This document shows, one piece after another, positions 1 to 64,000 of a stretch of 64,000 bases of DNA (position 1 is its first letter; each line of letters begins with the position of its first letter). The DNA lies in the NCBI RefSeq assembly GCF_013141825.1, contig NZ_RZNH01000023.1:3812-67811 (forward strand), read 5' to 3'. A program made the position numbers and the translations under genes. Below the pieces are notes generated by a model. That model was not told the DNA's origin. It saw nothing but the letters and a program-made list of their open reading frames with translations, and ran no database searches. This stretch comes from Marinifilum caeruleilacunae (GTDB lineage: Bacteria > Bacteroidota > Bacteroidia > Bacteroidales > Marinifilaceae).

Positions 1-15
1 CATGTAAATAAGGTC

Positions 16-798
16 TTATTTATGGGTGAACTTTATCATTTGCTTATTATTGAATACAAGATAATAATCGTCAAAAAATGATTGAACAATACCATCTTTG
101 TAATAGGTACCCCAATTCGGGATTAATTTTAGTATTCTTCTAATCTCTTTTTCGATTTTTACATCACAGTAGGATTCAATCTTAATTTTTATAAGATTCC
201 CTTTTTTATTGGCTGCTATAAAAAAGCCTACCTCTTCATCGAATTCTATGCTATCATCAAATAATTCCCAATTAAAATTTCGATAGATAAAGCTTTTTAC
301 GTTTTCCTTATTTATCGAATATTCAATGTTTTTTGAGTTAAACTTTTCAATATTTTGAATACTGCCATTCTTGATTTCAAATAATAGTTCTTTTTCATAT
401 ACAATATCATATAAACGGGTTAATTGTCTACCAAAGCCTCCATAATAACTTCCGGTGACCCAATCAGCTTTAATTTTGCCATTAATAAATTTCGTATTAA
501 GAATTTTTTGTAATCGTTTATTGATTTTTCGGCCAGTCGAAAAACTGTATATGTTTTGCAGATATAAGACATCATTTTCAATTACCCATTCAGCTGTAAA
601 ACCATTCCAACAACAAGAGTAAATTGATTTTTCTTTATCCTGTATTTTTTTACAAACTTCAGGGAGGATTTCTATTGGAGATCTATCTAAATATAAAGTA
701 TCGCTCCCCATTATTAGTTTATCTGAAGCTTGCATAGTGGCAAGACTATCAATGAATCCAAACAGGATTAGAGATAAAATGAAGAATGATTTTTTCAT
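16..798 (-). CDS. Secreted protein of unknown function with TonB-C-like end
   Basis: A 260-residue protein with a clear N-terminal signal peptide (basic KK, then a hydrophobic run to about residue 22), so it is probably periplasmic or surface exposed. The middle part has a Cys-Cys-Trp cluster followed by TAEWVIENDVLYL, a pattern I associate with uncharacterised Bacteroidetes exported proteins. The last ~50 residues (EIRRILKLIPNW and following beta-strand-like segments) resemble the C-terminal domain of TonB-type proteins, where RVVKLMPKW is usual. No transmembrane anchor or proline-rich stretch is visible, so it is not itself a TonB. The next gene on the same strand is a HTH regulator ending 18 bp upstream. 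Function unknown; the TonB-like resemblance is by eye. Confidence 0.7.
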   Translation of the reverse strand: MKKSFFILSLILFGFIDSLATMQASDKLIMGSDTLYLDRSPIEILPEVCKKIQDKEKSIYSCCWNGFTAEWVIENDVLYLQNIYSFSTGRKINKRLQKILNTKFINGKIKADWVTGSYYGGFGRQLTRLYDIVYEKELLFEIKNGSIQNIEKFNSKNIEYSINKENVKSFIYRNFNWELFDDSIEFDEEVGFFIAANKKGNLIKIKIESYCDVKIEKEIRRILKLIPNWGTYYKDGIVQSFFDDYYLVFNNKQMIKFTHK

Positions 799-816
799 AA
801 TGATTAGGTAGTTTCT

Positions 817-1440
817 TTATGCTTCATCATCTGGGAGAATCTCATCTTCAATTTTAGTTTCATACCAGAACTCCTCTATTATTTTATGTCTGTATCTTGA
901 TATATATGGATGAAGATCTCTATAAAATGATTGAAACATTTCATTCGTTAATTCGCTAAACTGTTCAATATCTTCTTTGTGAATTGGTAAGGATTCTAAT
1001 TGTAGATTAATGAATTTATTTCGGATTGAATCTATTTCTGTAAACTTACTAGAAAGGTCTTTAAAATATTCTGTCTTTCTTTTTGATTTAGAATCCTTGA
1101 TGGTTGAATCGCTACTATTATAATTAACGGTTTGAAACATTAAAGCAGTATGATAATATTTAATCATTTCTAGCATCATGTTAGATTTCAAAATGATATC
1201 TGATAAGTTTTTAGAGTCATGATTATCATCTGTTTTCTTGGTGCCATCTCCAAATAATATCCAATCTGTTGATATCTCAAATTCTCTCTTAAGAGATTCT
1301 AATATTTTAGTATTTATCTCTCTTTTGCCTTGTTCAATCAACATTAATGTTGATCGGGACACGTTTAGCTTTTCAGCAAATTCATTTTGAGATAAATTTT
1401 TCTCAGTTCTCAATTCTTTAAGACGCTCAGCTACAGTCAT
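817..1440 (-). CDS. XRE-family HTH transcriptional regulator
   Basis: A 207-residue regulator. Residues 1-65 form a classic Cro/C1 helix-turn-helix (RLKELRTEKNLSQNEFAEKL, then VSRSTLMLIEQGKREI), followed by a helical, charged C-terminal half of unknown fold (about 75-207) that may dimerise or sense a ligand. It is divergent from a second HTH gene at 1576. The 135-bp intergenic space holds a perfect inverted repeat (1467-1496) and extra half-sites, so it probably represses both directions and keeps the downstream mobile element quiet, like a phage or ICE repressor. Its role as element repressor is inference from position. Confidence 0.85.
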   Translation of the reverse strand: MTVAERLKELRTEKNLSQNEFAEKLNVSRSTLMLIEQGKREINTKILESLKREFEISTDWILFGDGTKKTDDNHDSKNLSDIILKSNMMLEMIKYYHTALMFQTVNYNSSDSTIKDSKSKRKTEYFKDLSSKFTEIDSIRNKFINLQLESLPIHKEDIEQFSELTNEMFQSFYRDLHPYISRYRHKIIEEFWYETKIEDEILPDDEA

Positions 1441-1466
1441 TTTTAAATTGTTTCAAAAAATAAATT

Positions 1467-1496
1467 ACAAAACAACTCACTAAAGAGTTGTTTTGT
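1467..1496. promoter_or_regulatory. Palindromic operator between divergent HTH genes
   Basis: The arms ACAAAACAACTC and GAGTTGTTTTGT are perfect 12-bp reverse complements around a 6-nt spacer (ACTAAA). Further copies of the half-site follow: GTTGTTTTGTA at 1510-1520, in direct orientation 23 bp after the copy at 1487-1497, and GAGTTGTT at 1530-1537. This is the typical organisation of a repressor binding region serving two divergent promoters. Either HTH protein flanking it could be the ligand. Confidence 0.75.
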
Positions 1497-1575
1497 ATTC
1501 ATTTATTGCGTTGTTTTGTAATAGCGAATGAGTTGTTACGTTCGCAGTTTGTTAACCATTTTATCTCATAAAAAT

Positions 1576-1812
1576 ATGGAAAATAAAAGTAAAATAAAAG
1601 AGCTTGGAAATAAGCTTCCTAGAGGAGCTAAAATTAAAATATCACATAAGTGTGGTGTTTCCAGATCGCTTGTTACTCAGTTTTTTAATGGTAATAAAAC
1701 TCCTTCATTGGGCACAATCAAAAAAATATTGGTAGCAACATGTGAAGTTGTTGAAGATTACAAAAAGGAATCGAAAGCAATAGATCTAATAGTTGACACT
1801 ATAAATCTTTAA
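1576..1812 (+). CDS. Small HTH DNA-binding protein
   Basis: A 78-residue protein from the ATG at 1576. The frame is open from 1528, but the extra 16 codons lie within the operator-rich leader and do not look protein-like, so I chose the inner ATG. A helix-turn-helix is visible (ISHKCGVSRSLVTQFFNGNK, then PSLGTIKKIL), similar to Cro-like proteins. It lies opposite the XRE regulator and is first in the rightward gene series. A Cro-like or antirepressor role in the mobile element's switch is plausible but inferred. Confidence 0.75.
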   Translation: MENKSKIKELGNKLPRGAKIKISHKCGVSRSLVTQFFNGNKTPSLGTIKKILVATCEVVEDYKKESKAIDLIVDTINL

Positions 1813-1819
1813 TGAGTAT

Positions 1820-1829
1820 AAAACAACTC
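1820..1829. promoter_or_regulatory. Isolated operator half-site before the excisionase-like gene
   Basis: AAAACAACTC repeats exactly the left arm core of the 1467-1496 palindrome and sits 27 bp before the ATG at 1856. This suggests that the gene is under the same regulator. Confidence 0.5.
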
Positions 1830-1855
1830 TTCAATCTATATTATACAGCGCAAAT

Positions 1856-2149
1856 ATGACTGAGAAAATACTACAAGTCTCTGAAATGAATGCTTCAGAT
1901 CTGACAAAACAATTTCAATTACTTACACAAAAGCTGTCTGAGTTAGAGCAATATATCAAGCCAGTAAAACAAGAAACTCTATTAAGCCCTAAAGATGTTA
2001 TGGAGTGGCTTAAGATTACTCCTCCTACATTAAATGATTGGGCTAAAAAAGGCATATTAACCAGATATAAATTAGGTAACCGAGCTTTTTATAAGAAAGA
2101 AGAAATAATTGAGAGTTTAGACGGTTCGAAATATTCAGATAGACTATGA
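1856..2149 (+). CDS. Excisionase/MerR-like HTH_17 DNA-binding protein
   Basis: A 97-residue protein. An N-terminal coiled-coil-prone segment (about 15-40) precedes a winged helix of the kind found in Bacteroidetes excisionase-family proteins: LSPKDVMEWLKITPPTLNDW, then KKGILTRYKLGNRAFYKKEEI at about 44-88. Such proteins bind attachment-site DNA as recombination directionality factors or act as small regulators. The stop codon overlaps the start of the next gene (ATGA), implying translational coupling. No tyrosine integrase is present in the window, so a role with the serine recombinase at 3929 or an out-of-window integrase is inferred only. Confidence 0.8.
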   Translation: MTEKILQVSEMNASDLTKQFQLLTQKLSELEQYIKPVKQETLLSPKDVMEWLKITPPTLNDWAKKGILTRYKLGNRAFYKKEEIIESLDGSKYSDRL

Positions 2150-2376
2150 TTACATTTTCAAATAGATCCAATTTAGTATTTCGAATCTTGTTTTTATTCT
2201 TAGCTATTGGGGCTTTAATAGGAGTTTTCTACGGAGTCTACTTTCACATATTTTCATGCCTTGCATTTATAAGTGTATATGTGTTTTCTGCACCGGAAAG
2301 AAAAACTAAAAGTAAGCCTGTAAAAAACTGCACAAAAGAAACTTACATTCTAAAACTAAATGTAGCACGCCAATAA
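2146..2376 (+). CDS. Small membrane protein
   Basis: A 76-residue protein starting in the ATGA overlap with the preceding HTH gene. It has two closely spaced hydrophobic segments (about 10-29 and 30-48: FRILFLFLAIGALIGVFYG and FHIFSCLAFISVYVF), then a basic tail. It resembles no family I can name. By position it belongs to the mobile element; a holin-like, coat-like or simply accessory role cannot be decided. Confidence 0.6.
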   Translation: MITFSNRSNLVFRILFLFLAIGALIGVFYGVYFHIFSCLAFISVYVFSAPERKTKSKPVKNCTKETYILKLNVARQ

Positions 2377-2397
2377 AAATAGGTACAGATACACCAT

Positions 2398-2424
2398 TTT
2401 TTCAGATTGAAAAATTCTGAAAAA
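2398..2424. promoter_or_regulatory. Hairpin upstream of the replication gene
   Basis: TTTTTCAGA and TCTGAAAAA form a 9-bp stem with a 9-nt loop. It could be a terminator for the short upstream operon or part of a replication or regulatory region. Copies of a TAC..ATACACC-like motif flank it (2382-2397 and 2460-2475). Confidence 0.4.
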
Positions 2425-2522
2425 TCCGACTTTGGAAAGCAGGATACGCACAAATTTTTGATACGCATGCACCATTATTTTTGGACAAATAACTAACCGC
2501 CTTTTATACTCCTCTCTCACCA

Positions 2523-3932
2523 GTGATAGATTGCATTATCATAGAACTTACTGACTTTGATATCAGCCAGTGGTTAAACCACTCAAAGTTGAAATTCAAT
2601 GTATTGACCTCAATTGATACCGGTGAGTTAATTGGCAGTAAAAAAGCATATTACAATGGTTTGGAGTTTACCATAGAACCCAAAGGGAAAGTAAAAATCA
2701 AAGGATCTATCCATAAGTATTACAATGAAGGATTACACAATGGAGATCGTTTTACATTTGATGATTTTGTAAAGGCAGTTAGCCTCCTTTCAGAGTTCGG
2801 AGTAATACCGGAAAAGGCCCTACTAAGAGGTTTTGAAATTGGTCTGAATTTGGATACTACCAAGTCAAAAATAGATACCAAAGGCTTTTTAGATAGCATC
2901 TTATATTGTCGTGGCGTGGAAGGTTCAGACATGGAAATAAACGGGAAAACCGGTTATGGGTACCGCTTTAAAACCACCAACACCACATACAAGTTCTACG
3001 ATAAGATGGAACAAGCCTGTTTACAGTCAGAAAGGCTGCGCATAGAAACCAAGTTCACCAAAATGAGGGCTGTTGAAAGTTTCCATATTAGAACTTTGGC
3101 CGATTTAATGAATAAGGAAAAACTTAGCAAGTTGATAGCTGCTAAGTATGTAAGATTCATTGATGAAACCATTTTCTTTGAATGGAATCAGATCAAGACA
3201 CCTCGCAGGCTTCCAATTAAATACAGAAACAAATTCAGGGATTTAAGAAATCCTGATTGGTGGATAAAGGATGATCGTTGCCGGAAGGAAAGAAACCAAA
3301 ACAAAAAGCTACTGGAAAAACTCATAGACAAGTACGCCAAACGCAACATTAAAACCATCCTGAAAGACCTAATTCTATTGGAACTTCAAGCCTTTTCACG
3401 CAGTAAAAAAGGGGACAGATACACCGAATTTGAAAGCCTTTTCTTCCCAAACCCAATCAATACAAACAACGCAGAAAAAAAGGGTACGAATACACCATGT
3501 ATTGTATGGTGCGATCCGGCCGACCAGAGGGAGGTAAAAAAAGAGAAAAGATATTGTGAGGTATGCGGAAAGGAAATCACACACCAAAGAAAAGGTTCAA
3601 AATATTGTTCCCATAACAGAAAGTGCAGGGATACGGCCTATAACCTTAAAATTTCAGAAAAGAGAAAAACCAAAAGGCTAAAGCAGGAAAAAGAGATTAC
3701 CAAAATTATAAAGGAAATCGGTAGCCAGTTGCAGCTTGTCAGAACTACCAACCCCAAAAACAAAAGAAATCATCCAAGAGGAAAACCAATGAGAAGAACC
3801 TCAATAGTTGTTTCGGCCAATGGGAGAAAAAGATACTTCCACGGCTCGGCAGCAAGATTCTTTATACAAGAATTTGAAAAGAAGACAGAATCAAATGATA
3901 TCAACCCTAAAACTAAATTAAAGAGCGCATGA
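2523..3932 (+). CDS. G2P-like phage/plasmid replication initiation protein with zinc finger
   Basis: A 469-residue protein starting at a GTG codon at 2523. Residues 1-220 match the pattern of filamentous-phage gene II-type replication initiators found in Bacteroidetes plasmids and elements: the GSIHKYYNEG motif at 61-70, FTFDDFVKAVSLLSEFG, a FEIGLNLDT segment near 104-112, then LRIETKFTKMR and the HIRTLADLMN region. A treble-clef-like zinc finger follows at C345, C348, C362 and C368, then a basic tail. Proteins of this class nick and religate one strand to start rolling-circle replication. The stop overlaps the serine recombinase start by four bases. No catalytic Tyr can be assigned confidently by eye. 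Confidence 0.75.
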   Translation: MIDCIIIELTDFDISQWLNHSKLKFNVLTSIDTGELIGSKKAYYNGLEFTIEPKGKVKIKGSIHKYYNEGLHNGDRFTFDDFVKAVSLLSEFGVIPEKALLRGFEIGLNLDTTKSKIDTKGFLDSILYCRGVEGSDMEINGKTGYGYRFKTTNTTYKFYDKMEQACLQSERLRIETKFTKMRAVESFHIRTLADLMNKEKLSKLIAAKYVRFIDETIFFEWNQIKTPRRLPIKYRNKFRDLRNPDWWIKDDRCRKERNQNKKLLEKLIDKYAKRNIKTILKDLILLELQAFSRSKKGDRYTEFESLFFPNPINTNNAEKKGTNTPCIVWCDPADQREVKKEKRYCEVCGKEITHQRKGSKYCSHNRKCRDTAYNLKISEKRKTKRLKQEKEITKIIKEIGSQLQLVRTTNPKNKRNHPRGKPMRRTSIVVSANGRKRYFHGSAARFFIQEFEKKTESNDINPKTKLKSA

Positions 3933-4558
3933 GCACAGATAAGAAAGTCTACAAATATGCCAGAGTTTCAACCATAGGACAAAAGGAAGATCGTCAGGTG
4001 GATGGTCTCAAAGATGTAGATGGTGAATTGGTCATAGATAAACATTCCGGTATGGTACCCTTTGAAGAAAGACCAGCAGGAAAGATCATACTAGATGCAG
4101 TTGAGAAAGGTAAAATCTCTGGGCTGGTAGTCTGGAATTTTGACCGCTTGGGTAGAAATGTATCAGACATGCTAAAAACCCTTGAAATCATGAAAGACAA
4201 TGAGATCACGGTTACCATTCAGAAAATTGGAATGAAAAGTTACATCAACGGCCACTACAATCAAATGTTTGACTTCATGTCCGCCTTAATGGTTTTGGCT
4301 GCAAGAATGGAATATGACCGGATCAAGGAAAGACAAGCTGAAGGAATTGCCATTGCCAAAGCAAAAGGAATTTACAAGCTACATGCCGGTAAAGGAAAAA
4401 TGACAGATGAGCAATTCGAAAAACAACATGAAGACATTATCGAATTGTTGGGAGATGGAAAGTCGATCAGGAATATTGCCAAGTTGGTTAAAAAATCAGT
4501 TTCCACCGTTCAGCGAGTCAAAAAGCATTTAGACACACAAAAAGCGTATTCAAATTAG
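3929..4558 (+). CDS. Small serine recombinase (resolvase/invertase family)
   Basis: A 209-residue protein with a complete small-serine-recombinase catalytic domain. It has YARVST with catalytic Ser14 and Arg12, and the WNFDRLGRN motif with Asp72, Arg73 and Arg76. These correspond to the known Ser10, Arg8, Asp67, Arg68 and Arg71 of gamma-delta resolvase. The helical E-helix region (about 105-140) is followed by a C-terminal HTH (about 165-200: DGKSIRNIAKLVKKSVSTVQ). It would cut and rejoin short crossover sites to resolve multimers, invert DNA or integrate the element. It is translationally coupled to the replication gene, and repeated motifs just downstream could be its site. Confidence 0.9.
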   Translation: MSTDKKVYKYARVSTIGQKEDRQVDGLKDVDGELVIDKHSGMVPFEERPAGKIILDAVEKGKISGLVVWNFDRLGRNVSDMLKTLEIMKDNEITVTIQKIGMKSYINGHYNQMFDFMSALMVLAARMEYDRIKERQAEGIAIAKAKGIYKLHAGKGKMTDEQFEKQHEDIIELLGDGKSIRNIAKLVKKSVSTVQRVKKHLDTQKAYSN

Positions 4559-4656
4559 CCTCACCACAATGAATACACAAAAAGAGTCAGTATTGATGCT
4601 TTTGACCCTATTCAGGTGTGAGGACAAAAGGCTATACGCTAAAATGAATACAAAAC
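4535..4656. repeat. Direct-repeat cluster after the recombinase gene
   Basis: ACACAAAAAGCG (4535-4546) and ACACAAAAAGAG (4575-4586) are near-identical direct repeats. AATGAATACA occurs at 4568-4577 and again at 4643-4652. GCGTATT near 4545 and GCTATACGCT at 4631-4640 are related. Clustered short repeats beside a serine recombinase gene resemble a res-type site; the assignment is inference. Confidence 0.35.
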
Positions 4657-4690
4657 AAGAATTTCATTCAAACCACTACATAAATTAAAA

Positions 4691-4927
4691 ATGAATTACA
4701 GAACAATGAACCGAAAGGAACTTGCCATTGAATTGGGAGTTTCTTATTCAACCCTAAATCGGAGGATCAAAAAAATGGATCCCGTATTTCGAAAGCAGAT
4801 AAAAGGAGATCAAGTGCTATTCGAAGAACAAGTACGATACATCCATGAAAATATCGATTTGAGAAAACGATCAGAAATTGGTCTTGGAAAAGATCAAATG
4901 AAAAAGTTAAAAGAAGGACAAGTGTAA
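4691..4927 (+). CDS. Small HTH protein
   Basis: A 78-residue basic protein containing a simple helix-turn-helix near residues 8-30 (RKELAIELGVSYSTLNRRIK). The ATG at 4691 and an in-frame ATG 15 bp later are both possible starts. It lies in the same direction as the replication and recombinase genes with short gaps, so it is probably an accessory regulator of the mobile element. No named family recognised. Confidence 0.65.
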   Translation: MNYRTMNRKELAIELGVSYSTLNRRIKKMDPVFRKQIKGDQVLFEEQVRYIHENIDLRKRSEIGLGKDQMKKLKEGQV

Positions 4928-4960
4928 AATCAAGAAGTAAAGACGATAAGAATTTTAAAA

Positions 4961-5290
4961 ATGCAAGACAGTAAGAAAAAGGCTTTGATAGATATCATAG
5001 AATCCATGGTGATTGTGGAAAGGACATTTACGGCCATTGAAAGATTAACCGGAGGAATTGAATTAACCATGAAACTCTCTAAATGGTGGTCATTAATCAC
5101 CTTGTTAGGATTGGATTCTACAAGTGATGAAATAGAAGTAGACAAAGCTTGTGAAGAGTGTAGAGATACTTTTTTAGAGATCAGTCAGTGTGATTTATCC
5201 AGTGAAAAGGCAGCAGAAACCATTTACAACGAATTTGACCGGATTATCACCAGAACACTTGCCAAGTATCCAAAGTTGAAAGCAGCATAG
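4961..5290 (+). CDS. Unknown element-borne protein
   Basis: A 109-residue, mostly helical, acidic protein without signal peptide or convincing membrane segment. A short hydrophobic patch (WWSLITLLGL, about 43-52) sits between charged helices. Two Cys at EACEEC-like spacing (KACEECR, about 65-71) are visible. I do not recognise the family. Its place between a HTH gene and a zinc-finger gene suggests an accessory function of the mobile element. Confidence 0.55.
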   Translation: MQDSKKKALIDIIESMVIVERTFTAIERLTGGIELTMKLSKWWSLITLLGLDSTSDEIEVDKACEECRDTFLEISQCDLSSEKAAETIYNEFDRIITRTLAKYPKLKAA

Positions 5291-5380
5291 ATTAAAAGGT
5301 GAAACCGGATATACAGGATAATCCACCATAGATATAAAATCAGAATCATTTATACCAACAATTAAAAACACATAGAAAAA

Positions 5381-6064
5381 ATGGAATGCGAAGTATGTAA
5401 TAAGCCCATCATAGGGAAAAGATCAGATAGTCGTTACTGCTCTATAAGTTGCAGGAACAAGGCTTATAAAATAAGAGTAGAATTAAGACGAGAAAAGGAG
5501 TTAGAGGACTCAGAAGATACTTTAACGGCCCAAGACTTGGAATTTTTAGCAGCAAGGCAAATTAAAGCGGAAACCATCCAAGAACTACGAAGCTTGGATC
5601 GGGAACACTTTAATGCAATTATGAGCCTTAAAACCGAGTATGAGAGCAAAATTAAAACACTGGAAGATACTAACCTTAAAAATGATTTTAAGATCGAGAG
5701 ATTACAGGATAAAATCAGTGATTTAAAAGAGAAGCATGCAAAGGAGTTGACTGAAGCAAGTACAAATACCACTAAGGATACTGTAACGGCTATTTCTCAA
5801 ATGCCAGCCATTCAAACCGCATTAGGAGCCTTTGCAAGTAATGTGATTCCTATCAAGTCAGAGGGATTATCCGGTGTAGAGGAGCAAATTAGCATACAAG
5901 AAAGGCAGATTGTAGACTCTATAAGACGCATGCAACCAGACATACAGGAAAACTTAATACAAGTACTGTACTTCCTATTTGCCAAGAATCATGAGGAACA
6001 GATGCAGATATTTAGAACTTTACAGGCCTATTTTGAATCCTCGAATGAGGATGAAGACATTTAA
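5381..6064 (+). CDS. Zinc-finger coiled-coil protein, finger shared with the replication protein
   Basis: A 227-residue protein. Its N-terminus is a compact zinc finger (C3, C6, C20, C24; CEVCNKPI, then RYCSISCRNKAY) closely matching the one in the replication initiator at 2523 (C345, C348, C362, C368; CEVCGKEI, then KYCS, CRDTAY). Residues about 60-130 are highly charged and heptad-like (a predicted coiled coil), followed by a helical C-terminal region. The shared finger suggests a common DNA or protein partner in replication or maintenance of the element. Function otherwise unknown. Confidence 0.65.
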   Translation: MECEVCNKPIIGKRSDSRYCSISCRNKAYKIRVELRREKELEDSEDTLTAQDLEFLAARQIKAETIQELRSLDREHFNAIMSLKTEYESKIKTLEDTNLKNDFKIERLQDKISDLKEKHAKELTEASTNTTKDTVTAISQMPAIQTALGAFASNVIPIKSEGLSGVEEQISIQERQIVDSIRRMQPDIQENLIQVLYFLFAKNHEEQMQIFRTLQAYFESSNEDEDI

Positions 6065-6974
6065 AAGGTTCTTCTAAACCACTTCTAAATATCCTATCAT
6101 GGGGCTAATTGGTGTTTCTGACTCAGTTTAATAGCTGATATTCAGAAATATTGATTGGTCTTTTTTCTTTTCCAACGAGTGTTATCCTTCTTTAAGGTAC
6201 TTTGAAGGAAGATAAAGTTATTTTTAATCCATCTCTTTTATCCTGAAAATGAGAAGTGAAAGCTTCAAATCCCAATCCTGAAATCATTTATCTGTCTGAA
6301 AGGTACTTCAAGGGAGTTTAAAAGAGTTTATCCCTGATATTCAGCATAAAGAAAAAATGCCTAATCAATGGAATAAGAACATTTTACAAAAACAAATTTC
6401 ATCACTCCATACAGGCATTATCCCTATTATCCTGCTTCAAAGGTGGGAAACCGTTTATTTTCTCCACACTAAAAATCACATTAACAAACTTATTTTTAAT
6501 TGATAACAAGTCTTTTGAAAATCTGATTACAAAGTAATTTCTAACCAATATGTAGGAAACGTCTCAAGATATCTAAGTGATACTTAATAACAACTAAATT
6601 GATTTTGAGAAAGGTATTCTCCTTTAGACTCCTTTTAGGTATCTAAGCTTTTTAATGTTTGTATAGATATAAATCAAAATTCACTTGGGAATACAATCTT
6701 TTTATACAAGGCATACCAACAATGAATCACTTACTTATATAATATTAATTAATTTAGTCTTAATAGATATTGTATAAGTGTCAAACAATTATATTATGAT
6801 TCTAATATGATTCGTAATCAATATGTTAATTTTAAAGTTCATGATTGATTAATAAATCATGAAAAGTATTAAACAATAACACTTTTTAAGAAGAATATGA
6901 GAGAAATAACAACCATATGGTTGTTATAACATAGTTGACCACTATTAAAATACAACTTATAAACTAGATAAATA
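6065..6974. other. 910-bp AT-rich intergenic region with repeated motifs
   Basis: I see no convincing gene here. It contains two copies of an imperfect palindrome centred on GGTACTT (AAGGTACTTTGAAGG at about 6196-6210 and AAGGTACTTCAAGGG at about 6301-6315), two copies of CTGATATTCAG (about 6136 and 6336), and an inverted repeat CATGATT/AATCATG at 6840-6861. It ends in the 22-bp palindrome listed separately. It separates the mobile element from the TIR operon and could hold an origin, attachment region or decayed genes. Confidence 0.5.
6906..6927. promoter_or_regulatory. Perfect 22-bp palindrome before the TIR operon
   Basis: ATAACAACCAT is followed directly by its exact reverse complement ATGGTTGTTAT. 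It lies 47 bp before the ATG of the first TIR gene, in the expected promoter region. It is a good operator candidate for a dimeric regulator. No regulator gene is adjacent, so the ligand is unknown. Confidence 0.6.
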
Positions 6975-7451
6975 ATGGCAAAAGTATTTATAAGTCATCA
7001 AAAAAGAGATCGTGAGCAGGCTAAGCAAATTGCGGATTATTTAAAGTCTGTTAATATTGATGTGTATTTTGATGAATTCGACAGAGAATTACAACAAGCA
7101 GATAGAGACGATAATCCTAAGGGTGTTGTTGCTGCAATAAAAAAGGGCATTAGAAGTTCAACTCATATGTTATGCATTATTTCTCCAAATACCTTATACT
7201 CTAAATGGGTTCCTTTTGAGGTTGGATATGGATATGATACTACAGAATTAGCTACTTTAACACTTCAAGGGATTAGGAATTCTGATTTGCCAGATTATAT
7301 AAAAACAGCACCCATTATTCGAGATATTTACGATATTAATCAGTTTGTAAGAAAACATGGAAGCTCAGTTATACTTGAAAGTCGCAATTATTCAGATTAC
7401 AAAAGTTCTTTACATCCTCTTAGTAATGTAATGGACGCAATCATAACATAG
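6975..7451 (+). CDS. TIR-domain protein
   Basis: A 158-residue protein that is essentially one TIR domain. The first strand is KVFISHQKRD (3-12). The second region is DYLKSVNIDVYFDEFDREL. The core HMLCIISPNTLYSKWVPFEV (64-83) includes Trp78 and Glu82, the position of the catalytic glutamate in TIR NADases. Bacterial TIR domains commonly cleave NAD+ or convert it to signalling cyclic ADP-ribose isomers in phage defence. It is the first gene of a three-gene operon; the next ORF starts 4 bp after its stop. No fused sensor or effector domain is present. NADase activity is inferred from the fold. Confidence 0.85.
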   Translation: MAKVFISHQKRDREQAKQIADYLKSVNIDVYFDEFDRELQQADRDDNPKGVVAAIKKGIRSSTHMLCIISPNTLYSKWVPFEVGYGYDTTELATLTLQGIRNSDLPDYIKTAPIIRDIYDINQFVRKHGSSVILESRNYSDYKSSLHPLSNVMDAIIT

Positions 7452-7455
7452 TATC

Positions 7456-8196
7456 ATGGCAATTCCAAGACATAAAGTATTTATAAGTTTTCAGCATGGG
7501 TGTCAAGAGAAAAACAAACCATGCGGAACAAAATATATTCTACGTACACCTTCACCACAATTAGGTATACTTTCAACTATTCAAAATCCATTGGTTTCAA
7601 TTCCAATAGTAGAATTTAATAAATGTAATGGCTATTGTGGTCGAAATAGATTAAATCCATTTCAATTAAACTCAAAATGTAGTAATTACGATATTTGTGG
7701 AAACTATTGGAAAGAACGTTTTGAACACCTTTTTTCTTTGAATACGGATGGTTTTGTTAATAAAGCAGTAAATGATGGTGATATTGCATTAGGTTTAAAA
7801 ACTGAAACGATTAGGCAAAAAATTAGAGATGAATTTATTGCAGATGCCACGGTTACGGTAGTGCTTATTGGTCCGAAAACATGGAGCCGAAAATATGTAG
7901 ATTGGGAAATTGGTTCTAGTATAAGAGCTAGTCAAAAAAATCCAAGGTGTGGTTTAATTGGTATTTTTTTGCCAACACATCCAGATTATGGGAAACCAAA
8001 TTATCATCCTAACATCATTCCACCAAGACTTTATGATAACCATAAAAATGGTTTTGCATCTTTGCATCATTGGTCAGAGAATCCTGAAATAGTTCAAGGG
8101 TGGATTCATGATGCTTTTGTTAGAAGAAATAGGATAAATCCAGATAATTCCTATCCAAGTTTTATAAATAATAAATCAGCAAATGGTTGGCAATAA
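7456..8196 (+). CDS. ThsB/MTH538-type TIR-like protein with cysteine-rich insert
   Basis: A 246-residue protein. HKVFISFQH (6-14) and TVTVVLIGPKTWSRKYVDWEI (132-152), with Glu151 after Trp150, then the GLIGIFLP strand, match the TIR-like domain (formerly DUF1863/MTH538) of Thoeris ThsB proteins, which make NAD-derived signals on phage infection. Between strand A and the rest lies an unusual insert of about 80 residues with six cysteines (16, 23, 57, 61, 75, 81) that could bind metal. The C-terminal quarter (PNYHPNIIPPRLYDNHKNGF and beyond) is also typical of longer ThsB-like members. It overlaps the next gene by 14 bp. No ThsA (SIR2-SLOG) or Macro-domain partner is present. Confidence 0.8.
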   Translation: MAIPRHKVFISFQHGCQEKNKPCGTKYILRTPSPQLGILSTIQNPLVSIPIVEFNKCNGYCGRNRLNPFQLNSKCSNYDICGNYWKERFEHLFSLNTDGFVNKAVNDGDIALGLKTETIRQKIRDEFIADATVTVVLIGPKTWSRKYVDWEIGSSIRASQKNPRCGLIGIFLPTHPDYGKPNYHPNIIPPRLYDNHKNGFASLHHWSENPEIVQGWIHDAFVRRNRINPDNSYPSFINNKSANGWQ

Positions 8197-8857
8197 AGTG
8201 CAAATAATTGATGTGTCATTTGACAAAATAGATTGGGTCTTTACTATGTCTATTAGCGTAATTGCTCTTGCAATCTCAGTATTATTAATAATAGTAGGAT
8301 ATCAAATATTTAAATACCTATTTAATTGGAAAAAAAATAATGTCCAAAATGAGATAGTGCCTGTTAAATTAAAATATAAATTGGGTAATGCTGAAATTGA
8401 ATATGAGGTAAAAAGGAGTTATCAAAATATTGAAATCGCTCATAAAATATACATTGAACTCATTACTCGCAAAGCTGCAATTGAAATCGATAAAGACAAA
8501 GATGTTATAGTTGAAGTTTATAATTCATGGTATTCATTGTTTCAAGTCACTAGAGAAGAGTTGAAACAACTTTCAGGTAATTTATTACTTGTTAATGACT
8601 CTTCCGAGTCTTTAATTAAATTATTATCTGATGTTTTAAACATCGGACTAAGACCACATCTTACAGAATATCAGGCAAAGTTTCGTAAATGGTATCAAGA
8701 AAAATTATTGGAAGATGAAAGTAATGGTAGAAGTCCTCAGCAGATTCAAAAAGATTATGATGACTATAACAATTTGATTAACTCGATGAAAGATGTGAAT
8801 AGACTTCTTATTGATTATGCAAAAGAGTTAAAGAAAATTATAAAAGGCAAGGAATAA
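8183..8857 (+). CDS. Single-pass membrane protein of the TIR operon, putative effector
   Basis: A 224-residue protein whose start overlaps the previous gene. One strong transmembrane helix (about 22-45: SISVIALAISVLLIIVGYQI) is followed by a cytoplasmic domain. An in-frame ATG at 8246 would give a protein starting just before this helix. Conserved-looking blocks are IAHKIYIELITRKAAIEID, DVIVEVYNSWYSLFQVTREE, and LRPHLTEYQAKFRKWYQEKL with a following QQIQKDYDDYNNLI segment. I recall this block set from a widespread uncharacterised family found near TIR genes, but I know of no function. By analogy with membrane effectors of other NAD-signal systems it may be the killing or arrest component; this is inference. 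Confidence 0.75.
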   Translation: MVGNKVQIIDVSFDKIDWVFTMSISVIALAISVLLIIVGYQIFKYLFNWKKNNVQNEIVPVKLKYKLGNAEIEYEVKRSYQNIEIAHKIYIELITRKAAIEIDKDKDVIVEVYNSWYSLFQVTREELKQLSGNLLLVNDSSESLIKLLSDVLNIGLRPHLTEYQAKFRKWYQEKLLEDESNGRSPQQIQKDYDDYNNLINSMKDVNRLLIDYAKELKKIIKGKE

Positions 8858-8884
8858 CAGTGTCAACAAAAAATATACGTAATG

Positions 8885-8990
8885 CGGGCTATTGTGCTGG
8901 CTTTTAACTTTAAAGCGATATCTAAATTGTGTAGAGGTTTGATAGGTTTGAACATTGAAATTCTGCACTCCGCATATTTATACCTTTGTA
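8885..8990. repeat. Bacteroidetes-type intergenic repeat, copy 1
   Basis: A ~105-bp segment starting CGGGCTATTGTGCT and containing GTTTGATAGG is recognisably related to the copy at 9889-9994. The ends AATGCGG (8881-8887) and CCGCAT (8970-8975) can pair. It lies between the TIR operon and the gene at 9022. Confidence 0.5.
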
Positions 8991-9021
8991 AACAATACAG
9001 GCTAAGAAAGTAACATCAAAT

Positions 9022-9858
9022 ATGAAAATTAAAGTTGGAAACTGGAAAGTTGACTCAAGGACATTAATTCGCTTAGAATGGAGAAAATATTATCCAAAAC
9101 TCATAATACAAGAAAAGTTTGAAAAACATATAAAGTGGATTCTAAGAGGATTAGCGCTTCTTGGTATTCTTATTAGTTTTTTCGTTTTACCCTACCACGT
9201 TGGAATAATTGTAACCATTGTGTTATTTGCCATTCAGACTCTAATAGAAAAGGCATTGTTTGAATATTCCGTCATGATTGTACAACCATTTCCTGACTTT
9301 AAAATTGACTATGACCAATGGGTGACCAATGGGTACTTCATAACAAACGAAGAAGTTGAAGGATACGAGAATTATCCAAACTATTTTGGACCTGCTTATA
9401 AGGATGAGAACTATGCTTACAATTTTTTTTCATACATAAGAGAGTGGAATCAAAATAGTGACACAGATTTTGATAATAATATTTGCATATCCTTTATTTA
9501 TGAAGATGATGTTAGTTATTCGACTTACTTGTATGCTAATCCAGATAGAAAATGGTTAGATGAATCATTTAATAGCGAAAAAGATAAAATGAAGTTGGAG
9601 AAATATGGCAAAGAACAACAATCTATGGTTATACAAATGGTTTATTGGAAAAATTTGAAAATGACTAATGGTATGTTCTTTACTCAATTCATCGAATCAC
9701 AAAAGAAAAGAGAGAAAAAGGAATTTTACTTTGCTCCATTTATACATAAAAATGGAAAGATTGGATATATAGATGAATTGAAGGTATTAAAAGTAGATTT
9801 CAAAGTTAAAGGACGGTCAGAGTTAACTGAAAATGAAGTCGAATATCATCATAGATAA
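9022..9858 (+). CDS. Membrane protein of unknown function between repeats
   Basis: A 278-residue protein with two adjacent transmembrane helices (about 38-57 and 60-78: WILRGLALLGILISFFVL and VGIIVTIVLFAIQTLI) and a large aromatic and acidic soluble domain (80-278) with WVTNGYFI, NYFGPAYKDENYAY and FAPFIHKNGKIGYIDEL. No named family recognised. It stands alone, on the same strand as the TIR operon but separated by 164 bp, and related intergenic repeats occur on both sides, as in mobile gene cassettes. Membership of the defence operon cannot be excluded. Confidence 0.65.
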   Translation: MKIKVGNWKVDSRTLIRLEWRKYYPKLIIQEKFEKHIKWILRGLALLGILISFFVLPYHVGIIVTIVLFAIQTLIEKALFEYSVMIVQPFPDFKIDYDQWVTNGYFITNEEVEGYENYPNYFGPAYKDENYAYNFFSYIREWNQNSDTDFDNNICISFIYEDDVSYSTYLYANPDRKWLDESFNSEKDKMKLEKYGKEQQSMVIQMVYWKNLKMTNGMFFTQFIESQKKREKKEFYFAPFIHKNGKIGYIDELKVLKVDFKVKGRSELTENEVEYHHR

Positions 9859-9888
9859 GTACTGCTTACATAATTTCATAGTTCATAA

Positions 9889-9994
9889 CGGGTTAAGTGC
9901 TAACTTCAAGGTTAAGTTCTCGCATAAACTCTGGTGTGATTTGATAGAGTAACTTTCCGTAATCCGCTGTCCCCCATACAATTTAACGGCTGAC
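9889..9994. repeat. Bacteroidetes-type intergenic repeat, copy 2
   Basis: Begins CGGGTTAAGTGCT (compare CGGGCTATTGTGCT in copy 1) and contains TGTGATTTGATAGAG (compare GTGTAGAGGTTTGATAGG). Identity is imperfect but the order of motifs is the same. It follows the stop of the gene at 9022-9858 by about 30 bp. Confidence 0.5.
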
Positions 9995-10124
9995 GATAAT
10001 TTATTGAAACTAGATGCAAATAGATTAAATGAAAAAAGGAAATTAGACTTAATAATAGATACTAATATGTATTTGATTCTGATTTGAATAGAAAGCATAT
10101 CATATTGGCGGTAAACCATGCCCA

Positions 10125-10469
10125 TTGAAACCAGAGAATCTTTACAAATTTTATGACACGAATCTTTTAAGTATTGCTTCGTTGCATGAGAACTATTTCT
10201 GGCTATCAAAACCTGAAAGTTTTAATGATCCTTTTGACTGTAATTTAAATCTAATAGAGTTTGAAAATAAGGACAATTTACTAAGCTTTGAATCAGTTAA
10301 AAGAAAATGCGTTTCAAATATTGGAGTAACTTGTTTTACTGAAGAAATAAATGAGTCCTTAATGTGTCCAATTAGCTTTGACATTATACAATTAGCACCC
10401 AGAAATCCAGAATTAGTACCTCTAATTTCTTTTGTATTTAGATCGAACAATCTAAACCTACAACTTTAA
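10125..10469 (+). pseudogene. Truncated DUF2971 protein remnant
   Basis: The reading frame encodes LYKFYDTNLLSIASLHENYF, then SKPESFNDPFDCN, and later GVTCFTEEINESLM. This is the N-terminal third of DUF2971 proteins (normally about 250-300 residues). After NESLM, at about 10364, the expected family continuation (a W/SHYA-type motif) is absent and the frame carries unrelated sequence into the 3' end of the STAND gene on the other strand. No ATG precedes the conserved part: the frame opens at 10092 without a good start and TTG at 10125 is the only candidate. I read it as a 5'- and 3'-damaged gene fragment. Confidence 0.6.
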
Positions 10470-13400
10470 TATCGGTGTCATTATATAAATCTTTTAGTTT
10501 GTTAATCTGCGTTTTGAATTCACTTCTCTTCTTTACTAGGTTGACAATAAGAAAGATTCCTTGAGTTGTACCAAATCCTTTAGGATAATTTGTAATCTTT
10601 TTCTTATAGCGATGGCAGCTTTGATAGTAATCACCTTTCTTCTTTAGTTTTACTTCGTTGTTATCGCTTAGCTTGATTTCTATTATTATTCTACCACTCA
10701 AGCCATATGAAACCAAAAAATCCGGTTTTTTGTCATTTAAGAGCTGAGGTTCACGAATAACGTTTAAATCCGCTTCACGAAATTCTCTCCTTAGAAAGCC
10801 TAGTTCAAATTGCGATTTAATAGTTTTTTGAACAAATTCTTCATGGGCTTTAGCTGGTTTTCTAGTTTTTCCTTTACTATTATCATTCTTTATTAAATCA
10901 AAATCATAAAAGATACGATATCCTCCTTCCGACCTAGCCCAGCGATTAATGTCAGTTTCAATGATATCTTCAGCTACATTGATCAAATCTATTGTTGAAT
11001 AGATCGAACTGAAGTGTTTGTCTTTTTGGATATTGTATTTTCTTACTGAATCCCTTATATTCTTGGGTTTAGATAGGTAATTCATATAGATTCTCTTGGC
11101 TTCAAATAGTTTATATTTTAGCCAATTAACTCCTTTTTTAGATTCATTTTTTAATATCCATTTTTCAAATCGATCAATTGGGATGTAATTTTTATTTGTT
11201 TTAAGGTTATTGAGATACATACAAAATAACTCAAGTAGATACTGAGAGTATAACTCCATCTTTTCATTATTTTCGCTTACTCTTAGGGCGAAGTTCAGTA
11301 GTTTCTCAAAATCATCATATAATTTTAAATCAGGATCAGAAATCTCAAGTAATGCCCTACCAAAAGTTTTACTGGTTAATTCGGACTCTTCACCAGATAC
11401 TATTCGAGCTCCTTCTGACCTAGGTCTAGTGAATTCAAATGCTCTTTCATTTAGTTGTTTAAATCTCCATTTTATAGCACTTTCATTACGATAACGAATT
11501 ATTAATTGTGTATTTGCTTCTTCCGCTACTTTAAGATCATCATCATTACTTTTCGAGAATTTTTCAAATATTTTTAAAAAGTATTCTTCATTGTCTAAGA
11601 GTATGCCAAGAAGATTTAATGATTCTATTCTGTAATATCGATCTATATTTGATGCATCCAGATCTACAAAGTATTGAAGAACTGGAATTGCTTCTTTTAT
11701 ATGATATTTTTTAGCGGTTGCAATTAATGCATTGGGCAAATGGGTTTTTATATCATCAGAAGCGCTGCTGTCATAAACTTCCATTAGGGAGTTTATTTCA
11801 TCATTAGTGATTTGATTGCCCAATAAGGTGAGAACGTTGCGAACGGTATCATTATATGAAAAGGGCAGGATTTGAATTATATTCTTACGAAACTCAGTAA
11901 TATTAATATTTAATTCGTTATTATATTTTGATAGTAAGTTTACGCATGCTATAAATTCATGAATCCAGTTTGTTACGGTGTATGTGCTTCCATTATTCGT
12001 TTTTTCAGTAATTTCAAGTTTAGCACTTTTAGGAGATCTCTGTAAGATATTTATAATTAAATCTTTGAGTCTTTCTTTATCTTCAGATGTTAATTTATTT
12101 ATTAATTTTTCATGGTTAATTATGTAGTAATCAAAAAGATCAGACATGTATCTGTCTTTTTCTGGTTCAAGTTTATAAAGGAATTCAGCATATACAGATT
12201 CATCAGATGATTCTTTTTGGGGATGCCTCTTGTCATATTCCAGCCAGTGTTGCTTGTTTTCCTCGTATTCTTTATGCAATACCCTTTTAGCTATTTCGAC
12301 TACAGATATCTTCTCAGGATATCTATTTTCAATTGTTAAGAAGACGCTTAAAATTTGTACAGATGGGAATAAGGTTGAAAATTTCTCTATAAATTTCTCA
12401 GTTTGTTCTTCTTCAATTAGATGGGCAAAACAAGTTGTAATATCATAGTAGTTACTATTCTTATTATTCGAAGTACTAATATTAGTCATTAAATGGAAAA
12501 GATAATTTTTATCGTGTGACTTTAGTAAATCAAGTAAAGAGAATATGAATTTACCACTTTTTAATTCCCAAATTCTATCATTCAAATAGACGTTGAGAAT
12601 GATGTTATTTAATAGTGTTGAAATTTCTTGATCCCAGAATTTATCAACATTATCTAGGAAGTGAATTAAGTTGTGATCAATTTCTTTTCTCCATTGATCT
12701 TCAAATTGGGAATTAAATTTTATTAATAGTCTTCTATTTTCTAAGCATGAACTTAGAAAGTTTAAAATACTTTCTTTTTTATTCAATTTAGAAATTGCTT
12801 CCCGGGCATAGTAGTCTAGCATCGACATTGAAGGACTCAAGAATGCTTTTATGAAGTGTTGAATTGAGAAATCGTCATCAGGATTTATTTTAGCACAGCC
12901 CCGTATAAATTTCTCCTTATATAAACCTCCTCCTAATTCATAAGTATCTTGAATTTCTTTTAAAGAATCAATATCATTAAAGGAAATTAGAGCTTCCAAA
13001 ATAAATCGAGAGTATGCGGAATCAGCTAGGGTTTTATTTTCTTTTAGCCAGTTTGTAAAATTGCGTTTCCAATAACTAGATTCTGAGCTGACTATACTGT
13101 TTTGTTTTACTAGTCCTTTTACTATGGAAGCTGTATTGCCTCGCTTTACTTCTAGGATAACCCCTTTGCTTCTTCTTGCATCAATAGAGTTTATAAGTAG
13201 TTCTTTATTTTTAGCCGTGTAAAATGTAGGCAATGATTCTTCTACTTCAAAAGGAATCCAGATACCATTATTTTGAAAATATGTAAAAATGAAGTTAAAA
13301 ATGCCAGCTTTTTCTTCTTCAGTAAAACTATTACTATTTGGTCGGATTAATTTAAAAACATCTTCGGTATGAATTATTTTGTGATTATTTCCTGTTGTAA

Positions 13401-14556
13401 AGTTCAATAAGCTTTTAAACAAAGTTGGGTTTAGATCTATTAAGAAAGATAAAGTATTGTACCAAGAAGGCAGTACTTCTTTTAATAGAGGATCAAATGC
13501 AAAATCAAAAATTGATTGCTCAAGGTTTCCTAAACGGTTAATTTCACTTGCTGCTAAATACTCTTGTATTTCAGTATTTTGAAACTCAATTTCATTATTA
13601 GCATTTTTCTTAATTAATGTTCTTTCCCAAAAATCCGGTATATAGTGAATACTATGAGAGGTAAAAATCTCCGATTTAACATCATCCACAATAGTCCAAA
13701 ACTCTTCTTCCGTGATTAAGTTTGTTTGGTTCACCTCCATTATAAGAGCTAGTGTTTGTTGAACTCTTTTTATATAGATATTCTCGTTAATATTATTTGA
13801 AGTTAATTTGTTCGATTCAATAGAGAGGTGACTGTTAATCAACTCATCAAATAGTGAGATCTTCGTTAAATTTAAAACTTTATCAACTCCATCATGTTTG
13901 AATAAGTTTAAAAGTATTTCTAAATATCGGGGAGTTTGTATAACCGAAACTAAATGAGGGGAGCGATACTTTTTCCACACCTTATCAAATTCGTCATCGC
14001 TTAGATTACCATTTTTGAGGAACTCAAAAATACCTTGAGAATCTAATGGGGCAATTGATAAGAAGCAATCAAGAGGGATGTTAGGATTCCATTTTTCAAA
14101 ATGATTAATGCGACAAGAGAGAATAATCTTAGTTTCCTTATTATCTTGAATAAACTCATTAATTTGATCTACTATACCTAAAAAATTATCTCCTTTTACT
14201 TCATCTAAAGCGTCAAAGCAAATAGTGCTCTCACTTATATTCTCTATTTCAAACTCATTCTCCTCAATACAATATTTTGTTTTAAGAATATTTATAATTT
14301 TTTTATCTTGAACTGATTTTAAATCAACGCAAATTGCATTAGGAGTATTTTTAACTAATTCACGCAACAACCTACTTTTTCCAAATCCAGGTTCTCCAAG
14401 TATAGCTACAGTTTTCTTTAATAAGATTTCTTCCCAAGTGTACCTGCTTCCATATAATCCGGTGTTTTTCTTATCAATAAGCTCACTTAGTGATGTATAT
14501 TCTTTTAAATATGGGGTTATGTATTTGCATTCTTCTTGCTTTTGTGATGTTCCCAT
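10438..14556 (-). CDS. NACHT/STAND-like ATPase with C-terminal PD-(D/E)XK nuclease motif
   Basis: A 1372-residue protein, a probable antiphage sensor-effector. A short N-terminal region (1-45) is followed by a NACHT-type P-loop domain. Walker A is GEPGFGKS (54-61) and Walker B is ICFDALDEV (112-120). A sensor-1-like strand IILSCRINH lies near residue 145. Residues ~350-1180 look like irregular helical repeats, as in STAND sensor regions. The last ~200 residues carry KPDFLVSYG (Asp1279), then GRIIIEIKL (Glu1293, Lys1295), the metal-binding PD-(D/E)XK signature of restriction-like nucleases. Known bacterial Avs/NLR-like proteins usually carry effectors at the N-terminus, so this layout is noteworthy. 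It converges on the DUF2971 remnant. Confidence 0.75.
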   Translation of the reverse strand: MGTSQKQEECKYITPYLKEYTSLSELIDKKNTGLYGSRYTWEEILLKKTVAILGEPGFGKSRLLRELVKNTPNAICVDLKSVQDKKIINILKTKYCIEENEFEIENISESTICFDALDEVKGDNFLGIVDQINEFIQDNKETKIILSCRINHFEKWNPNIPLDCFLSIAPLDSQGIFEFLKNGNLSDDEFDKVWKKYRSPHLVSVIQTPRYLEILLNLFKHDGVDKVLNLTKISLFDELINSHLSIESNKLTSNNINENIYIKRVQQTLALIMEVNQTNLITEEEFWTIVDDVKSEIFTSHSIHYIPDFWERTLIKKNANNEIEFQNTEIQEYLAASEINRLGNLEQSIFDFAFDPLLKEVLPSWYNTLSFLIDLNPTLFKSLLNFTTGNNHKIIHTEDVFKLIRPNSNSFTEEEKAGIFNFIFTYFQNNGIWIPFEVEESLPTFYTAKNKELLINSIDARRSKGVILEVKRGNTASIVKGLVKQNSIVSSESSYWKRNFTNWLKENKTLADSAYSRFILEALISFNDIDSLKEIQDTYELGGGLYKEKFIRGCAKINPDDDFSIQHFIKAFLSPSMSMLDYYAREAISKLNKKESILNFLSSCLENRRLLIKFNSQFEDQWRKEIDHNLIHFLDNVDKFWDQEISTLLNNIILNVYLNDRIWELKSGKFIFSLLDLLKSHDKNYLFHLMTNISTSNNKNSNYYDITTCFAHLIEEEQTEKFIEKFSTLFPSVQILSVFLTIENRYPEKISVVEIAKRVLHKEYEENKQHWLEYDKRHPQKESSDESVYAEFLYKLEPEKDRYMSDLFDYYIINHEKLINKLTSEDKERLKDLIINILQRSPKSAKLEITEKTNNGSTYTVTNWIHEFIACVNLLSKYNNELNINITEFRKNIIQILPFSYNDTVRNVLTLLGNQITNDEINSLMEVYDSSASDDIKTHLPNALIATAKKYHIKEAIPVLQYFVDLDASNIDRYYRIESLNLLGILLDNEEYFLKIFEKFSKSNDDDLKVAEEANTQLIIRYRNESAIKWRFKQLNERAFEFTRPRSEGARIVSGEESELTSKTFGRALLEISDPDLKLYDDFEKLLNFALRVSENNEKMELYSQYLLELFCMYLNNLKTNKNYIPIDRFEKWILKNESKKGVNWLKYKLFEAKRIYMNYLSKPKNIRDSVRKYNIQKDKHFSSIYSTIDLINVAEDIIETDINRWARSEGGYRIFYDFDLIKNDNSKGKTRKPAKAHEEFVQKTIKSQFELGFLRREFREADLNVIREPQLLNDKKPDFLVSYGLSGRIIIEIKLSDNNEVKLKKKGDYYQSCHRYKKKITNYPKGFGTTQGIFLIVNLVKKRSEFKTQINKLKDLYNDTDIKVVGLDCSI

Positions 14557-14727
14557 TAGAAATAAAAATAAGATTATTAATATCTTTTATGTATTTTCTC
14601 AATACCATGTCTAATGTAATAAATATTAGTTATGGTTTTAATGATATTTTGTCTTTTATTAAAGTGTATGTCTCCAGATAAAAATTGTTTAACGTTCGAG
14701 AAAAGTGAACTTTTTTACTTGAAGATA

Positions 14728-14952
14728 TACAAGTTTCGATCTATTAAAAGATACAAGCACTATTTTGATGCCGACCAGCGGTATGATTTGGGAAGTGATA
14801 CCAAAGAGCAAAACAACTTGTATGAGGATAATGCTAATGCCGGAAAATTAAAGGAACTGAAGAAAGAATTGAAAAAATACCTGGCATTTTCGGAGAGTAC
14901 AAAACCAAATAATGAGTTTGGAGCCTGCTCATCTTTCCCGACAAACAACTAG
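14728..14952 (+). pseudogene. Sulfatase C-terminal fragment
   Basis: The frame YKFRSIKRYKHYF, DADQRYDLGSDTKEQNNLYED, KLKELKKELKKYL is the characteristic C-terminus of formylglycine-dependent sulfatases (YxY, YDLxxDPxExxNL, helix). The rest of the enzyme, including the catalytic CxPSR region, is absent upstream, where the STAND gene's promoter side begins. It is therefore a leftover of a gene disrupted by insertion or deletion at this boundary. Confidence 0.65.
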
Positions 14953-15436
14953 ATTCGTGAGTTAATTTGCATTAATCGATTACATATGTGAAAAATGAAG
15001 TTTTTCATTACGAGAGCAAGGATTATGGAATTAACATCCCATCCCTGCTACCTCATTTTCATGGATCAACTATTTGGGGAACAAAGATTTTTTCTCATTA
15101 GTTTCAAATACAGCAGGTGTGAAAACCATTCTTTATACATTTGATTCTAATAGCACGAAGAGCTATAAAGATGAATTTATTAATAAAGTACGCCACAATC
15201 CATAACTACCTAAAAATTAATAGGGAGTAAATTAGGGTATGCTTCCAAAAATCAAAATGCATAACTCACACAACAACTAATAGTTGCAAAGAAGGATTTA
15301 AGTTCTGATGGAACTTACATCTAATTCTTCAGACATATTATTGTGGAATATTCATTTCACATTTGAATATCTCCAATGGGATAATTAATTAAAGAAAATT
15401 CAAAAACGGCAACAAAAGCGGCAACATTAAAAACGA
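14953..15436. other. Intergenic boundary region with no intact gene
   Basis: Stop-rich sequence without a credible full gene. A 46-codon open stretch at 15068-15205 (containing NTAGVKTILYTFD) lacks a start and could be the tail of another decayed gene. Close to the tRNA side are short CGGCAAC repeats (15406-15425). This is where an element inserted at the tRNA-Cys 3' end would have its junction, but no second copy of the tRNA end is visible in the window. Confidence 0.45.
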
Positions 15437-15470
15437 AAAAACCCGCAACTAATTATTAGTTACGGGTTTT
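15437..15470 (-). terminator. Terminator of tRNA-Cys
   Basis: AAAACCCG and AACTAAT pair with ATTAGTT and CGGGTTTT in an almost perfect stem. On the minus strand the hairpin is followed by a T-rich tract (A-run at 15431-15441 on plus). It lies 15 nt past the tRNA 3' end. Confidence 0.75.
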
Positions 15471-15485
15471 GAGATTTTCATCTTG

Positions 15486-15556
15486 AGGTCTCTGGCGGAT
15501 TCGAACCGCCGTAGATGGTTTTGCAGACCACTGCCTAGCCACTCGGCCAAGAGACC
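15486..15556 (-). tRNA. tRNA-Cys (anticodon GCA)
   Basis: A 71-nt cloverleaf on the minus strand. The acceptor stem is GGTCTCT/AGAGACC. The D-arm is GGCCGAGTGGCTAGGC-like, the anticodon loop is CTGCAAA (GCA) and the T-arm has GGTTCGAATCC. The discriminator base is U, an identity base of Cys tRNAs. CCA is not encoded. It marks the border between accessory DNA (lower coordinates) and core genes, and its 3' end faces the accessory region, the usual polarity for tRNA-targeted integration. Confidence 0.95.
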
Positions 15557-15576
15557 CTTTTTCCTTAAAGGCGTTG

Positions 15577-15609
15577 CAAAGATATAAATTTCTGTTTTAC
15601 CTGTGCAAA
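15577..15609 (-). promoter_or_regulatory. Promoter of tRNA-Cys
   Basis: On the minus strand TTTG (15609-15606), a 21-nt spacer and TATCTTTG (15584-15577) match the Bacteroidetes primary-sigma consensus TTTG/TAnnTTTG. Spacing to the tRNA start is about 20 nt. Confidence 0.75.
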
Positions 15610-15673
15610 CTTTTTGGAAGCTTTTGTAACAAAAAAATTACAGGAAAAATGCAACGCTAGTATTATCAATAGC

Positions 15674-16024
15674 TTAACGGCTTAATGTTAGGCTAACTTT
15701 TTCGATTTGTCCACCCATTGGCGGGTTCATTTTCGATACTTTTACCGTTGCATGCTTCAATTCGGCGAAGTTTTCGTAGAGCATATCCAAAATTCTTTCG
15801 CAAACATGTTCCAGCAAATGCGATTTAATTTGCAGTTGCTCTTTAATTTTTTCGTAGGCACGCTGGTAGTTCAAAGCATCGCCAATATTGTCGCTTTTTG
15901 CTGCCTGGCTTGCATCGTACTCCATGCGCACATAAACGGTAAACTTGTTCCCTACAATCTGCTCCTCTTTAAAACATCCGTGATAGGCATAAAATTCCAT
16001 GCCTTCCAATTCGATAATTCCCAT
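15674..16024 (-). CDS. folB: Dihydroneopterin aldolase
   Basis: A 116-residue FolB-family protein that converts 7,8-dihydroneopterin to 6-hydroxymethyl-dihydropterin and glycolaldehyde in folate synthesis. Family landmarks are IELEGMEFYAYHGCFKEEQ at the start, the DALNYQRAYEKI segment (the substrate-binding Tyr region), LLEHVCERIL with the active-site Glu/His area, and KMNPPMGGQIEKVS near the end. The frame extends upstream to 16117, but that part is not family-like, so I start at the ATG at 16024. Divergent from glnS. Confidence 0.92.
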   Translation of the reverse strand: MGIIELEGMEFYAYHGCFKEEQIVGNKFTVYVRMEYDASQAAKSDNIGDALNYQRAYEKIKEQLQIKSHLLEHVCERILDMLYENFAELKHATVKVSKMNPPMGGQIEKVSLTLSR

Positions 16025-16162
16025 CTGTTTGTCCTTAATATTTTGAGGCGAAATTAAAAGATTAAAAATAAAATTACGAATTACAAAAGAGGAATTACGA
16101 ATATGGGGCCATATCAATGCAATTTTTTAAGCAAAATCATCCTTCCTAATGCCCAAATCGTA

Positions 16163-16192
16163 ATTGATTTTAGCGTATTTTATCTACTTTTG
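16163..16192 (+). promoter_or_regulatory. Putative glnS promoter
   Basis: TACTTTTG (16185-16192) fits the TAnnTTTG -7 box; ATTG (16163-16166) lies 18 nt upstream as a weaker -33 element. It predicts a ~125-nt leader before the glnS ATG. Nothing else stands out in the 300-bp folB-glnS gap. Confidence 0.5.
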
Positions 16193-16324
16193 TTTTTTCG
16201 TTTTCAATCTGCTACGGATGTAAAGAATTATTGTAAATTTATGTTTGTGCAATTCGAAACGAAAAGCAAGGCAGGATTCATTCGAATCCGAGACAAATCA
16301 TTGTATCATTTTAAATTGAAAAAC

Positions 16325-18037
16325 ATGGATAACAAAACTGTAAAGGAAGAGAATACAAACGAAAAATCTCTGAATTTTATCCAACAGATCATCGAGGAAG
16401 ATCTGCAAAACAATGTAAATGATGGAAGAGTACACACCCGATTCCCACCAGAACCAAATGGGTATCTTCACATCGGTCATGCAAAGGCAATATGCCTGAA
16501 CTTTAGCCTTGCCCAACAATACCAGGGAAAATGTAATTTACGATTCGACGATACCAACCCTGTAAAGGAAGATACCGAATATGTTGATTCCATCATGGAA
16601 GACATTAAGTGGTTAGGATTCCAGTGGGATGGCGATCCATTGTACACCTCTGATTATTTCGATCAGCTGTACAATTGGGCCGTAAAACTAATTGAAGATG
16701 GTAAGGCCTATGTTGACGATCAGACTGCAGAGCAAATTGCCGAGCAGAAAGGGAGTCCAACTGTTCCGGGAACCGAGAGTCCTTTCCGTAATCGAAGTGT
16801 AGAGGAAAACCTTGATTTGTTCGCAAGAATGAAGAATGGTGAGTTTAAGGATGGAGAGAAAGTATTGCGTGCTAAAATCGATATGGCTTCACCAAACATG
16901 CACATGCGCGATCCTTTGATGTATCGTATTATGCATGCGCATCATCACCGTACTGGCGACGATTGGTGTATTTACCCGATGTATGATTACGCTCACGGCG
17001 AGTCGGATTATATCGAGGGAATTACTCACTCGATCTGTACCCTGGAATTTGAGGTGCACCGTCCGCTTTACGAGTGGTTTATCGATAACCTAACCGATAC
17101 CGATTACAGGCCAAAACAGCGCGAATTTGCTCGTCTGAACCTGAGTTATACCGTAATGAGTAAGCGTAAGTTGCTCGAATTGGTAAACGATAAGCATGTA
17201 AATGGATGGGATGATCCGCGAATGCCAACCGTTTCGGGCTTGCGCCGAAGAGGTTACACGCCTGCATCTATCCGCAATTTTGCCGATACCATTGGTGTGG
17301 CAAAGCGTAACAATGTAATTGATGTTTCTTTACTTGAGTTCTGTGTTCGCGAAGATTTGAACAAAACAGCAACTCGTGTAATGGGTGTATTGGATCCGGT
17401 TAAATTGGTCATTACCAACTATGCCGAAGGAGAAGAAGAGTGGTTGACCATCGATAACAATCCGGAAGATGAAAATGCGGGAACACGCGAAATTCCATTC
17501 TCTCGTGAGCTGTATATCGAGCGCAACGACTTTATGGAAGATGCACCACGCAAATTCTTTAGAATGACTCCAGGTCGCGAGGTTCGCTTAAAAGCAGGTT
17601 ATATTGTAATGTGCGAAAAAGCGGTGAAAGATGCCGATGGTAAGATCACAGAAATTCACTGTACTTACGATCCAAAATCGAAGAGTGGTAGCGGAACCGA
17701 AGAGAGCAAGCGCAAGGTAAAAGGAACCCTTCACTGGGTATCGGCCAAGCATGCTGCTAAAGCTGAAGTTCGTTTGTACGATCGCCTGTTTAACGATGAA
17801 GCGCCTGACGGGCACAAAGACAAAGACTTTAAAGATTTCATTAATCCTGATTCTTTAGAGGTTTTGAAAGCGTGTTACGTTGAGCCAATCCTGAAAGATG
17901 CGAAAGCGGAAGAGCACTTCCAGTTTACCCGTTTGGGATACTTCTCGGTTGATAAGGACACGAATGCCGATCAGCTGGTGTTTAACCGTACGGTTTCATT
18001 GAAAGATTCGTGGGCAAAAGCTCAGAAGAAAAAATAA
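16325..18037 (+). CDS. glnS: Glutaminyl-tRNA synthetase
   Basis: A 570-residue class I aminoacyl-tRNA synthetase charging tRNA-Gln in the cytoplasm. The HIGH motif is HIGH itself at 49-52 ([15 protein letters not shown]). The KMSKS equivalent is VMSKR at 277-281. The GlnRS-specific segment [13 protein letters not shown] and the C-terminal anticodon-binding beta-barrels (about 340-560) are present at normal length. The frame is open from 16103, but the extra 74 residues are hydrophobic and non-family-like, so the ATG at 16325 is chosen. A bidirectional terminator follows, shared with convergent gltX. Confidence 0.97.
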
Positions 18038-18077
18038 AAGAGCTCTCGGCATACAGCTGTAAGCTACAAGACAAATA

Positions 18078-18109
18078 AAAAGAGGCTGCCCAAATGGACA
18101 GCCTCTTTT
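18078..18109. terminator. Bidirectional terminator between glnS and gltX
   Basis: AAAAGAGGCTG and CAGCCTCTTTT form an 11-bp stem with A/T tracts on both sides. It sits between two convergent genes and serves both. Confidence 0.85.
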
Positions 18110-18127
18110 CTTTATTCTGTATATGGA

Positions 18128-19660
18128 TTATTTCTTGATATTCTCCATTGCAAAATCCAACCTGGCAATCGATTCTTCTTTGCCAAGAATTTCGATAATG
18201 TCGAACATGTGAGGTCCTTTTCCGGCACCTACCATGGCCAAACGGAATGGGTTCATCACTTTTCCAAAACCAATTTCTTTGGAAGTGATCCATCCTTTTA
18301 CAATTTCTTCAGAATTTGCCGATGAGAAATCTTCAATTCCTTCCAAAATGCCTTTCAATTCAGCCATTAAAGCTGGAGTATCTTCTTTCCATCCTTTTTT
18401 CACTGTTTTGGCATCGTACTCTTTTGGTGCTTCAAAGAAAAAGTTCACCTGATCCCAAAGCTCAGCAATAAAGTCAACACGATCTTTTACCATGCCGCAT
18501 ACACGGTTTACTTTGGCCTGATCGGCTTCAATTCCTTTTGCTTTTAATACCTCTTCGGCAAATAAGCTTCCTACTTCCTCATCGCTCTTGTTCACCAAAT
18601 ACTGGCGGTTGAACCATTTGGTTTTTTCAGGGTCGAATTTCGCTCCCGATTTATTTACACGCTCCAATGAGAAAGCCTGTGCAAGCTCTTCCATTGAGAA
18701 AATTTCCTGCTCGGTTCCTGGGTTCCAACCTAAGAAAGCCAACATGTTTACGAATGCTTCCGGGAAGTATCCATCTTCGCGGTATCCCGACGAAATATCA
18801 TTGCTTTTCGGATCGGTCCACAACAATGGGAAAACCGGGAATCCCAATTTATCGCCATCGCGCTTGCTTAATTTTCCTTTACCAACAGGCTTTAAAATCA
18901 ACGGCAGGTGAGCAAATTTTGGCATATCCGCACTCCATCCCAATTGTCTGTACAACAATACGTGCAATGGCATCGATGGCAACCACTCTTCTCCACGAAT
19001 TACGTGCGAAATTTTCATCAGGTAATCGTCTACCACATTGGCAAGGTGGTAAGTCGGCATTCCATCCGATTTAAACAATACCTTATCGTCCAAAGTAGAG
19101 GTGTTGAACACCACATGACCGCGAATTTCGTCGTCCATGTGCAATTCTTCGCCAACAGGCATTTTAAAACGAACTACATAAGCTTCGCCGGCATCAATTC
19201 TTTTCTGAACCTCTTCGGCCGATAAAGCCAGCGAGTTATTTAAAGTATCACGGGTTTCGTGATTGTAGATAAAAGTCTTCTTCTCTTCTTCACATTTCTT
19301 ACGGATCGCATCCAGCTCTTCCGGCGTGTCGAAGGCATAATATGCATCGCCCGAAGCAATCAGCTGGTCAGCATACTCTTTGTACATTGGCTTACGTTCC
19401 GACTGACGGTAAGGGCCAAATTCACCACCAACAGTAGCGCCTTCATCAATACTAATTCCACACCATTGCAGTGCTTCTACGATATAATCTTCGGCTCCTG
19501 GTACATATCTTGTCTGATCGGTATCTTCGATACGCAACAAAAATTCACCATTGTGCTTTCTTGCAAATAAATAGTTAAATAAGGCTGTTCTTACACCACC
19601 CATGTGCAACGGTCCTGTCGGACTTGGTGCAAATCGAACTCTGACTTTCTTTTCGCTCAT
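18128..19660 (-). CDS. gltX: Glutamyl-tRNA synthetase
   Basis: A 510-residue class I synthetase that charges tRNA-Glu, also supplying the tetrapyrrole precursor in organisms using the C5 pathway. The N-terminal [20 protein letters not shown] (10-29) is the GluRS version of HIGH. KLSKRDG (263-269) is the KMSKS motif. [10 protein letters not shown] and the C-terminal helical anticodon-binding domain are present. No zinc-binding Cys cluster is evident. A -7 box TATCTTTG lies at 19691-19684, some 25 bp upstream of the start. Confidence 0.97.
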
Positions 19661-19738
19661 TTTATTATCCGTTAATTTGGCAGCAAAGATAAGAAAATGG
19701 CAAAAGAAAAGTAAGGTGAGAAATTAAAAATGATGGAA

Positions 19739-20125
19739 TTATAGAAAACGGGCAATCACATCTTTCAGGCCGGTAATATCAATGGGTTTGGTTACGAAAT
19801 CGTCGCAACCTGCCGACATAATTTCCTCGTAAGCCTCGCCATAGTGATAAGCCGTTTGTGCAATAATGGGAATTCCCTGGTTCAATTGCTTGATATTTCG
19901 GGTTGCATCGTAGCCATTCATGATGGGCATTTGCATGTCCATTAAAATTAAATCGATATTGGGATTCTCTTCAAATAATCGGATGGCCTCTTCACCATCT
20001 TTGGCACGGATCAATTGCGCGTTGGTATCAATAAGTACTTCCTCTAAAAAAATGTAGTTAAAATCTTCGTCTTCGGCGATGAGTAATACTTTCCCTTCCC
20101 AATTGTATTCAGGAGATATGTCCAT
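19739..20125 (-). CDS. Single-domain response regulator
   Basis: A 128-residue CheY-like receiver with no output domain. The acidic pocket is AEDED near 17-21, the phospho-acceptor is Asp63 (LILMDMQMPIMNGYDA), Thr91 is the switch residue and Lys113 lies in VTKPID. Such receivers act through protein partners, often hybrid kinases. No kinase is adjacent. It has its own promoter and sits alone between gltX and a predicted small RNA gene. Confidence 0.92.
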   Translation of the reverse strand: MDISPEYNWEGKVLLIAEDEDFNYIFLEEVLIDTNAQLIRAKDGEEAIRLFEENPNIDLILMDMQMPIMNGYDATRNIKQLNQGIPIIAQTAYHYGEAYEEIMSAGCDDFVTKPIDITGLKDVIARFL

Positions 20126-20165
20126 AAGTAGATTGTCTAATTTTACGCAATTTGTAGTCCTATAC

Positions 20166-20195
20166 CAAAGTTAGAAGATTTTATGATAAGACAAA
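20166..20195 (-). promoter_or_regulatory. Promoter of the single-domain response regulator
   Basis: Minus-strand TTTG (20195-20192), 18-nt spacer, TAACTTTG (20173-20166). It lies downstream of the small RNA terminator at 20241-20263, making the regulator a separate transcription unit. Confidence 0.65.
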
Positions 20196-20240
20196 AGAAA
20201 TCCGATTTTAATCTGAACTTTTTTAGTATCAAAGTAAAAA

Positions 20241-20371
20241 AGGGCTTCCCGAAGAAAAGCCCTAACAACAGAAATAAATTTAAACAGTCTTTTGACAAGT
20301 TCCTGAACTCACTATGGTTGATTACAAATCAACTTTCTATTTATAAGTTGTAAAACTAAATTCTAAACTGA
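20241..20371 (-). ncRNA. Predicted small RNA
   Basis: A stand-alone transcription unit of about 130 nt with no ORF. A Bacteroidetes promoter lies just upstream (20378-20408), a small hairpin GTTGAT/ATCAAC is in the middle (about 20317-20333), and a strong intrinsic terminator closes it (AGGGCTT/AAGCCCT at 20241-20263, T-run at 20240-20236 on the minus strand). The nrdJ terminator lies upstream and the response regulator's own promoter downstream, so it is not readily explained as a UTR. I recognise no known RNA family. Confidence 0.55.
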
Positions 20372-20377
20372 TTGAAA

Positions 20378-20408
20378 CAAAAATAAAGCTTTTTACTTAC
20401 GATACAAC
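20378..20408 (-). promoter_or_regulatory. Promoter of the predicted small RNA
   Basis: Minus-strand TATTTTTG (20385-20378) fits TAnnTTTG exactly. GTTG (20408-20405) provides three of four -33 bases with 19-nt spacing. Confidence 0.55.
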
Positions 20409-20470
20409 TGTTTTACAACAATTTTACTAATAATTCACAATAATATCTATAAACGCAATGAAGCAGGCAC

Positions 20471-20500
20471 AAAAAAAGGAGCCTTAAAAAGACTCCTTAA
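20471..20500 (-). terminator. Terminator of nrdJ
   Basis: On the minus strand AAGGAGTCTT pairs with AAGGCTCCTT (one wobble) and is followed by seven T. It lies 30 bp after the nrdJ stop. Confidence 0.85.
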
Positions 20501-20529
20501 TTTAAAAGTGGTTTGTTATAATAAAGTGG

Positions 20530-23082
20530 TTATCCACACTTTGAAGTTCCACAAGACTGGCAAATCAAACATCCTTCCTGGTAGATGATATGATCCGATC
20601 CACAATCGGTACAAGTCATCCCTTTTGCTTTGGTTCCATTTGGAATGTACTTTTTAAGCGCACGTTCCACACCATTTTTCCAGGTGTTGATATTTTCGCT
20701 ATCAAGCTGTAGACCTGCAACCAGGTTTACCACCTGCTCGATAGGCATGCCATGACGCAATACACCTGAAATTAATTTCGCATAGTTCCAGTATTCCTTA
20801 TCGAATTTGTATGATAATCCTTCGAAAGTCGTTTTAAAACCACGCTTGTTACAGAACTGGAAGTCGTAACGTGTATTTCCTTCTGCATCCTTACGCTTGA
20901 TGATAATCCCTTTGCTTACTGATTTAGGCAATAGAATACCCTCTTCATCATCGGCAATACCGGTAAAAATTTCGTAAGGCTGTCCTTTGTACAAGCCAAT
21001 GAAAGCAATCCATTTTTCTTTGTTATTCTGGAAACGAACAACTTCAGCTTCCAATTCAGCAGGACGCTTCTCTGGCACCACATTGGTCTCTTCTTCTTTC
21101 TTGTCGTTAGCGATCAATACACCCGAACGAGATCCATCGCGGTAAACGGTACAACCTTTACAGCCGCTTTTCCAGGCTTCAATATACAGTTCTCCAACCA
21201 ATGATTCCGGTACATCAGCAGGAAGGTTTACAGTTACACTAATCGAGTGATCCACCCATTTCTGTACTCTACCTTGCATACGAACTTTCTGCAACCAGTC
21301 AACATCATTTGAAGTTGCTTTGTAGTATGGCGATTTTTTCACCAACTCGTCCACCTCTTCATCGGTAAAATGCTGAGCTGCATTAATTCCATTTGCTTCC
21401 ATCCAGGTAACAAATTTGTGGTGGAATACAACGAACTCTTCCCAGCTGTCGCCAACCTCGTCAACAAAGTCAACTCTTACATCCTTATCGTTCGGATTTA
21501 CCTTACGACGACGCTTGTATACTGGCAAGAACACAGGCTCGATACCAGAAGTTGTCTGTGTCATCAAACTGGTTGTTCCTGTAGGCGCAATGGTCAAACA
21601 GGCAATGTTTCTACGACCATACTTTTCCATATCCTTGTAAAGATCCTTATCGGCTTCTTTCAAACGAAGGATAAATGGGTTTTTGCTTTCTCTTTTGATA
21701 TCGAAAATATCGAAAGAACCACGATCTTTAGCCAAATAAACCGATGAACGATAAGCTTCAACAGCGATTGTCTGGTGAACTTTTTCAGAAAAATCGATGG
21801 CTTCATCGCTACCATAACACATTCCAAGGGCAGCAATCATATCTCCTTCGGCAGTAATACCAACTCCGGTTCTTCTTCCTTCGTTTGCCTTGGTTTTAAT
21901 GTTGTTCCAAAGTTCTTTTTCTACTCTCTTAATTTCGCTTCCTTCCGGATCTGCATCAATCTTCTCAATAATTGCATCGATCTTTTCCAATTCCAAATCG
22001 ATGATATCATCCATGATTCTCTGAGCAAGAGCTACGTGCTTCTTGAACAAGTCGAAATTAAAGCTGGCTTTTTTCGTGAATGGGTTCTCTACATAGCTGT
22101 ACAGGTTAATTGCCAAAAGGCGACAGCTATCGTAAGGACACAATGGAATCTCACCACAAGGGTTGGTTGAAACGGTTCTGTATCCTAAATCGGCATAACA
22201 ATCAGGCACCGATTCTTTTTCGATGGTATCCCAGAACAGAATTCCCGGCTCAGCCGATTTCCATGCATTGTGAACAATCTTGTTCCAAAGTTTATTGGCG
22301 TTAATGTCTTTTTGGTAAGTCGGATTTTTCGAATTGATCGGGTATTGCTGAGTGTATGGTTTCTCATCGATCACTGCCTGCATAAATTCATCGTGAATTT
22401 TCACAGAAACATTCGCTCCGGTTACTTTACCCTGCTCCATTTTAGCATCGATAAACTCTTCCGAATCCGGGTGCTTTACCGAAACGCTCAACATTAGCGC
22501 ACCACGACGACCATCCTGGGCCACCTCGCGGGTTGAGTTGGAGTAGCGCTCCATAAATGGAACAATACCTGTAGAAGTCAATGCAGAGTTCTTTACAGGA
22601 GAACCTTTCGGACGGATATGCGACAAATCGTGTCCAACACCACCTCTACGCTTCATTAACTGTACCTGTTCCTGGTCGATTTTCATGATTCCACCATAAG
22701 AGTCAGAATCACCATCGTTACCAATTACGAAACAGTTCGACAAAGATGCAATTTGGAATTTGTTACCAATTCCCGACATTGGGCTTCCTTGAGGAACGAT
22801 GTACTTAAAATCTTTCAGTACTGCGAAAATTTCTTCTTCGCTAAGAGGGTTTGGATATCGCTTCTCGATTCTTGCAATTTCACTTGCAATTCGATGATGC
22901 ATATCATCCGGAGTCTTTTCATAAATATTTCCAAACGAATCTTTCAGTGCGTACTTGTTCAACCAAACACGTGCTGCCAGCTCATCTCCATTAAAATATT
23001 CGAAAGACGCTTGAAAGGCTTCTTCAGGGTTGAAAGTCTCTCTCATTTCTGCTGCTTGTTTTTGCTTCTCCTTAACTTCCAT
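20530..23082 (-). CDS. nrdJ: Adenosylcobalamin-dependent (class II) ribonucleotide reductase
   Basis: An 850-residue enzyme reducing ribonucleotides to deoxyribonucleotides, with coenzyme B12 generating the thiyl radical. Landmarks are the N-terminal ATP-cone-free start, GGVGHDLSHIRPKGSPV (a substrate-binding loop), NPCGEIPLCPYDSCRL with the catalytic Cys-x-Glu motif (NPCGE), and APTGTTSLMTQTTSGIEPVF. A C-terminal cysteine-rich zinc-ribbon-like tail (CTDCG, CLICQSCGTSKCG, last ~28 residues) probably recycles the active-site disulfide. Oxygen-independent class II enzymes suit facultative or anaerobic growth. It is monocistronic with its own terminator. The leader has a hairpin (23138-23169) but no B12-riboswitch-like structure that I can see. 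Confidence 0.95.
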   Translation of the reverse strand: MEVKEKQKQAAEMRETFNPEEAFQASFEYFNGDELAARVWLNKYALKDSFGNIYEKTPDDMHHRIASEIARIEKRYPNPLSEEEIFAVLKDFKYIVPQGSPMSGIGNKFQIASLSNCFVIGNDGDSDSYGGIMKIDQEQVQLMKRRGGVGHDLSHIRPKGSPVKNSALTSTGIVPFMERYSNSTREVAQDGRRGALMLSVSVKHPDSEEFIDAKMEQGKVTGANVSVKIHDEFMQAVIDEKPYTQQYPINSKNPTYQKDINANKLWNKIVHNAWKSAEPGILFWDTIEKESVPDCYADLGYRTVSTNPCGEIPLCPYDSCRLLAINLYSYVENPFTKKASFNFDLFKKHVALAQRIMDDIIDLELEKIDAIIEKIDADPEGSEIKRVEKELWNNIKTKANEGRRTGVGITAEGDMIAALGMCYGSDEAIDFSEKVHQTIAVEAYRSSVYLAKDRGSFDIFDIKRESKNPFILRLKEADKDLYKDMEKYGRRNIACLTIAPTGTTSLMTQTTSGIEPVFLPVYKRRRKVNPNDKDVRVDFVDEVGDSWEEFVVFHHKFVTWMEANGINAAQHFTDEEVDELVKKSPYYKATSNDVDWLQKVRMQGRVQKWVDHSISVTVNLPADVPESLVGELYIEAWKSGCKGCTVYRDGSRSGVLIANDKKEEETNVVPEKRPAELEAEVVRFQNNKEKWIAFIGLYKGQPYEIFTGIADDEEGILLPKSVSKGIIIKRKDAEGNTRYDFQFCNKRGFKTTFEGLSYKFDKEYWNYAKLISGVLRHGMPIEQVVNLVAGLQLDSENINTWKNGVERALKKYIPNGTKAKGMTCTDCGSDHIIYQEGCLICQSCGTSKCG

Positions 23083-23137
23083 TCAGGTTCTTTAAAAAAG
23101 TGGTTTGTATTGTGAGTTTCTTATCTCTCTATATCAA

Positions 23138-23169
23138 CAAAATGACCGGATTGCCCCGGCCTCATTTTG
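23138..23169. promoter_or_regulatory. Hairpin in the nrdJ leader
   Basis: CAAAATGA and CCGG pair with CCGG and TCATTTTG, with a 2-nt bulge, about 55 nt before the nrdJ start. There is no T-run, so it is not an obvious terminator. A regulatory or RNA-stability element is possible. The rest of the 370-bp nrdJ-waaA gap is AT-rich with no gene. Confidence 0.4.
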
Positions 23170-23414
23170 TAATATGCAATTTACACAAAGCACCCTTTCT
23201 GTACAACAAGGAAATAAAATTTTAATGAAAAGTTATCCACAATTTGTTGTTAATTTATTGATTTTCTGCATTTTAATTTTTTAAAAAAATCAAAAAGTTG
23301 TCCAAAAGGAAAATTTTCGCCTCTTCTCAGATAGCAAAACTTATCGACTTAAACAAATTATTTCGTCACTAAATTTGAGCAGTTGATAAAAACAAAATGG
23401 CAAAAACGTGGCAG

Positions 23415-23432
23415 CCCCAGTAAAGACTGGGG
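23415..23432 (-). terminator. Hairpin after waaA
   Basis: CCCCAGT/ACTGGGG with an AAAG loop lies 21 bp past the waaA stop. A T-rich stretch follows only after 8 nt on the minus strand, so termination may be imperfect. Confidence 0.5.
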
Positions 23433-23452
23433 GTTCAAAAAAGAGGGTAAAA

Positions 23453-24682
23453 TCAGACCTTAATTTCCGATAAAATTTTAGCGCTTGCGCCTCTCATTTT
23501 ATCGACGTAGTTTTTGGATTTTTCGCCGGCAGTTTCTTTATCTTCCTGATTATTGTAGAATAAATCAAGCAAATTCTCTAATTCTTCGTAGTTTTCATAA
23601 GATTTTGAAGCGCCAATTTCGATCAGGTCTTTTGCCTCCTGAAATTTGTGATAATTGGGTCCAAAAATTACCGGCAATCCAAATGTTGCTGCTTCCAGGG
23701 TGTTGTGAATTCCTCTTCCAAATCCACCTCCAATGTAGGATACACTTCCATATCGATACAAGGACGACAGCACCCCAATACAGTCGATCACCAAAACTTC
23801 GGCAGCATCAATCTGCTCTTTTGTGGCCTTGGTGTATCGCACCCACGACTTTTCAATCTTTGCAGTAATATTATTAATATGATCCTCGTCTACTTCGTGA
23901 GCAGCGATGATGTATTTGTAAGAGTTCTTGCTTTGATTGATATAGCGAGTGATATTCTCCTCGTCTTTCGGCCAGGTGCTTCCGGCAATCAGCACTTCTC
24001 GGCCCTGAGCAAAATCCTCCACTTTTGGCAATGATTTAGATCCTGTTGCAATGGTGTATACACGATCGAATCGGGTATCACCTGTTAAGGTAACATTAGA
24101 AAAGCCGATTCCTTTTAACAAATCCACCGATTCCTGGTTTTGTACAAACAGGTGAGTAAAGGCAGTCAACATCTTCTTGTAAAAGCCGCCATATCCTTTA
24201 AAGAACAATTGATTTGGCCTGAATATGGTAGAGAATATATAAGTAGGTACATTTCTTTTCTTCAGCTCCTTTAAATAGTGGTGCCAAAATTCATACTTGA
24301 TAAAGAATGCCATTTTGGGCTGAACGATATTCATAAAGCGTTTGGCATTGGATGCAAAATCGGCAGGCAAATAAAAGATATAATCGGCTCCTTCGTAGTT
24401 TTTTCTCACTTCATATCCCGAAGGAGAGAAGAAGGTAAGTAGTATTTTATATTCGGGATACTGCTCCTTAAAACTTTCAATTACTGGTCTTCCCTGTTCG
24501 AACTCTCCCAAAGAAGCCGAATGGAACCAAACAATATTCTCTTCTCCCTTTACGGCCTCTTCAAGCTTTGTAAATAGATTTTTCCTGCCATCAACCCACT
24601 GCTTGGCTTTGGGGTTAAAAAAAGCAGCAATTCTTACCAAAAGAACATACATTCGAATCGACAGGTTGTAAAAAAGAACCAT
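23453..24682 (-). CDS. waaA: 3-deoxy-D-manno-octulosonic acid transferase
   Basis: A 409-residue inner-membrane-associated glycosyltransferase that adds Kdo to the lipid A precursor. An N-terminal hydrophobic anchor (VLFYNLSIRMYVLLVRIAAF) precedes a GT-B fold. Family motifs include WFHSASLGEFEQGRPVIE (about 56-73), FFSPSGYEVRKNYEGAD, FFIKYEFWHHYL, and C-terminal SYIGGGFGRGIHNTLEAATFG followed by PVIFGPNYHKFQEA. Length is normal for WaaA/KdtA. Monocistronic; divergent from the outer-membrane protein gene at 24823. Confidence 0.95.
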   Translation of the reverse strand: MVLFYNLSIRMYVLLVRIAAFFNPKAKQWVDGRKNLFTKLEEAVKGEENIVWFHSASLGEFEQGRPVIESFKEQYPEYKILLTFFSPSGYEVRKNYEGADYIFYLPADFASNAKRFMNIVQPKMAFFIKYEFWHHYLKELKKRNVPTYIFSTIFRPNQLFFKGYGGFYKKMLTAFTHLFVQNQESVDLLKGIGFSNVTLTGDTRFDRVYTIATGSKSLPKVEDFAQGREVLIAGSTWPKDEENITRYINQSKNSYKYIIAAHEVDEDHINNITAKIEKSWVRYTKATKEQIDAAEVLVIDCIGVLSSLYRYGSVSYIGGGFGRGIHNTLEAATFGLPVIFGPNYHKFQEAKDLIEIGASKSYENYEELENLLDLFYNNQEDKETAGEKSKNYVDKMRGASAKILSEIKV

Positions 24683-24822
24683 ATTTGAAAAAAATTAATA
24701 TTTAACGGAACAGCTTCGCTATCTTTATTCTTTGCAAAACTAATAATTTTAAAGATCAGATTTCGTTATTGATGAAGTGAATCATCTCAAAGTATAAAAT
24801 CTGACCCAAAGTAATTACTCTC

Positions 24823-27800
24823 TTGAAAGTTCGAATCCTTGTCATATTAGCTCTGATCTTGTGCATTCAAGAAGTTGGTTTTAGCCAAAACAACCTAAGG
24901 ATAAAGCAAATTCTAATTCAAAAGGATACCACTCAGCTTGATTCCTTACTCATTCTGCCTGCTACGGTAAAACTGTTTCACCAAAATCAGGAAATCGATA
25001 AAAGCTGGTATCGTATCGATCCAGGAAAGGGTGAACTCATTGCCGATCCAAAATTGATAGAAGTGGGAGATTCACTCCTGATTACATACAGAATCTACGA
25101 CTACAATATCAGCAAACCACTCTATACACGGGATATTTCGGACATGAACCTGGCAGGCGATGCGCGCCCAAGAATTCGTTCGACGGAATACAGATCGAAT
25201 AACCGGGGCATCTTAAATAGCAGTCAACTGCAAAAACAGGGAAATTATTCACGCGGAATCTCCTATGGAAACAACCAGGATGTGGTAACCAATTCAAATC
25301 TGAATCTTCAGCTTTCCGGCAAATTGAGCGAAGATGTCAATATCCTGGCTGCCATATCAGACAATAACATTCCCATTCAGCCCGACGGCAATACCCAGTC
25401 GATACAGGATTTCGACAGAATTTACATTAAACTATTCGATGACAAAAGAGAACTCACCCTTGGGGATTATGAAATTGAATCGCCGGAAGGCAATTTTATG
25501 CGCTTTTATAAAAAGGTACAGGGTGGCAAATTTTCTGGTTTGATTTCTAAAGGGAAAAATGGAAATGAGTTGAAATCTACGATTAGTGCTTCCATTGCCA
25601 AAGGAAAGTTTCGAAGAATGGAAATTCAGGGATCGGAAGGAATTCAAGGTCCTTATCGCTTAACAGGTGTGAACAACGAAAGCTTTATTGTTGTTTTGGC
25701 TGGCTCGGAAAAGGTCTTTGTTGATGGAAAAAAAATGACTCGTGGCGAAAACTACGATTATGTGATCAACTACAACACAGCCGAATTGAGTTTTACCACC
25801 CAACGACCCATTACGAGAAATTCACGAATCGTGGTAGAATTTGAGTATTCGGAAGAAAATTATTCCCGTTACCTGATCTTTAATGCCAACGAATATCAAA
25901 CGAAAAAAGGAAAAATCTGGTTCAATTTTTACCATGAACAGGATAGTAAAAATCAGCCACTGGATCAAACCCTTAGCAATGAAAACAAACAGTTGTTAAG
26001 CGAGATAGGCGATAAGCTGGACCTGGCAGTTGTTCCCAACGAAGAGATTGTGGAATACTCCAACGATTTTGTGCTGTACCGAAAAGTCTCAAGGGAGGTG
26101 AATCAAGTTACCTATGATATTTACGAATACTCGACAATACCTGAAGAGGCCATTTACAGGGTGAACTTCTCTTTTGTGGGCAGCAATGGAGGCAATTACA
26201 TACAGGTGAACAGCGTGGCCAATGGCAGGGTGTATCAATGGGTTGATCCGCTTGACGGGGTACCACAAGGAGAGTATGCCCCGGTGGCAAAATTGATTCC
26301 GCCGCAAAAACAGCAAATGCTAAGTTTGGGAGCCGATTACCAGCTTGCAAAAAATCTCCGATCAAGATTCGAAATTGCCATGAGCAATCGAGACCTGAAT
26401 AGCTTTTCATCGCTTGATGACAGCGACAACCAGGGACTTGCTGCCGACCTCCTGATACGCAAGAAGAGCGAGATTACTGACAGCAGCAAAGTGCTGATAT
26501 CTGAATTGAAAATGCATTTTATTCAGAAAAATTTTGCTGAAATTGAGAATTTCCGATCGGTGGAATTCAATCGCGACTGGAACATCTCTGATGATGAAAA
26601 TAAGAAGAATGAAAGCTACCTCTCATTGGCTAACCAGTTTAGGAATTTAAAGTGGGGAACTGCTTCTCATAACATTTCGATTTTGAACAGAGGTTCTGGC
26701 TACGAAGGGATTAATCAAAATGTAAACTTAGATTATCAGAGAAAGAAATGGTCGGTACGTTTGAATGGGAATTTACTGAATACCGATCAGCGCGAGGTGG
26801 AAAGTAAATTCTACAGACACCAACTCGATGCTGCTTACACAGGCAAAATTCTAAAAATCGGGATTGAAACAGAGAATGAAAACAACAAGATCGAAAAATC
26901 GGACGATAAGACTTTACTGGCCAACAGTTTCTCGTATCACTCCTACAAATTTTATATGGAAAACAGTGATTCTACCCAAAATCAATTCCAGGCTTACTAC
27001 AGAAAAAGGAAAGATTTTATGCCAATGGATAATGAGCTAAAGTCGCAGAGTGAATCGGAAGACATTGGTGGAAAAATCTGGCTGAAAAAGAACCGGAACA
27101 ACCAGTTAAAAATTGAGAGTATCTACCGTCGCTTATCCATTAGCGAGAATTCCCTTACAAATGAAGAGCCTGAAAATACATTTTTGGGCAAGCTGGAACA
27201 CAAGGCCAGAATTAAAAAGGGTTTGTTGCAGACATCTACCTATTACGAATTGGGTTCGGGCCTGGAAAGTGAAAAAGAGTTTTCGTACGTAGAAGTTAAC
27301 GATGGACAAGGAGTTTACCGCTGGACAGATTACAACGGAAATGGTGCGAAAGAGCTGAATGAGTTTGAAATTGCCACCTTTAAAGACGAGGCCAATTACA
27401 TTCGAATTGCCACCAACACCAACAATTACGATAAGGTGTATACGAGTGATTTCAGACAAACCTTTACCCTTCGATTGAGAAGAATCAAGTCAAAATCGAA
27501 ATTTGTCACTTTCCTTTCCAGATTTAGCAACCGCTTTGCTTACCGATTATCGAAAAAGAGCTTGAGCAATGATTTCAATCTGTATGCAAATCCTTTTGAA
27601 ACCCATTCGTCTGACGAGAACTTAATTACCATCAATTCGAGTTTTCAGAATACTTTTTCGTACCGAAAGGCAAAATCTAAAACCAATTGGGACATCATTC
27701 ATTTAAGCAGCAGGAACAAACAATTGCTTACCCAGGGTTTTGAAAGAAGAAGATTGACCCAGAATGGATTTCGATTCAACTGGAACATGGGCAAATCGAG

Positions 27801-28272
27801 CCAGCTGTCGAACCGAACCGATTACAGCAAAAAAAGCTTGTACCACGAGGTTTTTGCCAAGCAGGATTACAACTTGAAGGAAATTAAAAATGAACTTCAG
27901 CTAAAATTTCAAACCAGCCTGGTGTTTCAGTTTGGCCTAAACTACACTTATCAGCGTAAGCGGAATAAACTGGCCAGCGAAGAATCGACAACGCATAATG
28001 TGGGAGCCAATTGCCAATATGCCATTACAAAAACTGGCAAACTGCTGGCCAATTTAAATTTCCTGCATCTCGATTACAATGCGGATACCAACAGTTCAAT
28101 AGCCTACGAAATGCTGGAAGGATTTTTACCCGGCAACAATTCAACCTGGAGCCTGGCTTACAATCAGCAAGTTTCGAAAGTATTTCAAATGAATATCAGT
28201 TACAATGGCCGACAAAGTGAAGGTGGCAAAACCATTCATGTTGGCAGCATGGAAGTGAGGGCATATTTTTAA
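24823..28272 (+). CDS. Large outer-membrane beta-barrel-like protein
   Basis: A 1149-residue exported protein. A signal peptide (residues 1-21, ending GFSQ) is followed by a region with repeated short beta-strands. GPYRLTGVNNESFIVVLAGSEKVF, then GENYDYVINYNTAEL and FTTQRPITRNSRI, at about 280-340, recall segments of SprA/Sov-type outer-membrane proteins of the type 9 secretion system. The C-terminal two thirds alternate aromatic and polar residues like a large barrel and end in an amphipathic strand with terminal Phe. It is about half the length of SprA itself, so I name only the resemblance. The start is TTG at 24823; no better ATG precedes the signal peptide. Confidence 0.7.
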   Translation: MKVRILVILALILCIQEVGFSQNNLRIKQILIQKDTTQLDSLLILPATVKLFHQNQEIDKSWYRIDPGKGELIADPKLIEVGDSLLITYRIYDYNISKPLYTRDISDMNLAGDARPRIRSTEYRSNNRGILNSSQLQKQGNYSRGISYGNNQDVVTNSNLNLQLSGKLSEDVNILAAISDNNIPIQPDGNTQSIQDFDRIYIKLFDDKRELTLGDYEIESPEGNFMRFYKKVQGGKFSGLISKGKNGNELKSTISASIAKGKFRRMEIQGSEGIQGPYRLTGVNNESFIVVLAGSEKVFVDGKKMTRGENYDYVINYNTAELSFTTQRPITRNSRIVVEFEYSEENYSRYLIFNANEYQTKKGKIWFNFYHEQDSKNQPLDQTLSNENKQLLSEIGDKLDLAVVPNEEIVEYSNDFVLYRKVSREVNQVTYDIYEYSTIPEEAIYRVNFSFVGSNGGNYIQVNSVANGRVYQWVDPLDGVPQGEYAPVAKLIPPQKQQMLSLGADYQLAKNLRSRFEIAMSNRDLNSFSSLDDSDNQGLAADLLIRKKSEITDSSKVLISELKMHFIQKNFAEIENFRSVEFNRDWNISDDENKKNESYLSLANQFRNLKWGTASHNISILNRGSGYEGINQNVNLDYQRKKWSVRLNGNLLNTDQREVESKFYRHQLDAAYTGKILKIGIETENENNKIEKSDDKTLLANSFSYHSYKFYMENSDSTQNQFQAYYRKRKDFMPMDNELKSQSESEDIGGKIWLKKNRNNQLKIESIYRRLSISENSLTNEEPENTFLGKLEHKARIKKGLLQTSTYYELGSGLESEKEFSYVEVNDGQGVYRWTDYNGNGAKELNEFEIATFKDEANYIRIATNTNNYDKVYTSDFRQTFTLRLRRIKSKSKFVTFLSRFSNRFAYRLSKKSLSNDFNLYANPFETHSSDENLITINSSFQNTFSYRKAKSKTNWDIIHLSSRNKQLLTQGFERRRLTQNGFRFNWNMGKSSQLSNRTDYSKKSLYHEVFAKQDYNLKEIKNELQLKFQTSLVFQFGLNYTYQRKRNKLASEESTTHNVGANCQYAITKTGKLLANLNFLHLDYNADTNSSIAYEMLEGFLPGNNSTWSLAYNQQVSKVFQMNISYNGRQSEGGKTIHVGSMEVRAYF

Positions 28273-28344
28273 GTGATTTCTGCCCCTTTCTTTCAACTTA
28301 AAACTGTAAATTTAGCTTTTGGGTAAAATTTGTATTAGATATTT

Positions 28345-29184
28345 ATGGCAGATCAGATTAAAATTGTAGTAAGCGATTTGGATGGCACACTACTACCATC
28401 GATGGGCGAAGTAAGTAAGAAGAATTATGAATGTTTGGAGCAACTCAAAAAATCGAATATTACAAGAGTAATCGCCACCGGAAGAACTTTATACTCTGCC
28501 ATGGCTGTTTTGCCCGAGGACTTTCCTATCGATTACCTGATTTTTTCGTCTGGTGCCGGAATCATGAGGTGGGAAACAAAAGAGTTGATTTACTCCCAAC
28601 AAATTGAAGCTGAAGAGGTTTTAGAGCTATCTAAAATTTTGGTGGATCATGAAATCGATTTTATGATTTTAGATCCGATTCCCAACAATCACCAGTTTTG
28701 GTACTATAAAAGTGGCAACAAGAACCAGGATTTCGATAGAAGACTAAACCTCTACAAACAGTTTTCTACTCCGGTTGGAAATATCAGCGACACCAAAAGA
28801 GATGCTTGCCAGATATTGGCCATTCTGCCCAATAAGGTTGACTGGTTTGAAGAAATCAAGACCAAATTTGACGACATTAAAATCATACGTGCCACTTCAC
28901 CTTTGGATCATGAATCGATCTGGATGGAGATTTTCCCTTTACACATTTCGAAAGGTCATGGTTGCGAATGGCTTTGCAATCAGTTAGGATTAAGTGCAAA
29001 TGATTCTTTTGTGATCGGTAACGACTACAATGATATCGACCTACTGGAATGGGGAAAGCACAGCTACGTTGTTGAAAATGCGCCACACGAACTCAAGGAC
29101 AAATATCAGGTCACTGAAAGTGTGATTGATGATGGTTTTGCCTTAGCTGTTGAAAAGGTATTGAGTGAATGTACGGTAAGGTAA
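28345..29184 (+). CDS. Cof-type HAD-IIB phosphatase
   Basis: A 279-residue haloacid dehalogenase-like hydrolase. Motif I is VVSDLDGTLL (Asp nucleophile and general acid, 9-18), motif II is VIATGRTLYSA, the IIB cap lies at about 85-190, motif III Lys is in ISKGHG, and motif IV is FVIGNDYNDIDLL. These enzymes dephosphorylate sugar phosphates or flavin/pyridoxal phosphates, and the substrate cannot be read from sequence. Its stop is four bp from the end of the convergent alanine dehydrogenase gene. Confidence 0.9.
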   Translation: MADQIKIVVSDLDGTLLPSMGEVSKKNYECLEQLKKSNITRVIATGRTLYSAMAVLPEDFPIDYLIFSSGAGIMRWETKELIYSQQIEAEEVLELSKILVDHEIDFMILDPIPNNHQFWYYKSGNKNQDFDRRLNLYKQFSTPVGNISDTKRDACQILAILPNKVDWFEEIKTKFDDIKIIRATSPLDHESIWMEIFPLHISKGHGCEWLCNQLGLSANDSFVIGNDYNDIDLLEWGKHSYVVENAPHELKDKYQVTESVIDDGFALAVEKVLSECTVR

Positions 29185-29187
29185 GAC

Positions 29188-30411
29188 TTACATTGCAGCC
29201 AGCAATAAATCGATATCCTTGGCCAGAATTCCAAATGTATCGCCTAACCTTCGGTTGGTTAGAATTCCCCTGTACACATAGGTTCCATGACGCAGTCCAA
29301 TATCGTTCTTAATGAATTTATGAACGCCGCCATTCTGTCCGATATTCAGCAACAAAGGAGCACAAATATTACTCAGTGCAAGCGAAGCTGTTCTGGCCAC
29401 ATGCGAAGGTACATTGGGAACGCAATAGTGCAATACACCGTGTTTTTTAAATACCGGATCTTTATGATTAGTGAGCATAGAAGTCTCGAAACATCCGCCC
29501 TGGTCGATACTCAGATCGATAACAATGGAGCCTGGTTTCATTTTTTCTACCATCTCCTCGGTTACCATATAGCCAACATTTTCGGTACCATGGCGCAAAG
29601 CACCAATTACCACATCGGCCGAAGCCAAGGCTTTTTCGAGCACATGCGGATGGAAAATAGATGTGAAAACCCGATGCCCCAAATGATCTTCCAATCGGCG
29701 CAAGCGATAGATTGAATCGTCGAAAACTTTTACCATTGCTCCCAGGCCAAGAGCAGCTCTTGTTGCATACTCGGCAGCAGTTCCGGCTCCTAAAATAATA
29801 ACCTCGGTTGGTGTAATTCCGGTAATTCCACCCAGCATAACGCCTTTTCCACCATGAGCCTTACTTAGATATTCCCCGGCAATCATGATTGAAGAAATCC
29901 CTGCAATTTCGGCCATAGAACGAACTACCGGATAAAAATTATCGCGATCTTTTACCAGTTCCAAAGCAATGGCAGTCACCTTTTTTTGCATCAGTTTGCG
30001 AACATTTTCGCCACACTGACTTTTAAGTTGCAAAGCTGAAAATAGGATTTGATTGCCCCTGAGCATATCAATTTCGGCACTTGAGAACGGGGAAACCTGC
30101 ATTACCGTATCGCACTGATAGACTTCCTTTTTCTCCAGAACAATACGTGCGCCATTCTCACTGTATTCCTTATCGGTGTAATTGGAAGCCAGACCAGCAC
30201 CGCGTTCAAGCACTACCTCGTGTCCATTATTCACGAGTAACTCTACTGACTGTGGAGTAAGACAAACACGGTTTTCACCTCGATATTCTTCTTTGGGAAT
30301 ACCAATTACCAATTGTTTGCGTCGGCGTTCTAATTCCAACATTTCTTCCTTAGGCTGGTAAAATTCATGTCCCAGAGGAAAATTCTTTGATCCTTCACTT
30401 AACGGCGCCAT
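29188..30411 (-). CDS. ald: Alanine dehydrogenase-family protein
   Basis: A 407-residue NAD-dependent oxidoreductase that in the family interconverts L-alanine and pyruvate plus ammonia. IGIPKEEYRGENRVCLTPQS opens the catalytic domain (about 37-56). GITPTEVIILGAGTAAEYAT is the Rossmann glycine-rich loop. DLSIDQGGCFETS and HYCVPNVPSHVARTAS are typical of the family. The protein has a ~36-residue N-terminal extension compared with usual Ald. It is last in the apparent porW-porX-tsaE-ald series (93-bp gap to tsaE). The transhydrogenase-alpha family is related, so specificity is inferred. Confidence 0.85.
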   Translation of the reverse strand: MAPLSEGSKNFPLGHEFYQPKEEMLELERRRKQLVIGIPKEEYRGENRVCLTPQSVELLVNNGHEVVLERGAGLASNYTDKEYSENGARIVLEKKEVYQCDTVMQVSPFSSAEIDMLRGNQILFSALQLKSQCGENVRKLMQKKVTAIALELVKDRDNFYPVVRSMAEIAGISSIMIAGEYLSKAHGGKGVMLGGITGITPTEVIILGAGTAAEYATRAALGLGAMVKVFDDSIYRLRRLEDHLGHRVFTSIFHPHVLEKALASADVVIGALRHGTENVGYMVTEEMVEKMKPGSIVIDLSIDQGGCFETSMLTNHKDPVFKKHGVLHYCVPNVPSHVARTASLALSNICAPLLLNIGQNGGVHKFIKNDIGLRHGTYVYRGILTNRRLGDTFGILAKDIDLLLAAM

Positions 30412-30504
30412 ATGCTATATTGTAATTAAAAATGGAAACTTACACGAGGTAAGACATTACAATTTAAGAAATTTTTAGCGTTTTTCAGCTTAGACTATTT
30501 CTGA

Positions 30505-30921
30505 TTAGAGAATACGGATGCTTCGGCTGCCATCAGCCTCTTCCTTAAAGTGAACCTCGATGGTATCATTTGGTAGAATCGAATCGATTTTTTCTGGCCA
30601 TTCAATAAAGCACATGGCCTCGCTGTAGAAGTAATCTTCGTAGCCAAAATCGAAAGCTTCCTGCACATCATCGATACGATAAAAATCGAAATGATAAATA
30701 ATATCTTCTTTTGCCGTATGGTACTCGTTTACAATGGCAAATGTTGGACTATTTATGGTATCCTGAACACCCATTTCCTCACAAATTGCTTTTACAAATG
30801 TGGTTTTACCAACACCCATTGCACCATGCATTGCAAAAATTCTCTTGTCTCCTACCAGCTTAATAAATTCAGCTGCAACAGAGTTAATATCCTCCAGCGA
30901 ATTGATTTTTAATTCCGTCAT
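30505..30921 (-). CDS. tsaE: tRNA threonylcarbamoyladenosine biosynthesis ATPase
   Basis: A 138-residue P-loop ATPase that, with TsaB, TsaC and TsaD, makes the t6A37 modification of ANN-decoding tRNAs. Walker A is GAMGVGKT (33-40). SPTFAIVNEYH and IYHFDFYRIDD are the family signature (switch I region). FIEWPEKI follows in the C-terminal part. Normal length. It lies 20 bp downstream of porX, a common Bacteroidetes neighbourhood. Confidence 0.95.
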   Translation of the reverse strand: MTELKINSLEDINSVAAEFIKLVGDKRIFAMHGAMGVGKTTFVKAICEEMGVQDTINSPTFAIVNEYHTAKEDIIYHFDFYRIDDVQEAFDFGYEDYFYSEAMCFIEWPEKIDSILPNDTIEVHFKEEADGSRSIRIL

Positions 30922-30941
30922 TTCCTGCTAAATCTTTGTAT

Positions 30942-32501
30942 TTAATTTTTCTTCGGACTCAATGTTATCAGCGGAACAATCATCTCTTCCAATGAAATTC
31001 CCCCGTGTTGGAAAGTATTTCGATAGTAGGAGCTGTAATAATTAAAATTGTTCGGATATGCCAAAAAGTCCTCTCCGAATGCAAAGATATAAGAAGAACT
31101 TACATTTACCTGCGGTAGGTTCGCTTTTCGTGGTTCTGTAACCTCAAAAACTTCTTTCGACTTATAATTCAGGTTCTTTCCCTGTTTGTAACGAAGGTTG
31201 GTATTGGTTTGCCTGTCGCCAATTACCTTAATCGGATTTTGTACCCGAATAGATCCATGGTCGGTAGTAATTACAAGCTTTACATTCTGCTCCGACAGCT
31301 TTTTGATCAGTTCTAAAAGCATGGAATGTTCGAACCATGAAAGAGTCAGGGAACGATAAGCAGCCTCATCGGCAGCCAGCTCTCGAATCATTTCACTTTC
31401 TGTCCTGGCATGCGATAGCATATCAACAAAATTGTATACAAATACACTCAATTGTGAATTCAAAATGGAGTTTAAATTATCCAGGACCTTGGCCCCCATT
31501 TTTTCATTGTTGATTTTCTCGTAATGATAAGTGTAATCTTTATAATGGCGTTTCAATTGGAATCCAATAAAGTCTTCTTCATGGATATTCTTGCTGCTTT
31601 CCTCGTCTTCCTCAATCCAATGCTCGGGATGCCTTTTTTTGATATCCAAAGGCATTAAGCCTGAAAACATTGAGTTTCGTGCGTACTGGGTGGCAGTTGG
31701 AAGAATGGAATAATACATGGAGTCTTCCTCCACCACAAAGTAATCGCTAATTACCGGGTATAAAGTTTGCCACTGGTCGTAGCGCAAGTTGTCAATTAAA
31801 ATAAATGCAACTTTCTCTCCCTTATCAAGCAAAGGATACACTTTTTCTTTAAAAACATTAGGCGTAAGAAGAGGTTTATCTTCTTCATCAGGATCCATCC
31901 AATCGATATAGTTTTTCTTCACAAAACGTGCAAACAAATTGTTGGCTTCGGTTTTTTGCATGCGAAGAATTTCATCCATTCCCGAATCTTCGATATTGGC
32001 AAGTTCCAGTTCCCAGAACACCAGTTTTCGATACATCTTCATCCAGTCGTCGAAATCGCGGCAATCGTTAATCTCCATTCCCATTTGACCGAATTTCGAC
32101 TGGTAGGCCATGGTTGTTTTTTCGGAAACCAAACGTTTTTTATCGATGTGTTTTTTAAGCGTAAGCAGTATTTGTTTCGGGTTAACCGGCTTAATCAGGT
32201 AATCGGATATTTGCTTGCCGATTGCCTCATCCATAATGTCTTCTTCCTCGCTTTTTGTAATCATTACAATTGGCAGGGCAGAATCGACCGATTTGATCTC
32301 GCTAAGCGCTTCCAATCCACTCATTCCAGGCATATTCTCGTCGAGCAATACCAAATCGAAATGAGAAGTTTTCACCAAATCGAGTGCATCGTAAGCATTG
32401 TTACACGATACAATTTCGTATCCTTTCTCCTCTAAAAATATAATATGAGGTTTCAATAATTCTATCTCGTCGTCAACCCAAAGTATGGTATTTTCTTTCA
32501 C
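30942..32501 (-). CDS. porX: PorX-type response regulator/PglZ phosphodiesterase
   Basis: A 519-residue two-domain regulator of type 9 secretion. The receiver at 1-120 has Asp54 in VLLDENMPG and Lys104 in LIKPVNP. A helical linker is followed by a PglZ/alkaline-phosphatase-superfamily domain (about 210-519) with metal-binding Asp237 (FILIDNLRYDQW), the nucleophile region LPTATQYARNS (Thr271 equivalent) and TTDHGS. Characterised PorX proteins hydrolyse cyclic or linear oligonucleotides and control T9SS gene expression through PorY/SigP. It lies 31 bp downstream of the PorW/SprE-like gene, so regulator and secretion component appear co-transcribed. Confidence 0.93.
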   Translation of the reverse strand: MKENTILWVDDEIELLKPHIIFLEEKGYEIVSCNNAYDALDLVKTSHFDLVLLDENMPGMSGLEALSEIKSVDSALPIVMITKSEEEDIMDEAIGKQISDYLIKPVNPKQILLTLKKHIDKKRLVSEKTTMAYQSKFGQMGMEINDCRDFDDWMKMYRKLVFWELELANIEDSGMDEILRMQKTEANNLFARFVKKNYIDWMDPDEEDKPLLTPNVFKEKVYPLLDKGEKVAFILIDNLRYDQWQTLYPVISDYFVVEEDSMYYSILPTATQYARNSMFSGLMPLDIKKRHPEHWIEEDEESSKNIHEEDFIGFQLKRHYKDYTYHYEKINNEKMGAKVLDNLNSILNSQLSVFVYNFVDMLSHARTESEMIRELAADEAAYRSLTLSWFEHSMLLELIKKLSEQNVKLVITTDHGSIRVQNPIKVIGDRQTNTNLRYKQGKNLNYKSKEVFEVTEPRKANLPQVNVSSSYIFAFGEDFLAYPNNFNYYSSYYRNTFQHGGISLEEMIVPLITLSPKKN

Positions 32502-32532
32502 GCTTACATCAATTTAATCTTTACTAAAAATT

Positions 32533-35500
32533 CTATTTCAAATAGTATTTTTTGAAGAATTCCAGATACTTGGCAGTATCTCCTCCGTCTTCCACAAATA
32601 CCTCAAAGTTCTCATCGGAAATCACAAAATTGCGATATCCCACTTTTTCCACAGGTGCAAACAAATCACGATTGGTAACAATGGCCCTGAAATACATCAT
32701 TGCCTGTTTTTTATTTCTCATGTTTGTTACCAACAGCACCTCACGCTCATCATCCAGCTCACGAACTTGAATTTTTAATTCTCCCGTATTGTATCTTTTA
32801 ATTCCTGTAAGCAACTGTTTTCTGTTCACATTGGCCTTGGTATAAACCAGGGCAAAATAATGATATACCTTTTCATTGAACTGATAAATTCCATCCTGAA
32901 CCATTTGATCTTCTTTAACTGCCGGAGCAACATCCTTTGCATCTAAATAGTTCTTTTTAAAGAAATCCAGGTATGGGAACAAAGTTTTCTCTACGTAAAA
33001 CTTCTTGAAATTCTCCTCGCTGATTACAAAGTTTCGATAATCTACACTTTCCAATTGTGTGTAAATGGCATCATCCGAAACCAGTTTTCTGAAATATTTC
33101 ATTGCATCAGTTTTCGAACCGATATTATTTACAACAATCATGTTTAGATCATTATCGTATTGCTCTCTCAATACACTGTAATCTTTATCGTGATTGTAAA
33201 TATCATTTCTCAGTTTGCCAATATTCACTTTACGTGCCGGAACCAATAAAATAAATTTGTGATTATCTGACTGATTTAAAACAAACGCAGTTGAGTCTAA
33301 ATTGTTGTTTACCGCAACCAGTTTTCCTTGCTTTTTCACCGTTGATTGTTTTGGCTTACGCTCTACGTTAAAATAGCTTTTGGTATAAAAATCAAGGTAT
33401 TGCTCTACATCTTTTGCCTTTTTCAACTGGTCGAAATTGGCCTGGGAAATCACAAAGTTTCTGTAATCAACATCTTCTAAACCACTATATGGCTTGCCAC
33501 TGGTAATAATTCCGTTAAAATAATTCAAGGCATCCTCTTTATCCTTTAGGCCTTTCACCAAAATCATGATTTGCTCTTTATCGAGCGATAGACGATCCAC
33601 TTTAAAAGTACGGCTGTTATAGGCATCCGAATTGTATCGCGAAACGTTGAATAGTGTTCTGTTAGGATCTCCATCTTTTTTAGAGAACATCAAGACAAAG
33701 TAGTGTTCGTCATCAGCTTTAAACTGATACAGACTTTTTGGTTTTTCAGCTTTGCCTTTTTTATCTTTCACCTCAACCATTGCCTGATCGCCTTCAATTC
33801 TCCAGTTTCGAAGCAACCTGTTTTGTCGGGCCAGCTCCATGTCTCTTGCAGTATATACAACCGGAACGGCTCCCTTTTCCAATCCTGCAAGAATTGCTTT
33901 TGTGGTTTGCGCAATTTCTTTGGTAGGATTCGATTTCAAGACCTGGTCGAGCGACTGTTTAAAAGTATTGACATCCTGGGTTCTGCCCACACTTAAGGCT
34001 CTCAGGAATAAAAATCTTGGGCGTAAATCACTTTCAGGATATCTTAACAATCCTTCGTTACAAAGACTAACTACTTTAAAATAGTAGTAGTTCTGGAACT
34101 CTTCGTAGGCTTGTGCATACAGCTGGTGTGCTCTTTGGTATTCAGCATCGAGTTTGGATTGATAATTTGGATCGCTTAAGGCCTTGGCATATTCGCTTCC
34201 CTTAAATTCTCTTAAAATTTTCTGCTTGTAAAAATCAGATTTAGCCGTTCGGTTTAAGGATTTATTAATGGCATAAGCATGATAGTAAGCCGACAAAAGA
34301 TATGGATTTTCCGGGAATCGCTCCAAAAGAGTTTCCAGGCTTTCCAGGGCCTTCTCCTCATTTTTCAGTTTTTCCTCGTACACCAAAGCAGCCTGGTACA
34401 AGCCTTTCATGATTCTTTCATTGGATTTTACCATTGCAGCTTTCGTCATTGGCAAGTCCACCAAATAATATTCACGGCTTTTGGGATCTTTCTTTTTCGA
34501 CTGCTTGCTGATTCCATCGCCTTTTTCCTGTTCTAAAATAAATTCCACATCATCAGGTGTGAAGCTCGACCTGTTTTTTCTTCTCCAGTTGTCTTCCAGT
34601 TTACGCCTTCCCCACTTGCGTTGGAATTCTGATTTTCCCAAACCAATATTTGTTGGGTTGTAGAAATACCAGTTGCCCTGGCTTTGATTTCTACTCACCG
34701 TATTGCCTAGCATATTGTTCTGACTAAAGAAAGCTCTGTCTGATTGCGCCTCAGCTTCCTGATCTCTTCTCTCTCTTTCTTTGTCGGCTACTTCTTTGAT
34801 CATTTGACTGATCAATCGATCACGATCGGCCTGGCTCATTAGTGCCACTCGTTGCAAACTATCCTCGCGAACCACCATATTCAGATTGTTCACCAGTTCA
34901 GTTAGATTGCCCACTCGTTCCGAAATTTGATTGTAGTTCGGATAATCGTTTCCAAGATATGTCATGGAACTATCGTAACACATCTGTGCTTTTGGGTAGG
35001 TCTCCTCTCCAAAATAGTAATCGCCAAGTTTCAGGAATGAGATTGCTTTTTGGTTTTCGTTGAACAAAGAAACTTTGGTCGACTCCCAGTAATTTTCTAT
35101 GGCCGATTCCATATTCTCATCCACCACATCCATTTCGGCAATTGCATAATAAATCTGGTCCTTGTATTCCTTATTCTTCTCGTCGCGCAGCATTTTTCGT
35201 AGACCTTTTCTAATTTCCTCACCATTTTCGGCACCCGTGTAAGATAGTGCTCGGCTAATTTTGGCATTAAAGGTCATTTCATAATTGGCATTCAAATCGA
35301 TCAACTGCTGAAATGCGCGTGAAGCCTCTCCCGGGTTGTCGAGTTTCTGATGAATTTGAGCCAATAGGTAATAGTAACGAGCTTTCTTGTGTTTCTTTTT
35401 GGTAATGGCAATGCATCTTTCCAATGCTGGAACTGCATCATCGTATTGCTCCTGTCGAATTGCCATATCGGCATATAAGGCTTCGATACGTACCAAATCA

Positions 35501-36144
35501 TCTTTCGAAAGTTCCTTTCTGTCATCAATACGGTCTAATATTTCGCCTCCCGAAATAAATTCCCCCCTGTCGATTAAGCTCACCGCTTTCCATAGCTTTG
35601 CTTCCGATACCAGGTCTGATTCCGGATATTCGCGAAGAATAAAATCAAAAGCTTTTTCTGCCACATGATATTCCCCTTTGTAAAACTGGGCTTTTCCAAT
35701 CAGCATGTAACAATCGTCGATCCAATTGTTGTATTCTTTCTTCTTTCTAAACTCCTTATACTTCTCCGATTGATTTCCCTTTTTTCTTTTGGGCTTTCTT
35801 GTGATAGAGTGAATTTTAATGGCCTTGGTTGCTTTTTCCAGGGCTCTGTCCATACTCGAAAAGGAAGTGGTTCTGGCAGCAGGATTCTGATATTCGAACA
35901 CCGGCAACAAAATCGTATAGTTTTCCTGAAGTCCGTTTTCTATTCTCTGTTCACCTTCTTTTAAGCTTTCTTTTCCATTAAAATAGACGTTATAATGAGT
36001 AGTAAGAGCATGATATTGTCTGCTTACAAAAGTATTCTTCTGATTTGAACAAGCATATGCAAAAATCAGAACAGAAATAATCGTTAAGGCGAATTGAATA
36101 TATTTTCGAGTCAAAGCTTTATGTTTTGTTTGATAACACAACAT
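32533..36144 (-). CDS. porW: PorW/SprE-like TPR lipoprotein of type 9 secretion
   Basis: A 1203-residue lipoprotein with a signal II sequence ending LIFAYAC (lipid-modified Cys32). The family start RQYHALTTHYNVYFNGKESLKEGEQ (given here only as the region 42-66) is followed by TPR helices to about residue 460, a charged linker, and more TPR units at 590-780. The C-terminal third holds three tandem ~110-residue repeats, each ending in YRNFVIS, E/A-N-F and a YL.F..K.Y segment (approximately 820-935, 970-1080, 1090-1203). PorW/SprE is needed for T9SS protein export and gliding and links the ring and motor parts. The symbol is by homology; the repeats are observed. Confidence 0.85.
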   Translation of the reverse strand: MLCYQTKHKALTRKYIQFALTIISVLIFAYACSNQKNTFVSRQYHALTTHYNVYFNGKESLKEGEQRIENGLQENYTILLPVFEYQNPAARTTSFSSMDRALEKATKAIKIHSITRKPKRKKGNQSEKYKEFRKKKEYNNWIDDCYMLIGKAQFYKGEYHVAEKAFDFILREYPESDLVSEAKLWKAVSLIDRGEFISGGEILDRIDDRKELSKDDLVRIEALYADMAIRQEQYDDAVPALERCIAITKKKHKKARYYYLLAQIHQKLDNPGEASRAFQQLIDLNANYEMTFNAKISRALSYTGAENGEEIRKGLRKMLRDEKNKEYKDQIYYAIAEMDVVDENMESAIENYWESTKVSLFNENQKAISFLKLGDYYFGEETYPKAQMCYDSSMTYLGNDYPNYNQISERVGNLTELVNNLNMVVREDSLQRVALMSQADRDRLISQMIKEVADKERERRDQEAEAQSDRAFFSQNNMLGNTVSRNQSQGNWYFYNPTNIGLGKSEFQRKWGRRKLEDNWRRKNRSSFTPDDVEFILEQEKGDGISKQSKKKDPKSREYYLVDLPMTKAAMVKSNERIMKGLYQAALVYEEKLKNEEKALESLETLLERFPENPYLLSAYYHAYAINKSLNRTAKSDFYKQKILREFKGSEYAKALSDPNYQSKLDAEYQRAHQLYAQAYEEFQNYYYFKVVSLCNEGLLRYPESDLRPRFLFLRALSVGRTQDVNTFKQSLDQVLKSNPTKEIAQTTKAILAGLEKGAVPVVYTARDMELARQNRLLRNWRIEGDQAMVEVKDKKGKAEKPKSLYQFKADDEHYFVLMFSKKDGDPNRTLFNVSRYNSDAYNSRTFKVDRLSLDKEQIMILVKGLKDKEDALNYFNGIITSGKPYSGLEDVDYRNFVISQANFDQLKKAKDVEQYLDFYTKSYFNVERKPKQSTVKKQGKLVAVNNNLDSTAFVLNQSDNHKFILLVPARKVNIGKLRNDIYNHDKDYSVLREQYDNDLNMIVVNNIGSKTDAMKYFRKLVSDDAIYTQLESVDYRNFVISEENFKKFYVEKTLFPYLDFFKKNYLDAKDVAPAVKEDQMVQDGIYQFNEKVYHYFALVYTKANVNRKQLLTGIKRYNTGELKIQVRELDDEREVLLVTNMRNKKQAMMYFRAIVTNRDLFAPVEKVGYRNFVISDENFEVFVEDGGDTAKYLEFFKKYYLK

Positions 36145-36290
36145 TTTTCCTGCCTTGCATGCAGAAGTCTATTGTTGTTATTCTTAGTTTATTAGATTCC
36201 CAAAATGGTATAACTGTTAAGTGTAGAACTTTATTATTCTAAAATCTGAAATTTATTAAATAAAATCTAAAAATAGTTCTATTCGGGGAA

Positions 36291-36318
36291 TAAAAAAAGG
36301 AGCAAAAAATGCTCCTTA
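36291..36318 (-). terminator. Terminator after mrp
   Basis: AAGGAGCA/TGCTCCTT with an A5 loop. On the minus strand seven T follow. It ends the holB-to-mrp gene series. Confidence 0.85.
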
Positions 36319-36340
36319 ATTCTTTATCTTGTTTTTTTAC

Positions 36341-37438
36341 TTATCGCGTAATTTTCACACGTTCAGTTGGTGCCGAATTTTGGTTTCTTGAATCTACAAC
36401 CGCATTTAGTTTGGCTGCTAAATCGGCGAAAGCCATTCCAACAACCGAATCTTCGTTAACCGCAGCTGGTTTCCCATTATCGCCACCTTCGCGAATGCTT
36501 TGAACAATAGGAATTTGACCTAGCAAATCAATTCCTTTCTCTTCGGCAAGTTTTTTACATCCATCTTTACCGAAGATATAGTATTTATTCTCAGGCAATT
36601 CTGCTGGAGTAAACCAGGCCATATTTTCCACCATTCCCAAAACAGGAACGTTTACACCTGGTCCTTCGAACATGCTGATTCCTTTAATGGCATCAGCCAG
36701 TGCCACTTCTTGTGGAGTACTAACCACAATGGCTCCGGTTACAGGAACTGTTTGCACCAGTGTTAGGTGAATATCGCTGGTTCCCGGTGGCAAGTCGATT
36801 AGTACATAATCCAATTCGCCCCAGTTTCCTTCTTCAATCATTTGTTTTAAGGCATTCGAAGCCATTGGTCCGCGCCATACTGTTGCCTGGGCAGGATCCA
36901 CAAAGAAACCAATCGAAAGCATTTTTACTCCATATGCTTCGTGTGGCTCAATCAGGTCTTTCCCATCAACATTAATCAGGTTTGGACGAGCGCTTTCAGC
37001 TCCAAACATCAAAGGTACCGATGGACCAAAAATATCGGCATCGATCAGACCTACTTTTGCGCCTGATTTTGCCAAAGCAACTGCCAGGTTGGATGAAACG
37101 GTTGATTTACCAACACCACCTTTACCCGATGCAACTGCAATAATATTTTTCACCTTTGGCAAAACAGTCGGTTCGTCAACAACGTGCATTGCTTTTACCT
37201 TAATGTTTCCCTTAATTTCAGCTTCCTTATCAACAAATTTTAGAATTGCCGATACACATGCTTTTTTCAGAGGAATGATATTTGGGTCGTCTGATTTTTG
37301 AAATACCAAATCGAAGCCAATTTTCTTTCCCTCTATCTTGATATTACGAACCATATCCAATCCCATAATATCCTTATCGGTACCCGGAAATTGAACCAAT
37401 TTTAATGCGTCCGTAATTTGTTTTTGAGTATAACTCAT
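36341..37438 (-). CDS. mrp: Mrp/NBP35-family Fe-S carrier ATPase
   Basis: A 365-residue protein. The N-terminal MIP18/DUF59-like domain (1-90) is followed by a deviant Walker A GKGGVGKS (105-112), VGLIDADIFGPSVP, and DLPPGTSDIHLTL. It acts as an ATP-dependent scaffold or carrier of iron-sulfur clusters. The CxxC near the C-terminus of E. coli Mrp is missing: ENMAWFTPAELPENKYYIFG occupies that place, a variant I also associate with other Bacteroidetes. A -7 box TACCTTTG at 37532-37525 suggests its own promoter within the series. Confidence 0.92.
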   Translation of the reverse strand: MSYTQKQITDALKLVQFPGTDKDIMGLDMVRNIKIEGKKIGFDLVFQKSDDPNIIPLKKACVSAILKFVDKEAEIKGNIKVKAMHVVDEPTVLPKVKNIIAVASGKGGVGKSTVSSNLAVALAKSGAKVGLIDADIFGPSVPLMFGAESARPNLINVDGKDLIEPHEAYGVKMLSIGFFVDPAQATVWRGPMASNALKQMIEEGNWGELDYVLIDLPPGTSDIHLTLVQTVPVTGAIVVSTPQEVALADAIKGISMFEGPGVNVPVLGMVENMAWFTPAELPENKYYIFGKDGCKKLAEEKGIDLLGQIPIVQSIREGGDNGKPAAVNEDSVVGMAFADLAAKLNAVVDSRNQNSAPTERVKITR

Positions 37439-37548
37439 GATCTATGACTATTAATTCTGTAAAGTAATTTTTAAGATCGAAATCGCTTCCAGTTTACCTG
37501 ATCGTGAATTCGATACGACACTTGCAAAGGTAAATATTTAGAATGAAT

Positions 37549-37887
37549 TTAAATAGAATCCCAATCAAGTTCTTTCATCGGATCCCAAAATATTTTATCG
37601 AAGTCCTGAATCTGGTCATCAACAACTATAATTCCTTCATTTTCGAGCAATTCCTGCATCAAGTTTTCTCCTGGAAAATGATGTTTTCCACTGAGCATCC
37701 CCAATCGATTCACAACCCGATGGGCAGGTACATAAGCTCCACTCGAATGCGATTGATTCATGGCCCAACCAACCATTCGCGAACCTCGTGGCGAACCTAC
37801 AAATTTGGCAATAGCACCATAGCTGCTTGCTCTTCCGGCAGGAATTTGCCGAACCACTTCGTAAATTCTATCATACAAATCGGACAT
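37549..37887 (-). CDS. Alkyltransferase-like (ATL) DNA-binding protein
   Basis: A 112-residue protein of the MGMT/Ogt C-terminal family. The DNA-binding HTH segment RASSYGAIAKFVGSPRGSR and the RMVGWAMNQ region are present, but the alkyl-acceptor PCHR motif reads PAHR (in YVPAHRVVN), replacing the catalytic Cys by Ala. Such ATL proteins bind O6-alkylguanine and hand it to nucleotide excision repair instead of repairing it directly. Its start overlaps the stop of trmB (TAATG on the minus strand). Confidence 0.9.
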   Translation of the reverse strand: MSDLYDRIYEVVRQIPAGRASSYGAIAKFVGSPRGSRMVGWAMNQSHSSGAYVPAHRVVNRLGMLSGKHHFPGENLMQELLENEGIIVVDDQIQDFDKIFWDPMKELDWDSI

Positions 37888-38630
37888 TATTGTTCGCGTT
37901 TGTCTCTGCCAAAACTTCGGTAAGAATCCATTTCAATCTCAACATCGGGCTCTGTAAACTCCGATTTACCTTCCAATTTAAATTTTAGGTATTTAATCGG
38001 AATTCCCCTGTCGAGAAATTGCTGCTCATAAAAAGTTCTGATTGAAAGAATATCATCTGCCTTTCCTGAATTGTACAGGTCGTTGGTGTCCACATCTACG
38101 GCAAGATCATTTTCTTTGATTACGTATGAAGTATATTCGTATAAGAAGTTACTGTCCGATTTCAAATGGATAATTCCATCATCTGTTAATAAGTTTGAAT
38201 ACAGCGTCAGAAAGCGGGTTCCAGTTAATCTTTTTCTCTCTTTTTTCATCTGAGGATCTGGAAAGGTAATCCAGATTTCTGAGATTTCCCCCGAAGCAAA
38301 AATCGACTCCAGCAATTCTGCTTTGGTCCTGATAAAACCAACATTATCCAAGCCCTCTTCGATCGCGGTTTTAGCTCCACGCCACATTCTTGCACCTTTA
38401 ATATCGATGCCAATAAAGTTTTTATTTGGGAATTTTCGGGCCAGTCCTACGGTATATTCACCTTTTCCACAACCAACCTCTAAAACAATTGGGTTTTCGT
38501 TCTTAAAAACTTCTTTATTCCATTTCCCCTTCAAATGGTAATTTTTCTCCCAGACTTCATTGTGAGTTGGTTGAAACACATTACCAAAAGTATCCATCTC
38601 AGCAAAACGCTGTAATTTATTCTTTCCCAC
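37887..38630 (-). CDS. trmB: tRNA (guanine-N7-)-methyltransferase
   Basis: A 247-residue SAM-dependent enzyme forming m7G46 in tRNA. The SAM loop is LEVGCGKGEYTVGLA (about 52-66), motif II is NFIGIDIKGARMWRGA, and the family catalytic region is IWITFPDPQMKKERKRLTG, equivalent to the PDPWxKxRHxKRR motif. Normal length. Overlaps the ATL gene and follows gldH by 21 bp. Confidence 0.94.
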   Translation of the reverse strand: MGKNKLQRFAEMDTFGNVFQPTHNEVWEKNYHLKGKWNKEVFKNENPIVLEVGCGKGEYTVGLARKFPNKNFIGIDIKGARMWRGAKTAIEEGLDNVGFIRTKAELLESIFASGEISEIWITFPDPQMKKERKRLTGTRFLTLYSNLLTDDGIIHLKSDSNFLYEYTSYVIKENDLAVDVDTNDLYNSGKADDILSIRTFYEQQFLDRGIPIKYLKFKLEGKSEFTEPDVEIEMDSYRSFGRDKREQ

Positions 38631-38651
38631 GACTAATCGCTAAATATTTTA

Positions 38652-39122
38652 TTAATTTGCTTTTTCCAGTCTTAAGCCAACATTTACTACTTCCTTTAAG
38701 TCCTCATCGCGCATTCCCTGTACAATTTCAAACACATATGTACCTGGTTTTTGAAAAACGATATTCTGCTGATAAGGAATTTGTAAGTCGAAAATATCAC
38801 CAAATCCACTTCCGAACCATTCCCCTTTTTCGGTAGCCAGATTGCATTCAAATTTATCTTCGACCACGCTACCATCGGGCGATGTTCTCTTCAAAAACAA
38901 CCACATATTGCTGTAGGCATATGCACCCGTATTTCGCACATTTACATACAAATTGTGAGCATGAATTGTATCTGTAACTTCAATCTCAAAACGCAGGGTA
39001 TGGTTTAAATTCCAGCTATAATCCGGAATTTTCTGATACTCTTCGTATACACGATTTGAATCGCATGCTTGAGCTGAAAGAACAATCACAGCTACACACA
39101 ACATCCTGAAAACTTGCTTCAT
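38652..39122 (-). CDS. gldH: GldH-family gliding motility lipoprotein
   Basis: A 156-residue lipoprotein with lipobox LSAQAC (Cys20). The following sequence is family-typical: YEEYQKIPDYSWN, then LRFEIEVTDTIHAHNLYVNV and RNTGAYAYSNMWLFL. GldH is required for gliding and surface adhesin function in Flavobacterium; in non-gliders its role is less clear. The ATG overlaps the stop of ricT. Confidence 0.88.
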   Translation of the reverse strand: MKQVFRMLCVAVIVLSAQACDSNRVYEEYQKIPDYSWNLNHTLRFEIEVTDTIHAHNLYVNVRNTGAYAYSNMWLFLKRTSPDGSVVEDKFECNLATEKGEWFGSGFGDIFDLQIPYQQNIVFQKPGTYVFEIVQGMRDEDLKEVVNVGLRLEKAN

Positions 39123-40273
39123 GACTTTGTTGGCTTACTTGTTTTTCTAGGTTTACGACGGAATTTTCTTTTTCCTCTTCGTTTATTTGGATTCTCTTTC
39201 TTATCGAAACGATTCAAACTATCCTGTCCTACTACATTTTCGTAATCCAGCGACTTTTTAGCATCATTCGACTTATCTGATTGTAGCTTATCTACTTTTA
39301 CTCCTTTTTTATTAAGGCGGATCACTTCCTTCACCCTGTCAACAGACAGCTGAACCATATTCATCGAATTGAACTTATCGAACGAATACCACATTTGTCG
39401 TTTGAAGATATCTGTTTTCTGGTGATAGGCTGTACCATCTTTTGTTTCCAGAGGAATGCTTGTATTTGGAAAATCCTTTTGAGCATCGATATAACAGTCT
39501 AACTCAAAATTCAGGCAACATTTCAATTTGCCACATTGTCCCGCTAGTTTCTGAGGGTTTAATGATATTTCCTGGTAACGAGCAGCATTTGTTGTTACCG
39601 AAACAAAATTGGTAATCCAGGTAGAACAACATAGTTCTCTACCACACGGACCAATTCCACCAATTCTACCGGCTTCCTGGCGTGCACCAATCTGGCGCAT
39701 TTCAATTCTAATTTTGAATTGTTCTGCAAGCACCTTAATCAGCTGTCTAAAGTCAACTCGATCGTCGGCAATATAATAGAAGATTGCTTTTGTCTTATCT
39801 CCCTGGTATTCAACATCGCCAATTTTCATATCCAGCTTTAACTCAGCTGAAATCTGGCGTGCTTTAATCATGGTTTTGTGTTCCAGTGCAATGGCTTCAT
39901 GCCATTTGTCGATATCAACAGGTTTGGCTTTTCTGTATACTTTCTTTGCTTCGTAAGTATGTGGGTCGAGTTTTTGCTTGCGCATTTGCTCCACCACCAA
40001 ATCGCCTGTTAAGGATACAATCCCAATATCATGTCCTGGTGATGCTTCTACTGCAACCACATCACCTCTTTGTAATCTTAATTGATTTGTATTTGAATAG
40101 AACCCCTTACGGGTATTCTTAAATTTTATTTCAACAACATCTGGACATTGTGCACTTTCAGGAACATCTTTTAACCAATCGTATACATCCAGCTTACCTG
40201 CCAACAAACGATGGTCTCTTTTATTGGATGAGCAGCCGTTGCATTTTCCTTTTAGTTCCTTATTTTCTGTCAT
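39119..40273 (-). CDS. ricT: PSP1/RicT (YaaT) family protein
   Basis: A 384-residue PSP1-domain protein. In Bacillus RicT is part of an iron-sulfur-containing complex affecting RNase Y; the role in Bacteroidetes is not established. N-terminal CNGCSS precedes the PSP1 core (about 40-250), with IGPCGRELCCSTW, then CGKLKCCLNFELDCY, conserved Cys able to bind Fe-S. The C-terminus is a long basic tail (KKENPNKRRGKRKFRRKPRK). It lies between holB and gldH, which it overlaps by four bases. Confidence 0.9.
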   Translation of the reverse strand: MTENKELKGKCNGCSSNKRDHRLLAGKLDVYDWLKDVPESAQCPDVVEIKFKNTRKGFYSNTNQLRLQRGDVVAVEASPGHDIGIVSLTGDLVVEQMRKQKLDPHTYEAKKVYRKAKPVDIDKWHEAIALEHKTMIKARQISAELKLDMKIGDVEYQGDKTKAIFYYIADDRVDFRQLIKVLAEQFKIRIEMRQIGARQEAGRIGGIGPCGRELCCSTWITNFVSVTTNAARYQEISLNPQKLAGQCGKLKCCLNFELDCYIDAQKDFPNTSIPLETKDGTAYHQKTDIFKRQMWYSFDKFNSMNMVQLSVDRVKEVIRLNKKGVKVDKLQSDKSNDAKKSLDYENVVGQDSLNRFDKKENPNKRRGKRKFRRKPRKTSKPTKS

Positions 40274-40488
40274 ATATATATTGATTATTAGTCGATAATC
40301 GACCGCAAAATTAACGAATTTAATTTACAAACCTTTAAAGGTAACGATTTCGTGTAATTAATAAGCTGAGTTCCATTAAAAATATTCAGCATAAAAGTCA
40401 GGGATGTTCACGAATTCACTTTATTGATTTGAAAGAACAAACTGGCATTTCGAAGTTTTATACTCATCTTGATTTCGAAAGATACCAC

Positions 40489-41613
40489 CTATGGTCGCAG
40501 TAATTTAACCAGCTTTAAACCCAGGTCAAGAAAAACAATTTTAGCATTGGCATTCCGCTCGATGTCTGAGTAGGCTTTCGAAAGTTCATCTGCTATCATC
40601 CAAACATTATCTTCATTGATAAAGGGTGAAAATCGTTGCGAGAAATTCATTTCTTCCCCACTCAAATAAACCATTTCGGGCTGCTTTAGGTTCAGAATAA
40701 AATTTTCACGTATCATGCGAACACAATAGTTCAGAAAACTTTTCTGACGTTCGCGACCTATGCCCGAAATTTCTTCTGCCCATTCCATAATATCGAGTAC
40801 TTTGCGAGCATAACAATGTCTCATGATGGAAACAAAACTCTCGAAATTCTCTGCATTTTCATCAGAATTCTGAATTAGGATTCTTGCCTTTCGATAACTC
40901 CCTTCAGATAAACGAACCACATTTTTTAATTCCTGATCGTTAAGGTTGAATTCATTTTTTACGGCTACAGATAAAGATTCCTGATCGATGGCCGGAATTT
41001 TGATAAGCTGGGTTCTAGATAAAATGGTTTGAAGAATTTTGTCAGGCTCTTCGGCTACCATAAAAAACAAGGTTTTCACAGGTGGCTCTTCTATCATTTT
41101 AAGCAATTTATTGGCACAGGAAGTATGCATTTTTTCGGGCAACCAAATTACCATGACCTTATAATCCGATTCATAAGTTTTCAGATTAAGCTTCCTGATA
41201 ATTTCATTGCTTTCGCCAGAATAAATCATCCCCTGGGAATTGTCTACTCCCAAAGTTCGATACCAATCGCCGATATCGAAATAGGGATCGCTTTCAAGCT
41301 GTGAACGCCAGAGTTCAATAAAATTATCGCTTACCGGATTGGTAAAACCTTTGCCTTTCACCACCGGAAAAACAAAGTGCAAATCGGGATGAATCAATTT
41401 ATTGTACTTTCTGCAGGATGAGCAAACACCACAAGAATCATGATCCTGTTTATCCAAACAAGAAACATATTGCGCAAACGCTATAGCCATGGACAATTTG
41501 CCAACTCCTTTCGGACCAATTAGCAATTGGGCATGACTTACCCTGTTCTCCTTAACAGTTTGAATAAAACGCTGTTTGACCTCTTTGTGGCCAATTATAT
41601 CTTTAAATTGCAT
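40489..41613 (-). CDS. holB: DNA polymerase III delta-prime subunit
   Basis: A 374-residue clamp-loader AAA+ subunit. The P-loop-like sequence is GPKGVGKLS (33-41), where Leu replaces the usual Thr/Ser, in line with delta-prime subunits that do not hydrolyse ATP. The zinc module is Cys52, Cys61, Cys64, Cys67 (CGVCSSC). KMIEEPPVKTLFFMV and ILSRTQLIKIPA are the SRC-like region. Helical collar domain at about 230-374. First gene of the series running to mrp, although a 215-bp gap separates it from ricT. Confidence 0.93.
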   Translation of the reverse strand: MQFKDIIGHKEVKQRFIQTVKENRVSHAQLLIGPKGVGKLSMAIAFAQYVSCLDKQDHDSCGVCSSCRKYNKLIHPDLHFVFPVVKGKGFTNPVSDNFIELWRSQLESDPYFDIGDWYRTLGVDNSQGMIYSGESNEIIRKLNLKTYESDYKVMVIWLPEKMHTSCANKLLKMIEEPPVKTLFFMVAEEPDKILQTILSRTQLIKIPAIDQESLSVAVKNEFNLNDQELKNVVRLSEGSYRKARILIQNSDENAENFESFVSIMRHCYARKVLDIMEWAEEISGIGRERQKSFLNYCVRMIRENFILNLKQPEMVYLSGEEMNFSQRFSPFINEDNVWMIADELSKAYSDIERNANAKIVFLDLGLKLVKLLRP

Positions 41614-41956
41614 GAATTTCTATTATGAACCGGTTACCAAGCACATGAATGCTTTCGTCTAACAAATCATCCTTCGACTAACAGATTGCAAAGGTACATC
41701 TGGGTATCCAAAGTTAAAAAAATATAGCAGAGCTTTCTCACTTTGAGCCAAGATGAGTAGCAAAGCTGAAAAAAATGACGTTTTGAGCTTGATTTTATAA
41801 TAAAGAAAAATTTATGCAATCGTTTCAAAGCGTTTTACACATGCTTTATTTTAAGCTGATCATCAGTTTATTACAAATGAATTCCATATCTTTTTTGCAG
41901 CAATTTGAATAAAAACATACCTTTGTTTGGAAGAAAAAAATTAAAGACTTATTCCA
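41614..41956. other. Divergent holB-pgk intergenic region
   Basis: A 343-bp AT-rich spacer between divergent genes. Apart from the pgk promoter listed separately I see no gene or strong secondary structure. Confidence 0.6.
41894..41925 (+). promoter_or_regulatory. pgk promoter
   Basis: TTTG (41894-41897), 20-nt spacer, TACCTTTG (41918-41925): a full match to the Bacteroidetes consensus, about 32 bp before the pgk ATG. Confidence 0.8.
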
Positions 41957-43144
41957 ATGCAAACAATTGATTCATACAATTTTTCAGGAAAAAAGGCGAT
42001 TATCAGAGTAGATTTTAATGTGCCTTTGAACGATCAGTTCGAAATTACCGATGACACACGTATCCGTGCTGCACTTCCAACCATTAAAAAGGTATTAGAA
42101 GGAAACGGATCAGTGATTTTGATGTCTCACCTTGGTAGACCAAAAGGTGTTGATGAAAAATTCTCATTGAAGCACATCGTTTCTCACCTTTCAGCAAAAT
42201 TAGGTGTTGATGTGAAATTTGCTGATGATTGTATTGGTGAAAGCGCTAAAACAATGGCTGCTGAGCTTAAAGAAGGTGAAGTTCTATTGTTGGAAAACCT
42301 TCGTTTTTACGGTGAAGAAAAAGCGGGTGACGAAGCTTTCGCTAAAAAATTAGCTGATTTGGCTGATCTTTGGATCAACGATGCATTTGGTACTGCACAC
42401 CGTGCTCACGCTTCAACTGCTGTAATTGCTAAATTCTTCCCAGAGGACAAAATGTTCGGTTATGTAATGGAAGGTGAGCTATCGAGCGTTGATAAAGTAT
42501 TGAAAGATTCTAAGCGTCCATTAACTGCAATTATGGGTGGTGCTAAAGTTTCTTCAAAAATTGATATCATCAAAACATTAATGCCTAAGGTTGACCACTT
42601 GATTATTGGTGGTGGTATGACTTACACTTTCGTAAAATCGATGGGTGGTAATATCGGAAACTCTTTGGTTGAAGATGATAAATTAGATATCGCAAGAGAA
42701 ATTCTTAAAGAAGCTGAAGAAAACAATGTAAAACTTCACCTTGCTGTTGATGCATTAGTTGCTGATGATTTCTCAAACGACGCAAATACAAAAGTGTGTA
42801 ATGTATCAGAAATTCCAGCTGACTGGATGGGATTAGATGTTGCTGAAGAAACCATTAAAAACTTCAAGAAAGTAATTGAAGAGTCGGAAACAATTCTTTG
42901 GAACGGTCCTGTAGGAGTATTCGAAATGGATACTTTCGCGAAAGGAACAAAAGCAATTGCTGATGCCATTGTAACTGCCACTGAGAAAGGTGCTTTCTCT
43001 TTAATTGGTGGTGGTGATTCTGTTGCAGCAATTAACAAGTACAATTTAGCTGATAAAGTAAGCTACGTATCAACTGGTGGTGGTGCACTTCTTGAGTACA
43101 TCGAAGGTAAAGAATTACCAGGTGTAGCAGCGATTAGAGGATAA
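41957..43144 (+). CDS. pgk: Phosphoglycerate kinase
   Basis: A 395-residue glycolytic enzyme transferring phosphate from 1,3-bisphosphoglycerate to [13 protein letters not shown] (the substrate-binding DFNVP) is near 18, SHLGRPKG near 58, [46 protein letters not shown], and the C-terminal nucleotide loop [11 protein letters not shown] and [10 protein letters not shown] are all intact. Third-position preference for codons of abundant tRNAs looks stronger than in neighbours, as expected for a highly expressed gene. Own promoter and terminator. Confidence 0.97.
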
Positions 43145-43180
43145 TTAACGATCCAATATATTTTCCCATTTGGGAAGTTA

Positions 43181-43208
43181 AAGCAGTCTTTCGAGACTGC
43201 TTTTTTTA
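43181..43208 (+). terminator. Terminator of pgk
   Basis: AAGCAGTCT, UUCG-type tetraloop, AGACTGCTT, then seven T: a textbook intrinsic terminator. Confidence 0.93.
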
Positions 43209-43280
43209 TTTTACAGTATCAAAATAAAAACAAATTAAGTTTATTTGCGTAGTATTAAGCTAAACTACTAACTGTTTACT

Positions 43281-46200
43281 ATGAAAAGACTTCTACAATT
43301 TATCTTTCATACTGCTTTTGTTTTCTCCCTATTATTGATTAGTAAAAAGTCGGAAGCACAAGTGGATAGTCTTCACTATATTCCACCAATGTGCTCATTT
43401 ACGAACTCAAAAGCCAATGTAGATGATCACCAGTTGGTCTTAACTACCACAGAAACCACTGCATTTGATGTTACCATTACCAACAACGATGGTACATTTG
43501 TAAGAACCGTAAGTTTATCAAATTCTTCTCCGCGGAAAGTCAGCTTAAACTGGCCGGGAAGGATACTACAATCACAAGGGATTATTGGAACTGGCGATTT
43601 GAATAAAGTTCTTGATACTGAAGGATTGATTGTATCTGGTTCGAAAAAGTTTTTTGTGAGTATTCAGAATAAATCAAATGCCCAGGGAGACCTGCTTACT
43701 TCCAAGGGAACTACTGGTTTGGGAACCGATTTTTACAGTGGACACATGTATTCCACATCGGGAAGTTACGATGGGCATAATGGCCATTTTATTGGTGTTA
43801 TGGCAACCGAGAACAATACCAATGTTACCATTAGCAACCCACGGGCACATCTAAAAAATCAACCCAATACCTTTACCATTAGTTTAAATAAAGGACAGTC
43901 TTATGTGGTTGGGATTAGTATCAACGATCTAAAAAAACAAACCTCAAACCTGAATGTTATTAACGGTACTCACATTAGCTCTAACAAGCCAATTGCTGTT
44001 AGTTCCGGATCGATGTGTGCTTCTGGGAAACCAGGAAATAATCCTGGTCGTGATGTTGGTTTTGACCAGTTGGTACCAACCGATGTTGTGGGCGATGAAT
44101 ATATCCTGATTAAAGGAGAGGGAAAAACTGGCGGTGCTGAGCAAAACGAAAGAGCTTTGGTAATTGCTACCGAAGACAATACTGTAATTACCTATAAAAA
44201 CAATACAAAAACCACGACACTTGCTAATGCAGGTGATTATTTCTTTACCAACATTAACGATTTTAGCAATACAACCGATGGCAATCTGTATATCGACGCC
44301 AATAAGAAAGTATTTGTATACCAAACTCTATCGGGAGCAAATAAAAAGCAGACAGCTGGCTTGTGTTTTATTCCACCTTTAAAATGTACTGCCGACAAAG
44401 AAGTTACCATTGCATTTACAAATAAACTATCCAGTTTAACTGTGAGTCCGGTTTTAAAACTGGTTACTCAAAAAGGGTCACAAATACAGCTTAACGGCGT
44501 AAATTTGGCCAATGGTTTTAGAAAAGATGTAGCTGGCAACAACTACTGGGATGCATACAATATTCCAAAGTCTGAATTGCAGAAAGCCATGTATGGAGGA
44601 GGTTCAAATTGGATCTTTAAAATTACATCAAGTGGAGCATTGAACGCCATGCTTGCCGTACAAAGTGGTAATGTTGGTGGTGGTGGATTCTACTCTGGAT
44701 TCGGAGATATCCCGCAAGTAAACCAAAGTCCGGATATTGCCGAACAAGGTTTATGTGGCGATAATGTGATTCTTACTGCTTCGGGCTTTACCTCCTACAA
44801 TTGGTACAAAGATGGAGTTGTAATTACTGGTGAAAACAATTCAACTTTTCAGCCTAATAATCCTGGTAGATATAAGGTAACCGGTTTATCTCCATGTGGC
44901 GATTCAAACACCGAATCCTTTCCTTCAAACGAGATTCGGATTCTCCCATGTTTATCGGTAACCAGTACGAACATTACAGTTACGGAAGGAACAGATTTGA
45001 ATGCGGTGTTTAGGGTTGAACTCTCTCACCCTTGGTTGGCCGCCGATAATGTAGACGTAACTTTTGATTATTTTACTACGGCAGGAACTGCAGCCAGTGG
45101 TCAGGATTACAGTCCGACTACGGGTACGGCAACCATTGCCTCGGGCGATTCCTTTGTAGATATTTCGGTGCCCATTACCAACGACATTTTAAACGAGAAT
45201 GATGAAGATTTTAGTTTGAGCATTACTAATGTCGTGGAGGCAGTAGAGAGTATCGTTTCGGGAACGGCAACCATTCAGGATAATGATACACCGCCTACAA
45301 TATCGGTTAACGACCAAACTTTTAATGAAGATGCAGGAACGGTGAGTTTGGAAGTGAGTCTGAACACTGAAAGTGGTAAAACGGTAACAGCAGATTACAG
45401 CATTTCTGATAATACCGCCACACATCCCGATGATTTTACTGCTGCAACTTATTCGGGTACCATCACCTTTAACCCTGGAGAAAAAGACAAGGCTATTACC
45501 ATTTCCATTACTGATGACAATGTTTATGAACCAGGGTCGAATGAATTTTTCGATCTGCAATTGAGTAATTTGAGCAATGCGACTGCAGGAAATACAAACG
45601 CAAGCATATTCATTACAGATAATGACGCAATGCCAAGCATCACAATTTCGGATGCCAGTGAAATTGAAGGAACTGATATTGTTTTCCAGGCAGTTTTGGA
45701 CCATCCGGCCGATGTAAATATTACATTCGATTACCAGATTGTTTTAAGCAATGGTCCGGGCAACGCCAAGCAAAACGACTTTATCAATTTTTCATCTTTC
45801 TCTTCTGGAACCATAAGCATTCCAGCGGGATCAACAAGCGTAAATTTCCCAGCTTTTGTAACAAAAGATGACAATGCAAATGAACAAACCGAAGAGTTTG
45901 TGGTAAACTTTTCTTCGGTAAGTAATGCTAGCCTGGGCAACACTTCGGCTACAGGAACCATACTCGATAACGAAGGAAATCCAACCCTATCCATATCCGA
46001 TGCATCGGCAACAGAGGGAAGTGCAATCGACTTTACAGTAACGGTAAGCCCTGTTCGAAGCACCGATATAAATTTTGAATATCGCACAAGTAATGGTACG
46101 GCTGTTAGTCCAACAGATTTTAATGGCTCGGGATGGACATCAGTTACACTTCCTGCCAACCAAAGTAGCATGACCATTAGCATTTCAACCGTTCAGGATA

Positions 46201-48218
46201 CAGAAGAGGAAGGCAACGAGAACTTTAGCATCGAAATTGGAAATCCTCCTAACAAAGTTGATATTGGTATCAGCACAGCCACAGGTACAATTATAGACGA
46301 TGATGATACTCCAGTGGCGAAAAATGACAGCTATACAGTTGATGAAGATGATAGTATAAGCGATAATGTAATGACCAATGACCTTGGACTGGGTGATGCT
46401 CCGGTTACTGTTGTTAGCAATACAAATCCTGCTAATGGAAGCTTAACAATCAATAACGATGGCAGTTTTACCTATACGCCAAATTCCAATTACAATGGAG
46501 CTGATTCCTTTGAATACACCATTCAGGATGTGGATGGAGACCAATCCACTGCAACAGTAAATATCACCGTGAATCCGATTAACGATTTACCAGTTGCTGT
46601 AAACGATAGCTATTCTACGCCTGAAGATACACAATTGAATGATGATGTAAGCTCGAATGATTCGAACCTGTTCGACTTGCCAATTACTTATAGTGTTGTA
46701 AGTGATGTAAGCAATGGTACCTTAAGTTTGAATGCCGATGGTACCTTTAGCTATATGCCAAATTCAGAGTATTTTGGAAACGATGCATTCACCTACGAAA
46801 TTACCGATGGCAATGGTGATGCGGTTCAGGCAAGTGTTAGCATTAGCGTAATTTTTAATAACGATGCTGCACCAGTTGCTGTTGATGACAATACCTCAAC
46901 CAACGAAGATACTGCTGTTACAATTGATGTACTGGCCAACGATTCGGATATTGATGGCAATCAAACCATTGACAAGGCCAGTGTTTTAATTAAAACGGGC
47001 CCCTCGAATGGTAGCCTTTCACAAAATTTCGTGACTGGCGAGGTAACTTATACACCAAACAATAATTACACGGGAGCCGATAGTTTCACCTATACCATAA
47101 AAGACAATTCGGGAGCCGAATCGAATATTGCAACAGTATCGATAAACGTGACGGTTGATAATGATCCTCCGGTGGCACTTTGTAAAAGTGGTGTAACAAT
47201 TTACCTCGATGCAACAGGAAATTACACATTAGATCCTTCAGAAATAGACAATGGTTCGAATGATGACAATGATGGTGGAACCGTAAGTTTATCGGTATCT
47301 CCAAATACTTTCGATTGCTCGGATAAAGGAACTGTTTCGGTAACTTTAACTGTTACCGATGAAGATCTTTCAAGCACAACATGTACCACAGATATAACGG
47401 TGGTAGACAACAGCCTTCCTACCCTAAAATCGGCACAGGCAAATATTAATGTATCTGCCGAAGCAGGCATTTGTGGAGCCAAAGTAAATTACACGGGTCC
47501 GGTTTTTACCGATAATTGTGATGGAGATCAGAATGGAACATTAATTGCCGGGTTATCAAGCGGCTCTAATTTTCCAGTGGGAATAACAACTGTAACTTTT
47601 GAATATACTGATGCCTCAGGAAATGGCCCCGTTCAATCAAGCTTTACCGTTACGGTAAGCGATGATGAAGATCCAAGTTTAAATAATGTTTCTGATCGTA
47701 ATCTAAACCCCAACACTGCCGGATGTGAATACCTTATAAGTGGAACTACATTTGATGCAACGGCTACCGATAATTGTGGTATTCAAAGCTTGACTCACAA
47801 TTACAATGGTGGTGGTAGTAGTCTTGATGGTGAATCATTCCCTTTGGGAACAACTAATGTGACCTGGCAAGCTGAAGATATTCATGGCAACATTTCGACT
47901 CACATTGTTCAAATTGTGGTAAGTTCGAACTTAAGTGTAAGTATTAACGGGCCTGCAGGCAATGAAGTTTGCGAAGCTGAAGATGCCATTTTTACTGCAA
48001 ATGCCAGCAATGGAAATCCTGCTTATTCTTATAAGTTCTATGTAAATAATGTTGAGCAAAGCTCTGGAGTTTCAGGAAATACATTTACCGTGAACAGCCT
48101 TGTAAATGGAGATAAAGTGAAAGTGGAGGTGACTGATAGTTTAGGTTGCAGCATAGAATCCAGCGAAATCACAATCACTGTTTATCCAAAACCAAATCCG
48201 AAGTTATATCATCAATAA
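43281..48218 (+). CDS. Repeat-rich secreted surface protein (IgGFc-binding-like, Calx-beta, cadherin-like, HYR)
   Basis: A 1645-residue exported protein. In order: signal peptide 1-26; a ~380-residue N-terminal module (about 30-470) like the IgGFc-binding domain family, with HMYSTSGSYDGHNGHF and SVGFDQL-like segments; a PKD/Ig-like unit (~485-545); four Calx-beta repeats (~550-990) with DxxxxExxE calcium motifs; three cadherin-like tandem repeats (~1000-1300; NDSYTVDEDD, FTYTPNSNYNGADSFEYTI); HYR-type modules (~1360-1545); a final PKD-like unit (~1550-1640). It ends abruptly at PKPNPKLYHQ without a recognisable T9SS C-terminal sorting domain. Likely an adhesin or matrix protein. Followed by a strong terminator. 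Confidence 0.85.
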   Translation: MKRLLQFIFHTAFVFSLLLISKKSEAQVDSLHYIPPMCSFTNSKANVDDHQLVLTTTETTAFDVTITNNDGTFVRTVSLSNSSPRKVSLNWPGRILQSQGIIGTGDLNKVLDTEGLIVSGSKKFFVSIQNKSNAQGDLLTSKGTTGLGTDFYSGHMYSTSGSYDGHNGHFIGVMATENNTNVTISNPRAHLKNQPNTFTISLNKGQSYVVGISINDLKKQTSNLNVINGTHISSNKPIAVSSGSMCASGKPGNNPGRDVGFDQLVPTDVVGDEYILIKGEGKTGGAEQNERALVIATEDNTVITYKNNTKTTTLANAGDYFFTNINDFSNTTDGNLYIDANKKVFVYQTLSGANKKQTAGLCFIPPLKCTADKEVTIAFTNKLSSLTVSPVLKLVTQKGSQIQLNGVNLANGFRKDVAGNNYWDAYNIPKSELQKAMYGGGSNWIFKITSSGALNAMLAVQSGNVGGGGFYSGFGDIPQVNQSPDIAEQGLCGDNVILTASGFTSYNWYKDGVVITGENNSTFQPNNPGRYKVTGLSPCGDSNTESFPSNEIRILPCLSVTSTNITVTEGTDLNAVFRVELSHPWLAADNVDVTFDYFTTAGTAASGQDYSPTTGTATIASGDSFVDISVPITNDILNENDEDFSLSITNVVEAVESIVSGTATIQDNDTPPTISVNDQTFNEDAGTVSLEVSLNTESGKTVTADYSISDNTATHPDDFTAATYSGTITFNPGEKDKAITISITDDNVYEPGSNEFFDLQLSNLSNATAGNTNASIFITDNDAMPSITISDASEIEGTDIVFQAVLDHPADVNITFDYQIVLSNGPGNAKQNDFINFSSFSSGTISIPAGSTSVNFPAFVTKDDNANEQTEEFVVNFSSVSNASLGNTSATGTILDNEGNPTLSISDASATEGSAIDFTVTVSPVRSTDINFEYRTSNGTAVSPTDFNGSGWTSVTLPANQSSMTISISTVQDTEEEGNENFSIEIGNPPNKVDIGISTATGTIIDDDDTPVAKNDSYTVDEDDSISDNVMTNDLGLGDAPVTVVSNTNPANGSLTINNDGSFTYTPNSNYNGADSFEYTIQDVDGDQSTATVNITVNPINDLPVAVNDSYSTPEDTQLNDDVSSNDSNLFDLPITYSVVSDVSNGTLSLNADGTFSYMPNSEYFGNDAFTYEITDGNGDAVQASVSISVIFNNDAAPVAVDDNTSTNEDTAVTIDVLANDSDIDGNQTIDKASVLIKTGPSNGSLSQNFVTGEVTYTPNNNYTGADSFTYTIKDNSGAESNIATVSINVTVDNDPPVALCKSGVTIYLDATGNYTLDPSEIDNGSNDDNDGGTVSLSVSPNTFDCSDKGTVSVTLTVTDEDLSSTTCTTDITVVDNSLPTLKSAQANINVSAEAGICGAKVNYTGPVFTDNCDGDQNGTLIAGLSSGSNFPVGITTVTFEYTDASGNGPVQSSFTVTVSDDEDPSLNNVSDRNLNPNTAGCEYLISGTTFDATATDNCGIQSLTHNYNGGGSSLDGESFPLGTTNVTWQAEDIHGNISTHIVQIVVSSNLSVSINGPAGNEVCEAEDAIFTANASNGNPAYSYKFYVNNVEQSSGVSGNTFTVNSLVNGDKVKVEVTDSLGCSIESSEITITVYPKPNPKLYHQ

Positions 48219-48224
48219 AACAGG

Positions 48225-48255
48225 AAAGCCGACTCGAAATCAGTCGGCTTTTTTT
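48225..48255 (+). terminator. Terminator of the surface-protein gene
   Basis: AAAGCCGACT/AGTCGGCTTT with a 7-nt loop and a T-run, 7 bp after the stop codon. Confidence 0.92.
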
Positions 48256-48313
48256 ATGAAAATGCCTCATAAAAATCAATTACCTTTGTAGCCAAAACAA
48301 ATAAGGAGTAGAA

Positions 48314-49297
48314 ATGAATTGGCAGGATAAGATATTTTCCATATCGAATGAAGAAGAGTTTGAGAGAGTGGCATTGGAGATTTTTCGTTACCAGGCGGAA
48401 AATAATGCCGTTTACAGGGAATATCTTCAACATCTGAAAAAGGATGTAAATCAGGTGAAGCAAATCATTGATATTCCTTTTCTTCCGATTGAATTCTTTA
48501 AATCACGAAAAGTAGTTTCTGGAAATGATCCTGCTGTGGAAACTTTTACCAGTAGTGGAACTACCGGGATTTTAACCAGCCGGCATTTTGTTCCCGATGT
48601 AAGTATTTACGAAAAAAGTTTCACAAAAGGATTTGAAGATTTTTACGGATCGATTACAGATTATTGTGTTTTGGCCTTGCTGCCATCCTATCTCGAACGA
48701 GAAGGCTCATCGCTAATTTACATGATGGAACATTTGATTCGTGACAGCAAGCATCCCAAAAGTGGCTTTTACCTGCACAACCACGAAGAGTTGATTGAGA
48801 CCATTGCAGATTTAAAACAAAGAAAGCAGAAAATTTTACTATTGGGTGTGAGTTTTGCTTTGCTCGATTTGGCCGAAAATTATGAATTGGATTTCTCCGA
48901 TGTGATTATCATGGAAACAGGAGGAATGAAGGGTAGAAGGAAGGAAATTACGCGTGAAGAATTGCATAAATTTCTTTGCACAAAATTGGGAGTAAGCGAA
49001 ATTCACTCTGAATATGGTATGACAGAACTTTTATCACAGGCTTATTCGAAAGGCAGGAGTTTATTCCATACACCAAACTGGATGAAAATTCTGATTCGAG
49101 ATACCTACGATCCTTTCTCGTACGAAAAAACGGGCAGAACGGGTGGTGTAAATGTAATTGATTTGGCTAATGTGCACTCCTGTTCGTTTATTGAGACGCA
49201 GGATCTTGGAAAAATCCACACAGATGGAAGTTTTGAAATTCTTGGCCGATTCGACCATTCTGATATTCGCGGGTGTAACTTACTTGTAAATGAATAA
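48314..49297 (+). CDS. LuxE-like acyl-protein synthetase family protein
   Basis: A 327-residue member of the LuxE/acyl-adenylate family, which activates carboxylates with ATP and passes the acyl group to a protein thiol. The adenylate-forming signature is TSSGTTGILTSRH (79-91). LPSYLEREGSSLIYMMEHLI, METGGMKGRRKE and SEYGMTELLSQAYS are the AMP-binding core; FEILGRFDHSDIRGCNLL closes the protein. No LuxC reductase or Lux luciferase genes are nearby, so it is not a bioluminescence operon. Such stand-alone LuxE-like genes occur in Bacteroidetes near surface-glycan functions. A -7 box TACCTTTG lies at 48281-48288. Confidence 0.85.
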   Translation: MNWQDKIFSISNEEEFERVALEIFRYQAENNAVYREYLQHLKKDVNQVKQIIDIPFLPIEFFKSRKVVSGNDPAVETFTSSGTTGILTSRHFVPDVSIYEKSFTKGFEDFYGSITDYCVLALLPSYLEREGSSLIYMMEHLIRDSKHPKSGFYLHNHEELIETIADLKQRKQKILLLGVSFALLDLAENYELDFSDVIIMETGGMKGRRKEITREELHKFLCTKLGVSEIHSEYGMTELLSQAYSKGRSLFHTPNWMKILIRDTYDPFSYEKTGRTGGVNVIDLANVHSCSFIETQDLGKIHTDGSFEILGRFDHSDIRGCNLLVNE

Positions 49298-49349
49298 AAA
49301 AACACCAAACAGAGTCTAAATGAATGTAAACCAACTCTGTTTGATGTTT
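49296..49349 (-). terminator. Terminator of the gal operon after galM
   Basis: AAACATCAAACAGAGT pairs with ACTCTGTTTGGTGTTT (one mismatch) and is followed by T7 on the minus strand. It also lies just after the convergent LuxE-like gene and may help stop that transcript. Confidence 0.75.
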
Positions 49350-49445
49350 AAGGCATCCTTTTAAGAAAGGGTATACGCCTATATACTATTTATAGTATTG
49401 AGTTTTCTTATTGATATTGTTCCTATCGCTTTTATACTACCTTTC

Positions 49446-50453
49446 TTAGCAAAATTTATAAATACAAATGTGCTTGTACTTTTCACCTGGTTGCAATATT
49501 GCATTAGGGAAGTGCTCGTAATTCGGCGAATTTGGGAATATTTGTGTTTCCATGGCAATTCCAGCGCATTGCTCGATAGGCGCACCCTTTTTGCCTTTTG
49601 TTGAACCATCGAAATGTGCCCCGGTATAGATTTGTATTCCTGGCTGATCGGTGTACACTTCCATTTTGCGTCCCGATTCCGGATCCATCAACGTCCCCGC
49701 TAAGCGCACCGAACCATCATAATGATCAATCACAAAATTGTGGTCGATTCCATCAAATAAATTGATTTGTTCATGATTGCTCTCGCAAGCCAGCTTTACC
49801 GATTTTGGACTGGTAAAATCGAAAGGTGTATCGATAACCGATGCAATTTCTCCCGAAGTGGTTCCCAAACTGGCAGAAATAGGTGTGTACCTTGAAGCGT
49901 TCAATTGCAACTCGTGGTTCACGGCAGAACCATTACCTGCACCGTGCAAGTTAAAATATGGGTGACTGGTTAAATTAATAACAGTCGGCTTTGATGTTTC
50001 CGCCTCGTACTCAATCACCAATTCATTGTTATTTGTCAATCCATATGTCACACTCACATCCAGCTTTCCAGGATAATTTTGATCGCCGTCTTCGCTGCTT
50101 AACTTTAATTGATACGCTTGAGTATATTTCTCCGAAACAAGAGCATTAACCTCCCAGTTTCTTGCATGAAATCCATCAAAACCACCATGTAAATGATTGG
50201 TTTCATTGTTGCAATCCAACTGGAATTTTTCTCCATCAATCTCAAACCGACCTTTCACAATTCTGTTGGCATAACGACCACAGAGTGCACCAAAATACCC
50301 ATCGCCGGCAAGAGTTTCCTCAAGGGTATCGTAACCAACAACTACATCGGCTACATTCCCATTTGCATCGGGAACTCTAATCGCAATAATCTGACCTCCT
50401 CTTGGGATAAAATCAATTTCTATGTAATTGTTTTTGAGGGTATAAACTTGCAT
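49446..50453 (-). CDS. galM: Aldose 1-epimerase (galactose mutarotase)
   Basis: A 335-residue mutarotase converting beta- to alpha-D-galactose, the substrate form for GalK. Family motifs are FGALCGRYANRI (about 56-67), NNETNHLHGGFDGFHARNW with a catalytic-site His, INLTSHPYFNLHG with the second His, and the C-terminal GIQIYTGAHFDG and GIAMETQIFPNSPNYEHFP, with the catalytic Glu in METQ. Last gene of the gal operon. A terminator-like hairpin between galE and galM may lower its expression. Confidence 0.94.
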   Translation of the reverse strand: MQVYTLKNNYIEIDFIPRGGQIIAIRVPDANGNVADVVVGYDTLEETLAGDGYFGALCGRYANRIVKGRFEIDGEKFQLDCNNETNHLHGGFDGFHARNWEVNALVSEKYTQAYQLKLSSEDGDQNYPGKLDVSVTYGLTNNNELVIEYEAETSKPTVINLTSHPYFNLHGAGNGSAVNHELQLNASRYTPISASLGTTSGEIASVIDTPFDFTSPKSVKLACESNHEQINLFDGIDHNFVIDHYDGSVRLAGTLMDPESGRKMEVYTDQPGIQIYTGAHFDGSTKGKKGAPIEQCAGIAMETQIFPNSPNYEHFPNAILQPGEKYKHICIYKFC

Positions 50454-50500
50454 GCTTTTATTTTTAAATCATCAGGTAAAGCTATTCAATCTTTTCCTGA

Positions 50501-50527
50501 TTAAAAAAGAAGTTTGCGCACTTCTTC
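50501..50527 (-). terminator. Intra-operon terminator-like hairpin galE-galM
   Basis: On the minus strand GAAGAAGT, GCGCAA loop, ACTTCTT, then T-rich sequence, 18 bp after the galE stop. It is weaker than the others and probably gives partial termination. Confidence 0.5.
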
Positions 50528-50544
50528 AGCTATTCGTTTTTAAT

Positions 50545-51564
50545 TTATTCTAAGGTTTTTTGCCAATTCCAGGCCGAAAGTAAAGTTTCGTCCAAACTTT
50601 TTTCCGACTTCCATCCCAACTCCTGGTTCGAAAAAGATGTATCTGCATAAATCTGCTCGATATCGCCAGCTCGGCGACCTACAATTTTATGAGGTACTTT
50701 CTCTCCTGTCGATCGCTCGAAAGACTCAATGATCTCCAATACCGATACCCCTTTGCCTGTACCTACATTAAAATATTCGTAGTTCTCTTTATTGCCATCC
50801 TTCATCAATCTCTCAATGGCTACCACATGAGCTTTTGCCAAATCAACAACATTGATGTAATCTCTAATGCAAGATCCATCGGCCGTATTGTAATCATTCC
50901 CAAACACACTTAATTCAGGTCGTATTCCTGCCACGCATTGTGTTAAAAAAGGAATAAGGTTGTTCGGAACACCCAATGGCAATTCACCAATTTTTGAACT
51001 TGGATGTGCTCCTATCGGATTGAAATATCTAAGTGCAATCCCCTTTAAGTTGGAATGAGCTTTCACTGTATCACGAATGATATCCTCGCATATCGATTTT
51101 GTATTTCCGTATGGAGATTCGGCCTCTTTTCGAGGTGTAGATTCTGTTACCGGCAATTGATCGGGCTGACCATATACGGTGCATGATGAAGAAAACACAA
51201 GATTGGAAATGGAATGTTCTTTCATTGCTGCAAGAATATTCATCAGCGAATTCAAATTGTTTCGGTAATACAATAATGGATTTTCAACCGATTCGCCTAC
51301 AGCTTTCGATGCTGCAAAATGAATAATGGCCTGTACATCATTGTATTTCTTGAAAAAATCTATGCACTGATTTTCTGAACTCAAATCAATCTTCTCAAAC
51401 AACGGACGAATGCCTGTGATACTCTCGATACCATCCAGCACTTCAATTTTCGAATTGGAAAGATTATCTGCAATTACAACTTCAAACCCACTGTTTTGTA
51501 ACTCAACAACAGTATGCGAACCTATATAACCGGTTCCTCCCGTTACTAAAACCTTCTTTTTCAT
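50545..51564 (-). CDS. galE: UDP-glucose 4-epimerase
   Basis: A 339-residue extended short-chain dehydrogenase interconverting UDP-galactose and UDP-glucose. MKKKVLVTGGTGYIGSHT is the NAD-binding N-terminus, VFSSSCTVYG has the catalytic Ser, SPYGNTK is the YxxxK catalytic pair, and ALRYFNPIGAHPSSKIGE follows. The frame can be read from 51597, but those 11 codons lie inside the hairpin at 51587-51619, so the ATG at 51564 is preferred. Fourth gene of the gal operon. Confidence 0.95.
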   Translation of the reverse strand: MKKKVLVTGGTGYIGSHTVVELQNSGFEVVIADNLSNSKIEVLDGIESITGIRPLFEKIDLSSENQCIDFFKKYNDVQAIIHFAASKAVGESVENPLLYYRNNLNSLMNILAAMKEHSISNLVFSSSCTVYGQPDQLPVTESTPRKEAESPYGNTKSICEDIIRDTVKAHSNLKGIALRYFNPIGAHPSSKIGELPLGVPNNLIPFLTQCVAGIRPELSVFGNDYNTADGSCIRDYINVVDLAKAHVVAIERLMKDGNKENYEYFNVGTGKGVSVLEIIESFERSTGEKVPHKIVGRRAGDIEQIYADTSFSNQELGWKSEKSLDETLLSAWNWQKTLE

Positions 51565-51586
51565 TCTTATCATTGATATTTCATAA

Positions 51587-51619
51587 GAATGACACACTTC
51601 CCGTGAAAGTGTGCCATCC
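51587..51619. promoter_or_regulatory. Intercistronic hairpin between the symporter and galE
   Basis: GAATGACACACTT and AAGTGTGCCATCC form a ~13-bp stem with wobbles, without T-run. It may be an RNA processing or stability element within the gal mRNA. Confidence 0.5.
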
Positions 51620-51637
51620 TAATATTTTTATTCTATA

Positions 51638-53299
51638 CTACCAGAAGATTGCGTATAGTGCAACCAATAATATACAGATTGCATAGGCAACAATATTAAA
51701 TACTTTACCTGTCGCAAATGTTTTTCTACTGATTTCGATTCCTTTAGCATCATCAGCTCCTTTGTTCTGAATGTAACTAACTAAAACAATAATAGCTGCT
51801 GAAAGCAGGGCCGTGTACCCCATCTGATCAAGGAATGGTAAGTTTGGAAAAATTCCCTCTATACCGCTACCTGTAAGCCAACCTTTAGGTCCAACTTTAA
51901 AGAACATGGCAATTGGGATAGATGATAAAACACCCACAATAGCACCTTTGTTTGTTGCTTTTTTCCAGAATAATCCCAGCATAAACACAGCTAGAATACC
52001 CGGACTAACAACACCTGTATATTCTTGTATAAATTGGAAGGCCTGATCTAAACCTCCTAATAATGGAGCAATACAACCTGCTATAACAAGAGCAACGGCT
52101 GCTGATATTCTTCCGGTATTTACAGTCTCTTTATCACTAGCATTCGGATTAAAATATGGCTTATAAATATCCATTGTAAAAATAGTCGAAGTAGAATTCA
52201 ACATCGAAGCCAAAGAAGACACAATAGCTGCCGCCAATGCTGCAAATGCCACTCCCTTTAATCCTGTTGGTAAAAATTGCAGTAACCAAGGATAGGCTTT
52301 ATCTGCAGATTCCATGCTCGGTACATTATTTTGGGCAGCATCTCCTAATGAAGCCATAATAGTTCCATCATTAACCATTACATAAGCCGCAATTCCAGGA
52401 ATTACTACAATCAAAGGGATAATCAGCTTAAGGAAACCTGCAAAAACAATCCCTCTTTGGGATTCCTGAAGCGACTTGGCTGCAAGAGTTCTTTGGATGA
52501 TATACTGATTAAATCCCCAATAGTAAAGATTAGCAACCCACATACCACCCACAATTACGCCCAAACCAGGAAGGTTCTTGTATTGATCATGAGCCTTATC
52601 CAAAATCATATGAAAACTATCAGGAGCTGCTTCGTAGATGTGTTTAAATCCGGCTAAAACACCTTCACCTCCCGAAACTGTATCTAAAGCAAGGTAAGTT
52701 GTTACCAAACCACCTAAAATTAGGAATACCACCTGAATTACATCGGTCCACGCTACTGCAGATAAACCTCCATACAAAGAATAGCTGGCTGCAAACAGAG
52801 CCAATCCAATTACTCCGTAAATCATTGGAATTCCCATAATTGTCTCAAGAGCGAGAGCTCCTAAATACAATACCGAGGTTAGGTTAACGAATACATAAAG
52901 TGCAATCCAGAATATCGCCAATATTGTTTTTAGATTTGTTGAGTATCGTTTCTCAACAAACTCAGGAATGGTATACAAACCTTTCTCAATGAAAATTGGC
53001 AGGAAATATTTTCCTACAATAATCAGAGTTAGAGCTGCCATCCATTCATAGGAGGCAATTGCCAGACCGATTGCAAAACCAGATCCCGACATTCCAATAA
53101 ACTGTTCTGCTGAAATGTTTGCGGCGATCAATGAAGCCCCAATCGCCCACCAAGGCAATGACTTTGATGCCAAAAAGTAATCATCAGCATTTTTTTGGTG
53201 ACCTTCTTTATCTCGAGACACCCACAATCCTACACCAACAATTACAATCCCGTAAACGATAAAAATCACATAATCAAGGAAAGAAAATGTATTCGCCAT
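51638..53299 (-). CDS. Sodium/sugar symporter (SGLT family)
   Basis: A 553-residue inner-membrane transporter of the solute:sodium symporter family, about 14 hydrophobic helices. N-terminal FVIYGIVIVGVGLWVSRDKEG-like region, then ADDYFLASKSLPWWAIGASL and AANISAEQFIGMSGSGFA are the SGLT signature; later NQYIIQRTLAAKSLQESQRG and ASMLNSTSTIFTMDIY are typical of the vSGLT branch. By position between galT and galE it most likely imports galactose with sodium. The ion and substrate are inferred from family and operon. Confidence 0.93.
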   Translation of the reverse strand: MANTFSFLDYVIFIVYGIVIVGVGLWVSRDKEGHQKNADDYFLASKSLPWWAIGASLIAANISAEQFIGMSGSGFAIGLAIASYEWMAALTLIIVGKYFLPIFIEKGLYTIPEFVEKRYSTNLKTILAIFWIALYVFVNLTSVLYLGALALETIMGIPMIYGVIGLALFAASYSLYGGLSAVAWTDVIQVVFLILGGLVTTYLALDTVSGGEGVLAGFKHIYEAAPDSFHMILDKAHDQYKNLPGLGVIVGGMWVANLYYWGFNQYIIQRTLAAKSLQESQRGIVFAGFLKLIIPLIVVIPGIAAYVMVNDGTIMASLGDAAQNNVPSMESADKAYPWLLQFLPTGLKGVAFAALAAAIVSSLASMLNSTSTIFTMDIYKPYFNPNASDKETVNTGRISAAVALVIAGCIAPLLGGLDQAFQFIQEYTGVVSPGILAVFMLGLFWKKATNKGAIVGVLSSIPIAMFFKVGPKGWLTGSGIEGIFPNLPFLDQMGYTALLSAAIIVLVSYIQNKGADDAKGIEISRKTFATGKVFNIVAYAICILLVALYAIFW

Positions 53300-53333
53300 T
53301 TTATTAGATTTAAATCCCGAATTTCATCGGGTT

Positions 53334-53388
53334 GAGATAATAGATTCATTTGAATATCGATAAATATTCTTCAATGAAATCTTATCTC
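53334..53388. promoter_or_regulatory. Intercistronic hairpin between galT and the symporter
   Basis: GAGATAA, TAGATT and GAATAT pair with ATATTC, AAATC and TTATCTC in a long interrupted stem overlapping the galT stop codon. No T-run on the minus strand. Candidate for differential mRNA stability. Confidence 0.5.
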
Positions 53389-54428
53389 GATTTATAATGT
53401 GTTTTAGATAATTCTCGTAATCGTTTTGCTGCACCTTCTGCAGTAATATCGCGCTGTGGCGTACCCAGCATTTCGTATCCTACCATGAATTTTTTAACAC
53501 TAGCCGAGCGTAACAAAGGTGGATAGAAATGCATGTGTAAATGCCACTCAGGATGCTCTTCTCCATCAGTAGGAGCCTGGTGCAATCCTGCTGAATATGC
53601 AAACGAAACCTCAAAAAGGTTGTCGTACATAATCGTTAATTTCTTATAAATGTCTGCCAAATCGGTTCTCTCCTCATCGGTCAATTCCAATAGATTCGAC
53701 ACCGCTCTTTTGCTAATAATCATGCTTTCGAAAGGCCAAACAGCCCAAAACGGTACTAAAGCTACAAAAGAATTATTTTCAACCAAAATTCTTTCCTTTT
53801 TCTCTAATTCCGATTGCAGATAATCCGACAGCATGGTTCTGCCATGTTTTTTATAGTAAACCAATTGGTTTTCTGACTCTTTAGATGGCTCGAGAGGAAC
53901 CAGTTTTGAAGCCCAGATTTGTCCATGAGGATGCGGATTTGAACAACCCATGATTGCTCCTTTATTCTCGAAGATTTGAACGTAACCTATCTCCTCTTTC
54001 TCGCCCAACTCTTGATACTCTTTGCACCACAAATCAACAACCTTGCGAATATTTTCCACTTTCATTTCAGGAACGGTTAGACTATGATTCGGACTAAAGC
54101 ATATTACCTTACAAATTCCGGATTCGCTTTGTGCTTTAAATAATTCTCCATCCGAGAATTCGCCTTCAGGAGTATCCTGCAAGAGTGCACTAAAATCATT
54201 CTGAAAAGAGTATACGTCTTCATAATCTGGATTTTTTTCGCCTCCCACTCTTTCATTTCCCGGGCAGAGGTAACAACTCGGATCGTATTCTGGCCTTTTC
54301 TCCTCTATCACTTTCTCTACCTGGCCTTGCCAAGGTCTTTTCGACCTGTGTGGTGATACTAAAATCCATTCTCCATTTAATGGGTTATACCTGCGATGTG
54401 GGTTCTCAATGTAATCAAATTTCGCCAT
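53382..54428 (-). CDS. galT: Galactose-1-phosphate uridylyltransferase
   Basis: A 348-residue HIT-superfamily enzyme exchanging UMP between UDP-glucose and galactose-1-phosphate. [20 protein letters not shown] opens the protein. CYLCPGN provides zinc ligands, [14 protein letters not shown] is conserved, and [12 protein letters not shown] is the catalytic HPH motif with nucleophilic His. [11 protein letters not shown] near the end is a second His-rich metal site. Normal length. Separated from galK by 17 bp. Confidence 0.95.
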
Positions 54429-54445
54429 CTGAAATCTTTTTTAGA

Positions 54446-55609
54446 TTATTCAATTCTTTTACCTCCGTCGCCTATCTCGGCAACGTAAAATTCTCCTACA
54501 ATACCCGTATTTTGGGTATATTCTTTTCCTACTTTTTCGATAAATTCTTCTACAAATTCATCTTTTACCAGGTTAACAGTTGAACCCCCAAATCCACCTC
54601 CTGTCATTCTGGAACCTATGGTTCCTTCAATTTTTCGTGCTGCATTCACCATGCAATCCAATTCGCGACCAGTTACTTCATAGTCGTCGCGAAGTGAATC
54701 ATGTGATTTGTTCATCAATTGTCCAAACTCAAAGAGGTTTCCTTTTTTAAGCTCTTCGACTGCCTTTTGAGTTCTTTCAATTTCACTTACCACATGGCGA
54801 GCTCTTTTTCGTATTAGCTCGTCTTCTATCGTATTTTCGAGAGAGTTGAATTCTGTCAGGCACAATTCACCTAAATTGGCAATCTTCCTGGAGGGGTTAA
54901 TTGCCTTAACAGCTGCCTGACATTCAGCAACTCGTTCATTGTATTTGCTTTCGTCTAAACTGTGTGGGCTATTAGTATTGCCAATCACAATTTTTACGCC
55001 TTCCAGCTTTATGGGTACCAATTCATATTCAAGCTTATCACAATTCAAGTAAATCGCATGATCTTTTTTCCCCATTCCCGAGGCAAATTGATCCATAATA
55101 CCACACATTACACCTGCAAACTCGTGCTCGGCTTTTTGGCTGTATTTTACGATGCTTAATTGATCTTTTCCAAAACGATATTCCTGATTAATTGCAACCC
55201 CGGTAACAACCTCGAGAGATGCCGAGGATGATAAACCTGCTCCATTGGGCACATTTCCCCAAAACAAAATATCAGCACCACTGTCAGGAAACAATTCATC
55301 TTTTGCAAACTGAGCAATTACACCAAGCACATAGTTTGCCCAATTGCCTTTCTCCATAGGTTTGCTCAACTCATCAAGTCGAAGTTTGTAAGATTTCTTC
55401 TGGTTTAATGATCTAAGCTGGAAATAATCATTATTTGTTTTCCGTAATATGCAATAGGTTCCGAATGACAATGCGCATGGAAATACGAATCCCCCATTGT
55501 AATCCGTATGTTCTCCAATCAGGTTTACACGGCCTGGAGAGAAATACACATGACATTCTCCGTCACCATAGAATTTTTCAAACTCCTTTTTCAATTCATT
55601 AACTTGCAT
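54446..55609 (-). CDS. galK: Galactokinase
   Basis: A 387-residue GHMP kinase phosphorylating alpha-D-galactose. SPGRVNLIGEHTDYNGGFV (about 25-43) is the galactokinase signature. NVPNGAGLSSSASLEV is the GHMP ATP-binding motif. GIMDQFASGMG has the catalytic Asp, and GSRMTGGGFGGSTVNLV is motif 3. First gene of the gal operon. A consensus promoter and a predicted repressor site lie immediately upstream. Confidence 0.96.
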   Translation of the reverse strand: MQVNELKKEFEKFYGDGECHVYFSPGRVNLIGEHTDYNGGFVFPCALSFGTYCILRKTNNDYFQLRSLNQKKSYKLRLDELSKPMEKGNWANYVLGVIAQFAKDELFPDSGADILFWGNVPNGAGLSSSASLEVVTGVAINQEYRFGKDQLSIVKYSQKAEHEFAGVMCGIMDQFASGMGKKDHAIYLNCDKLEYELVPIKLEGVKIVIGNTNSPHSLDESKYNERVAECQAAVKAINPSRKIANLGELCLTEFNSLENTIEDELIRKRARHVVSEIERTQKAVEELKKGNLFEFGQLMNKSHDSLRDDYEVTGRELDCMVNAARKIEGTIGSRMTGGGFGGSTVNLVKDEFVEEFIEKVGKEYTQNTGIVGEFYVAEIGDGGKRIE

Positions 55610-55619
55610 AATTATTACT

Positions 55620-55639
55620 TACTGGTTGGTACTGGTAGG
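55620..55639. promoter_or_regulatory. Predicted GntR operator at galK
   Basis: TACTGGTTGGTACTGGTAGG matches 16 of 20 positions, all differences being transitions, with TACCGGTTGGTATCAGTAGG (minus strand, 56820-56801) upstream of the gntR gene. It lies directly downstream of the -7 box, over the expected transcription start, a repressing position. Confidence 0.7.
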
Positions 55640-55670
55640 CGAATTTAGATTTTTTTTATTGAATTGCAAA
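55640..55670 (-). promoter_or_regulatory. Promoter of the gal operon
   Basis: Minus-strand TTTG (55670-55667), 19-nt spacer, TAAATTCG (55647-55640; seven of eight -7 positions fit TAnnTTTG). The start would fall within the operator at 55620-55639. Confidence 0.7.
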
Positions 55671-55680
55671 AACATCACAT

Positions 55681-55716
55681 AAAAATAAAGCTCCAATTCC
55701 GAAGAACAGGAGCTTT
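55681..55716 (-). terminator. Terminator of the gntR gene
   Basis: AAAGCTCC/GGAGCTTT with a 14-nt loop, followed on the minus strand by a T-rich run. It insulates the regulator from the gal promoter. Confidence 0.8.
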
Positions 55717-55740
55717 TAAATATCATCCGTTAGCTTATTT

Positions 55741-56754
55741 TTAAAGGGATTTGCGCCTTATTAAGCTTGATTTATTTTCTATCAATTCATTTTTTAAATT
55801 TAGAACCAATTCAGCTAAAATTTTACCCATTTCCTTAAAATCTGTACTTATGGTTGTAATCCCATCTGCAACAACTTCCTTTAATGGAGTATCGTTATAA
55901 GATATAATTCCAAGATCTGAGCCAATTTTCAGTTTTAGATTTTTTGCCTCCTTCACAAGAGTAACCAGGTCATTATCATTTGGTACAATATAAACTTCAC
56001 CCGATTTAATTTCCTGATCCTTCAAGGAGTCAATAACCTCCATTTCCCATTTGTCTTCGTAATAACTAGCAAATTTTCTGAAACCTTTTAATTGACCTAC
56101 CGGCTCTTTACCACCTGGGTAAACCAGATAAATTTTCTCATATTTCTCTAACAAATCCAGGCCAGACTGCAAGGCTGTGAACATATCTTTCTCAAAATTC
56201 TGATAGACTGCCGGAAAATGTTTTTTTAAGGTAGAGTTTGTCTGATCGAGAATATACACCTCCTTTTCAGGCAATTGTTTCAATACGCTATAGGCATCGT
56301 TAAATTTGGCAGGCATAATTACATAGGAAGTATATTTGCCATGATTGTTCTCAATTAATTCTTTAAAAACAGATCGGTTAAAGTGATGAAAATAGATATC
56401 AACACTTGCTTTATCGTTTAGGTTCTCGATAAATGAATTGTAAAGGATCTCTTTAAACACATTGAATTCTTCGAAAAGCAGAAAAATATTCTTTTTAAAC
56501 TGGGTAGATGTACTTGCCAAATAGTAGCCTTTTCCTGGAACCGACGATATAACACCACGCACTTTTAGTTCATTAAAAGCCACTAAAACTGTATCTCTCG
56601 ACAATGCAAATTCCTTACATATAGAATTAATTGATGGCAATTTATCGCCCACAGCAACATCGCCATTGTCGATAGATTGTAGTAAAGAATTGATTAATTG
56701 TTTGTATTTTGGTGTACCAGATTCGGTTTGAACCTTAAAAATCTCTGATGGCAT
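55741..56754 (-). CDS. GntR-family regulator with sugar-binding sensor (AraR-like)
   Basis: A 337-residue regulator. A winged helix of the GntR type at about 15-75 (QSIDNGDVAVGDKLPSINSI, then ALSRDTVLVAFNELKVRG) is fused to a LacI/periplasmic-binding-protein-like sensor (about 95-337; YVIMPAKFND, IYLVYPGGKEPVGQLKGF, SDLGIISYNDTPLKEVVADGI), the layout of Bacillus AraR. The ATG at 56754 starts MPSEIF; the longer frame to 56814 runs through its promoter. It sits upstream of galK in the same direction with its own promoter and terminator. The shared operator predicts galactose-responsive repression of the gal operon and of itself. Confidence 0.88.
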   Translation of the reverse strand: MPSEIFKVQTESGTPKYKQLINSLLQSIDNGDVAVGDKLPSINSICKEFALSRDTVLVAFNELKVRGVISSVPGKGYYLASTSTQFKKNIFLLFEEFNVFKEILYNSFIENLNDKASVDIYFHHFNRSVFKELIENNHGKYTSYVIMPAKFNDAYSVLKQLPEKEVYILDQTNSTLKKHFPAVYQNFEKDMFTALQSGLDLLEKYEKIYLVYPGGKEPVGQLKGFRKFASYYEDKWEMEVIDSLKDQEIKSGEVYIVPNDNDLVTLVKEAKNLKLKIGSDLGIISYNDTPLKEVVADGITTISTDFKEMGKILAELVLNLKNELIENKSSLIRRKSL

Positions 56755-56780
56755 TTCAGTTCTATTTATTTGTGTAAGAA

Positions 56781-56788
56781 CAAAGATA
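56781..56788 (-). promoter_or_regulatory. -7 element of the gntR promoter
   Basis: Minus-strand TATCTTTG, a perfect TAnnTTTG box, about 27 bp before the ATG at 56754. The -33 region is covered by the operator at 56801-56820 and has no perfect TTTG. Confidence 0.6.
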
Positions 56789-56800
56789 ACAAAAAATTCA

Positions 56801-56820
56801 CCTACTGATACCAACCGGTA
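56801..56820. promoter_or_regulatory. Predicted GntR operator at its own promoter
   Basis: Second copy of the motif found at galK (16/20 identical, same motif order). It overlaps the -33 region of the gntR promoter, which suggests autoregulation. Confidence 0.65.
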
Positions 56821-56835
56821 TGGTTTTTATCATCC

Positions 56836-57741
56836 TTACATATTTTCGTAGGCTGACATTCTCTTTTGAATCGTATCCCTTAAAATTTTAATATCGATAT
56901 TAAATTCATCCAGGTAAAAGGTTCTTATTGCATTCAACTTCTGCCTGATTAATTCTCGGCCTTCATTAATTTCATGACACGATTCCGGATTGATAAACTG
57001 GGCACAATCCCAATCTTTAAGATAGGTAGAATTAAAGTAAATGGTATCCTGCACCAAATATCGCGAAGTCAATTCTGCAAAATCTTCGTACTGATTATCC
57101 GTGGCATAAGCCGATACCATGCCTCTTTTTATTGCATCGGTAAACGAAACTCCATTTCTCCAACCTTCGCCTAAGTATCCTTTGGGAGAGATGAGATGAT
57201 AAGCTTTTGGCATTCCGTTATTTTGGTGTACAATATGAGCGAATTCATGATGCATGGTAATCAAAACATCTTCCAGCCAAATTCGATCTTTTAGATCGTA
57301 TGAATTCAAATTCATTAGACTTATCCTGGCACCACTTTCGGAGTATCCCAAGATAGCCGATCCATTGCTATTGTATATGTATGAACCAATATATACCAAC
57401 TCTTTTGGCATGTAGTCCCGAATAAATTTTTCAGAATCGTCTGATAAGGCAATAAATGGTTTAATCCACAAATCTTCTACAATCTTGGTAATGGGAATTA
57501 CAAGATCTTCTTTAATGGGTTCGGCTGACTGTCCTTTTCTTATAAATCGCTGATCCCATTTCCAACGAATTGCGGTACCATATTCTTTCAAAATGTTCTC
57601 GCGCAAGTATACATCATTAGGATGGTTGGATAATTCTATTTCAGGAGCCACGTATTTTTCACCATCATTTTTGTCGCAGGAAAACTGCAGCAGTATCAGG
57701 GCAATAACAAACAGAAAACGAGATGTAAATGTAAGTTTCAT
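56836..57741 (-). CDS. Putative zinc metallopeptidase lipoprotein of the SusCD operon
   Basis: A 301-residue lipoprotein (lipobox LLQFSC, Cys22) with a zinc-binding HEFAH motif (165-169, in TMHHEFAHIVHQ) and downstream acidic and aromatic residues (YEDFAELTSRYL) that could supply the third ligand. It matches the substrate-import-associated zinc metallohydrolase type often found after SusD in Bacteroidetes. It is two bases from the end of the susD gene, so co-translated. It probably acts at the outer-membrane surface on the imported ligand or a peptide part of it. Substrate unknown. Confidence 0.85.
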   Translation of the reverse strand: MKLTFTSRFLFVIALILLQFSCDKNDGEKYVAPEIELSNHPNDVYLRENILKEYGTAIRWKWDQRFIRKGQSAEPIKEDLVIPITKIVEDLWIKPFIALSDDSEKFIRDYMPKELVYIGSYIYNSNGSAILGYSESGARISLMNLNSYDLKDRIWLEDVLITMHHEFAHIVHQNNGMPKAYHLISPKGYLGEGWRNGVSFTDAIKRGMVSAYATDNQYEDFAELTSRYLVQDTIYFNSTYLKDWDCAQFINPESCHEINEGRELIRQKLNAIRTFYLDEFNIDIKILRDTIQKRMSAYENM

Positions 57742-57743
57742 AT

Positions 57744-59168
57744 TTACCTGGGATTTGGTGTAATGCCATTAGCGATTGCCGATTCAGGCAATTGTACAGC
57801 CGTTCTTATATCGTTGGGAATTAGCTGATATTCGTTTCCTTGGATATCAATATGAGTGATTGGCAATTCAAACCTTTTGATGTCAAACCATCTTAATCCT
57901 TCATCCAGAAACTCTTTTCTTCTTTCATCGAGTAAAAAACGAATCATGGCATTTTTTGTATCCGATAAGGAATAGAAGGCTTTTATTTTTTCAATATCCA
58001 CGATTCCTCCGCTCTCGTAGCGCTTTATTGCAAGAACATGATAATCATCCAGTGCTTTTTGAAATTCACTGTTCATGATATGGCATTCCATCCGGTTAAG
58101 GAGTACTTCTTCTCCTTTCAGTTCATTCTGAATAAAATATGGAAAACCGGTATTCGAAGTTGTGTAGCGAAATAGTTCATTGTATTTCGGTGCCACAATA
58201 GCACCAGTGTTATAGCTCCATCGCTGATCCCTTATGTCATTCTCTTCTTGCAAATTATTTGAATAAATGATATCGAATATAGCATTGCTACTCCTGTATC
58301 CGTAATTGGCTCTTGCATAAAAAGTTTCCTTTCGAATTGCAATTAGGTTGGAGATTTCGTTGACATCAGAATTTTTAGATGCCATTTCGTCAAAGTTGGT
58401 TCCCTGGTAAATTTGGCTTAGGTTGCGAACATATATGGATGGGTTACCATCTAAAATCAGATCGCAGTATTGTAAACTCTTTAAATAATCTTTTTTAAAC
58501 AGGTAGAAACGAGCTGCGAAAGCATAGGCAGCCTTTCTAGTAAAATGATATTTTTTTGAACCTACAAAATAATCATCCTTCAGTAAAGACAGTCCTGTTG
58601 TAAGGTCACTTTCAATCTTTTCGTAAACTTCTTTTACCGTTCCTCTTGGGTAATTTTTAAATAGCTGATCTTCCACCTCATCTACATATGGAATTCCCAG
58701 GTCGTCGGCAGCAGTATTGGGGCTGTAATGTTTAGAAAATACATTTACCAAAAGGAAATGGTTATAGGCCCTTGATATTAAAGCCTCTCCTCTTACCACA
58801 GCCTTTAAATCCTCATCTCCATTTAGTTCGTCAATTACGGCAAGAGCTTCGTTACAATGAGCAATGGCATAATATGCATTTTCCCAAAAATAGGTTGGCG
58901 ATTCCTGCGATTCATAAGAGTCCATTGGCGACCAGGTAAAGGCTTCGGTCATGTGTTCTCGCTGGGTATTATCGGAAATGGCAGTAACATTATCTGTCAT
59001 CCATTCAATAAATAAATAAGTACCCTGATTGTACGAATTGGCAACCAACTTTGCTGCATCATGAACTGTTTTTAATTCTTTCCTGTCATCGGGATTCTCT
59101 TCCAGGTAAGAATCACATGAAAACAGGCCAAGAGCCAACAGTAGTATGCATAAGAGTCTTTTCATCAA
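57744..59168 (-). CDS. susD: SusD/RagB-family nutrient-binding lipoprotein
   Basis: A 474-residue outer-membrane surface lipoprotein (lipobox LGLFSC, Cys18). Typical SusD features are the N-terminal TPR-like helices (NAYYAIAHCNEALAVID, GEALISRAYNHFLLVNVFSK), the AAYAFAARFYLFKKDY segment and the C-terminal LLDERRKEFLDEGLRWFDIKRF motif. It captures ligand and caps the TonB-dependent transporter encoded 17 bp upstream. Ligand specificity cannot be read; the lack of glycoside hydrolases nearby argues against a classic polysaccharide locus. Confidence 0.93.
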   Translation of the reverse strand: MMKRLLCILLLALGLFSCDSYLEENPDDRKELKTVHDAAKLVANSYNQGTYLFIEWMTDNVTAISDNTQREHMTEAFTWSPMDSYESQESPTYFWENAYYAIAHCNEALAVIDELNGDEDLKAVVRGEALISRAYNHFLLVNVFSKHYSPNTAADDLGIPYVDEVEDQLFKNYPRGTVKEVYEKIESDLTTGLSLLKDDYFVGSKKYHFTRKAAYAFAARFYLFKKDYLKSLQYCDLILDGNPSIYVRNLSQIYQGTNFDEMASKNSDVNEISNLIAIRKETFYARANYGYRSSNAIFDIIYSNNLQEENDIRDQRWSYNTGAIVAPKYNELFRYTTSNTGFPYFIQNELKGEEVLLNRMECHIMNSEFQKALDDYHVLAIKRYESGGIVDIEKIKAFYSLSDTKNAMIRFLLDERRKEFLDEGLRWFDIKRFELPITHIDIQGNEYQLIPNDIRTAVQLPESAIANGITPNPR

Positions 59169-59184
59169 GCCAAATCGGTATCAA

Positions 59185-62100
59185 TTAAAAGCCTAAATTT
59201 ACAGAAAAACTATAAGTTCTGGCCATTGGTAGAGAAATTCCTCCCGATTGAAAGAACTCAGGATCAATTCCATTTAACTTTTTATCGGAATATAACAGTC
59301 CTAAATTATAGGCTTGTAATTTTATATTTGCCGATTGTAAATTCAAGGATCTTAGCCAGGAATCGGGCAGGTTATAGTTCAGACTAATATTTTTAATTCT
59401 TACAAAACTTCCATCGGCGACCCTTGCTGTACTCTTGTTATACAGTTGGTATGGATTCAAACCATTATCGCTAAGGGCTTCCGAATCCCATCTGCTAAGT
59501 ATGGCTGGAATATTGGTTACATGTTCATCGCCTGCTTTTCTCCATCTGTTTTTAAGTCCACCTGGCAAACTTGAATAATCATCATAGCTATCGCTAAACG
59601 CATCTTCCAATCTAACTTTATTGCCAAATCGATAATTGATACCCAGGGAAAGAGTCCAGTTTTTGTACTTGAATATATTTTCTAAGCCTCCAAACCCTTT
59701 AGGTGTAGTCGGACCTTCGTATTTTAAGTAATTCAGGATATCAATTCTTTTTTGAAGGTTCAGGCTTTGGATTGTTCTCCCATCCGGTCCGTAAAACAGA
59801 GGAACTCCATTCCCATCTAATCCTGCAAAAGGAATTGAAAACAAACTATTCGAAGAGTATCCTTTTATGTTGGTACCTAATGTTTGAATTGCATCTCCAA
59901 TTCTAGGCTCATCAAAGTATTCTGTTATCTTGTCTTTGCCATAACTAAAGGTAAGTCGCGTGTCCCACTTAAAATTACCTTCCCGAATATTTTGTGAGCT
60001 TAGAGTGAATTCGAATCCATTAATTTCCATTTCTCCTACATTGCCATACTTCGTGCGAATTCCTCCAACTCCACTTGTTGTTACAAAGCCAAGCAAATCT
60101 TTCGATTTTCTTCGATAGTATTCCAGATCGGCATAAAATCGTCCTTTAAAAACTTCCAATTCCATACCCATATTGAATTCATACAATTTTTCCCAGGTAA
60201 GATCCTTATTGGCCAATTCATCTATATACAAAATTGTTTCTCCATCGCCACTTGTTGGTCTTAAGGGTTGATCGGCTTTTAAAATAAGAGATGGACTTGC
60301 CCCTACGCCGTTATCGCCCGACAAGCCATATGTTGCCTTCAATTTTAATCGATCGATAAAATTGAATGTTTTCATAAAATCTTCATCGTGCATATTCCAG
60401 GCAGCACTAATGTTCCAGGTTGGCAGATACCTCGAATCACTATTCTTTCCCTGTCGGTTATCACCATCATATCTAAATGTAGAATTAAAGATATACCTTC
60501 CTTTATAAGAATAAGCTCCCGTTAGAAAAATACCGGTAAACCTATATTTTTCCTTATACCTGTAATGGTCTTTCTGATCACGGAATTTTAAATACCTGGC
60601 TACATTAGGGTCGGTCACAATTAGCCCTCCCTCATTATAAAGATATCCCCATTCTTCGTTGTGGGTTTCTACTCTGTCGGTATACCTTATTTCCTGTCCG
60701 AACAATAAATTGGCAATGTGGTCATGATCCGATTTTATTTTCCAATCAACAATATTTCTAACAAAATAACTGGTTAGCGTATTTTTGGTTGTGTTGTAAA
60801 ATCCCCCACGAGGTAAAACTGTATATGGATCTCTTTCAGGAGCATCCGGATCATCGAACAAGAAACTGTTTCGGTCTACAAATAAAGGATTATCTGCACG
60901 ATAAGATTCTGCATGGTTTGATGATTCGTGAATTTTCTGCTCCCGCAAAGTACTTACCCAACGCCCTTGAAATTTTGTACGAAACCTAAGCTTCGAGGTA
61001 ATTGCAAATTGCAAATCACCCTGGAACAAAATATCGTCTACATCAACATTCACATAATTATGATCGAGTTCATACAAAATATTAAATGGGGCATAATCTC
61101 TTCTAAAATATTCCAGTTCGCCCTGGTCGTCATATGGCCTTATACTGCGGCTGGTATACAATGCATAATTAAATGGGTTGATATCGAAATTGCGCTCATA
61201 AATACCTGTGATTGGTTCGAACTTCCTATCCTTTGATCCTGGCAAGTGCTGATCCCTCTTGTTTGCAGATAATTTAAAACCCAGCTTCAATCGTTTTGAA
61301 ACATCAAAATCGGCCTTCGCTAAAGCGGTGTAATTTTTTACATTATCGGCAACTGTTTGACCATTGTCATGATAATATCCCAAAGAGCCATAATAACGAG
61401 ATTTATCATCTCCTCCTGATATGGCAAAGGAATGTTGTTGAGAAAGTGAATTTTGAAATAAAACATCAAACCAATCGGTATTTGTGTTTGCATACTTCGA
61501 CAAGAACTGGTAGTTCAAGCCTCCATCAGGTCCCCAACTTAAATTGTTGTTTGCAATCTCGTTAAACATTTTGCTTAATGCTCCATGATTCGAAGCCGAC
61601 GATGCTTGTGCAATATCAATCCAGCCTTTCTCATAAAGCTCTTCATATAAGACCATCTCTTCGTTGGATGATAAAATATCGAATTGAGAGTAGCTTGGTT
61701 TCTGACGCAAAATAACACTACCCGAATAGCGAACCTGTGGCTTCCCCGTTTTTCCTTGTTTTGTAGTAATAACAATTACACCATTCATGGCCCTTGCCCC
61801 ATATAAGGCGGTCGCCGATGCATCTTTTAAGATCTGATAGGATTCGATATCATCTGGATTTATACCCACTACACCAGAACTTAATACAGTGGATAGATTT
61901 CCAGAGGTTAAATCATTATTGGTAAGCTCTACGATATCTTCCTGAACAACGCCATCGACCACCCACAGTGGCTTGTTACTTCCATTAATCGATGCTTTAC
62001 CACGAATACGAACAATAGGTGATGTTCCGAAAGTTCCGGATATATTATCTACCTGAACTCCGGAAACATGCCCTTGCAGCGAACGACTCACATCGGCAAT

Positions 62101-62811
62101 ACCGCTTAGGGCAATATCTTCCTGATTTAATTTATTTGCTGCACCGGTAAATAAACTTCGGTCTATTTTTTGAAACCCGGTAGTGACAACAACTTCTCTA
62201 AGTTTTTCATCAGAAGGAAAGAGAATTACATCTAAATTTTCCAATTCCCCAACACGAATTTCCTTGGTTTCCATGCCTATAAATGAAAAAACCAGGATAG
62301 TATTTGGATCATTGGCTGCAATCAGGGAATAGTTACCGTTAATATCGGTCGAAGTTCCGAAATACGTTCCTTTAATTAAAACTGATACTCCGGGCAAGGC
62401 CATACCTTTACGATCAGTAATATTCCCGCTAAACTTTTTTACTTGTTCAGATTTTTTACCTGATTCGTCAGAAGTTTTACCATTAGATTCAGGTTTGATA
62501 ATAATTAGACGATCTCTAATTTCATAGGTCAATCCTGACTCTGATAAACATTGAGTTAGAATATCCTTAACACTTTTAGGTGGGCCGGAAAGGTTTATTC
62601 CTTTTACTTTCTTTATGTCGTCAACGCTATACAGAAAAGTATAATCAGTCCTTTCCTTGATTTCAGAAATTACCTGAATCAAATCAACACCTTTCATATT
62701 TAACTCTAGTCTTTCTTCCTGGGGCAAGGCTCTGGATTTTTGTCCAGAAAACACAAATAGCAAGAAGAAAAACAGGAGTCTTACTGCAAAAAACTCTTTT
62801 CTTTTCTGCAT
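59185..62811 (-). CDS. susC: SusC/RagA-family TonB-dependent transporter with STN domain
   Basis: A 1208-residue outer-membrane receptor. Signal peptide 1-28; STN signalling domain about 32-105 (LNMKGVDLIQVISEIKERTD); CarboxypepD-regulatory-like domain about 128-205 (GNITDRKGMALPGVSVLIKG); plug about 215-350 with the SusC signature (LWVVDGVVQ, KDASATALYGARAMNGVI); then a 22-strand barrel ending in YSFSVNLGF. The STN domain and upstream fecR indicate ECF-sigma/anti-sigma signalling upon ligand binding. Energised by TonB-ExbBD. A perfect 10-bp hairpin lies in the fecR-susC gap. Confidence 0.95.
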   Translation of the reverse strand: MQKRKEFFAVRLLFFFLLFVFSGQKSRALPQEERLELNMKGVDLIQVISEIKERTDYTFLYSVDDIKKVKGINLSGPPKSVKDILTQCLSESGLTYEIRDRLIIIKPESNGKTSDESGKKSEQVKKFSGNITDRKGMALPGVSVLIKGTYFGTSTDINGNYSLIAANDPNTILVFSFIGMETKEIRVGELENLDVILFPSDEKLREVVVTTGFQKIDRSLFTGAANKLNQEDIALSGIADVSRSLQGHVSGVQVDNISGTFGTSPIVRIRGKASINGSNKPLWVVDGVVQEDIVELTNNDLTSGNLSTVLSSGVVGINPDDIESYQILKDASATALYGARAMNGVIVITTKQGKTGKPQVRYSGSVILRQKPSYSQFDILSSNEEMVLYEELYEKGWIDIAQASSASNHGALSKMFNEIANNNLSWGPDGGLNYQFLSKYANTNTDWFDVLFQNSLSQQHSFAISGGDDKSRYYGSLGYYHDNGQTVADNVKNYTALAKADFDVSKRLKLGFKLSANKRDQHLPGSKDRKFEPITGIYERNFDINPFNYALYTSRSIRPYDDQGELEYFRRDYAPFNILYELDHNYVNVDVDDILFQGDLQFAITSKLRFRTKFQGRWVSTLREQKIHESSNHAESYRADNPLFVDRNSFLFDDPDAPERDPYTVLPRGGFYNTTKNTLTSYFVRNIVDWKIKSDHDHIANLLFGQEIRYTDRVETHNEEWGYLYNEGGLIVTDPNVARYLKFRDQKDHYRYKEKYRFTGIFLTGAYSYKGRYIFNSTFRYDGDNRQGKNSDSRYLPTWNISAAWNMHDEDFMKTFNFIDRLKLKATYGLSGDNGVGASPSLILKADQPLRPTSGDGETILYIDELANKDLTWEKLYEFNMGMELEVFKGRFYADLEYYRRKSKDLLGFVTTSGVGGIRTKYGNVGEMEINGFEFTLSSQNIREGNFKWDTRLTFSYGKDKITEYFDEPRIGDAIQTLGTNIKGYSSNSLFSIPFAGLDGNGVPLFYGPDGRTIQSLNLQKRIDILNYLKYEGPTTPKGFGGLENIFKYKNWTLSLGINYRFGNKVRLEDAFSDSYDDYSSLPGGLKNRWRKAGDEHVTNIPAILSRWDSEALSDNGLNPYQLYNKSTARVADGSFVRIKNISLNYNLPDSWLRSLNLQSANIKLQAYNLGLLYSDKKLNGIDPEFFQSGGISLPMARTYSFSVNLGF

Positions 62812-62900
62812 AAACGACTAATTCCGATTTTTTTTCATAATTTTGAGCTGTGATTTGGTTAGTATTACACTTCTAATAAAGTAGTGTTTATTGGCTTTGT

Positions 62901-62926
62901 CCGGGATTTGTGGCAGCAAATCCCGG
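62901..62926. promoter_or_regulatory. Perfect hairpin between fecR and susC
   Basis: CCGGGATTTG/CAAATCCCGG, 6-nt loop, 10 perfect pairs. The T8 tract (62927-62934) lies on the plus-strand side, so for the minus-strand fecR-susC mRNA it follows an A-run rather than preceding a T-run. It reads as an intrinsic terminator only for plus-strand transcripts. It could modulate susC mRNA or stop an antisense RNA. Confidence 0.5.
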
Positions 62927-62932
62927 TTTTTT

Positions 62933-64000
62933 TTACACTTCCTCTACTAGTAGGCTTCTATCTTTTATAGTGAATTTCACTTTTTTTGTCAGCTCAATCA
63001 ACTCCAATATCTGATCGATATTGTCGTATCGGGTAAGATCTCCTGTAAATCTTAAATCTCTTACAGACTCATTTAAGAAGATAATTTCAACATCATACCA
63101 TCTTGAAAGTCTCATCATGATCTTTTCCAAGCTCTCATCTTCAAAAACAAATCTCCCATCTTTCCATGCAGTAAATACATCTGTATCAACTACATGCTTT
63201 TTGGCTTTACCTGTAACCCTATTGAAAAGGTACTGGTCGTTTGGCATTAGTTGATCTTTACTGCCAAATATGGTATCACGAACTTCAACCTTACCCTCGA
63301 CTAAGGTAGTTACAATTTCGTTTAAATCGGGGTAGGCATTTACATTAAACGAGGTACCAAGCACTTTCACTTGTGCTTTATTTACGTCGACAACAAATGG
63401 ATGAGCCGGATCTTTAGCTACTTCAAAGTATCCCTCCCCTTCTAGGTCTACTTTTCTTACCCCCGATCCAAATTCTGATGGAAACCTAAGTTTCGAATTT
63501 GAATTCAGCCAAATTCTGGTTCCATCCATCAGTGTCAACTTATATTCCCCCCCTTTGGGAATAATAATGGTATTATAGGTTAATTGCGTTTTGTTGTTAT
63601 CTGATCTTTTTTGATATATCAATTCTTTTGTACTGTTCGAAATGACTACATCACCTTCACTTAGCGTGATTTCTTCGTCGAGCTGATATTGCTCGCCATC
63701 GCTCGTGATTAAAACAGCTTGATGTCTGCCAGGATTGATAAGTCCATCAGAGCTTTGATCAATAAGTGTTGAAAAGAAGAAGGTCGTTCCAATGGCAATA
63801 ATCAAAACTGCCGCAATTCTCATTACATTCAACCTTAATTTTCGAACTTTATCTTTTCTAATTTTCGATTGAATTTTATCCCAACCTGCAGCTTTATTGG
63901 CTTTTTCCAATTTTAATTCTCGATCGAAATACTGCTTTTCAGGACTTTGTGAAAGACTGTGGAACAAAGCAAGGTTCTCCTCTTTTTCATTCTTCCAATT
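62933..64000 (-). CDS. fecR: FecR-type anti-sigma factor (5' end outside the window)
   Basis: At least 355 residues, partial: the frame is open to the window edge (NWKNEKEENLALFHS precedes the TTG at 63967), so the true start lies beyond 64000. Short cytoplasmic part, one transmembrane helix (VMRIAAVLIIAIGTTFFFS), then the periplasmic FecR domain with PKGGEYKLTLMDGTRIWLN, YFEVAKDPAHPFVVDV and LGTSFNVNAYPD, and a C-terminal STN-like DUF4974 segment (SLEKIMMRLSRWYDVEI). It holds an ECF sigma factor, probably encoded just upstream, until SusC signals ligand. Confidence 0.93.
   Translation of the reverse strand, partial: NWKNEKEENLALFHSLSQSPEKQYFDRELKLEKANKAAGWDKIQSKIRKDKVRKLRLNVMRIAAVLIIAIGTTFFFSTLIDQSSDGLINPGRHQAVLITSDGEQYQLDEEITLSEGDVVISNSTKELIYQKRSDNNKTQLTYNTIIIPKGGEYKLTLMDGTRIWLNSNSKLRFPSEFGSGVRKVDLEGEGYFEVAKDPAHPFVVDVNKAQVKVLGTSFNVNAYPDLNEIVTTLVEGKVEVRDTIFGSKDQLMPNDQYLFNRVTGKAKKHVVDTDVFTAWKDGRFVFEDESLEKIMMRLSRWYDVEIIFLNESVRDLRFTGDLTRYDNIDQILELIELTKKVKFTIKDRSLLVEEV

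Follow-up and report, generated by a model that had tools for sequence, protein, structure and literature searches.

A probable TIR-based anti-phage alarm system with a membrane component not represented in the family libraries searched

The 64,000-nucleotide stretch of the Marinifilum caeruleilacunae genome analysed here (the window; the source assembly is a draft of 5.27 Mb in 202 contigs) contains an operon in which two TIR genes, g1 and g2, are followed by g3, a gene for a single-pass membrane protein that is named M in this work. Most probably the operon is one instance of a widespread alarm system against phages, with a membrane component that has no entry in the family libraries that were searched. 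The unit that recurs in other genomes is one M gene with a variable set of TIR genes, as in multi-ThsB Thoeris, and we consider it rather likely that this unit is a Thoeris-like abortive-infection system in which each TIR protein senses and signals alone, with M as the membrane effector that they have in common.

The operon and its genomic setting

Three open reading frames on the forward strand, called by longest-ORF rules rather than with a gene finder, occupy positions 6975-7451 (g1, 158 aa), 7456-8196 (g2, 246 aa) and 8183-8857 (M, the proposed effector, 224 aa). The gap between g1 and g2 is 4 bp and the overlap between g2 and M is 14 bp, in agreement with the coordinates and spacing given in an earlier note on this DNA. 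A perfect palindrome had also been noticed ahead of the operon, and one of 22 bp is present at 6906-6927, 5' of g1, as a possible operator. It is the longest of three perfect palindromes with arms of at least 8 bp in the window. When 1 kb was Markov-shuffled 300 times, arms of at least 11 bp occurred 0.0 times on average. Four relatives were inspected, some of them with little upstream sequence, and none showed an equally long palindrome close to the start of its operon.

GC content is 0.29-0.37 over the first 16 kb of the window versus 0.36-0.42 thereafter. A genome of the same genus (G039) matches the window at 1250-4655 (85% identity) and from 15302 on (88%), while the genes between differ: the left flank, which includes a recombinase gene, and the right flank are kept, and other cargo lies inside. 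In a further genome of the genus (G036), the right flank alone matches, and profiles for the TIR proteins and M had no matches in the flank-matching stretches fetched from either genome. The same flanks around different genes in G039, together with the low GC content, mark this as a site of swappable accessory cargo, as expected from the description of this region as an accessory island. The cargo site of G039 (L120) includes a gene for a 987-aa protein whose N-terminus looks restriction-like by eye. Near the operon, the reverse strand of the window (10438-14556) encodes a 1372-aa STAND/NACHT-like ATPase with a C-terminus that appears nuclease-like by eye; its score of 52.2 bits against the antiphage NACHT protein EruA is far below the cut-off of 1000.

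The assignment of g1 to the TIR proteins comes from its profile matches, which are to Pfam TIR_2 (50.7 bits, cut-off 28; E = 3e-13) and ThsB_TIR (36.4 bits, cut-off 21.2; E = 7e-9). The g2 protein is of the ThsB type, with 47.8 bits against ThsB_TIR (cut-off 21.2; E = 2e-12), and PADLOC returned ThsB models for g1 and g2 alike, proteins that are 17% identical to each other. The putative catalytic residues named earlier, Glu82 of g1 in a W..FE context (WVPFE; 7218-7220, forward strand) and Glu151 of g2 (VDWE; 7906-7908, forward strand), both fall in conserved columns, and with both Pfam scores above cut-off the earlier reading of the two proteins as TIR and ThsB-type TIR-like, respectively, stands. 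Glutamate occupies the catalytic position in all 62 g1-type TIR proteins, that of the window included, and in 54 of 56 g2-type proteins, the two exceptions being one lysine (L019) and one fragment that is gapped at this position. The lysine-bearing protein is encoded at L019:4513-4971, in a locus that has two other TIR genes.

A TIR fold had been expected in structure models, and for g2, the protein to which this result applies, the AlphaFold2 model (mean pLDDT 78.9) displays the alternating strand-helix pattern of a TIR domain. The top PDB chain for g2 in phmmer was 9vyl (E = 6e-4), and the same structure, BdThsB1 with NAD, headed the Foldseek rows with a probability of 1.00 and an E-value of only 4e-3. 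A Bacillus cereus TIR protein was also returned at a probability of 1.00 and ThsB in complex with Tad3 ranked fourth, none of the Foldseek matches reaching an E-value of 1e-3. Directly after its first TIR strand, g2 carries a Cys-rich insert of about 65 residues (7492-7686, forward strand), with six cysteines in residues 16-81, which is missing from all five aligned homologues and is modelled with pLDDT below 50 across residues 22-67 and 70-76. The insert may serve to bind metal or to sense a cue.

Linkage of M to a variable set of TIR genes

When one genome per species was scanned, 127 relatives of M came to light, of which 80 were kept, with record titles from Bacteroidota, Bacillota, Pseudomonadota, Spirochaetota, Acidobacteria, Actinomycetes, an archaeal bin and others; many of the carriers are metagenome bins. 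When genomes were sampled evenly, M was found in 7 of 395 from the phylum of the window (the window genome counted), in 5 of 398 from the phylum around a Sphingobium (the centre and four remote matches, E = 4e-21 to 3e-9) and in 2 of 398 from that around a Metabacillus (the centre and one other). One further match, in G022 (E = 3e-4), falls in an ABC-transporter-like ORF and was dropped. The M proteins of G036 and of Marinifilum flexuosum DSM 21950 (L007, L023) fall into one cluster at 90% identity or more. Among 72,556 plasmid records, 41 match M, mostly weakly and none across more than 80% of its length, and four viral contigs have matches. Small enterobacterial plasmids (L003:3051-4409 and L005) carry a TIR gene convergent with a gene for a distant, two-TM relative of M, and repeated copies of such genes occur on the 21-kb p64EVAM-5.

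After 91 M loci were merged at 90% identity into 82 non-redundant ones, profiles grown from g1 and g2 placed a TIR gene within 2.5 kb of M in 78 of the 82, and in 58 of the 82 a TIR gene lies on the same strand within 150 bp; the co-occurrence of TIR and membrane families elsewhere, on which the idea of a system had been made to depend, is thus borne out. Among the four loci that lacked a TIR gene, L015 proved to have one about 340 bp upstream once more sequence was added, which makes it the 79th locus, while L061 and L067 are short or near contig ends and the TIR genes of L053 are at least 2.6 kb away. For the remote relatives L105 and L106, no TIR gene was found in the adjoining 1-1.5 kb examined. 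In the loci from the scan of one genome per species, 116 TIR ORFs were counted in 349 kb near M, as compared with 5 in 289 kb more than 5 kb off, and the M-TIR neighbourhood is more than chance. Because the profiles behind the TIR calls had been iterated on the very ORFs that they were used to search, the calls were checked against Pfam, for which 94 of the 126 called TIRs were taken (18 long and 14 short ones being left out); with the two proteins of the window, ThsB_TIR was called in 87 of 96. The g1 and g2 profiles detect each other's members, so the labels g1 and g2 used for other genomes are soft. A large conservation gap between M and its TIR neighbours was ruled out, as M is the more conserved in only 563 of 941 locus pairs (medians 0.42 and 0.40), and the co-variation of M with TIR proteins is weak (Mantel r 0.19, 0 of 500 permutations).

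A single M match is present in 89 of the 91 loci, whereas the number and type of the TIR genes vary. One TIR gene on the strand of M within 2.5 kb is the arrangement in 42 of 82 loci (20 g2-M, 13 g1-M, 6 M-g1 and 3 M-g2), a count in which some loci end at contig edges, and one TIR protein therefore appears to be sufficient. The order g1-g2-M, considering only TIR and M genes on the same strand within 2.5 kb, recurs in 11 of 82 loci and also in L010, which was merged with L020. Thus, the gene order of the three-gene system proposed in the earlier note is found elsewhere, but these three genes are not a fixed unit, since so many loci have a single TIR gene. When all layouts within 3.5 kb on either strand are considered, g2-M accounts for 19 of 82, ts-g1-Nmad2-M and g2-M-g1 for 5 each, and g1-M and g1-g2-M for 4 each.

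Compared with the window, a locus of the same genus (L007) is 58% identical in M, 43% in g1 and 35% in a g2, and a locus from an uncultured Chitinophagaceae bin (L017) is 80% identical in g1, 60% in M and 34% in g2, a mosaic that looks as if TIR sensors had been exchanged separately from M. An Aureispira plasmid (L002) has an NDT-like gene and four TIR genes ahead of M, and at L002:12378-15126, some 4 kb downstream of this operon, are cas6, cas1 and cas2. Separately, an Acinetobacter plasmid carries a TIR-TIR-TPR-TIR operon with a g2-like TIR and no match to M (L004:2546-5390), and two more Acinetobacter plasmids (L096, L097) have operons of this kind by annotation alone.

In many loci a third gene is situated between the TIR gene and M; in 8 of 8 cases tested it encodes Nmad2 (Pfam PF18753), and the gene upstream in these variants was thymidylate-synthase-like in 2 of 2. 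Examples of Nmad2 genes beside TIR and M genes are found at L013:867-1490 and L024:7367-8005. By profile, 21 of 82 loci encode Nmad2 no more than 3.5 kb from M, and 9 of 82 a thymidylate-synthase-like protein; neither gene turned up in the window. It is possible that the two form a nucleotide-tailoring module for TIR signalling.

The M family and the described types of Thoeris

The M protein of the window has one hydrophobic segment, a hydropathy peak that the AlphaFold2 model (mean pLDDT 91.4) renders as a single transmembrane helix at residues 26-56 (8258-8350, forward strand), as the one-helix membrane protein of the earlier note would have it. The C-terminal side of this helix is the more positively charged in 70 of 78 relatives, and the C-terminal helical domain is therefore predicted to be cytosolic; the N-terminus forms a short hairpin that is predicted to face outward. 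It is the cytosolic domain that is strongly conserved, and not the N-terminus. Across 65 aligned members 17 residues are invariant, many of them charged or aromatic, although the loci were fetched with two M motifs (residues ~89-97 and ~109-117), which makes part of this conservation one of construction; R124, R157, H159, T161, W170, Q186 and Q189 are invariant outside the search motifs. In a wider set of 74 members only S115, R124, L152, L160 and W170 are invariant.

In Pfam and NCBIfam, M of the window has no match above cut-off; in PADLOC it has none at E-values up to 1, and its best match in PHROGs has an E-value of 0.0095. Among the families listed for the 74 members (25 of 64 for Pfam, 25 of 30 for NCBIfam), the best E-values were 0.0004 in Pfam, 0.0016 in NCBIfam and 0.004 in PADLOC, and the matches were scattered over unrelated families. 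Foldseek returned no match to M with an E-value of 1e-3 or less in the PDB or among viral models, and binding of a ligand thus gains no argument from the fold. The transmembrane helix is present in 88 of 91 members and absent from three, and soluble relatives are encoded at L103:1462-1983, L104:1507-2028 and L006:8010-8507, next to genes for TIR-SLOG-like proteins (L103 and L104; SLOG by eye) or other TIR fusions. Taken with the three members that lack the helix, these relatives imply that the M domain is not always a membrane effector.

With Thoeris in the broad sense, the operon shares ThsB-type TIR proteins above the Pfam cut-off, with glutamate at the catalytic position. M is operonic by its position and is linked to TIR genes in 78 of 82 loci, and it would be the effector. 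The resemblance to type II, in which ThsB is paired with a TM-macro ThsA and His-ADPR, lies in the combination of ThsB-type TIR proteins with a membrane-anchored partner that has a soluble domain, and in the use of one or several TIRs per partner. M differs from the type II partner in its one modelled TM helix and in a helical domain without a clear library match. Type I, in which ThsB is paired with a SIR2-SLOG ThsA, has multi-TIR operons in common with this one, and the best PDB match of g2 is BdThsB1 (9vyl). Pfam finds no macro domain, no SIR2 or SLOG domain and no peptidase domain such as the caspase-like protease of type IV would have in g1, g2, M or the product of the next gene (9022-9858), which upholds the earlier view that the partner has neither the type I nor the type II effector domain. 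By effector domain, as judged from these profile searches, the operon is outside Thoeris types I, II and IV.

The NCBIfam models for type III share with this operon, to judge from the model names alone, more than one TIR class and a small partner. M did not match the ThcA model (NF058525) at E-values up to 1; with matches in 0 of 314 genomes (sets of 5, 10 and 299) and 0 of 14 control genomes, the sensitivity of this model in this setting is unproven. ThcA is not among the 25 of 30 NCBIfam families listed for the 74 M relatives, and the type III ThcB4 model (NF058526) gave 14.8 bits for g1, against a cut-off of 220, and no match for g2.

The novelty of M rests on Pfam, NCBIfam, PADLOC and PHROGs and on a search of the open literature; no description of the M-TIR pairing was found among the papers of the open PMC library. 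A 2025 preprint by Yirmiya et al. (doi 10.64898/2025.12.03.692087) reportedly concerns, to go by its title, the systematic discovery of TIR-based systems, and a 'type VI Thoeris' is said in a citing preprint to come from it. Given the spread of M, the M-TIR pairing may already be included there.

A proposed mechanism and its alternatives

As passages of two sources describe it, the TM effector of type II Thoeris clusters on a TIR-made nucleotide (PMC11204291; PMC12847820), and in a passage on multi-ThsB Thoeris each TIR protein is supposed to sense and to signal alone (PMC11204291). Among the known TIR signals, according to part of the second source (PMC12847820), 3'cADPR acts on a SIR2 effector, His-ADPR on a TM-macro effector and N7-cADPR on a caspase-like protease. 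In the mechanism proposed here, g1 and g2 would each sense a phage cue independently, and the TIR glutamate, a residue that is present in both, would turn NAD+ into a nucleotide derived from ADP-ribose. This signal would bind the conserved cytosolic helical domain of M. On binding, M may cluster in the membrane, by analogy with type II, oligomerising via its single transmembrane helix; it would then disrupt the inner membrane and phage production would stop. The TIR proteins would be exchangeable sensors and M the constant effector. Retention of the glutamate in both TIR groups and the frequency of single-TIR loci make it plausible that each TIR protein senses and signals alone. Since M has invariant residues while its TIR partners belong to two dissimilar groups, a shared small ligand may be the simplest reason for its conservation, which such a ligand would fit better than would a variable protein surface.

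The evidence on the two TIR groups also bears on the division of labour suggested in the earlier note, in which one TIR protein only senses and the other makes the signal. Two different TIR groups do occur in one operon, and the g2-type protein of L019 has lysine in place of the glutamate; however, 62 of 62 g1-type and 54 of 56 g2-type proteins retain the residue, one of the two exceptions being a gapped fragment, and in 42 of 82 loci there is just one TIR gene on the strand of M within 2.5 kb, which counters this division and leaves it highly improbable. In the main alternative, the TIR proteins would themselves be the effectors, NADases that drain NAD+, and M would be a scaffold or adaptor in the membrane that brings them together and switches them on. 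TIR domains can themselves be NAD-depleting effectors, as stated in part of one source (PMC12847820), some soluble M relatives adjoin TIR-SLOG-like proteins, and M and TIR proteins co-vary, if weakly. Yet invariant polar residues would be unexpected on a surface that docks TIR proteins of two dissimilar groups, and the transmembrane helix is retained in 88 of 91 members; we regard this reading as fairly unlikely.

M could also do the sensing: phage entry or envelope stress would be detected by the hairpin at its N-terminus together with the transmembrane helix, and the TIR proteins would be switched on in response. Its membrane location and the short hairpin predicted to face outward would suit such a role, but it is the cytosolic domain and not the N-terminus that is strongly conserved, and it is the TIR genes and not M that vary in number between loci, as expected of sensors, so that this reading is improbable. 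A role outside phage defence, either in nucleotide signalling or stress or as cargo without an immune function, would accord with the lack of a known phenotype and with the thymidylate-synthase-like and Nmad2 neighbours of some relatives. The patchy distribution, the swappable cargo site, the strong link to ThsB-type TIR proteins and a plasmid relative that has cas genes some 4 kb away argue against it, and we think it very doubtful.

As a more tentative extension of the favoured reading, in which M is the shared effector, M might define a family of receptor-effectors that has yet to be described, in which a helical domain that binds nucleotides is carried on one membrane helix and forms the constant end of a new, multi-phylum type of Thoeris. 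Its inputs would be exchangeable, either plain TIR proteins of two groups or a TIR protein with Nmad2, with or without the thymidylate-synthase-like enzyme, a combination that may shape a modified nucleotide signal.

Should M be the effector, TIR-made signals would have one more membrane read-out, and the question of which nucleotides the TIR proteins of bacteria make could be approached through one constant handle that many phyla share. The variants with Nmad2 and thymidylate-synthase-like genes hint at a signal that is chemically tailored. Because one TIR gene with one M gene is the commonest arrangement, the question would be directly testable in laboratory bacteria.
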